Shown here piece by piece: positions 1 through 32,591 of a stretch of DNA of 32,591 nucleotides (positions within the stretch are counted from its first letter, which is position 1; each line of letters opens with the position of its first letter). The notes below the pieces were generated by a model. The model did no database searches. It was not told the DNA's origin and was given only the letters and a program-made list of their open reading frames with translations. Both the position numbers and the translations under genes were made by a program. This DNA comes from Candidatus Woesearchaeota archaeon (GTDB taxonomy: Archaea > Nanobdellota > Nanobdellia > SCGC-AAA011-G17 > GW2011-AR20). The DNA is taken from assembly GCA_018302465.1 (NCBI GenBank), contig JAGVZQ010000011.1:1-32591 (forward strand). Direction: 5' to 3'.

Positions 1-2
1 CC

Positions 3-161
3 GGAATGAACCCAGAAAAGAGAATTTCGGCATTTTTATTATATGACCTAGCTTACACTGAACTATTCTTCACTTCAACATTATGGCCTGATTTTTCTGC
101 GCAAGAACTAAATAGTATAATTGAGGAATTTAAAAATAGAGAAAGAAGGTTTGGAAAATAA
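3..161 (+). CDS. 3' part of an unidentified CDS, or a small ORF from ATG at 6; ends ...KNRERRFGK*
   Basis: Open frame from window edge to TAA 159-161, not in the ORF track. Confidence 0.4.
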   Translation, partial: GMNPEKRISAFLLYDLAYTELFFTSTLWPDFSAQELNSIIEEFKNRERRFGK

Positions 162-839
162 TTAAACAACAGCCGCATCTTGGCAATCTTCTGCAAATGT
201 TCTAAGATCCGCATAACTAGAATCCTTTATATGATCTTTATTGCTGCTGCATATGTATTCTGGAGGTAAAAAATCCTTCTCAGTATAAGCTCCAGCAAAG
301 CATTCTTTCATTAAATCACTGGCATCATATGTTTCTTTAGCATCAACCCCAATTCGGTCTTTGTATACTAAATAACCTACTTCTTCAAGTTGTTCAGCAA
401 GACTATCATCCCTAAATGGATCCCATGTAGCATATCTATGTATAACAGTTCCAGGTTCTATATCATACTTTTCCAGGCATAATTCATGCTCTGTTTTATC
501 AGAATCAGGAATCTCCCCAGTAGAATTATCAACTACCTTGCCGCCTAGAACTGAATCTTCTTTTGGTTCATCTTCTGTTTCTTCGTCTTCATCACAAACT
601 TTATTTTTATCCACATCTATACAAAATTTGCCATCCTCAAACTCATATAAATTTTTAGAATCCAGCTCAACTTCTTCTGGCTCATCCTTATCACATAACT
701 CATTGCCATCATCATCTAAACAAAATACACCCTCTTCAAATTCATAATACTTAGAGAAAGAACAGCCTGAAATAAGCAAGATTAAAGATAAAGCCAATGC
801 AAAAAGTACTTTATTCATAAAAACTTTAAAACCCACCAA
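162..839 (-). CDS. Lipoprotein with two Asp-rich, Cys-containing EF-hand-like repeats
   Basis: Signal peptide with lipobox LLISGC; repeats FEEGVFCLDDDGNELCDKDE and FEDGKFCIDVDKNKVCDEDE. Confidence 0.75.
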   Translation of the reverse strand: MVGFKVFMNKVLFALALSLILLISGCSFSKYYEFEEGVFCLDDDGNELCDKDEPEEVELDSKNLYEFEDGKFCIDVDKNKVCDEDEETEDEPKEDSVLGGKVVDNSTGEIPDSDKTEHELCLEKYDIEPGTVIHRYATWDPFRDDSLAEQLEEVGYLVYKDRIGVDAKETYDASDLMKECFAGAYTEKDFLPPEYICSSNKDHIKDSSYADLRTFAEDCQDAAVV

Positions 840-900
840 TATTTAAAGTTTACCAAGGTCAAAAACAAGATTTATATATTAAATAGGTATACAAAAGGCA

Positions 901-2889
901 ATGAAGAGGTACTACAATTCTATGATAATCATGGCTATACTAATAGCTTTATCTGCTTTAATCCTCATAATAAAACCTACTCCAACTGGGTTTGTAGTAT
1001 ACACTGGTGGTCAAGAATATAAATATGATAATCTGAATAAGACTTGGGATTTTTCAGATGAACTTTCCTATAACTCCTCTGAAATAATTATTAATAACAG
1101 CCAGGCTTCATTAAAACCAATAATAACTATATATAACTGGACAGAAGAAAAACATCATAATTACAACATAACCTATGCGTTATATGACCCAAATAATGAA
1201 ATAACTGACTTAAAAACTAATGATAATAACTACCTTAAACCATCAGATGAAAAAATACTAAATGTCTTTTTCGAAAATAGTTTAGATAATGGGAATATAA
1301 TAAATGTATTCACAAAATCAAGTGATCCAGGAAATATTTATCTCTGTGAATTAAACACTTTATGCTCTTCTCCAGGCTATGGCTCAGTTTCTTATGATGG
1401 GGGGGAGGGAATTTACAATATAACCTTATCTGGTTTATCTTCTCCAACGGACTCATTCAGCTTGGTTGCATTAGAAATAAAAGTTAATTATGTAAACTCA
1501 ACTAATGGAAACATAACTAGAGCTCTTTACAATCCTTCAGATAAAATGGATAAAGTAAGCATAAAGGATAATTCAAATTTTGAAATAAATAACAAAATAT
1601 TTGACATAAACTTCAATAATTCTATCTACAATAATGATATAGTGTCATTTTATTTAAAATCAGGGCAGGCTTCAGAAGTATATTTATGTGAAGTAAGCAC
1701 TGAATGCAGCTCTCCAGGTTACGGAAAATTAGCTTACAATGATGAAGAAGGATGGTATAACATAACCCTTTCAAATTTATCATCTCAAAAATCCTCATTT
1801 TCTGTCAATTCAGATAATAAAGTGAAAATAGATTTTATACAGGCAGCAAAAATAAACATAACTAAATATACCTCAACAAATATAACATATCCAACAACAT
1901 CAGCAATAAAAACAAGCAGTTTGGATAAAATAAGAAATATTAAGTCAATAGAATTTTCAAAAATATTAAACAATCAGACTATGTATTTTAACTACTCCTT
2001 TGATGAAGGGTTAACATGGAATAGTATACCGGAGAATGTTTCGACATTAACTAATTCAAGAATAAAGCTTTTAATTACATTAAACTCAGATACACTTTCA
2101 GCTCCTGCTTTAACCGGAGTTTCAGTAATATATGATAAGGTTCTTCCTGATACATACCATGAAATAAACTCCTCCCAATTGATAAATATTTCATCTTTTG
2201 AACCCACAATAATAAATAATTCAAACCTTTTATTAAACATAACCACTTTAGAAGACATAACTAATGCTAATATCACAATAAGAGAATTCCAAAATTCATC
2301 TATGGAATTTAAAAAACCATTAAGAGATTTGATAGACATAACAGTAGATAATAATACAAGAGATAGCTTAAACTCCACAAGTATAAAAGTTTACTATACA
2401 AATGAAGAGTTATCTTCTGGAAATTTGGATGAATCAACACTAAAATTCTATTACTATAATGAAACCTCAGCAGAATGGCAGGCATTATCATCCACAGTAA
2501 ACACTGCAAATAATTTCATAGAGGTTTCTCTCTCTCATTTAAGCATTTACGGAGTATTTGGTGATGAAATTCAATCTTCCCCACAACAGCCCTCTTCTGG
2601 TGGGGGTTCATCAACTCGGGAATCTCAGTTATCCAATGATACTAAAAGCAAGGAAACTACAGAAGTTCCTGATCTTATACAAGAAGAAATTAAATCTGTA
2701 ACAGAAATTCCAGTAGAGCAGGAAACGCCTCAAAAAGAAGATATTCAAGAATCTTTAACTGGGTTTTCTATATTTGGGATAAAAATATCAAGGATAGATC
2801 TTCCAAGTTTCATAATTCTAGTAACTGGCTTTATTTTAGCTATCTCCTACAGTGGTTACAGACTGCTCAAAAAACGCAGGGCATTTTAA
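901..2889 (+). CDS. Cell-surface protein anchored at both ends, PGF-like, rich in N-x-S/T sequons, with internal duplication
   Basis: N-terminal TM followed by PTGFVV; two copies of YLCE(L/V)xTxCSSPGYG...YNITLSxLSS; Ser/Gly-rich linker; C-terminal TM followed by KKRRAF. Confidence 0.7.
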   Translation: MKRYYNSMIIMAILIALSALILIIKPTPTGFVVYTGGQEYKYDNLNKTWDFSDELSYNSSEIIINNSQASLKPIITIYNWTEEKHHNYNITYALYDPNNEITDLKTNDNNYLKPSDEKILNVFFENSLDNGNIINVFTKSSDPGNIYLCELNTLCSSPGYGSVSYDGGEGIYNITLSGLSSPTDSFSLVALEIKVNYVNSTNGNITRALYNPSDKMDKVSIKDNSNFEINNKIFDINFNNSIYNNDIVSFYLKSGQASEVYLCEVSTECSSPGYGKLAYNDEEGWYNITLSNLSSQKSSFSVNSDNKVKIDFIQAAKINITKYTSTNITYPTTSAIKTSSLDKIRNIKSIEFSKILNNQTMYFNYSFDEGLTWNSIPENVSTLTNSRIKLLITLNSDTLSAPALTGVSVIYDKVLPDTYHEINSSQLINISSFEPTIINNSNLLLNITTLEDITNANITIREFQNSSMEFKKPLRDLIDITVDNNTRDSLNSTSIKVYYTNEELSSGNLDESTLKFYYYNETSAEWQALSSTVNTANNFIEVSLSHLSIYGVFGDEIQSSPQQPSSGGGSSTRESQLSNDTKSKETTEVPDLIQEEIKSVTEIPVEQETPQKEDIQESLTGFSIFGIKISRIDLPSFIILVTGFILAISYSGYRLLKKRRAF

Positions 2890-2927
2890 TAAGATTTATA
2901 AACCAAATTTTTAATCACCTTTATAGC

Positions 2928-3023
2928 GCGCCGGTAGTACAGTGGCTAGTATCTCGGCCTTCCAAGCCGATGACCTGGGTAATCAGGTTATCTGATTCAG
3001 GAATTCAAATCCCAGCCGGCGCA
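2928..3023 (+). tRNA. tRNA-Gly(TCC) with a 24-nt intron (2980-3003) between positions 53/54
   Basis: Acceptor GCGCCGG/CCGGCGC+A; anticodon arm TCGGC-cTTCCaa-GCCGA; T-stem CTGGG (2975-2979)/CCCAG (3011-3015) interrupted by TAATCAGGTTATCTGATTCAGGAA; bulge-helix-bulge foldable. Confidence 0.9.
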
Positions 3024-3715
3024 TACTTTCTACAGGCTAAACATAGTATATCTCCATAAGCTTCTTCATCTACAAGAACAGCAGTAAAATACAATTTTGA
3101 GACTTGTCTACATTTTCCATTTTTGGAAATAACTTGACCTGCTTTAACCTCATCAAAATTTTTAATTAACACTTCTGAATAACCTTTTTTGATTATATCA
3201 AAAACCTCAAAAATTTTTACATTTTCATTCTTTTTATTATTAAAAAAATTATCAATAGCTTTCAAAACTTCCTTTACATTTTCCTTCCTTTCATGTGGAC
3301 CAACTTCCAAGCTTATTCCACATCTAACAAAATCTATTAGCGCTTTCCCACTAGCAAAAAACTCAGGCATTATAACCAGTCTTTTCAATCCTAATCTTTT
3401 AGCAAAATTTAGTTTTTCTTTATTTGGTTTAGTAATTATTCCAAACAAAGGGCAGTGATTAGAGGAAGAATGTAAGTCTATAACATATTCGTATTCTTTT
3501 AATTTTTTAACTAGTTTACTAGCCATTACTTCTTCATAGTTGCCATTTATTTTTCCTGGAAAGCATCGATTCATATCAGCTTCTATAAATCTAACTTTTC
3601 TTTCTAAAGCAATTTTATTTCCAATAAAAAAAGAAAAAGAGGAGGTTAATTTATTTGCAACTTCTAAACCATAAGGTTCATTTCCATGCAAACAGCAAAC
3701 AACAGCCACTTTCAT
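3005..3715 (-). CDS. Succinylglutamate desuccinylase/aspartoacylase-like zinc carboxypeptidase family protein
   Basis: N-terminal VAVVCCLHGNEPYG and VIDLHSS motifs; stop codon lies inside the antisense of the tRNA-Gly T-loop. Confidence 0.65.
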   Translation of the reverse strand: MKVAVVCCLHGNEPYGLEVANKLTSSFSFFIGNKIALERKVRFIEADMNRCFPGKINGNYEEVMASKLVKKLKEYEYVIDLHSSSNHCPLFGIITKPNKEKLNFAKRLGLKRLVIMPEFFASGKALIDFVRCGISLEVGPHERKENVKEVLKAIDNFFNNKKNENVKIFEVFDIIKKGYSEVLIKNFDEVKAGQVISKNGKCRQVSKLYFTAVLVDEEAYGDILCLACRKYAPAGI

Positions 3716-4371
3716 TTTAACCCCACCACCAAAAGGGCATCTCCTTTTTCTAAATCCATTCCAAGAGTATTTTCAAAGAAAGGACCTGCTTCTGGATGAT
3801 ATGGCTTTTTCCCATAGAACAGCCCTCCGTAATATCCCCTTGCAATTCCTTTGTCATCTATACTACATCCCAGTCTAGCTGCCAAATCATTACGGACTGA
3901 TTTAACAATAAGTGGCATACCGTTTGCTCCAGGGTATATCTGAGAACAATAATTCTGCAATGCTCTGTACATATTAGGATTCTGCGTTCTCAGACAGACA
4001 ATTTCCTTTTCAGAAGATACTAAATCTGTAACTTTCCGAAAGATTCCTCTGGCTTGTATTGAAGGATCCATTGCTATTCCCTCTACAATTAAAGAGGATA
4101 TCCCTGCTAAAGAACAAGCATTGTAAGCAGCCATTCCAGCAATATTGCCATCTTGGTTTTCCATCAAAAATAAGATCTCAGGAGAGACTAAGTGGTCATA
4201 GATATCTCCAAAGTCCATATCGGGCCTTCCAAATGCTCTTCTTACTACCTCTACAGCTCCTTCTAGCTTACGCGGATAAGACTCAAAGAATTTTTGAGGG
4301 GAATCTATCCTATTAACAAGGACGCCAAACAGAAGGAGCAATAATTCTAGCTGTATCAGTAGAATCTCCAT
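3712..4371 (-). CDS. GNAT-like acetyltransferase; N-terminus probably miscalled because of a frameshift near 4316-4327
   Basis: GNAT-like VEGIAMDPSIQARGIFRKVTDLV; the Leu-rich N-terminus MEILLIQLELLLLLFG looks out of frame. Confidence 0.5.
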   Translation of the reverse strand: MEILLIQLELLLLLFGVLVNRIDSPQKFFESYPRKLEGAVEVVRRAFGRPDMDFGDIYDHLVSPEILFLMENQDGNIAGMAAYNACSLAGISSLIVEGIAMDPSIQARGIFRKVTDLVSSEKEIVCLRTQNPNMYRALQNYCSQIYPGANGMPLIVKSVRNDLAARLGCSIDDKGIARGYYGGLFYGKKPYHPEAGPFFENTLGMDLEKGDALLVVGLK

Positions 4372-4592
4372 TTAATTTTTGTTCTATTTTTTGTTTATTT
4401 TCTTGTTTCATTTTTTCCTCCTATGTTTGGTATAATAAAGCTTAAGCCATAAAAAAGAATTAATTTACTAATGCCACAGATATAATTCTGTTCTCATAAA
4501 AGAAATCATAAAAATTTCATTATTTAAACTTTTCGTAAGCTGAAAAATAAGGCTTCACAACCTTTTTATACAAATCATTCTACCTATAATGT

Positions 4593-4685
4593 ATGGCTAA
4601 AAAACAAGGTTTCTTGACTCCTAAAACTACATTGCCCGAAAGACTAGAAAAATTGAGGTGGGCAGGAGGTGGTGGAAATGGGTAA
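4593..4685 (+). CDS. Small ORF (30 aa) MAKKQGFLTPKTTLPERLEKLRWAGGGGNG overlapping the start of the PIG-L gene
   Basis: ATG to TAA, TATA-like CTTTTTATA upstream, overlaps the next candidate ATG (4678). Confidence 0.4.
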   Translation: MAKKQGFLTPKTTLPERLEKLRWAGGGGNG

Positions 4686-5318
4686 CATATTAATTTTATG
4701 TGCCCATTCTCTGATGACGAGTCCATATCCATGGGAGGTACAATAGCAAAATATTCTACAGAAGGAAAGAAAGTAATAGTTATAATATTCTCATACGGAG
4801 AAGCTTCCTTGCCTCATTTAAAGCCGGAATATGTTAAAGAAGTAAGATTAAAAGAAACAGAGCAGGTTTCTAAAGTTCTCGGTATTAATCAGACTGTTTT
4901 TTTAGGATTGCCTGATGCAAAATTAAAAGAATATGAACACGATAAAAAGCTCATTAAAAAAGTAAAGAGTTTAATAAAAACATATAACCCAGAAAAAATA
5001 TTTACCCATTCAGAAACAGACCCCCATCATCCAGGAGACCATAAAGCAGTATACAATGTGGTTACAAAAGCAGTGGACTCTATAAAGAAAGAATATGACC
5101 TTTTCACTTTCGAAGTATGGAACATTATTCCTGAAAATAAACCAGTTATGTATGTAGATGTTTCAAAGTATTTTAACATAAAAATAAAAGCAATAAGCCT
5201 TTTCAAAAGCCAGTGGTTCTCTGTAATCTTAACAATACTTCCAGTCTACATAAGAGCAATAAAATATGGGTTAAAGGCAAAATGCAGATATGCTGAAAAA
5301 TTCTATAAAATAAGATAG
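4678..5318 (+). pseudogene. PIG-L/LmbE family deacetylase with a 2-nt frameshift in the catalytic HxDDE motif
   Basis: ATG 4678 encodes MGNILILCAHS; removing 2 nt from TCTCT (4708-4712) continues as DDESISMGGTIAKYS..., including THSETDPHHPGDHKAV. Confidence 0.75.
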
Positions 5319-5360
5319 TCTCCAGAATAATTTAAATACTCTATTTCTATCAATTATAAC

Positions 5361-5678
5361 ATGCATAGTATACTTCTTCATCAACATAAGAGAAAAATTA
5401 AATCAAAGAAGTCAGAAAATAAGTTCAAAACTATTGATAATTTAGTTACAGTAGTTGCAGTAGTATATCCATTAAGTACAATTCCCCAAATAATTGGAAT
5501 ATGGGTTAACAAAAATACAGAAGGTATCTCTTTAATCACGTGGTCTCTATTTTTAGTTTTACAGTCAATACTTTTAGTTTATGGGATTGCACATAAAGAG
5601 AAAAGGTTAATACTAATGTGGAGTCTATGGTGTCTTGTATATGCTATAATAGTGGTGGGTTTAGTATTATACTCTTAA
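5361..5678 (+). CDS. PQ-loop/SemiSWEET-like membrane protein
   Basis: VYPLSTIPQIIGIWVNKNTEGISLITW, three TM segments. Confidence 0.75.
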   Translation: MHSILLHQHKRKIKSKKSENKFKTIDNLVTVVAVVYPLSTIPQIIGIWVNKNTEGISLITWSLFLVLQSILLVYGIAHKEKRLILMWSLWCLVYAIIVVGLVLYS

Positions 5679-6478
5679 CAATCTCTCCCTAGAGTCTTTT
5701 CTAATATGGTAAGATCTTTCAGCATCTCTTAAAATAGAGTTATCTACTTCCTGAACGAACATCACCTCCCTATTATGGTTTAGTTTTTTAAGTACTCCTT
5801 TAAATGGAACTGTTATTTGGGAATGCCCAATTGAAACATCTTTTTTATATCCCCCCGCAGCATTACAATAAACAAGAATAATCTCCTCTTCAAAAGCTCT
5901 TTCTATGCACAAAGAGTCAACAAGTTTTTTTCAGATTTAGAATCATATTTTATCCCTTTTCCAGCATCTCCCTTGCACCAAAAGCTAGGGCAAATAACTA
6001 TCTCAGCACCCCTCAAATTCATTCTTTTAAATAAATCCGGAAACATAAGATCCCAGCAGATTATAAGTGCAATCTTCCCATATTTTGTTTTAAAAACAGA
6101 AACATTGTGACCTGATTTCATTTTCTTCTTTTCAGATGCCCATAAATGAACTTTCCTATACTTAGCTAATACTCTTCCGATTGAATTTATATAATAAGAA
6201 GTATTATACAAATAAGATCCTTCCCTTTCAATAATAGAACCAGGAACAATATCAATTTTATATCTTTTTGCAAGTTTCTTAAAGAGTTTAACATAGTAAT
6301 ACGATCTTATAGACTCTCTCTCTTCTGTTAACATCCTAGTGATAAAATCTTCGGGAAACACAATAATATTAGATTTCAAAGAAGCCGCTTTTTTAATAAA
6401 TAATTCAGCTTTCTTTAAGTTTTCTTCATCAGAAACTTTTCTAACTTTAAATTGAACTACAGCTATCTTTAGCTTCAT
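5667..6478 (-). pseudogene. Carbon-nitrogen hydrolase (nitrilase superfamily) split by a 1-nt deletion in an A7 run (T7 on + strand, 5925-5931)
   Basis: FPEDF, KVHLW and IICWDLMFPD motifs in 5903-6478; the continuation CIERAFEEEIILVYCNAAGG lies in 5667-5912; adding one A restores EKKLVDSLCIERAF. Confidence 0.8.
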
Positions 6479-6560
6479 ATAGTTAGTTATTCAAAAGAGA
6501 TTTATTAACTTATCTAATATAGAGAAAACATTATATACAAAACATCTATATTAAAATAAG

Positions 6561-7661
6561 ATGAAAATTTTCTTTATAATAACTGGAATAGGACTTGGCC
6601 ATACAATGAGAGAAATAGCCATAATTAACGAATTAAAAAAAAGAGATAAAAATTTAAAAATAAAAATAGCAGGTTTTGAAAATTCATATAATTATTTTAA
6701 AAATAAATATGATACTGTAAAAATTCATGGAAGTAAATTTCCGCAGTCTTCTTTTAATGTTAATTCATTCAAAGTCATGTTATATAATTTACCTTACATT
6801 TTCTATTTCATCTCAGACTATATCAAGTTAAAAAAAGAAATAAAAAAATTTAATCCAGATTTGATAATAGTAGACACCCAGCCAGTAGGAGCTTATACTG
6901 GAAAAAAGTTAAAAATAAAAACTATTTCAATATATAACTTAGATTTAGCAACATGGGATGCATACCAGGAATCAGCAAAATTATCTTTTACATCATATTT
7001 GCAATCAAGATTCCACTTTAAATTCGTAGCAGACTGTTATAAAAATTCAGATTTAATTATAATTCCAACAATAAAAAAAAGAATATCAGATAAAAATTTT
7101 AAATTTGTAGACCCAATATTAAGGACCTATCCTGCTGAGTTGCCATCAGAAAAATTATTAATGAAAGAGCTAAAATTAAAAAGAAAGCCTATTTTAGTCA
7201 TGCTTGGTGGCTCAAAGTTTGGTTTCTCAATTGCAGAGAAAATAGTAAGTGTTTCAGAAAGATTTAATGAAGATTTTATCATATTTGGATATAAAGATTT
7301 AAAAACTAAAAATTTAACATCCTTCAAATTTAAAGAAAATTTCCTGGAATATCTGAAAATTTGCAAAGCTGTAATCTTAATTTCAGGCCATACAGCATTA
7401 TCAGAAACAGTAGTCTATAAAAAACCAGCCTTAATCTTTCCCTTTAAAAATTATATAGAGCACTACATAAATGTCTCAGAAATGAAGGAATTCTCTCTTG
7501 TTAAATATGTAGATTCAGGATTAAGCGAAAAACAGCTGGAATCTTTTATTAAAGAGCTAATAAACAAGCATAAAATTTTAGAAAAAAAATTAAAAAAATT
7601 AAAATTAATAGACAAAGGAACAAAAGAAGCAGTAGATATAATACTTAAACAAATTCATTAA
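6561..7661 (+). CDS. MurG-like (GT28-type) glycosyltransferase
   Basis: N-terminal GIGLGHTMREIAI; C-terminal SGHTALSETVVYKKPALIFPF. Confidence 0.75.
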   Translation: MKIFFIITGIGLGHTMREIAIINELKKRDKNLKIKIAGFENSYNYFKNKYDTVKIHGSKFPQSSFNVNSFKVMLYNLPYIFYFISDYIKLKKEIKKFNPDLIIVDTQPVGAYTGKKLKIKTISIYNLDLATWDAYQESAKLSFTSYLQSRFHFKFVADCYKNSDLIIIPTIKKRISDKNFKFVDPILRTYPAELPSEKLLMKELKLKRKPILVMLGGSKFGFSIAEKIVSVSERFNEDFIIFGYKDLKTKNLTSFKFKENFLEYLKICKAVILISGHTALSETVVYKKPALIFPFKNYIEHYINVSEMKEFSLVKYVDSGLSEKQLESFIKELINKHKILEKKLKKLKLIDKGTKEAVDIILKQIH

Positions 7662-8466
7662 TAGCTTCTATCCACTCTTTTGGATTATCTCTCTTCAATG
7701 CTCCCTCTAAAGAATAAATAGCTATTTCCCTGCATCCGCTTTTCTCTGCCATATCTAAGTCAGAAATAAACTCAGTTACATTTCTATAAACTCCCTCAGT
7801 TTTTAAAGCTCCTGTCCCTATTAATCCAATAGAAAACATTACATTTGGATTTTTCTTGACTGCCAACTTAGTAAATATTTTTAGATACAACCTTATTATA
7901 GGTCTTAAAAAACTCCCTGCAAAAGTAGAATAACACATATAATTTTTTGCCATGCCATGTTCTAATTCAATAAATGTTCCATGGTTCTTTAAATACCATC
8001 TTGCAAAAGGGAACTCATTTATCAGCATGTTAACATTCTTCGTAACAACACCTGAACCCTTTCCAGCTACATCATAAACAACTTTTTTTAGATACTCATT
8101 ATTCTCCCCTTTCTGAAATATCTTTCTTATAGCATAAAAAATAATTTTAGGGGTAGTATACTCCCATTTAGGAATAGGGGGCTCTAAATCTATCTTAATC
8201 TTTATTCCTTTATACTGCTTTAATTTGTCAATGCTTTTTTTGCTCGTAAATCCTGAAAACCAGTATCCTTCTTTTCTAGAAAGCAAAGGCCAGGGGTACA
8301 TGAAAATTTTTATTTTCTTCTTCCATTTTCCATATTCCTTAACACTTCTCACTCCTGTATAAATTTCAACAGGAACTTTAATCTTTTTCAATAACCTCTC
8401 AGCTTCTTTCCAGTCCTTAATTTGTTCAGGAAACTCACACCAGAATACTATCTTTTTAAACATCAA
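7645..8466 (-). CDS. Conserved hypothetical protein, possibly TIM-barrel-like; overlaps the glycosyltransferase 3' end convergently
   Basis: Long intact ORF; no confident family. Confidence 0.55.
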   Translation of the reverse strand: MMFKKIVFWCEFPEQIKDWKEAERLLKKIKVPVEIYTGVRSVKEYGKWKKKIKIFMYPWPLLSRKEGYWFSGFTSKKSIDKLKQYKGIKIKIDLEPPIPKWEYTTPKIIFYAIRKIFQKGENNEYLKKVVYDVAGKGSGVVTKNVNMLINEFPFARWYLKNHGTFIELEHGMAKNYMCYSTFAGSFLRPIIRLYLKIFTKLAVKKNPNVMFSIGLIGTGALKTEGVYRNVTEFISDLDMAEKSGCREIAIYSLEGALKRDNPKEWIEAINEFV

Positions 8467-8594
8467 AATCTAGATATATTTGAAGTATAAATATTTTTAG
8501 GTAAAATTTAAATAACCTCTTTCTTTGGACTTCTTAAGGGCGGGGATGCCACATCACAGCCGATTCCCGATAAAAATAAATAGTTAACAGAAGA

Positions 8595-8945
8595 TTAAGC
8601 AGTTAACATCTCTTCTTTCCTTAACTCTTCTTTAACTTTCTGGTGTGCAGTTTCCCAAAAGAAATCCCTAAATTTCTTAACAACAGGATTCTCTAAATAA
8701 AGCCTATACATCTTGGCTTTTCCAACAATCCTAGTCTGTTTTACTATTTTATTTTCTTCCAGCTTACTCCAAAATAGTTTTAAAGTGGCATATCCAACAC
8801 CAGAGTGTTTTGCAATATCCGTCATACTATAATCAAAATCTTCATGGACTACTAAAAAATCCAAAACTCTATTTATAGGATTATCTCCAAACACCTCTAA
8901 AAAGATAGTTTTATCATTTTCCATTGTAAAAATTAAGAAGAACAA
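8595..8945 (-). CDS. Winged-helix transcriptional regulator
   Basis: NPINRVLDFLVVHEDFDYSMTDIAKHSGVGYATLKLFWSKLEENKIVKQTR. Confidence 0.7.
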   Translation of the reverse strand: MFFLIFTMENDKTIFLEVFGDNPINRVLDFLVVHEDFDYSMTDIAKHSGVGYATLKLFWSKLEENKIVKQTRIVGKAKMYRLYLENPVVKKFRDFFWETAHQKVKEELRKEEMLTA

Positions 8946-9033
8946 CTTATTTATAAATATTCCTGTTTTTAGCTAATATGGGTTATAAATATGAATAAAA
9001 AGAATTAAATATTTTTTTACTAATTTATCATTA

Positions 9034-9303
9034 ATGGGAAAGAAATTATCAAAATCAGAATATAAGAAAATAAAAGGACAAATAATCAAAAAGCTATATT
9101 ATAAAAAAGCTTTCAGTAAAGGGCATCTTCTTTATGAAAGATTAACTTCTGGTATCCCCCCGCATCTAAAAGGTTTTGTGAATGAAGTTCTAAATGATTT
9201 AATTAAAGAAGAATTAGTTATTTATTATGGAAAAACAAAATATGGAGATGCTTATCAGTTAAATGTTAAAAAGTTAAGAGAGATTATAGAAATTATCGGT
9301 TAA
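9034..9303 (+). CDS. Small winged-helix-like protein
   Basis: 89-aa ORF, helix-rich, Lys-rich. Confidence 0.45.
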   Translation: MGKKLSKSEYKKIKGQIIKKLYYKKAFSKGHLLYERLTSGIPPHLKGFVNEVLNDLIKEELVIYYGKTKYGDAYQLNVKKLREIIEIIG

Positions 9304-9472
9304 AATAAACAAGTTAGTCTTTACAACTATTGTAATCCAGTAAATTTAAAAAGTTGCTAACGCAACAGAATTCTCATATTTTGCGGGAGTGCCGCAGAAT
9401 AAAGATTTCTTGAAGCGTTAATCGCAACAAAAACATTATTAAACTGGTTACGCATTGGATTTCTTATGTTGT

Positions 9473-9587
9473 GCGGGGATGCCGGAGCGGTCAAACGGGA
9501 CAGAAATCAACAATTGTCCAACCTCAAGAACGCTCTAAGAAAGCTGTTGGCTTAGTGCCTTCGTAGGTTCGAATCCTACTCCCCGCA
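9473..9587 (+). tRNA. tRNA-Leu(CAA) with two introns: 9504-9521 (18 nt, 30/31) and 9529-9541 (13 nt, 37/38)
   Basis: Acceptor GCGGGGA/TCCCCGC+A; T-arm GTAGG-TTCGAAT-CCTAC; long variable arm TGGCTTAGTGCCTTC; spliced anticodon arm ACAGC-CTCAAGA-GCTGT. Confidence 0.85.
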
Positions 9588-9630
9588 TACAAAAACATAC
9601 TTTTTTATTTATATCGTAGTTAGTAAAAAC

Positions 9631-9987
9631 ATGCATCAAATAATACAATACATAGACTTTCCAGGTAGATATCAAAGAAGAACTCTTGTAGCAATAGCAC
9701 AATCTAGTGGAGTCTCAGATTTAATTGCAACTTTTTTAAAAGAGAATGCAAGGAGAGTAGGTGATAACATTTACCACTTATGGGATTCTTCAGTTAGATA
9801 TAGAATAGATTCACAAGATGAATTAGAGTCTAACATAGCACTAGACTTTACTACTAGAACACACAGAGGATTAAGAGAAAGTATGGGTATAGTATTAGCT
9901 GCTTTCCCAGATACTTTCCAGGAATATGCAAGCATGCCCGACCCATTACTTCAGATTAGGGTTGGAATACTGGCAGGACAACCATGA
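9631..9987 (+). CDS. Hypothetical protein
   Basis: 118-aa ORF with TATA-like upstream sequence; overlaps next ORF by 4 nt. Confidence 0.5.
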   Translation: MHQIIQYIDFPGRYQRRTLVAIAQSSGVSDLIATFLKENARRVGDNIYHLWDSSVRYRIDSQDELESNIALDFTTRTHRGLRESMGIVLAAFPDTFQEYASMPDPLLQIRVGILAGQP

Positions 9988-10544
9988 AAGATTTCTTTAA
10001 AAAAATAAAATCTCTGAAAAGAGGCCCTGCAATAATGAAGGAAAAAGACATAGGGGCTATTCTAGCAAACGTAGACATAGACAGAAACTCAGTAGTTTTA
10101 GATGCAGGCTCTGGAACTGGTTTAATGACTATTTATTTAGCAAAATTTGTTAAAAAAGTTTACAGTTATGATTCAAACAAGGAGTTCTTAACAATAACAA
10201 AAGAAAATTCAAAATATCTCAATCTAAAAAATATAGTTTTTAAAAATAAAGATATAACAAAAGAAATAGAAGAAAAAGACTTGGATTTCATAAACTTGGA
10301 TATGAAAGATCCGCAAAAAGCATTAAAAAATGCAAAAAAAGCTCTAAAAGAGCAAGGATATCTCTCTGCTTACTTGCCAAATATAACTCAGGTTATAGAG
10401 TTCTGCAATAGTCTAAATGGCTTTAGATTAATCAAAGTTTTTGAAATAATAGAACGCCCTTGGATTATAAACAACCAGATAGCAAGGCCAGAGAACATGA
10501 TTCTAGGCCATACAGCATTTATAGTTATCCTACAAAAGGCCTAA
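9984..10544 (+). CDS. tRNA (adenine-N1)-methyltransferase TrmI-like
   Basis: VLDAGSGTGLMTIYLA and RPENMILGHTAFI motifs. Confidence 0.85.
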   Translation: MKDFFKKIKSLKRGPAIMKEKDIGAILANVDIDRNSVVLDAGSGTGLMTIYLAKFVKKVYSYDSNKEFLTITKENSKYLNLKNIVFKNKDITKEIEEKDLDFINLDMKDPQKALKNAKKALKEQGYLSAYLPNITQVIEFCNSLNGFRLIKVFEIIERPWIINNQIARPENMILGHTAFIVILQKA

Positions 10545-10605
10545 TTTTGTTATCACTCAGTAATTTCACTAAGATTTAAATATCTGTGCAATATAGAGTT
10601 AACTT

Positions 10606-11277
10606 ATGGAAGGGGATTATAAAAAGATAGTACCAGCTTTGATTAAAAAGGGGATAGATAATATTAATCTGTCTATGTTCTCTGAAGATGTAAGGAAGAA
10701 GCTACTAAATGCAGCAGGAGATGAATATTTCAAGAAAGGACTAATGCCTGAAGCAATAAAAGCTTTTTCTATGGCTCAAAACGGTCCAAAACTCATTGAA
10801 GTAGGGGATTACTTCATAGGCATTGAAATGTATCATAAAGCTATAGATTCCTATAAGCTTGCAAATAATAAGCAAAAATTAATGAAAGTAGGAGAAAAAG
10901 CATTAAAAGAAGGGAAAATAAGCGAAGCAATAAAGGCATTCAAGATATGTGAAGATACTGAAAAATTAAAGGAAGTAGGAGAGTACTGCTTCAAATCTGA
11001 AAAATTCAGGTTCGCACTGGAAATATATGATGCTCTTGGCAATAAAGATAAAATAAACCTAATTGGAGATTTATTCCTGGAAAGAAACCAGTTGGAAGAT
11101 GCTGCGCAAGCTTATGAATTATCAGGAAACAAAGATAGGCTTAATAAACTAGGAGATGCATTATTCAAGGAAGGAATAGTTCCAGCAGCTTTAAAATGCT
11201 ATGAAGCATCCGAAAACGAAACAATGGTGAAATTTATCAAGGAAAATTTCGAAAAAGAGGACAGAATATATATTTAA
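10606..11277 (+). CDS. Tandem helical-repeat (TPR-like) protein
   Basis: Repeats of the form G(D/E)xxxxxxxxxxAIxAFxxxxxxxKLxxVGE. Confidence 0.6.
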   Translation: MEGDYKKIVPALIKKGIDNINLSMFSEDVRKKLLNAAGDEYFKKGLMPEAIKAFSMAQNGPKLIEVGDYFIGIEMYHKAIDSYKLANNKQKLMKVGEKALKEGKISEAIKAFKICEDTEKLKEVGEYCFKSEKFRFALEIYDALGNKDKINLIGDLFLERNQLEDAAQAYELSGNKDRLNKLGDALFKEGIVPAALKCYEASENETMVKFIKENFEKEDRIYI

Positions 11278-11278
11278 G

Positions 11279-11629
11279 ATGGGAACTAATAGCTCCTGGG
11301 ATCTAACCGGAAGAAAGCCTAAAAAAACACCTAAAGAATTCTCTTCTTATGAAATAGACAATTTATTTGAAGCCCCTATTGAAAAGACTCTAATAACAAA
11401 AAAAAATGAACAAATTCAGAAAATAGAGCAGGTAATAACAAGGATAAATGAAATAGAAAGAAAGATGCAGAAAGGAGAAAACTATTTTAGCTTATATTAT
11501 GACATGCAAAAACAAGCAAGTAAATTTCTCGAGCTTTTTAATGAACTTGAAGGCACAAAAATTTTAATAGATGAAGCTTCTTATAAAAGAATATTAGCAG
11601 CTAAGGAAAAATTAGAAAGAGTTCTTTAA
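11279..11629 (+). CDS. Coiled-coil hypothetical protein
   Basis: ORF immediately follows the previous stop. Confidence 0.5.
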   Translation: MGTNSSWDLTGRKPKKTPKEFSSYEIDNLFEAPIEKTLITKKNEQIQKIEQVITRINEIERKMQKGENYFSLYYDMQKQASKFLELFNELEGTKILIDEASYKRILAAKEKLERVL

Positions 11630-11657
11630 ACCCAAACTTTTAAAAACCTCAAAATTC

Positions 11658-11701
11658 AAGTCAGATAAGTAAAACCTTCTATTTTCTCACTTATCTGACT
11701 T
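11658..11701. promoter_or_regulatory. Perfect 13-bp inverted repeat AAGTCAGATAAGT / ACTTATCTGACTT abutting a TATA-like box
   Basis: Arms 11658-11670 and 11689-11701, 18-nt spacer, followed by TATATAAAAAG. Confidence 0.75.
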
Positions 11702-11741
11702 ATATAAAAAGTCAAATTAGGAGTATATAAAATTAACGAAA

Positions 11742-13553
11742 ATGAAAAATATAAAGAAATTAGTGCCAGATACAAGTATAATAATTGAAAATTTAGTAAG
11801 TAAAAAAATCACTGAAAAAGAATTCAAAGTAGAAGAGGTAATAATACATGAAGCAGTTCTCTCAGAATTAGAGCACCAGGCAAATGTAGGAAGAGAAATA
11901 GGCTATTTAGGTTTAGAAGAAATAAAAAAATTACAAGAATTATCTAAAAAAAATAAATTCAAACTCTCATTCTCAGGCAGAAGACCAGTTGTTTCTGAAA
12001 TAAGACATGCTTCTTTAGGTGAAGTAGATGCTTTAATCAGGGATTTAGCTTCAGAATTAAAAGCAACTTTAATCACAGGAGATAAAGTCCAGTCTAAAGT
12101 AGCAGAAGCAAAAGGCATGGATGTTATCTACATACAACCAACAATACAAAGAAAAGAACTAACAGTTGATAAATACTTTGATAACACAACAATGTCTGTT
12201 CATATAAGAGAAAACACAATACCTTATGCTAAACGAGGTCTTCCAGGTTCATGGAAAGTAGTCCAATTAGAAACTGATGTAATCTCACAAGAATCAGTCC
12301 AGAACATAGCAAAAGAAATAGTTGAAGATGCAAAACTAAGTTCTCAGGGTTTTATTGAATCTGAAAGAAGAGGCTCTACAATAATTCAGTTAGGAAATTA
12401 CAGGATTTTAATTACAAGGCCCCCATTTTCAGATGGCTGGGAAATAACAATTGTAAAGCCGATTAAAAAAACTACATTAGATGATTACAATCTAAATGAA
12501 AAATTATTAAATAGAATAAAAAATCAGGCAGAAGGAATTTTAATTGCAGGAAGTCCAGGCCACGGGAAATCAACATTCGCAGCTGCTTTAGCTAACTTCT
12601 ATTCATCTTTAGGAAAAACAGTAAAGACAGTTGAAAACCCAAGAGATTTGCAAGTTGATGAAACAGTAACACAATATTCTATAGGCCATGGAAGACCAGA
12701 AGAAATCAGAGATACATTATTGTTAAGCAGACCAGATTATACTATGTATGACGAGATGAGAAACATTGAAGATTTTAAATTATTTGCAGATTTAAGATTA
12801 GCTGGAATTGGTTTAGCCGGAGTCGTTCATGCCACAAAAGCAGTAGATGCTATCCAAAGATTTATTGGAAAAATGGAGCTAGGTGTTATACCTCAAGTTA
12901 TAGACACAGTTCTATTCATTCAAGGTGGAAAAGTTCAAAATGTTCTAAGTCTAAACATGATAGTTAAAGTCCCTACAGGCATGACAGAAGAGGATCTAGC
13001 AAGGCCAATAGTTGAAATAAAAGATTTTGAAACAGGCAAATTAAAATATGAAGTCTATAGTTACGGAGAGGAAACAGTAGTTATTCCTGTAGAAGAGATG
13101 AAAACTAAGGACCCTATGAAAGAATTAGCTTCAAGGCAGATAGAAAAAGAATTCTCAAACTTTGTAACAGAAATAAAAGCAGAAATAACAGGAAACAGAT
13201 CTGTTACAATCTATGTTCCAGAAGACGAAATAGCAAGAGTTATTGGTAAAGATGGAGAAACAATAAAAAAATTAGAAAAAAAGATTGGATTAAACATAAA
13301 CGTAGAATCCCTTAATCATGAAGAAGAGAAAAGAGAAATAAGCTTTGAAACAGGGGAATCAAAAAAATGCGTCTGTTTCTTTGTAGATCCAAGATTCAGG
13401 GGAAGGACAGCAGATATCCATGCAGATGAAGTTTACTTATTTAGTTCAATAATTGGGAAAAATGGAGACATTAATGTAAACAAGAAAAGTAAACTTGGAA
13501 ATAACTTATTGAAAATATTAAACAATAAAAGACCAGTAAAGATGTTTATATAA
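11742..13553 (+). CDS. PINc/VapC-type ATPase: PIN domain, PilT/VirB11-like ATPase, KH domain
   Basis: LVPDTSIIIENL; Walker A AGSPGHGKST; KH motif IARVIGKDGETIKKLEKKIG. Confidence 0.9.
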   Translation: MKNIKKLVPDTSIIIENLVSKKITEKEFKVEEVIIHEAVLSELEHQANVGREIGYLGLEEIKKLQELSKKNKFKLSFSGRRPVVSEIRHASLGEVDALIRDLASELKATLITGDKVQSKVAEAKGMDVIYIQPTIQRKELTVDKYFDNTTMSVHIRENTIPYAKRGLPGSWKVVQLETDVISQESVQNIAKEIVEDAKLSSQGFIESERRGSTIIQLGNYRILITRPPFSDGWEITIVKPIKKTTLDDYNLNEKLLNRIKNQAEGILIAGSPGHGKSTFAAALANFYSSLGKTVKTVENPRDLQVDETVTQYSIGHGRPEEIRDTLLLSRPDYTMYDEMRNIEDFKLFADLRLAGIGLAGVVHATKAVDAIQRFIGKMELGVIPQVIDTVLFIQGGKVQNVLSLNMIVKVPTGMTEEDLARPIVEIKDFETGKLKYEVYSYGEETVVIPVEEMKTKDPMKELASRQIEKEFSNFVTEIKAEITGNRSVTIYVPEDEIARVIGKDGETIKKLEKKIGLNINVESLNHEEEKREISFETGESKKCVCFFVDPRFRGRTADIHADEVYLFSSIIGKNGDINVNKKSKLGNNLLKILNNKRPVKMFI

Positions 13554-13686
13554 GATGCAGCCCATACTTAAAAAATAAATATGCAAGAAGTATTATTAAA
13601 GCTATAACCACTAAATGAATCACTCTTTTCAAAATAGCAAAAATAACAAGTATTACAATTAAAGCTATTAAAATATAATCTATCAT
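13546..13686 (-). CDS. Small membrane protein (46 aa) MIDYILIALIVILVIFAILKRVIHLVVIALIILLAYLFFKYGLHLI
   Basis: Complete ATG-to-TAA ORF with two TM segments, below the ORF-track length cutoff. Confidence 0.55.
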   Translation of the reverse strand: MIDYILIALIVILVIFAILKRVIHLVVIALIILLAYLFFKYGLHLI

Positions 13687-13745
13687 AATTAAATATTGTT
13701 CTAAAAGTTATAAAAGGTTTTCCGTTTAGAAAAGTTTAAATATAA

Positions 13746-13761
13746 GTAAGATTGTTCTTAC
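13746..13761. promoter_or_regulatory. Candidate AbrB operator, inverted repeat GTAAGA-ttgt-TCTTAC
   Basis: Lies between TATA-like TTTAAATATA and the AbrB ATG (13772). Confidence 0.6.
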
Positions 13762-13771
13762 CTAGATAAAA

Positions 13772-14038
13772 ATGGAAATTGCTATAACTAAACTAAGTTC
13801 TAAAGGACAAGTTGTAATACCTAGAGAAATGAGAAAAGACATTAAAGAAGGAGAGAAACTAATCATTATCAAGGAAGGAAATAGTATGATAATGAAAAAA
13901 GCCAGTAAATTAGACAAACAATTAAAAGAAGATTTAGAATTTGCCAGAAGAACTGAAGAAGCTTGGAAAAGATACGAAAACGGCAAATTCAAAAGCATGG
14001 ACGCTAAAGATTTCTTAAAAGAACTTAAAAAATGGTAA
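13772..14038 (+). CDS. AbrB/SpoVT-family antitoxin
   Basis: ITKLSSKGQVVIPREMRKDIKEGEKLIII. Confidence 0.9.
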   Translation: MEIAITKLSSKGQVVIPREMRKDIKEGEKLIIIKEGNSMIMKKASKLDKQLKEDLEFARRTEEAWKRYENGKFKSMDAKDFLKELKKW

Positions 14039-14280
14039 CTGTTGATTTTGAAGCTCCATTCAAGCAGAGAATGAAAAAAGTTAAAGATATCGGTACAAAA
14101 AATAAAATAAAAAAACAAATTGATAAAATAATTAATAACCCAGAAATTGGAAAACCAATGAGATACAATAGAAAAGGCACGAGAGAGTTGTACATTTCTC
14201 CTTTTAGGTTATCATATATCTATTTGGATAAAGAGAACAAAATAGTTTTTCTAGATTTATATCATAAAGACGAGCAATAA
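14032..14280 (+). CDS. RelE/ParE-family toxin
   Basis: Overlaps the antitoxin; KIINNPEIGKPMRY...RELYISPFRLSYIYLDKENKIVFLDLYHKDEQ. Confidence 0.85.
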   Translation: MVTVDFEAPFKQRMKKVKDIGTKNKIKKQIDKIINNPEIGKPMRYNRKGTRELYISPFRLSYIYLDKENKIVFLDLYHKDEQ

Positions 14281-14325
14281 GTTTTCCATAATTCTTTTAA
14301 ACTTACTATTTAATGTTTTTAGTAT

Positions 14326-14400
14326 GCCCGGGTAGCTCAGCTTGGATAGAGCGAAGCACTCCTAATGCTTAGGCCGAGGGTTCGAATCCCTTCTCGGGCG
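14326..14400 (+). tRNA. tRNA-Arg(CCT), no intron
   Basis: Acceptor GCCCGGG/CTCGGGC; anticodon arm AAGCA-ctCCTaa-TGCTT; T-arm GAGGG-TTCGAAT-CCCTT. Confidence 0.95.
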
Positions 14401-14527
14401 GATATACCTTAAAACGACACCCTGCGTATTAACTTTATAAAACAAGTTAAAGTATATTTAGTAAGGTTTAAAAGGAGGTAAAAAGATATTATAGTAAATA
14501 AAAAAGAGTTCTGTGATACGTTAGAAA

Positions 14528-15025
14528 ATGGTAACTGTAACAGATGAAATTGAAAATGCAAGACGAAATGCATCAAGCTTAGCTCATGAGAATGTGAGAG
14601 AGTTTGCTGAAGTAGTCAGTAGACTATTGAAAGGAAGAGAGGTTAGAGAGCTATATTTTGAAAGAGAGAAAAGTTCAGAAGAATTGCCTCAAATTGTTAT
14701 AAAAGGACATTCAGACTTACCTCAAAAAGATGGCGAATTATGGGACAGTAATTATTTATTCCTAAAATTTAGTAGAATAGGAGAACATCTAATGCCTAAT
14801 GGAGAACCCAATATGGGCGGCATTCCAATAGACTTGGGAAGAGATTTGAGAGGAGATACCAAAACTTCATACGCTATTGTTAGCCAAGGTGGAAGAGACA
14901 TAGGGGTATATGTAAGAACACAAATCTATAGGATGATACCCTCAGGTGTAACTGAACATGGCGGACAAATCCTTAGAGAAGAAAGAAGTGGTACACTAGA
15001 ACGTGTATTTTTATTAGCCGATTAA
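14528..15025 (+). CDS. Hypothetical protein
   Basis: 165-aa intact ORF. Confidence 0.5.
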   Translation: MVTVTDEIENARRNASSLAHENVREFAEVVSRLLKGREVRELYFEREKSSEELPQIVIKGHSDLPQKDGELWDSNYLFLKFSRIGEHLMPNGEPNMGGIPIDLGRDLRGDTKTSYAIVSQGGRDIGVYVRTQIYRMIPSGVTEHGGQILREERSGTLERVFLLAD

Positions 15026-15124
15026 TAGCCTTCTGAGAATGTATTATGTTTAATTTAATTTTCACTAAAAGGATTTAGGGGCAAAAAAGAACAATTTATA
15101 AGTAAATTAATCATTTTCAAACAT

Positions 15125-15370
15125 ATGAGAACCAAAGATGGATCAACTCATAGGATATGGTATGATGAACCAACAATTTGGGCTAAAGAACAAAATTCAC
15201 GTGTTGAAAAAGAATGTAAATTTTTAGATAAATTATTCAAAAAATATAAGGTTAAAAAAGTATTAGATGTTGGTTCTGGAGTGGGTTCTCATTGTGGAAG
15301 GTTAAAAGAATTATTATTGTGGGGTGGTCATTTTATTCCACAATCTACAGAAAATGCTACAAAGCCTTAA
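15125..15370 (+). pseudogene. Truncated class I SAM-dependent methyltransferase (ends shortly after motif I)
   Basis: KKVLDVGSGVGSHCGRLKEL followed by the unrelated tail LLWGGHFIPQSTENATKP*. Confidence 0.6.
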
Positions 15371-15426
15371 TTTTTTTGGGCATTTAAATCAATAATTTTA
15401 AAAAATTAATCCATATAATATTTGTT

Positions 15427-15576
15427 ATGCCAGAAAATCCATTTGAACTTATAATGTATTTATTTCTAATAGCCTTAGCTTTAGGAATATTATTCTCATT
15501 AAAATCATTAAGCTCATTGCATTTGATAATAGTCTTAATTCTATTCATAACATTAACAGTATACTTCACAAAATAA
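15427..15576 (+). CDS. Small membrane protein (49 aa) MPENPFELIMYLFLIALALGILFSLKSLSSLHLIIVLILFITLTVYFTK
   Basis: Complete ORF with two TM segments, below the ORF-track cutoff. Confidence 0.55.
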   Translation: MPENPFELIMYLFLIALALGILFSLKSLSSLHLIIVLILFITLTVYFTK

Positions 15577-15619
15577 TCCCCATAGTAACCCTTTTAATAA
15601 TATCTTTCTTAACAAAAAT

Positions 15620-16105
15620 ATGGGTGTTATAATAAATTCAAAAGAGGAATTAAAAGAGATAGTTGATTCTCTAAAGTCTCAAAATAAAGTAGTAGTAACC
15701 ACAAATGGAGTATTTGATATTCTTCATGTAGGGCACTTAAGGATCCTAAAAAAAGCAAAAGAGCTTGGAGATTCTCTGGTTGTTTTATTAAATTCAGATT
15801 CCTCAGTTAAAAGATACAAAGGGGATAAAAGACCTATACATACAGAGCAGGAAAGAGCAGAAACTTTGTCTCATTTAAATTCTGTAGATTATATAATTAT
15901 ATTTTCAGAAGATAAACCCATAAAATTACTAAAATATTTAAAACCAAATATACACACAAAAGGAGGAACTTTCATTCCAGAAAGGATAAAAGAAGAAAAA
16001 GAACTTTTAGAATCTTGGGGTGGTCAATTTAAAACATTAGAATTAGAAGAAGGATATTCCACAACAGATATTATCAGGAGGGTATTGGAAGTTTATAAAG
16101 AATAA
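15620..16105 (+). CDS. RfaE domain II/HldE-C-like nucleotidyltransferase
   Basis: TTNGVFDILHVGHLRILKKAKELGD...LLNSDSSVKRYKGDKRPI...GYSTTDIIRR. Confidence 0.85.
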   Translation: MGVIINSKEELKEIVDSLKSQNKVVVTTNGVFDILHVGHLRILKKAKELGDSLVVLLNSDSSVKRYKGDKRPIHTEQERAETLSHLNSVDYIIIFSEDKPIKLLKYLKPNIHTKGGTFIPERIKEEKELLESWGGQFKTLELEEGYSTTDIIRRVLEVYKE

Positions 16106-16174
16106 AAGCGAGGTATGACATATATTAAACTTTAATCCTAAACTTTTTTATATCTTTACATTATCCTTTAATCT

Positions 16175-16480
16175 ATGACATTCATAAAAGTTGCATCTAA
16201 ATCCGAAATAAAAGAAGGACAGATGAAGAAAGTAGAAATACAAGATAAAGAAATACTATTAGTTAATGTAAAAGGAAAAATATATGCTATAGAAAACAAA
16301 TGCGGAGGTCCTTTAAATGAAGGAACATTAGAAAACAATAAAATAACTTGCCCATGGCATAGAGCTCAATACGATGTTACAACTGGAGAAGCAACAGAAA
16401 ATTCAGCAATTCCAGGTTTACAACAAAATAAATTTGAGGTTAAAATAGAAAAAGAAAATGTTTTAGTAAATTTAGGATAG
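16175..16480 (+). CDS. Rieske-type ferredoxin-like protein lacking the first ligand His (C-GGPL instead of CxHxGGPL)
   Basis: AIENKCGGPLNEGTLENNKITCPWHRAQYDVTTGEA. Confidence 0.85.
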   Translation: MTFIKVASKSEIKEGQMKKVEIQDKEILLVNVKGKIYAIENKCGGPLNEGTLENNKITCPWHRAQYDVTTGEATENSAIPGLQQNKFEVKIEKENVLVNLG

Positions 16481-16511
16481 TATTATAAACTTTTTTAACT
16501 AACAAGACAAT

Positions 16512-16880
16512 ATGGCACCATCATATAAAGAATTACATCATCAGAAAGTAAGTCAGGGTTACATACCAAGAGGACCTTATTCTCTTTCAGAGTTAGTTAA
16601 GGAAGATGAAGGGTTGGGCATAATAATTAATTCCTTTCAAGTTCATGGAACAAAGATTGGCAGAATTGAAATAATTTCTGGAGGACTTGTTGATGCAGAT
16701 ATGGAAGATCTCCCTGCTCTTTATATGGTTTATATCTTGCCAAGATCGAGGGAATCACAACCTAGTGAAGAAAGAAGAACAGCAGATGTGGAGACTGTTT
16801 CATTAGTAGAATCCTCTCCAGTGTTTGGTCATAGAAGAAGAGCTGAAAGAAATATTCCACCAATGCTATTAAAACTATAG
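16512..16880 (+). CDS. Hypothetical protein
   Basis: 122-aa ORF. Confidence 0.45.
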   Translation: MAPSYKELHHQKVSQGYIPRGPYSLSELVKEDEGLGIIINSFQVHGTKIGRIEIISGGLVDADMEDLPALYMVYILPRSRESQPSEERRTADVETVSLVESSPVFGHRRRAERNIPPMLLKL

Positions 16881-16915
16881 CAAACTATTTAAACAACTTC
16901 TAGCAATATAATAAA

Positions 16916-17323
16916 ATGCCAAATTTACTAGCAGTTTTAGTTGTAGCGATTATTTCTATGGTCATAGGTGCTTTATGGTATTCTCCTTTGTTGTTTGGAA
17001 ATTTATGGATGAAATTAATGAAGATTACAAAAGCAGATATAGAAAAAGCTAAGAAAAAAAGTATGACTGGAAATTACATTGCAAGTTTTATCGCTATTTT
17101 GATATTATCTTATGTTTTATCTTTCGTAATCGGATTTGTAGGTTTTAATAGTATTAGTGGAGGAATCCTTCTTGCTTTGCTATTATGGTTAGGATTTATA
17201 GCTACAACATTTTTAAATTCTGTTTTATGGGAGAACAAATCAGTTAAACTATACTTAATCAATATTTTGCATTATTTAGTTGTTTTCTTAGTAGCAGCTA
17301 TAATTTTCTCACTTTGGGTTTAA
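16916..17323 (+). CDS. DUF1761-like membrane protein
   Basis: VIGALWYSPLLFGNLWMK and SVLWENKS plus TM pattern. Confidence 0.75.
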   Translation: MPNLLAVLVVAIISMVIGALWYSPLLFGNLWMKLMKITKADIEKAKKKSMTGNYIASFIAILILSYVLSFVIGFVGFNSISGGILLALLLWLGFIATTFLNSVLWENKSVKLYLINILHYLVVFLVAAIIFSLWV

Positions 17324-17883
17324 ATCTTTCCAACTAAATCTAACCCTGGTTTCAAAGTTCCTTTTCCAGGCATCCAGTTGGCAGGACAGGCTTGCTCTCC
17401 ATTCTCCCTGACGTATTGAACAGCTTTTAATTTTCTTATTATCTCATTTGCGCTTCTTCCAATAGAATTATCATGAGTATCAATAGCTTTCACAAAACCA
17501 TCAGGGTCTATAATAAAAGTAGCTCTCACAGAAATCCCATCATCTTTAATATATGTTCCATAATCCCTGCACATTTTTCCACTAGGATCAGCAATCATAG
17601 GGTATTTAACTTTTTTAATAGTTTCAGAGCTGTCATGCCATGCTTTATGCACCCAAAATGTATCTGTACTAATACTCAAAACTTCTGTATTTAACTCTTT
17701 AAGCTCTTCATACTTATCAGCAAACTCTCCTAATTCAGTAGGACAGACAAAAGTGAAATCTGCCGGATAAAACAATAATATAACCCATTTGCCTGCATAA
17801 TCATCTGATTTAATCCTTTTAACATCATCCTCTTGAAATGCCTGCACGCTAAAATACGGTGCCTTTTGATTTATTTTTACCAT
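17320..17883 (-). CDS. ahpC: Peroxiredoxin, AhpC type (2-Cys)
   Basis: FYPADFTFVCPTEL; resolving region GEQACPANW. Confidence 0.92.
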   Translation of the reverse strand: MVKINQKAPYFSVQAFQEDDVKRIKSDDYAGKWVILLFYPADFTFVCPTELGEFADKYEELKELNTEVLSISTDTFWVHKAWHDSSETIKKVKYPMIADPSGKMCRDYGTYIKDDGISVRATFIIDPDGFVKAIDTHDNSIGRSANEIIRKLKAVQYVRENGEQACPANWMPGKGTLKPGLDLVGKI

Positions 17884-17935
17884 AAACTAAATAAAAATAC
17901 AAAAACTATTTATTCTTTACTGAATTTCATTTATC

Positions 17936-18403
17936 ATGGAAATTAAAATAGGTCAAAAATCCCATGAATTTTGTTTAAAAGACCAAAATAACAAAGATAC
18001 AAGTTTATCTGATTTCAAAAACAAGTGGATAATTCTATATTTCTACCCAAAAGATAATACCTCTGGCTGCACAAAAGAAGCAATAGATTTTACTAAAAAC
18101 ATAGAAAAAATAAAGAAATTAAACGCAGTTGTCATAGGTATAAGCCCTGACAAAGACCATGTTAAATTTATAAAAAAACATAAATTAAGCTTAATTCTAT
18201 TATCCAATCCTGAACATGAGGTATTAAAAAAATATGGGGTATGGCAGCAAAAATCAATGTATGGAATAAAATTTATGGGAGTTGTAAGAACAACTTTTTT
18301 AATTAATCCAAAAGGAAAAATAAATTTTATCTGGGAAAAAGTTAAAGTAGATAACCATGTAAATGAAGTAATAGAAAAGATAAAAGAGAATATAAATACT
18401 TAA
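17936..18403 (+). CDS. Peroxiredoxin, BCP/PrxQ type
   Basis: FYPKDNTSGCTKEAIDF. Confidence 0.9.
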   Translation: MEIKIGQKSHEFCLKDQNNKDTSLSDFKNKWIILYFYPKDNTSGCTKEAIDFTKNIEKIKKLNAVVIGISPDKDHVKFIKKHKLSLILLSNPEHEVLKKYGVWQQKSMYGIKFMGVVRTTFLINPKGKINFIWEKVKVDNHVNEVIEKIKENINT

Positions 18404-18427
18404 ATATTCTTAGTTTTTCTAATCCTT

Positions 18428-19246
18428 ATGCTTTACTCTCCCTCTTCAATTCTAACCTTTAAACATTGCCCTAGAAAGTTCTACTATCAATATATATTAA
18501 AATTGCCAACAAAGAAGTCCTTTGCTTTAGTAAGAGGGTCAATAGTCCACTCAGTTATAGAAGATTTCTTCAAAATAGACATTTCAAAAGTCTCACATAA
18601 TAACTATGAACTTATCTTTAAAACTTTAATTTTTGATTTATTCAAGCAGGACTGGCTGAAAAATATAGACCAGATAAATGAATTAGTCCCAGAATTAAAC
18701 TTGCAGGAATTCTACTATTCAGAAACAGCAGACATGCTAAATAACTGGTATTCCTCTTTTATTGAAAAACTGCAAAAAAAAATTATAACCTCAAATTTAA
18801 GAGAAGCTTTCAAATCTTTAACACCTATAACAGAGACAAGAATAATAGATGAATCATTAAATGTCCAGGGGATAATAGATGCTATATTAAAAACAGAATA
18901 TGGTATAAAATTAATTGATTATAAAACTTCTAAACGAGATGAAATAAGTGAAGAATACAAATTACAATTAGCAATCTATGCTTTACTGTATAAAAATCAA
19001 TATAACGAAATTCCTTATGAAGTTGGCATTCATTTCTTAAAGCATGATGAAAAATTCATTCCAGTAAATGATAATTTACTCTCTTTTGCAAAAACAGAAA
19101 TAACAGATGTCCAGGAAAAAACCCAGACTCAGGAAGTAGAAAATTACAATAAAAGTCCTGGCCCTTTATGCAAATGGAGAGATGGAGAATGTGATTTCTT
19201 TAAGATTTGCAGGCCTTTTAATCAGAAGGCTATTGGTAACCAATAA
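18428..19246 (+). CDS. PD-(D/E)XK nuclease-superfamily protein (RecB/Cas4-like) with Cys ligands for a probable Fe-S cluster
   Basis: CPRKFYYQY; VQGIIDAILKT...LIDYKTSK...YKLQLAIYA; C-terminal CKWRDGECDFFKIC. Confidence 0.85.
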   Translation: MLYSPSSILTFKHCPRKFYYQYILKLPTKKSFALVRGSIVHSVIEDFFKIDISKVSHNNYELIFKTLIFDLFKQDWLKNIDQINELVPELNLQEFYYSETADMLNNWYSSFIEKLQKKIITSNLREAFKSLTPITETRIIDESLNVQGIIDAILKTEYGIKLIDYKTSKRDEISEEYKLQLAIYALLYKNQYNEIPYEVGIHFLKHDEKFIPVNDNLLSFAKTEITDVQEKTQTQEVENYNKSPGPLCKWRDGECDFFKICRPFNQKAIGNQ

Positions 19247-19283
19247 GGGCAACCTTTAAATACCTTTCTTTCTATAAAAATTT

Positions 19284-19811
19284 ATGGAAAATTCTACAGA
19301 ATCTAAAATATTAGAAATAATCAAACAGTCTAAAGATAAAATCCCAACCCAGGATATAGCTAAATTACTAAACTTAGAAAGGCATACAACTTCAAAATAC
19401 TTAGAAATCATGCAATCTAAAGGTTTAATCCAGTATAAGAATATAGGCAGAACAAAAGTCTGGTTTTTAACAGAATCTCCAGTATTATCAATAATTAAAG
19501 ATGGAAATCCATTCAGGGATGTCCTAAACTCATTTGAGGAAGGCATAACTATAATGGATGAAAATAAATCAGTTATCTGGGCAAACAACAAAGTAGGAAA
19601 AAAAGCTTATTGCTATGAAACCTACAGCAAAGAGCATTGCAAAGATTGCCCAGCTATCCAGACATTCAAAACTGGAAAACAATACAAAACAATTAACACT
19701 TACACAAAAAACGGAAAAAAGGTTTCTTATGAGTTAACTACATCTCCAATAAAAGACAATAATGAAAAAACAGTTGCAGTAATGGAAGTTAGCAGAAGAA
19801 TAAGGGGTTAA
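19284..19811 (+). CDS. HTH-PAS regulator with PAS-type Cys motif, first gene of the SUF operon
   Basis: N-terminal HTH TQDIAKLLNLERHTTSKYLEIM; PAS with CYETYSKEHCKDCPAIQTFKTGK. Confidence 0.75.
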   Translation: MENSTESKILEIIKQSKDKIPTQDIAKLLNLERHTTSKYLEIMQSKGLIQYKNIGRTKVWFLTESPVLSIIKDGNPFRDVLNSFEEGITIMDENKSVIWANNKVGKKAYCYETYSKEHCKDCPAIQTFKTGKQYKTINTYTKNGKKVSYELTTSPIKDNNEKTVAVMEVSRRIRG

Positions 19812-19812
19812 T

Positions 19813-21216
19813 ATGACAGAGCAAATTTTGGAAATAAACAGAGAACTCTATGACCACATGAATCCAGAGAGATCAGTATTAAAATCTCCAAAAGGAATCA
19901 ATGAAAATGTTGTTAGATTAATCTCTAAAGATAAAAATGAGCCTGAATGGATGTTAACTAAAAGGCTTCAAGCATTAAAAATATTCCAAAGCATGAAAAC
20001 TCCAACATGGGGGCCTGATTTATCTAAACTAGACTTAAATGAAATAACATATTACACAAAAGTAGATGAAAAATCTCATGCAAACTCCTGGGATGAAGTT
20101 CCTGAAGATATTAAAAGAACATTTGAAAAACTCGGCATTCCTGAAGTAGAAAGAAAATCATTGGCAGGAGCAGGAGCTCAATATGATTCTATGAATGCTT
20201 ATCATAATTTGAAAGAAGAATGGTCAAAAAAAGGGGTTATCTTTGAAGACTGTGATACTGCTTTAAAAAAGTATCCAGAATTATTTAAGCAATATTTCAT
20301 GACTAAATGTGTTCCAATTTCAGATCACAAATTTGCAGCATTGCATGCGGCAGTTTGGAGTGGGGGTACTTTTATAATGGTCCCTAAAGGAGTTAAAGTT
20401 ACAGTTCCTTTACAAGCTTATTTCAGGATTAACGCAGGTGGCTCAGGACAGTTTGAACATACTTTAATAATTGTAGATGAAGGGGCAGAAGTTTCATACA
20501 TTGAAGGCTGTTCTGCACCACTATATAATAGTAACAATATCCACGCAGGCTGTGTTGAAATCTATGTAAAGAAAGGAGCTCGTGTCAGATATTCTTCAAT
20601 TGAAAACTGGTCAAAAAATACTTACAACTTAAACACAAAAAGAGCAATTGTAGAAGAAGACGGGATAATGGAATGGATAAATGGCAATTTAGGATCTGGT
20701 TTTACAATGCTTTATCCCTCTTCAATTTTAAAAGGGAAAAGAGCAAGGACAGAAATGATTGGAATTGCATTTGCAGGCAATGGTCAAAACCAGGATACAG
20801 GCTCAAAAGTAATTCATATAGCTCCAGATACTTCATCAACAATTGTAGCAAAGTCAATTTCAAAAGATGGAGGAATAACAACCTACAGGGGTTTGGTAAA
20901 AATAAATAAAGGAGCAACAAATGCAAAATCAAATGTAGAGTGTGATGCATTAATGGTTGATAATATATCAAGATCAGACACAATCCCATATATTCAAATT
21001 TTAGAAAATAAGTCAGAAATTGGTCATGAAGCCAGAACAGGAAAAATTTCCCAGGAAAAAATTTTCTATTTAATGTCTCGAGGTTTATCTGAAGAAGAAG
21101 CAAAGAAAATGATAGTCTCAGGTTTTATAGAGCCAATAACAAAAAAACTTCCTGGAGAATACGCAATTGAATTAAACAGATTAATAGAATTGGAGATGGA
21201 GGGATCTCTAGGATGA
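19813..21216 (+). CDS. sufB: Fe-S cluster assembly scaffold SufB
   Basis: EGCSAPLYNSNNIHAGCVEI; NCHSLNTKRAI-type region SKNTYNLNTKRAIVEEDG; GHEARTGKI. Confidence 0.95.
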   Translation: MTEQILEINRELYDHMNPERSVLKSPKGINENVVRLISKDKNEPEWMLTKRLQALKIFQSMKTPTWGPDLSKLDLNEITYYTKVDEKSHANSWDEVPEDIKRTFEKLGIPEVERKSLAGAGAQYDSMNAYHNLKEEWSKKGVIFEDCDTALKKYPELFKQYFMTKCVPISDHKFAALHAAVWSGGTFIMVPKGVKVTVPLQAYFRINAGGSGQFEHTLIIVDEGAEVSYIEGCSAPLYNSNNIHAGCVEIYVKKGARVRYSSIENWSKNTYNLNTKRAIVEEDGIMEWINGNLGSGFTMLYPSSILKGKRARTEMIGIAFAGNGQNQDTGSKVIHIAPDTSSTIVAKSISKDGGITTYRGLVKINKGATNAKSNVECDALMVDNISRSDTIPYIQILENKSEIGHEARTGKISQEKIFYLMSRGLSEEEAKKMIVSGFIEPITKKLPGEYAIELNRLIELEMEGSLG

Positions 21217-22392
21217 GTGATAAACATGACAGTAACACAAGAAACTATAAAGCAATTGTATATCAACGAACCAGAATTCTTTCAGAATAAAAGGCTAAAA
21301 GCATTTGAAATATTCAAAACTCTTCCTAAATTAAATTTCAGGCATGGAATAAATATTGTAGTCTCCCCTGATAATTTAAACATAGATGAAATAACCCATG
21401 AAGATTCTATTCAATCTTTAAAAGCAAAAGGAGAAAATGTAGAAATCTTAAGTTTACATGAAGCACATAAAAAATACAAAGAATTGATAGAAGCTAATTT
21501 CTCATCTTTAGTTTCAGAAGAAGATAAAATAGCAGCTTTGCATTTAACTTTATGGAATAAAGGGCTATTCATAAGAATTCCAAAGAATACCCAATTAACA
21601 AAACCCATAGAAATTTCAACATTAATGAATTCAAAAAGGCAGTTTGAATATATCTTAATCATAGCAGAAGATAATACACAAGCTACAATTTTAGAGACTA
21701 TAAAATCCACAGTAGAAGAAGGCTACAGGAGCAGCATTGTAGAAATAATTGTAGGTAATAATTCAAATATTCAATATGGCTCTCTTCAATCCATAGGAAA
21801 AAATTGCTATAATTTCTCAATTAACAGGTCAAAAATTGGGAAAGATTCTCATATGGAATGGTTCTCCGGAAATTTCGGAAGTAAATTTACAAGAATGGAA
21901 TCCACATCAATATTAGAAGGCAAAGGCTCCTCAACAAAAAACCTTGGAGCATTTTTCGTTTCAGAAAATCAGCAGTTTGATATATTTACATCTGCAATTC
22001 ACTCAGCGCCAAACACAACAAGTGATATGCTTGTAAAAGGAGCAGCAAAAGACAAAGCTAAATCTCTATACCGAGGTTTAATTGACATAAGAGAAAATGC
22101 TCCAGGAAGCAACGGCTATCAAAAACAGGATACATTATTATTAAATGAAGGAATAGAAGCAGATGCAATTCCTAAGTTATTAATAGGAAATAATGAAGTT
22201 TCATGCACACACGGAGCTACAATAGGCCAGATAGACAAAAATAAAATTTTCTATTTAACTTCCCGTGGTCTGACAAAGAAAGAAGCAGAATCAGAAATGG
22301 TAAAAGGATTCTTCACTCCATTACTAGGAAGAATATCTAATGAAGAAATAAAGCAGTATATTGAATCAATTGTTGAGGAAAGATTAAAATGA
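21217..22392 (+). CDS. sufD: SufD-like (SufBD paralog)
   Basis: Homologous layout to SufB, SCTHGATIGQIDKNKIFYLTSRGL. Confidence 0.9.
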   Translation: MINMTVTQETIKQLYINEPEFFQNKRLKAFEIFKTLPKLNFRHGINIVVSPDNLNIDEITHEDSIQSLKAKGENVEILSLHEAHKKYKELIEANFSSLVSEEDKIAALHLTLWNKGLFIRIPKNTQLTKPIEISTLMNSKRQFEYILIIAEDNTQATILETIKSTVEEGYRSSIVEIIVGNNSNIQYGSLQSIGKNCYNFSINRSKIGKDSHMEWFSGNFGSKFTRMESTSILEGKGSSTKNLGAFFVSENQQFDIFTSAIHSAPNTTSDMLVKGAAKDKAKSLYRGLIDIRENAPGSNGYQKQDTLLLNEGIEADAIPKLLIGNNEVSCTHGATIGQIDKNKIFYLTSRGLTKKEAESEMVKGFFTPLLGRISNEEIKQYIESIVEERLK

Positions 22393-23594
22393 AACAATTA
22401 TTAGATTTAAAAAGTGATTTTCCAATTTTAAGTCAAAAAGTAAATGGAAAGCAATTAATCTACTTAGATAATAGTGCAACATCTCAAAAGCCACAGAAAG
22501 TAATAGATTCAATTACAGAATATTATTCAAAATATAACTCTAATGTCCATAGAGCTATCCACAAACTAGGAGAACAGGCTACATTAAAGTACGAAGAAGC
22601 TCATGAAAAGGTTGCTAATTTCATAAATGCTTCAAAAGAAGAAATAATCTTTACAAGAAACACAACAGAATCAATTAATTTATTATCCCATTCATTGCAA
22701 ATATCAAAAAAACATAACATAATAGTAACAGAAATGGAGCACCATTCAAACTTAGTTCCATGGCAGCAAATTTGTAAAGAAACAGGTGCAGAGTTAAGAT
22801 TTATCCCAATAGATAAAGATGGAAAGCTAAACCTTAAAAAAATTCCAATCAATAATAATACAAGAGTGGTTTCAGTAGCTCATGTATCAAATGTTCTTGG
22901 AACTATAAACCCAATAAAAGAATTATCTAAGATGGTCCATCAGTATAATGCTTTATTTGTTGTAGATGGAGCACAGTCAGTTCCCCATATGAAGGTTGAT
23001 GTTAAAGACCTAAATATGGATTTTTTAGCTTTTAGTGGGCATAAAATGCTTGGCCCGACAGGAATAGGAGTTTTATACGGTAAAAAAGAATTATTAAAAA
23101 AATTGCATCCTTTCTTAACTGGTGGAGGAATGATAAGTGATGTTAAAAAAGATGTTTCAGAATGGGCGGATATTCCAAATAAATTCGAAGCAGGAACTCC
23201 AAATATTGAAGGTGCAATTGCTTTAGGAGCAGCAGTAGATTATCTTGAAAACATAGACATGGATGAAATAAACAAGAATGTAAAAGACTTAGTTTCCTAT
23301 TTAATGAAAAGATTGTTAGAATTAGACAATATTTCAATTTACGGTCCGGAAAACGGAGACAGGACAGCTTTAGTTTCATTTAATTTATTAGACATTCATC
23401 CGCATGATGTAGCTGAAATATTAGACAAAGAAGGAGTAGCAATAAGAGCAGGCCATATGTGTGCAAAACCTTTAATGGATATTTTAGGAGTTAACGCAGT
23501 ATGCAGAGCTTCTCCTTATTTTTACAATACAAAAGAAGATATAGACCATTTAATTAAATCATTAAAGAAAGTTCAGGAGGTTTTTGCAAAATGA
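22389..23594 (+). CDS. sufS: Cysteine desulfurase SufS
   Basis: YLDNSATSQKPQKVI; FSGHKMLGPTGIGVLYG; AIRAGHMCAKPLM. Confidence 0.95.
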   Translation: MKQLLDLKSDFPILSQKVNGKQLIYLDNSATSQKPQKVIDSITEYYSKYNSNVHRAIHKLGEQATLKYEEAHEKVANFINASKEEIIFTRNTTESINLLSHSLQISKKHNIIVTEMEHHSNLVPWQQICKETGAELRFIPIDKDGKLNLKKIPINNNTRVVSVAHVSNVLGTINPIKELSKMVHQYNALFVVDGAQSVPHMKVDVKDLNMDFLAFSGHKMLGPTGIGVLYGKKELLKKLHPFLTGGGMISDVKKDVSEWADIPNKFEAGTPNIEGAIALGAAVDYLENIDMDEINKNVKDLVSYLMKRLLELDNISIYGPENGDRTALVSFNLLDIHPHDVAEILDKEGVAIRAGHMCAKPLMDILGVNAVCRASPYFYNTKEDIDHLIKSLKKVQEVFAK

Positions 23595-23965
23595 TAGACA
23601 TGTACCAGGAAGAGCTATTAGAGCATTACAAATCTCCTAGAAACTCAGGAAAAATAGAAAATCCTAGTGTGGAATTTCACGATACTAATCCTTTATGCGG
23701 AGATGAAGTAACAGTAACAGCAAAAATAAAAAATAACATAGTTAAAAATTTAAAATTTGAATCAAGGGGCTGTGCAATAAGTGTTGCCTCAGCATCCAAA
23801 TTATCAGAGCAGATAAAGGGAAAAACAGTAAATGAAGTGCTAAAATTAGATAACCAATTTGTTTTGGATTTAGTCGGTGTTCCAATATCAGCAATGAGGC
23901 TAAAATGCGCTTTACTTTCATTAAAAGCAATTCAAAAAGCAATTATCCAGTATAAGGAGAAATAA
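23591..23965 (+). CDS. sufU: Fe-S scaffold SufU/IscU-like
   Basis: HYKSPRNSGKIENPSV; LCGDEV; SRGCAIS; KCALLSL. Confidence 0.93.
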   Translation: MIDMYQEELLEHYKSPRNSGKIENPSVEFHDTNPLCGDEVTVTAKIKNNIVKNLKFESRGCAISVASASKLSEQIKGKTVNEVLKLDNQFVLDLVGVPISAMRLKCALLSLKAIQKAIIQYKEK

Positions 23966-23967
23966 AA

Positions 23968-24717
23968 ATGGCAGACTTAGAAATTAAAAATTTGCATGTA
24001 AGCATTAATGGCAATGAAATACTTAAAGGAATAAACTTGGAAGTAAATAAAGGGGAAATAGTAGCATTAATGGGACCTAATGGTTCAGGTAAAAGCACAC
24101 TAGCAAATATTTTAATGGGCAATCCAGATTATGAAATAACTCAAGGAAAAATAATTTTTAAGGGTAAAGATATAACAAAACTAGATACAACAGAAAGAGC
24201 TAAATTAGGATTGTTTTTATCATTTCAATATCCTTCTGAAATACCAGGAGTATCAGTTGCTAATTTTTTAAGAATAGCAATAAACGCAAGAAGAAAAGAA
24301 AAAATATCTGTTTTAGACTTCAGGGATTTATTAAACGAAAAAATGAAGTTGTTAAACATGAAAGAATCATTTGCTGGTCGTTATCTAAATGAAGGATTTT
24401 CCGGAGGAGAAAAAAAGAAAAATGAGATTTTACAAATGGCAATTCTTGAACCTGAAATTTCAATAATCGATGAAAATGATTCGGGGCTTGATGTTGACGC
24501 CTTAAGAATTGTTTCAAACGGGATAAACACTTTAAAAGAAAAAACAGGCATGGGTATATTAATAATAACTCATTACAACAGAATACTAAATTATATAAAG
24601 CCAGATAAAGTAGCAATATTAAAAGATGGTGTTATAGATAAAATAGGAAATCATGAATTAGCAGCTCAAATTGAAGAAGAAGGATATGAACTTTCAATAG
24701 GAGGTCAAAATGTCTAA
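23968..24717 (+). CDS. sufC: SufC ATPase
   Basis: GPNGSGKST; FSGGEKKKNEILQM; DENDSGLDVDAL. Confidence 0.95.
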   Translation: MADLEIKNLHVSINGNEILKGINLEVNKGEIVALMGPNGSGKSTLANILMGNPDYEITQGKIIFKGKDITKLDTTERAKLGLFLSFQYPSEIPGVSVANFLRIAINARRKEKISVLDFRDLLNEKMKLLNMKESFAGRYLNEGFSGGEKKKNEILQMAILEPEISIIDENDSGLDVDALRIVSNGINTLKEKTGMGILIITHYNRILNYIKPDKVAILKDGVIDKIGNHELAAQIEEEGYELSIGGQNV

Positions 24718-25270
24718 AATAACAAAAAATACAACAATAAGTGAAGCTTTGGAGATGTTTCCAAGAGCAGCTGAAATAATGCAGAGTCATGGTTTACATT
24801 GTGTTGGCTGTCATGTAAATGTAATGGAGAGCATAGAAGGCGGAGCAAAAGGCCACGGTATGGATAATGAAGCAGTTAATCAGATAATTAATGATATAAA
24901 TGAAGCAATGGAATCAAGTAAAACCTCTGGATCTCAGCAATTAATAACTCCATTAATAGTAACTTCAAAAGCTGCAGCTAAAATAAAATCATTATTACAG
25001 GCAGAAAATAAGCCGGATTATGCTCTAAAGGTTTCTGTTCTTTCTGGTGGCTGCTCAGGTCATAAATATGATTTATCCTTTGTAAAATCAGCAAAAGAAG
25101 GAGATTATGCCATAGAGAAAGATGGAGCTAAGATCTTTGTGGATAAAGATAGTTTAGAGTTCCTAAGTGGGTCAGAATTAGACTTTGTTGAGTCTTTAAG
25201 TGAATCTGGGTTTAAGTTCAAAAATCCAAATGCAAAAACTACCTGTGGTTGTGGAGATTCTTTTAGTTAA
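24710..25270 (+). CDS. DUF1858-HesB/IscA (A-type carrier) fusion
   Basis: N-terminal DUF1858-like MFPRAAEIMQSHGLHCVGCHVNVMESIEGGAKGHGMD; C-terminal A-type LSGGCSGHKYDL and TTCGCGDSF. Confidence 0.85.
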   Translation: MSKITKNTTISEALEMFPRAAEIMQSHGLHCVGCHVNVMESIEGGAKGHGMDNEAVNQIINDINEAMESSKTSGSQQLITPLIVTSKAAAKIKSLLQAENKPDYALKVSVLSGGCSGHKYDLSFVKSAKEGDYAIEKDGAKIFVDKDSLEFLSGSELDFVESLSESGFKFKNPNAKTTCGCGDSFS

Positions 25271-25641
25271 TGAAAATGCCAAGAAACACAAGTACTGAAG
25301 ATACAGCATTAATTCTAAATATAATAATAGAATCAGATAATGTACAATCAGTCTCAGGGCTAGCAGGTATAACGGGTTTAAGTGAAAGATTTTTATACGA
25401 TTTAAAAAGAAGAGGAATAGTTAATCTCCCTAAAGGTAGAAGAGGTCCACCAAGATATACCTACGGTAGAATTGCAGAGGAACTTGGTTTAGTAATAATG
25501 CTCGCATCTATTGGTTGCCCAAAAACACAAATAGCAAGAGAATTAGATATAAAACCAGAATCGGTTGGAGACTTTATCGGAAAAGACAGAAGATTGTATG
25601 ATACATGGAAAAGAAACAGATATTACCCATTACACAATTAA
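25270..25641 (+). CDS. HTH DNA-binding protein at the end of the SUF operon
   Basis: Two HTH-like segments; start overlaps the preceding stop. Confidence 0.55.
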   Translation: MKMPRNTSTEDTALILNIIIESDNVQSVSGLAGITGLSERFLYDLKRRGIVNLPKGRRGPPRYTYGRIAEELGLVIMLASIGCPKTQIARELDIKPESVGDFIGKDRRLYDTWKRNRYYPLHN

Positions 25642-25672
25642 ATTAATATACTTCTTTCATTTCCTTTAACCA

Positions 25673-25717
25673 ATGGATAAACTAAGATTCGGAACAGCTG
25701 GAATTCTAAATAAGTGA
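25673..25717 (+). pseudogene. Stranded 5' end of the endonuclease IV family gene: MDKLRFGTAGILNK*
   Basis: Near-identical peptide to DRLRFGTAGI at 27082-27111, interrupted by the insertion. Confidence 0.8.
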
Positions 25718-25740
25718 TATTTCACAACAATCTTTATATA

Positions 25741-25757
25741 TTAGTAACACTTACTAA
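25741..25757. promoter_or_regulatory. Candidate RHH operator, perfect inverted repeat TTAGTAA-cac-TTACTAA
   Basis: Directly follows TATA-like TTTATATA and lies 8 nt before the RHH ATG. Confidence 0.65.
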
Positions 25758-25765
25758 ATAATACT

Positions 25766-25882
25766 ATGTCTAAATTAAAAACTATGAAAATAAGAGAGGA
25801 GGTTCATAAAAAATTAATGGCACTAGGTAAAAAAGGGGAAAGTTTTTCTGATATTATTGAAAGATTAATTAAGAATGGATAA
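25766..25882 (+). CDS. Ribbon-helix-helix, VapB/DUF217 antitoxin-like (38 aa) MSKLKTMKIREEVHKKLMALGKKGESFSDIIERLIKNG
   Basis: KTMKIREEVHKKLxxLGKKGESFSDIIERLI; overlaps the endonuclease ATG by 8 nt (ATGGATAA). Confidence 0.75.
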   Translation: MSKLKTMKIREEVHKKLMALGKKGESFSDIIERLIKNG

Positions 25883-27083
25883 AATAAATTTATTAGAATT
25901 GATAGATGATAATTGGTATGTTGATATAGATAAAAATATATTAAACAAATTAATAGAAAAATCAAAAGAAAAACTAGGAAGTCTACGAGCGGTATCAGAG
26001 TATTTTAAAATTAATATTTCTACAATATCTAGATGGCAAGGAAAAGTAAAAAACAAAAATACGAAACCAAGTTATAAAAATATAAAAAAATTAGCAGAAT
26101 TAGGTAATACTCCTATAGATAAAGACATTACAGGGATTAAGCTAAATAGCGGGCATAATTTTCTAAGCTTAACCTCATTAAAGTTAAGCCAAGAATTAAT
26201 AAGAAGTGTAGCATTTATTATAGGGGATGGAGATATAGGTAAAAGAAGAGTAAGATTTGCTAACAGTAACAAATTAGCAATAAAAAGTATTTTATCTGAT
26301 ATATCTAAAATTTTTAATTTAAAAAATCCATGGATAAAGCTCACATATCCAAGAAATTCTAAAAAATCTAAAATAATAGAATCAGTAAAGGAGTGGGAAA
26401 CGTATTTAGGTTATAAAATTAACGGGGTATATGAAAAACATAATACAAAAATAAGAGGAAAGCCATTCAAATCAAAAAAAGAATATGTAGAAGTATCATT
26501 CCATTCATCAACCCTATCAGAAATAATAATAAGAATTTTACCAATTTTAAGAAAAGAAATTTTGCTTAATAAATCATTATCAATCGCCTACTTACAAGGA
26601 ATCTATGCTGCAGAAGGAAGTATAACTAGCAGAGAAAAAAATAAGCTTAGAGTTATACAACTAAATATGAAAGATAAAAATGAAATAATTTATATAAAAA
26701 AAGTTTTAAATTTACTTAATATAAGAAATTCTGGAGAAAGATTTGATTTAGGAAATAATGCTTGGTATATCAATATAACGGGAAGAAAAGAAATAGAAAC
26801 ATGTCTTGATATGGATATTTTCAAGATAAATTCTGAAAGAAAAATAAAGTTAGAAAAAGTAATAAATAATTATGAGAGATATCAAGTCACACCAGTTAAA
26901 AATAAAGAAAGATTTTTACAAATTACAAGCATACTAAATGATGGAACTTTTAACTCCCTACAAGTGTCCAATGCTTTAAATATGTCTTTAATAAGAACAC
27001 AAGTATTGCTAAAAAAAGGCTTTGACAAAGGAAAATGGAATAGAATCTGGAATGGAAGTGAATTTATATATGAAAAAGATTGA
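25875..27083 (+). CDS. LAGLIDADG-family homing endonuclease with flanking HTH-like segments
   Basis: Two LAGLIDADG-like helices: LIRSVAFIIGDGDI and LSIAYLQGIYAAEGSI. Confidence 0.85.
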   Translation: MDKINLLELIDDNWYVDIDKNILNKLIEKSKEKLGSLRAVSEYFKINISTISRWQGKVKNKNTKPSYKNIKKLAELGNTPIDKDITGIKLNSGHNFLSLTSLKLSQELIRSVAFIIGDGDIGKRRVRFANSNKLAIKSILSDISKIFNLKNPWIKLTYPRNSKKSKIIESVKEWETYLGYKINGVYEKHNTKIRGKPFKSKKEYVEVSFHSSTLSEIIIRILPILRKEILLNKSLSIAYLQGIYAAEGSITSREKNKLRVIQLNMKDKNEIIYIKKVLNLLNIRNSGERFDLGNNAWYINITGRKEIETCLDMDIFKINSERKIKLEKVINNYERYQVTPVKNKERFLQITSILNDGTFNSLQVSNALNMSLIRTQVLLKKGFDKGKWNRIWNGSEFIYEKD

Positions 27084-27906
27084 TAGGCTTAGATTTGGAA
27101 CTGCAGGGATTCCCACCTGTACAAAGGGAGATACTATTCAGGGCATTAAAGATGTTAGGGGGTTAGGGTTAGATTCTTTCGAATTAGAATTCGTACATTC
27201 AGTTAATATTAAAGAGGATAAAACAAATTTAGTAAAAGAAACAGCAAAGAAAAATGATATAATTCTCACTGCTCATGGAAGTTACTACATAAATTTAAAT
27301 TCTGATGATAAGAAGAAGATAGAGGCTTCTAAAAAAAGAATACTAGATGCAGCAAGAGTACTTTCTTTATGTGGAGGCCATTCAGTATGTTATCATGCTG
27401 GATTCTACCAGGGGCAACAACCTGAAAAAGCATTTAAGAAGATAAAAGAAGAAATAAAGGATATCGTCAGACAAGTAAAGAAATTTGATAAGGAATTATG
27501 GATTAGTCCAGAAGTAAGTGGGAAACCTTCCCAATTTGGAAGTGTTGATGAATTAATAAAGTTGAGCAAAGATATTGAACAGGTAATGCCTTGTATAGAT
27601 TTTAGTCACAATTTTACTAGATCCATAGGTAAAGCCAACAGATTAGAGGATTTTAAAGAAGTTTTAGACAAAATAAAAGACAACTTGGGAAGAGAATATT
27701 TAGAAAGAATGCATATTCATATAGCCGGAATTGAATTTGGAGAGAAAGGAGAAAAAAATCATTTAATTTTAGAAGAATCAAAATTTAACTACAAAGATTT
27801 GTTAAAAGTTTTAAAAGAATTCAAATGTAAAGGCGTAATAACTTGTGAATCTCCTAATATTGAAAAAGATGCTTTATTATTAAAAAAATATTATGAAAAG
27901 ATTTAA
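27070..27906 (+). CDS. Endonuclease IV/AP endonuclease family 2 (TIM barrel); true start likely ATG 27070, not 27022
   Basis: RLRFGTAGIPTCTKG; LTAHGSYYINL; YHAGFYQG; SPEVSGKPSQFGS; PCIDFSH; MHIHIAGIEFGEKGEKNHL. Confidence 0.88.
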   Translation: MKKIDRLRFGTAGIPTCTKGDTIQGIKDVRGLGLDSFELEFVHSVNIKEDKTNLVKETAKKNDIILTAHGSYYINLNSDDKKKIEASKKRILDAARVLSLCGGHSVCYHAGFYQGQQPEKAFKKIKEEIKDIVRQVKKFDKELWISPEVSGKPSQFGSVDELIKLSKDIEQVMPCIDFSHNFTRSIGKANRLEDFKEVLDKIKDNLGREYLERMHIHIAGIEFGEKGEKNHLILEESKFNYKDLLKVLKEFKCKGVITCESPNIEKDALLLKKYYEKI

Positions 27907-29435
27907 GCAGAGCAATAAACTCTAGTATCCCCAATATCCTCAAATTCTCCTACTTTCAAAGATACTGTTTTAGATGAAGTTGGAACTGATCTCCCGCCGC
28001 CAATATTCAGGCTAAGAGATGCTTCAACCTGTGCCTTTGGAATTTCTAATACAACTTTATCACTAGCCCCATTAAACTTCGGATTCTTAATTATAACTCC
28101 ATAAGCAGTTCTATGGTCTTCATCTTTAGTGCCTATTAATGAATCCCCAGCTTGATCAAGTTTATAATCCCACATAACTTCTCTGGATTCCTCTAATCCT
28201 TTTCTCTCCCCAAGTCCACCATTAATACCTCCGCGAGAATTAATTGAGATAAGGTCTAAAGGAGTAGATATGAATAAGTTTTGTCCGCCTTTAGAGACAA
28301 AATTAAGAGCTATGAGGTATACATCATTATTAAGTTTACCAAATGCCTGATAATTTCCATAATCAGAGTTTATTTTAGAGGTTAATTTTTCAACAGTTCC
28401 CCTGTTTATATTTTTATAATAAACCCCATTTCCACTATCAATATAAACTTCATTTGCATTAATCTCATCTCTACCTAATTTTATATTTCCTGTAGGTGAA
28501 GATATCTTAGTTACTTTTTCCCATTGAGATCCTCCTGCTTCTCTTAAATCAACTCCCCCATCATAGAATCCTCCCCCAATATATTCTATTGTAAAAGTAT
28601 TATAATCTTCATCATTGCTTAATCCATCTAAACATACCCTTCCATATTCATTAGGCAATTGAACACATTCACCTAATCTAGGAGGATTATCTGAATCATC
28701 ATTATAAATAAAGTCATTTTCTATGCCAAATTTAGGTCCAGCAGTACTAGTCCACCAACCATCTATGTTCCAAACCCAATCAGGGTCATTTATATCTTCT
28801 CCCCAGAATGCATCCCCATTATTAACAACCTCTCTTACTCCATTTCTTATAACAGTCATTTGACCACCATAACTTATAGTGTTGCTTCTTGAACTGCTAG
28901 AATCTCTCATTCTTGAATCTATTGTAAATGTGCGCCCCATCAAGTTATAAGTCTCAGTACCAATTCTATCGTAATCTGAACGAGTTATTCCATTTCTTCC
29001 ATCCATTGAATCAATAATATACTTTATTCCATTTCTTCCAACTTCCATTACCACATCTGTTTGATAATCATCTTCTGATGCAGTCAAAGAAGTCATAACC
29101 TTAACATTATTGTCAGCACTAAGTTTGGCTTGTCTAACTTGGGTAGTATCTATTAAATCATCCACATAAGAAGATCCCAAATCAACATTTTTAGATTCAC
29201 TTAATTGAACAGTTTTAATTATATCCCCACATTTATTATCCTTCCACTCACAATTTTTATCCTGGGCACAAGCAGCTTGTCCATATGCTCCAGTATAATC
29301 ACTACATTTTGGGTTTTCAGATTCAGGAATTATATCACTACTAGGATTACTCCTTATCCCAACAGCATCTTGACAACCAGCAATAACTAAAACAGAAACT
29401 AAAAAAAGTAAAAATAAAAATTTATTTTTTATCAT
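27903..29435 (-). CDS. Lipoprotein, large extracellular, unknown function
   Basis: Signal peptide with lipobox LVIAGC; short Cys motif CSDYTGAYGQAACAQDKNCEWKDNKC. Confidence 0.7.
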   Translation of the reverse strand: MIKNKFLFLLFLVSVLVIAGCQDAVGIRSNPSSDIIPESENPKCSDYTGAYGQAACAQDKNCEWKDNKCGDIIKTVQLSESKNVDLGSSYVDDLIDTTQVRQAKLSADNNVKVMTSLTASEDDYQTDVVMEVGRNGIKYIIDSMDGRNGITRSDYDRIGTETYNLMGRTFTIDSRMRDSSSSRSNTISYGGQMTVIRNGVREVVNNGDAFWGEDINDPDWVWNIDGWWTSTAGPKFGIENDFIYNDDSDNPPRLGECVQLPNEYGRVCLDGLSNDEDYNTFTIEYIGGGFYDGGVDLREAGGSQWEKVTKISSPTGNIKLGRDEINANEVYIDSGNGVYYKNINRGTVEKLTSKINSDYGNYQAFGKLNNDVYLIALNFVSKGGQNLFISTPLDLISINSRGGINGGLGERKGLEESREVMWDYKLDQAGDSLIGTKDEDHRTAYGVIIKNPKFNGASDKVVLEIPKAQVEASLSLNIGGGRSVPTSSKTVSLKVGEFEDIGDTRVYCSA

Positions 29436-29436
29436 T

Positions 29437-29814
29437 TTAATTATTACATGAATACTTCTTGTTAAATGCAGTTGTATACTCTCCAGGTATTAAATTATGC
29501 TCTGCAAATGCACCAGAAGCCAAACTGCCGTTAGCAAGGAATCTAGTGCTATTGGCAAATGCACGCTGATTAGCTGCTCTAATTCTGTTGCATGAGATTT
29601 TTATGGCTCCTCCATCTAAAAACCTATACTCTCCGTTAGACCTCAATCTCACTTCTTCCATTCCAGAACCAGCAGTATTATTTACCACATTATTATTTCT
29701 TTCAGCAGTTGCTGCAACCTTATTGGACAAAGTAATTCCCTTTGTCTCCTGACAACCAGCAATAACCAATAAACTAAAAGTTAGCAAAACAAAAATTAAT
29801 ATTTTTTTATTCAA
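29437..29814 (-). CDS. Small lipoprotein
   Basis: Signal peptide with lipobox LVIAGCQE, same style as its neighbour. Confidence 0.7.
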   Translation of the reverse strand: MNKKILIFVLLTFSLLVIAGCQETKGITLSNKVAATAERNNNVVNNTAGSGMEEVRLRSNGEYRFLDGGAIKISCNRIRAANQRAFANSTRFLANGSLASGAFAEHNLIPGEYTTAFNKKYSCNN

Positions 29815-29870
29815 TCATAACACCTTTAATTTTTAAAATATAAACTACTATTTAAACTTTTTTAAACCAG

Positions 29871-30012
29871 GTAACCGTTTAGCTAATCGCCAACTATAAA
29901 AAAGTGAAAAACCGATTTTATAGAGAATAGAAATGTCACTAAGTCATTTTTGGCCATTTTTCATGAAAATCATGTTTGTCGTCGATAAATCGAAAAACAG
30001 CTAAACGGTTAC
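29871..30012. mobile_element. MITE-like nonautonomous element (142 bp) with 14-bp perfect TIRs and 8-bp TSD TAAACCAG
   Basis: GTAACCGTTTAGCT (29871-29884) / AGCTAAACGGTTAC (29999-30012); TSDs at 29863-29870 and 30013-30020. Confidence 0.85.
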
Positions 30013-30156
30013 TAAACCAGCAGCAAGGCAGGGTCTTCTAGTCTTTTTTTAATTTCAACTAAACATCTAAGATTTCTATATAAATTTAAAATAATTTTAC
30101 TATCAAAAAGTAACTAAAATAAAAACATTTATAAATACTTAAATTTATTATAAGAT

Positions 30157-30411
30157 ATGTCAAACCAAATTAGAGTAGATGAAGATGGAATGCGTATTGA
30201 AGCTTTAAGAGATGCCCAAAAAGCATTAGCAATAGCCGAAAACGCAGGAGATGCAAAACAGTATTTCTTGTTATGGGAAAACTACGAATCTCTAATAAGA
30301 AATATAGATGGAACCCATAGGAACGAAGAACTCTATTCACAAGGACAGAGAGTAGTAGAAGATGAAATAAGGTTAAAAGACTTGTGCCAAAGTCTTCAAG
30401 ATAGAGTTTAA
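30157..30411 (+). CDS. Hypothetical small helical protein
   Basis: 84-aa ORF with TATA-like upstream sequence. Confidence 0.45.
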   Translation: MSNQIRVDEDGMRIEALRDAQKALAIAENAGDAKQYFLLWENYESLIRNIDGTHRNEELYSQGQRVVEDEIRLKDLCQSLQDRV

Positions 30412-30507
30412 GAATATAGTTCCAAGTTTTAATAGGGATACTTCTCTCATTTTCAGAAAAGTTTAAATAAATCTATTTCCTATACAATTCTAGGGGGGGT
30501 TAAAGAC

Positions 30508-30915
30508 ATAAGAAAAGATATTATTGTTGGAATAGATCCTGGGACTACAAAGGGCTATGCTCTTTTAGATCTTGAAGGCAATTTATTAAAGTTAAATATT
30601 CCAGCTCCAAAATTAGTAAGGAAAATAGCAACTGCAACAGGTGCTAGAATTATCCATCCTGAAGCAAGTTTAGATACAAAAAGAAAAAGAAAATTAACAA
30701 GCCCGTATGGAAGAGAATTAAAAAAAGAAAATTTAGACAAGCATAAATTAGACTCATTGGCTGCAGCAAATTACGCTTTCAAAAGAATAAGAAGCCAGTT
30801 AGAAAAAATAAAAATAGTATTAAATCAAAAAAATAAATCTTATTTAGAAAAAGATGTTACTTCTTTGGTTATAACAAAAAACATAAGTATACATCATGCT
30901 TTGCAAAAGTTTTAA
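30508..30915 (+). CDS. RNase H-fold DUF460-like protein, shortened; no ATG/GTG/TTG start (candidate ATA)
   Basis: IVGIDPGTTKGYALLDLEGNLLK...PAPKLVRKIATATGARIIHPEASLDTKRKRKL...LDKHKLDSLAAANYAFKRI; G-rich SD-like AGGGGGGGT upstream. Confidence 0.65.
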   Translation: MRKDIIVGIDPGTTKGYALLDLEGNLLKLNIPAPKLVRKIATATGARIIHPEASLDTKRKRKLTSPYGRELKKENLDKHKLDSLAAANYAFKRIRSQLEKIKIVLNQKNKSYLEKDVTSLVITKNISIHHALQKF

Positions 30916-30938
30916 AATACTAGTAAAAACAGTTAATC

Positions 30939-31337
30939 ATGGTATTATTAATAACATCAGCAATAATATGTAATAAAGATAAAGTTCTCCTTATAAAAAG
31001 AAACAAAGAACCAGATAAAGGCAAATGGGCTCTTCCAGGAGGAACAGGCTCTTTTAAAAAATATCCAAACCCTATAGATGCAGTTAAGGATGAAGTAAAA
31101 TATGATCTAAAAGCTGAATTTATTATAGATTCATTCTTCAACTATAGTTTTTATGAAGGGAAGGAAGGTTCTGCAGTAACACTGCATTTTAAAGGGAAAT
31201 TATTGAGTAATCCTAATCCCAACAAAGATGAAGTTTCTGAATGGAAATATTTTTCTCAAAATGAATTGCCAGAAAATATAGCTTTTGACCATAAAGAAGT
31301 ATTAAAAAGATTTTTTGAAAATGGAAAGCACAGATAA
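30939..31337 (+). CDS. NUDIX-fold hydrolase-like protein with a degenerate Nudix box
   Basis: VLLIKRNKEPDKGKWALPGGTGS; box reads DEVKYD where REUxEE is expected. Confidence 0.75.
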   Translation: MVLLITSAIICNKDKVLLIKRNKEPDKGKWALPGGTGSFKKYPNPIDAVKDEVKYDLKAEFIIDSFFNYSFYEGKEGSAVTLHFKGKLLSNPNPNKDEVSEWKYFSQNELPENIAFDHKEVLKRFFENGKHR

Positions 31338-31959
31338 AATAATAAATTTATTAGAAAAAGAATATAAAATAGACAAGCCTTTTCTAAACTTCAAAACAGA
31401 TTTTCAACTATTAATCGCAGTTATTTTATCAGCACAATGCACAGATGCAAGAGTAAACCTAGTAACAAAAGAACTATTCAAGAAAGTAAAGCATCCAAAA
31501 GACATAATTAATTTATCTCAAAAACAGCTAGAAAAATATATTTACTCAACTGGTTTTTATAAAAATAAAGCAAAAAATATAAAAACAACCGCAGAAATAT
31601 TAAAAACTAACTTCAAAGGAAAAATTCCATCAAAAATGGAAGAGCTTTTAACATTAAGAGGAGTTTCAAGAAAGACAGCAAATGTTGTCTTAGGCTATTT
31701 ATTCAATAAAGAAGATTCTTTGCCAGTTGATACCCATGTTATAAGGCTTAGCAACAGATTAAACCTAACAGAAAGTAAAAACCCAGTAATAATAGAAAGA
31801 GATTTAATAAAAATAACACCAAAAGATAAAAGATTTAACTTCTCAACCTTGTTAATTATGCATGGAAGAAAGATTTGTACAGCCAGAAAACCAAACTGCA
31901 AGAACTGCATGCTAAATAAGTTATGTCCTTCTGCTTTTTCATTTGAAAAAAGTTTATAA
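31315..31959 (+). CDS. nth: Endonuclease III (HhH-GPD, 4Fe-4S)
   Basis: LSAQCTDARVN; LRGVSRKTANVVL; PVDTHVIRLSNRL; C-x6-C-x2-C-x5-C cluster. Confidence 0.93.
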   Translation: MKMESTDKIINLLEKEYKIDKPFLNFKTDFQLLIAVILSAQCTDARVNLVTKELFKKVKHPKDIINLSQKQLEKYIYSTGFYKNKAKNIKTTAEILKTNFKGKIPSKMEELLTLRGVSRKTANVVLGYLFNKEDSLPVDTHVIRLSNRLNLTESKNPVIIERDLIKITPKDKRFNFSTLLIMHGRKICTARKPNCKNCMLNKLCPSAFSFEKSL

Positions 31960-31982
31960 ATATAAAAGTTCTACAAAAAATT

Positions 31983-32387
31983 ATGAAAAAGAGGTATGTC
32001 ACCATAGAAGAAGCAGAAAACAGTCTGTCTGAAGTCAGGGAATCTCTTAAAAAAATAATGAAGCTTAGTGAAAATATCTCAGTTCTCCAGTCCGTAGAAA
32101 TAAGTTATGACAATGAATACGATGAATTATTTACAGAAACAAAAACAAATCATGAATTCCATAGGATGTCTTCAGAGCTGCACAGGGAGCTTCATAAATT
32201 AATAAAAATAGGTTGCATAGTTCGCGATATTAACGTTGGTTTAGTTGATTTTTTCTCAAGATTTGAAGGAAGGGATATATTCTTATGCTGGGAGATGGGA
32301 GAAGAAAGCATTTCACATTGGCATGAAGTTAGTGAAGGCTACGAAACAAGAAAGCCAATTTTCGAGATTTATAATGAAGAGCAATAA
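31983..32387 (+). CDS. DUF2203-like protein
   Basis: VRDINVGLVDFFSRFEGRDIFLCWEMGEESISHWHEVSEGYETRKPI. Confidence 0.8.
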   Translation: MKKRYVTIEEAENSLSEVRESLKKIMKLSENISVLQSVEISYDNEYDELFTETKTNHEFHRMSSELHRELHKLIKIGCIVRDINVGLVDFFSRFEGRDIFLCWEMGEESISHWHEVSEGYETRKPIFEIYNEEQ

Positions 32388-32591
32388 TCTTTCTGAGATA
32401 ATCAGGCCAGTAATATTCGGAGTAAATGACGCATTAGTCTCAGAAATAGCATTGGTAGCAGGTTTATCTGGAGCTTTATTATCTACTAACATAATTATTC
32501 TTGCAGGAGTAACAGAAGCTCTTACTGGAGCAATCTCTATGTCATTTGGCACTTACATCTCTTCAAAATCACAGCTTGAATCTTATGAGGG
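32374..32591 (+). CDS. VIT1/CCC1-family transporter, partial (runs off the window)
   Basis: IRPVIFGVNDALVSEIALVAGLSGA...ITEALTGAISMSFGTYISSKSQLE-like segment; open frame to the window edge. Confidence 0.8.
   Translation, partial: MKSNNLSEIIRPVIFGVNDALVSEIALVAGLSGALLSTNIIILAGVTEALTGAISMSFGTYISSKSQLESYE

Follow-up and report, generated by a model that had tools for sequence, protein, structure and literature searches.

A predicted T-arm intron in a tRNA-Gly(TCC) gene of a Candidatus Woesearchaeota archaeon and the single alpha4-like splicing endonuclease of its host

Introduction

The window analysed here, a stretch of 32,591 nucleotides from the genome of a Candidatus Woesearchaeota archaeon (G000), carries a tRNA-Gly(TCC) gene whose T-arm is interrupted by 24 nt. 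Is this insert an intron that is removed from the precursor and, if so, what kind of enzyme would remove it? Non-canonical bulge-helix-bulge (BHB) sites are found in the T-arm, D-arm and V-arm of tRNAs from intron-rich archaea. Efficient removal of relaxed BHB motifs has been ascribed to splicing endonucleases of the (alpha-beta)2 and epsilon2 types only (PMC6379350, PMC4033280). The clade studied here is assigned to Ca. Woesearchaeota by the relatives of its splicing endonuclease, EndA.

Results

The tRNA-Gly(TCC) gene and its surroundings

The Rfam tRNA model (RF00005) recognizes a 96-nt pre-tRNA-Gly(TCC) gene on the forward strand (2928-3023; 50.1 bits, E 4.7e-8), with the anticodon TCC at 2961-2963. 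It places an insertion in the T-arm, in agreement with an initial annotation of this DNA that had claimed a 24-nt intron at 53/54 and suggested a covariance-model scan as a check. The gene divides into a 5′ exon (2928-2979, tRNA positions 1-53), the intron at 53/54 (2980-3003, TAATCAGGTTATCTGATTCAGGAA) and a 3′ exon (3004-3023, positions 54-73) that ends on the discriminator base A, CCA not being encoded. The boundary is ambiguous by one T (2980 or 3004), such that 2981-3004 could equally be the intron, with an identical product. Excision of 2980-3003 leaves a 72-nt tRNA with every stem paired and a T-arm reading CTGGG-TTCAAAT-CCCAG, to the letter what symmetric cleavage had been predicted to yield, and the spliced cloverleaf has one of the best scores of the genome in our splice solver (31.4). 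ARAGORN made no call at this locus, as expected from the fact that its intron mode handles anticodon-loop introns only. A TATA-box-like element, TTTATAAA, was read from the sequence at 2895-2902 (forward strand), with its centre roughly 30 nt ahead of the gene. It is also present upstream of the homologous genes at loci L069 and L070, and we infer that it is the promoter. On the other side, an aspartoacylase/AstE-like ORF (PF24827; 3005-3715, reverse strand) converges on the tRNA gene, sharing 19 nt with its 3′ exon.

The forward strand of the window also holds an intronless tRNA-Arg(CCT) (14326-14400; ARAGORN/Rfam and splice solver), which served as a control, and a tRNA-Leu(CAA) (9473-9587; Rfam, 38.7 bits, and splice solver) with two introns that would be handled by the same splicing system, at 9504-9521 (30/31, 18 nt) and 9529-9541 (37/38, 13 nt). 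A free-standing LAGLIDADG_3 ORF of 402 aa near the suf genes (25875-27083, forward strand) is possibly a homing endonuclease.

The insert is bordered by a strict bulge-helix-bulge

The exon-intron borders have the two 3-nt bulges and the 4-bp helix of archaeal BHB introns, all on the forward strand. The outer helix pairs TGA (2971-2973, tRNA positions 45-47) with TCA (3005-3007, positions 55-57), and the central helix pairs the exonic CCTG (2974-2977, positions 48-51) with CAGG of the intron (2998-3001). The 5′ bulge, GG^T (2978-2980), would be cut after 2979 and the 3′ bulge, AA^T (3002-3004), after 3003; between them, the inner helix AATCAG/CTGATT (2981-2986/2992-2997) closes a GTTAT loop, the whole hairpin spanning 2981-2997. 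Each helix, bulge and loop named in the initial annotation is thus in place. With 4 central, 6-7 inner and 3 outer base pairs, the motif is of the strict hBHBh' form, defined by inner and outer helices of at least 3 bp each around the central 4 bp.

Chance is a poor explanation for this structure. Not one of 200,000 shuffles of the 24 intron letters gave both a central 4-bp helix and an inner helix of the observed length. Because the candidate list of the splice solver favours BHBs, we added a register test in which the intron limits were chosen solely so as to give the best spliced cloverleaf. It was applied to 30 single-intron tRNAs drawn from five genomes. The 4-bp central helix proved to be in register in 28 of them, compared with 2.0 expected from shuffled introns. 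One point against splicing by this route is that the unconstrained minimum-energy local fold of the precursor is another hairpin, GATGACCTGG/TCAGGTTATC (-14.8 vs. -9.1 kcal/mol for the BHB). However, the homologous introns of two relatives (G001 and G053) both form the BHB and neither forms this hairpin; we therefore treat it as accidental and reject it as a functional structure, in spite of its strength in G000.

Distribution of the intron and of its insertion site

The tRNA-Gly(TCC) gene of G001, a genome of the same genus, has a 24-nt intron at 53/54 (L115) with identical stems and the loop TTAAT instead of GTTAT. In G053, from another family of the same order, the homologous intron (L124) is 21 nt long and its inner helix is AACAG/CTGTT. 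About 20 further genomes of the order, three of them from the same family, have a gene of 71-72 nt that lacks the intron and shows the mature layout of the spliced tRNA, while in G008, G041 and others it is the D-arm that carries an intron; the splice solver gave no good solution for the Gly genes of G101 and G035. Since the relatives are mostly intronless or carry a D-arm intron, the 53/54 intron is a lineage-specific gain, and the site was either struck at least twice or transferred between lineages.

Sixteen of the 23 full-length tRNA genes identified in G000 with the Rfam tRNA model and the splice solver contain introns, 21 in all, a minimum count in that tRNAs below the covariance-model threshold are missing. 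This corresponds to 0.91 introns per tRNA gene, compared with 0.84 in the Thermoproteales and 0.21 in archaea overall (PMC8450103). Eleven of the 21 introns are at 37/38 and ten elsewhere: at 30/31 in Lys(CTT), Arg(GCG), Ser(CGA), Leu(AAG), Leu(CAA) and Ile(GAT), at 33/34 in Val(TAC), at 35/36 in Arg(TCG), and at 53/54 in Gly(TCC) and Ile(GAT). The tRNA-Ile(GAT) gene (L028, C27:5204-5325) has both a 26-nt intron at 30/31 and a 21-nt intron at 53/54. Only the Gly(TCC) intron has a strict BHB (both helices of at least 3 bp and a full centre); all 20 others are relaxed. At 37/38, the anticodon stem provides a strong outer helix and the inner helix is nearly absent, while in most introns at other sites the inner helix is the stronger one and the outer helix is weak. 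The same mixture was seen in two single-contig relatives, G003 and G018, where 53/54 introns occur in Lys(CTT) and Ala(GGC), respectively. A tRNA-Gln(TTG) gene of G053 (L130, C24:50286-50409) combines a 37/38 intron with a 33-nt T-loop intron at 59/60. Literature available without subscription, searched for tRNA introns in Woesearchaeota and Pacearchaeota and for noncanonical introns in DPANN, gave no report of the tRNA introns described here.

The splice solver was written after ARAGORN, in its intron mode, had given wrong anticodons for several multi-intron genes; it left three loci poorly resolved (L093 in G003, L108 in G018 and L117 in G001). That ARAGORN missed or mis-typed many such intron-bearing tRNA genes is a warning for annotation. 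We also observed that a tRNA-Leu with anticodon AAG, and hence A34, recurs in the order (L022 in G000, L110 in G001, L090 in G003, L107 in G018 and L129 in G053), a further A34 tRNA being Pro(AGG) in G003 (L089). Archaea are held to be without A34 tRNAs. A TadA-like deaminase (PF14437) was undetected in G000, G001 and the closed genome G018.

Across the order, 53/54 introns recur in tRNAs for Gly, Ile, Lys, Ala and Trp; the site divides the conserved T-arm core, GG^TTCRA. Splitting this core would remove an attachment site for integrases, and the intron might have been selected as a shield: mobile elements usually attach at tRNA termini, and it has been proposed that the gain of an intron blocks their integration (PMC3293823, citing an idea of Randau and Söll). 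Although the reuse of 53/54 fits this proposal, introns at 30/31 are commoner than those at 53/54 in G000, and we consider it a tentative and rather unlikely account, concerned with why the intron is there and not with how it is removed.

The host encodes a single, alpha4-like EndA

G000 has one EndA gene (on C20), encoding a protein of 188 aa with PF02778 in its N-terminal and PF01974 in its C-terminal part. Residues Y124, H134 and K165, assigned as the catalytic Tyr-His-Lys triad by alignment to 1A79 and 4fz2, are invariant in a 21-sequence alignment. An EndA match was found in 57 of the 61 genomes searched and was a single gene in 56 of these 57; the genome with two matches, G043, has 6% contamination. 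A single gene of about 180 aa with both domains and the triad is the hallmark of the alpha4 type. The epsilon2 enzyme of ARMAN, in contrast, is a three-unit fusion of about 390 aa, and the ASL residues of ARMAN-2 are absent from the G000 protein in an alignment to 4fz2. Crenarchaeal CSL enzymes have an extra loop beside the active site with a conserved Lys; in a CSL comparison made with M. jannaschii only, G000 EndA has no extra loop, including at the CSL site, and the loop next to it carries Lys52, which is almost invariant. By sequence, the enzyme appears to be alpha4-like and not of the broad-specificity crenarchaeal or ARMAN type, and it presumably forms an alpha4 homotetramer.

The initial annotation had held that non-canonical introns require endonucleases of broad specificity, known in some Crenarchaeota and ARMAN-type DPANN. 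The DPANN host stands, but typing of the enzyme as one 188-aa EndA lacking both ASL and a detectable beta subunit does not bear out an ARMAN or crenarchaeal type. Nor does the Gly(TCC) intron need broad specificity, because its BHB is strict and such specificity has been linked to relaxed motifs and not to intron position (PMC6379350).

Could a second subunit have been overlooked, the enzyme at work being a heteromeric (alpha-beta)2 endonuclease or another of broad specificity? Relaxed motifs are abundant; the EndA sequence, while matching M. jannaschii 1A79 best among PDB entries, closely resembles the catalytic subunit of N. equitans (3iey_A) as well, and its C-terminal Trp, invariant in the clade, aligns with that of ARMAN-2 and N. 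equitans. However, three kinds of search of G000 and of closed or near-closed relatives (PF01974, a clade profile to E = 10 and the NCBIfam beta-subunit model) detected no beta subunit, each of them, the beta-subunit model included, matching only the single EndA gene, and this gene retains its own N-terminal domain. An overlooked subunit is accordingly improbable, and we retain the single alpha4-like EndA as the candidate enzyme.

RtcB, archease and insertions in rtcB

G000 also has one RtcB gene, with an archease gene adjoining, such that the EndA and RNA ligase genes expected of the host of a BHB intron are both encoded. The rtcB gene itself (L223, C1:3621-4965) has its frame broken within MPDGH-GYGFPIGG. 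Excising 31 nt with a BHB gives MPDGHWGYGFPIGG, a motif equal to that of the uninterrupted gene of G001. BHB-like insertions of 28-33 nt at MPDxH-x-GYGFP and/or GFD-INCG interrupt rtcB in about 13 of the order's genomes (G000, G003, G007, G013, G014, G021, G031, G044, G052, G053, G083, G092 and G100; loci L223, L231, L232, L233, L267 and L269-L276), with weaker BHB fits at the second motif of G014 and in G053 and G083, and their removal restores the catalytic motifs. If these introns are real, the production of RtcB would require splicing by RtcB itself, and the need to splice G000 rtcB counts as a second point against the proposed EndA/RtcB pathway.

The rtcB gene of G013 (L233, C1:498800-500900) has, in addition, a large in-frame LAGLIDADG-like insertion ending ...FIVSN|CGVRI, apparently an intein. 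It lies at GFDIN|CG, the site of the short introns in other genomes. Similarly long rtcB frames, of about 880-1010 aa, occur in many genomes.

tRNA-Gly(TCC) as the only apparent reader of GGA

A second intact tRNA-Gly(TCC), which the initial annotation had named as grounds for calling this gene a pseudogene, was not found in G000, an assembly of 30 contigs and 97.7% completeness whose missing part could hold one. Another Gly-like match, on C30, reads as tRNA-Gly(GCC). That locus (L211, C30:19300-19560) has a D-arm insertion and an acceptor 5′ strand, AAATTGG where GCGATGG is expected, that mismatches the 3′ strand; an acceptor-stem intron, a split tRNA or an assembly fault are possible. GGA accounts for 119 of 240 Gly codons in ten ORFs of the window. 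Because tRNA-Gly(TCC) is apparently the only reader of GGA in G000 and GGA makes up half of the counted Gly codons, its splicing should be essential. That the insert is instead left in place, in a pseudogene or a tRNA with an enlarged T-arm, is highly unlikely: the insert is able to form an extended hairpin and its splicing is read here from DNA, but the exon layout is that of the intronless orthologues, the EndA and RtcB genes are present, and the conservation of the BHB through a changed loop (G001) and a different inner helix (G053), together with the lack of another gene for so frequent a codon, leads us to reject the pseudogene.

Discussion

The Gly(TCC) intron is almost certainly real, and is almost certainly excised by EndA with its exons ligated by RtcB. 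We have high confidence in the full sequence of events that we propose, in which transcription, cleavage, ligation and the oligomeric state of the enzyme are deduced from sequence. The gene would be transcribed as a 96-nt pre-tRNA in which CAGG of the intron is paired with bases 48-51 of the exon. Three of these four bases later belong to the T-stem. Because bases 48-51 are sequestered, the T-arm of the precursor would be unable to fold and the BHB would be displayed instead. The single EndA, presumably as an alpha4 homotetramer, would cut after G53 and after the last A of the intron, in the two 3-nt bulges. RtcB and its partner archease would then join G53 to T54 to restore CTGGG-TTCAAAT-CCCAG, and the spliced tRNA would decode GGA as its apparent sole reader.

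A strict intron of this kind would suit an alpha4 enzyme. The conflict with the rule of endonuclease-intron co-evolution lies in the lineage and not in the Gly(TCC) intron, since the other 20 introns of G000 are relaxed and closed relatives with a single EndA are alike; it is these introns and the rtcB insertions that challenge the rule. We lean slightly towards the view that the one-gene, alpha4-type EndA of Ca. Woesearchaeota is broadly specific in spite of apparently having neither a beta subunit nor a CSL/ASL loop, letting BHB introns, strict as well as relaxed, reach many sites in tRNAs (53/54, 30/31, 33/34, 35/36 and the D-arm) and also mRNA. If true, this would violate the published rule, by which alpha4 enzymes are paired with canonical motifs alone. 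The setting outweighs the intron itself: this is a lineage, uncultured and with small genomes, that combines a single EndA gene with a Thermoproteales-like tRNA-intron density and mostly relaxed motifs at many positions, and in which the rule can be tested directly with one 188-aa protein and its own panel of substrates.

T-arm introns are already a known kind, and the Gly(TCC) intron extends the phenomenon to the Ca. Woesearchaeota lineage, where the host splicing system may depart from known types. Thermoproteales and other intron-rich archaea share with G000 the BHB, short introns and sites outside 37/38, including the T-arm, as well as several introns per gene and a high density (0.84 per gene in the Thermoproteales and 21 introns in 23 genes here; PMC8450103); T-arm introns are also found in C. 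subterraneum (PMC3293823). However, (alpha-beta)2 enzymes have been described in the crenarchaeal hosts, whereas G000 has one EndA gene. ARMAN-2, with its epsilon2 enzyme, and N. equitans, with its (alpha-beta)2 enzyme, are likewise DPANN hosts with relaxed and non-canonical introns, and the N. equitans alpha subunit is close in sequence to G000 EndA. G000 differs from both in having no fusion protein, detectable beta subunit or ASL, and no demonstrated split tRNA. In mRNA, the rtcB insertions follow the same BHB principle as the pre-mRNA introns of cbf5, as of 2009 the only experimentally confirmed archaeal case (PMC2738675), but they interrupt another gene, that of the splicing ligase itself, in a lineage with no detected heteromeric EndA. 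The M. jannaschii-type alpha4 system resembles the Gly(TCC) intron and its host in the 3-4-3 geometry with inner and outer helices and in an EndA of about 180 aa; its strict introns lie at 37/38, whereas that of tRNA-Gly(TCC) lies at 53/54.

Follow-up and report, generated by a model that had tools for sequence, protein, structure and literature searches.

The locus considered here raises the question of why an endonuclease IV family gene should have two starts on an archaeal chromosome, one as a fragment of a few codons and another, beyond two further open reading frames (ORFs), as part of a complete gene. It lies on contig JAGVZQ010000011.1 of a Candidatus Woesearchaeota archaeon; the whole stretch of 32,591 nucleotides that was analyzed is termed the window, and the genome that contains it is labelled G000. 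From sequence comparison, the insert between the two starts is probably an element composed of an RHH-regulated LAGLIDADG endonuclease and, attached at the 3' end of the latter, a target gene copy of its own, which is divergent and presumably resists cleavage.

Upstream of the locus is a run of Suf-type iron-sulfur genes, followed by a 123-aa ORF. The first gene start, or stub, has the text ATG GAT AAA CTA AGA TTC GGA ACA GCT GGA ATT C and reads into a TGA codon (MDKLRFGTAGILNK*). The features that follow are listed in Table 1, and the ATG of the complete gene falls within the 3' end of the LAGLIDADG ORF. This arrangement of a partial copy running into a stop, RHH and LAGLIDADG ORFs, and a full downstream gene had been described in the initial annotation, and is confirmed by the sequence and by Pfam. 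The full gene product is an AP_endonuc_2 TIM barrel according to Pfam, and models of deoxyribonuclease IV match it below their cut-off. The palindrome TTAGTAACACTTACTAA has 7-nt arms and is the sole copy in the window.

Table 1. Features of the split endonuclease IV family locus, in positions of the window
Feature	Position	Strand	Remarks
Native endonuclease IV family gene 5' stub	25673..25706	+	34 nt = ATG + 10 codons + 1 nt; out of use
Predicted promoter TTTATATA and overlapping palindromic operator TTAGTAACACTTACTAA (25741-25757)	25733..25757	+	Palindrome; putative function
38-aa RHH (VapB-like) ORF, predicted operon autorepressor	25766..25882	+	PF02697, E 7.2e-9
402-aa free-standing LAGLIDADG endonuclease ORF	25875..27083	+	PF14528, E 6e-6
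Complete endonuclease IV family gene	27073..27906	+	ATG at 27073, stop ends at 27906; PF01261, E 7e-29
Foreign divergent block (allele B)	27163..27708	+	Codons ~28-209, numbered from GAT at 27082
Native 3' fifth of gene	27709..27906	+	Right recombination junction near codon 210, MHIH

Native and foreign parts of the gene

The match of the stub to the gene exceeds chance, with none of 60 shuffles reaching its score in one scan and a p of 1.7e-4 in another. In the relative G009, the 123-aa ORF, the spacer behind it and the beginning of the gene are colinear with the window through ...GGAATTC, after which the gene continues intact, and G001, a member of the same genus as the window genome, is colinear over the last part of the stretch aligned in G009. 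The empty site in relatives without the element thus reads ...GGAATTC followed directly by CT. The gene is uninterrupted in the element-free relatives G001, G009 and G012, and the stub is identical at 29/31 nt to the first two and at 28/31 nt to the third, as against 24/31 nt to the window's downstream copy. Since the codons of the stub match the element-free relatives over the downstream copy, the stub is the native gene start and the downstream start is the newcomer. The expectation that uninterrupted relatives would match the upstream copy at the empty site has therefore been borne out, the codons of the element-free relatives being of the stub type and not of the downstream type. In G001, the intact gene (L053, minus strand, near 4799-5593) is missing 12 codons, including the conserved glutamate of CESP, within an otherwise open frame, which may point to a loss of activity or to an assembly error.

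The extent of the newcomer is apparent from sliding comparisons of nucleotide identity. Over codons ~40-210, the window gene is 78-88% identical to the genes of G050 and G044, members of families other than that of the window genome, in most intervals, with the lowest values at 68-76%, whereas over the same codons it is only 50-75% identical to genes of its own family. In the final ~60 codons, identity is 81-96% with the own-family genes of G001, G009 and G012, and 66-80% with those of G050 and G044. A two-breakpoint scan places the block at codons 28-209, with a maximum chi2 of 76.8 compared to no more than 17.4 in 200 permutations (0/200). In a tree of codons 40-209, G000, G050 and G044 are joined with 100/100 support, and the placement of G000 with its own family is rejected (p-AU 6e-4). 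For codons 1-37, a single clade of the three allele-B genes is rejected (p-AU 6e-4); for the last 63 codons, the rejection is borderline (p-AU 0.051), and the mosaic test at the 3' end is weak taken alone. Together, the mosaic identity, the scan and the trees indicate that the newcomer is a divergent foreign allele, termed allele B, over about three quarters of the gene, and not a synonymous rewriting of its start. What they describe is a functional gene with a foreign replacement from a donor lineage.

It had initially been proposed that the element carries a recoded, synonymous version of the 5' end. The differences at the 5' end are indeed mostly synonymous, but they are not confined to it; the foreign stretch continues to codon ~209, and in its middle allele B is non-synonymously divergent from the native gene. 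In codons 1-15, the copy differs from the native genes at 10-12 of 45 nt, mostly synonymously, and native genes differ from one another at 4-11 of 45 nt. This divergence lies only at the upper edge of the range among intact genes, and not clearly outside it, so that purposeful recoding is unsupported and a foreign ortholog suffices.

The allele-B block is present in 3 of the 383 genomes of the class, namely G000, G050 and G044, and no further carriers were found in the class genomes or in a scan of GTDB. A 5' stub accompanies allele B in all three carriers and is found in none of the ~50 other homologues with sequenced flanks.

The same locus in other families

In G050 (record JACPIN010000002.1), the order of stub, RHH ORF, homing endonuclease gene (HEG) and endonuclease IV family gene, the palindrome and the overlapping gene start are all as in the window. 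The RHH ORF has a 78% identical homologue in the equivalent position, TTAGTAANNNTTACTAA is found at the place equivalent to the palindrome, and the two endonucleases are 56% identical. Stub lengths vary, at 11 codons in G000, 22 in G050 and 15 in G044, and hence give no support to one fixed site of cutting and insertion.

The window endonuclease harbors both acidic motif positions (IIGDGD and AAEGS), and the acidic residues are conserved with the G050 homologue. A Foldseek comparison pairs its predicted fold with that of I-DmoI (prob 1.00, TM to target ~0.64), using an AlphaFold model that was built from two sequences and that, with a pLDDT of 63.6, is adequate for the core fold only. By its PF14528 match above the cut-off, this modelled fold and the two acidic motifs, the protein has the make-up of a LAGLIDADG enzyme and is a putative homing endonuclease. 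An extra helix-turn-helix-like region is found at its N-terminus, together with a C-terminal extension. Between G000 and G050, dN is 0.31 and dS is 1.87, values that mark the protein as maintained by purifying selection. No relatives of the endonuclease were found in viral contigs.

Other types of insert were also considered. A group I intron was rejected, as positions 25200-28200 contain no Rfam match to a known RNA, group I introns included, and the downstream gene is complete, so that no splicing is needed. Likewise, the stub, the endonuclease and the gene are set apart by stop codons, which excludes an intein. The insert is not a VapBC toxin-antitoxin module, for the VapB-like 38-aa RHH ORF stands alone with no PIN gene.

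Such a module is found in G044 (L052:2270-3850), where the stub is followed by a VapB-sized ORF and a PIN toxin (PIN_2) in the place of the endonuclease, and then by the allele-B gene. The lack of an HEG at this locus, despite the presence of both stub and allele B, counts against the homing reading. Duplicated gene ends around VapBC modules were sought in 40 other PIN regions as well as in G044, and only the G044 locus was positive; with 0/40 elsewhere, VapBC modules were rejected as general carriers of duplicated gene ends. Given the absence of such a general tendency, G044 may represent a homing scar in which the endonuclease has been replaced. The stub and copy in G044 are identical at 41/44 nt. 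In G012 (L055:5201-6343), a nucleotidyltransferase gene and an 84-aa ORF form an insert at the 3' end of the endonuclease IV gene, and this 3' end is duplicated beyond the nucleotidyltransferase insert with 85/88 nt identical. The need for a resistant copy offers no explanation for near-identical duplicates of the kind seen in G044 and G012.

Endonuclease genes at other gene ends

A survey of stretches around endonuclease genes was made in related archaea. In the order and the class, LAGLIDADG ORFs adjoin the ends of conserved genes, including those for Elp3, GlyRS, type III RuBisCO, TopoVI-A and endonuclease III. Of 32 listed HEGs, 21 overlap the end of the neighboring gene and 26 either overlap it or lie within 15 nt, although the list was picked for such neighbors and gives no rate. 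For 86 free-standing HEG ORFs, 8 of 138 tests recovered the facing end of the neighboring gene on the far side of the HEG (p<1e-3), compared to 0 of 304 controls, which were other ORFs in the same loci. These positives are at type III RuBisCO, Elp3 (of the window genome), TopoVI-A (two), endonuclease III, GlyRS and endonuclease IV (two), and six remain when the two endonuclease IV seeds are removed. Weaker candidates are found at PEP synthase, AlaX, EndA and RtcB. The window locus is not a lone case. Most of the surveyed free-standing HEGs have no detectable duplicated end, which counts against the homing reading. Apart from endonuclease IV, most of the archaeal gene-end cases are at the 3' end.

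The window genome itself contains a second gene-end HEG (contig C2:7418-8491; L192:3419-4498), which overlaps the 3' end of elp3 and beyond which lies an 18-codon remnant of an elp3 end (YFEKLGYEREGPYMSKEL*); as to which of the two ends is native, the comparison gives close values of 38/54 versus 35/54 nt, a point that also counts against the homing reading. Related HEGs that are convergent with type III RuBisCO are present in three genera (L154, L156 and L159, in G077, G055 and G045, respectively), and in G077 a second copy of the 17-residue RuBisCO C-terminus lies past the HEG. A tree of 32 HEGs sorts by target gene across families, with 9 label changes where the minimum is 8; shuffled labels give a mean of 17.1, and none of 200 shuffles is as low as 9. 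Homing predicts such sorting by target gene, whereas random insertion does not.

It seems rather more plausible than otherwise that Woesearchaeota and related archaea harbor a guild of these genes, in which each HEG lineage is tied to one end, 5' or 3', of a conserved gene that differs from lineage to lineage, and spreads by putting its own version in place of this end and often of much of the gene besides. As a separate observation, the 0.75-Mb window genome has 21 PF14528 matches, and large ORFs with a PF14528 domain, which are probably inteins, abound in the order.

Proposed route of spread and its rivals

The window element can, with good though not full confidence, be regarded as a self-contained homing element that targets an endonuclease IV family gene at its start, and as one lineage of the Woesearchaeota gene-end guild. 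The endonuclease would enter a cell with an intact gene and cut within the 5' part of that gene. On the right side, homologous recombination would link the conserved 3' fifth of the recipient gene to the copy brought in; the left side would be closed by either recombination through short homology or end joining within the first 11-23 codons, and the native 5' stub would stay in place. The recipient would thereby acquire the endonuclease and a working hybrid gene, the carried copy of which would resist cutting. The RHH protein is predicted to repress the operon, and the hybrid gene would be expressed from the element operon through its overlapping start codon. As expression would be tied to the operon by this overlap, a clean loss of the element would leave the repair gene damaged.

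Homing endonucleases that replace gene ends are documented mainly from the mitochondria of fungi. If the process also operates on the chromosomes of archaea, at a 5' end, alongside a regulator and in many gene-tied lineages, it would be a general way for selfish DNA to become costly to lose and to move pieces of core genes between families. If such a guild exists, selfish elements are a recurrent cause of the shuffling of core-gene alleles among archaeal families, and toxin-antitoxin modules can refill emptied scars. Such a process would account for mosaic core genes that disturb the phylogenies of Woesearchaeota-related archaea, and the empty and occupied alleles would give enzyme studies naturally paired sites, one cut and one uncut.

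The divergent copy could instead have arrived by ordinary horizontal transfer and recombination, with the endonuclease as a passive neighbor or decayed passenger that drives nothing. G044, with allele B and a stub but no HEG at the locus, is consistent with this, as would be a general recombination of Woesearchaeota genes between families. We consider it unlikely, as 56% identical HEGs under purifying selection occupy an equivalent place in two families, HEG lineages follow the ends of their target genes, stubs are confined to allele-B carriers, and the 40 other VapBC regions are devoid of duplicated ends. Integration of the Campbell type, in which a circular molecule with the HEG and a portion of the gene is inserted through a single crossover or the action of a site-specific recombinase and the stub is then trimmed, is known from prophages and islands at icd or tRNA genes, where the gene end is duplicated, one copy is borne by the element, and an integrase and an identical core are needed. 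Duplicated gene ends around cargo, as at the window locus, are its signature, and the nearly identical repeats of G044 (41/44 nt) and of the G012 3' duplication (85/88 nt) are in keeping with it. In the window insert, however, no recombinase ORF is seen, and the longest identical run between stub and copy is 5 nt, which leaves no attachment core; integrase-dependent gene-end integration was rejected on these two grounds. The mosaic gene with its one clean junction near codon 210 also argues against a Campbell-type origin, which is accordingly judged quite improbable. An assembly chimera, or an upstream start that resembles the gene by chance, has the least to recommend it and is very improbable indeed: the genomes were assembled from metagenomes and consist of many contigs, but the order and overlap are repeated in the independent genome G050, the 5' flank is colinear with the intact gene in relatives, and similar cases occur at other genes.

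Homing with gene-end replacement is thus the best explanation, as was first suggested, and the fungal mitochondria invoked with it are the right precedent (PMC3630166). Fungal mORFs with duplicated gene C-termini are known for atp6, atp9, cox2 and nad3 in Glomus and for atp6 in Allomyces macrogynus (PMC3630166). Like the window element, they consist of a free-standing endonuclease gene at a gene end (LAGLIDADG in most mORFs), carry a foreign end replacement, leave a native remnant and form a hybrid gene; correspondingly, a native end remnant lies beyond the endonuclease gene in the window and G050, and the gene is uninterrupted in G001, G009 and G012. The window element differs from the mORFs in its archaeal chromosomal location, its use of the 5' end, and its RHH regulator and operon. 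The archaeal cases differ further in the foreign stretch of about three quarters of the gene (window) and in the many different housekeeping targets. A literature search, largely without subscription journals, found the gene-end pattern described for no archaeal or bacterial chromosome, and the sole paper found to link Woesearchaeota with homing endonucleases concerns group I introns (PMC6125680).

Phage T4 SegG and other free-standing endonucleases mediate intronless homing with co-conversion of neighboring sequence (PMC2988022), and resemble the window endonuclease in standing outside an intron or intein. The T4 enzymes are of the GIY-YIG or HNH type, are encoded intergenically and cut hundreds to thousands of bp away (PMC2988022), whereas the insert in the window splits its very target gene and leaves the end of that gene in two copies. 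The closest solved fold to the core of the window endonuclease is that of I-DmoI, an archaeal LAGLIDADG monomer. However, I-DmoI is intron-encoded (title of PDB entry 1b24), whereas the window endonuclease has no intron and possesses the helix-turn-helix-like N-terminus and the C-terminal extension.
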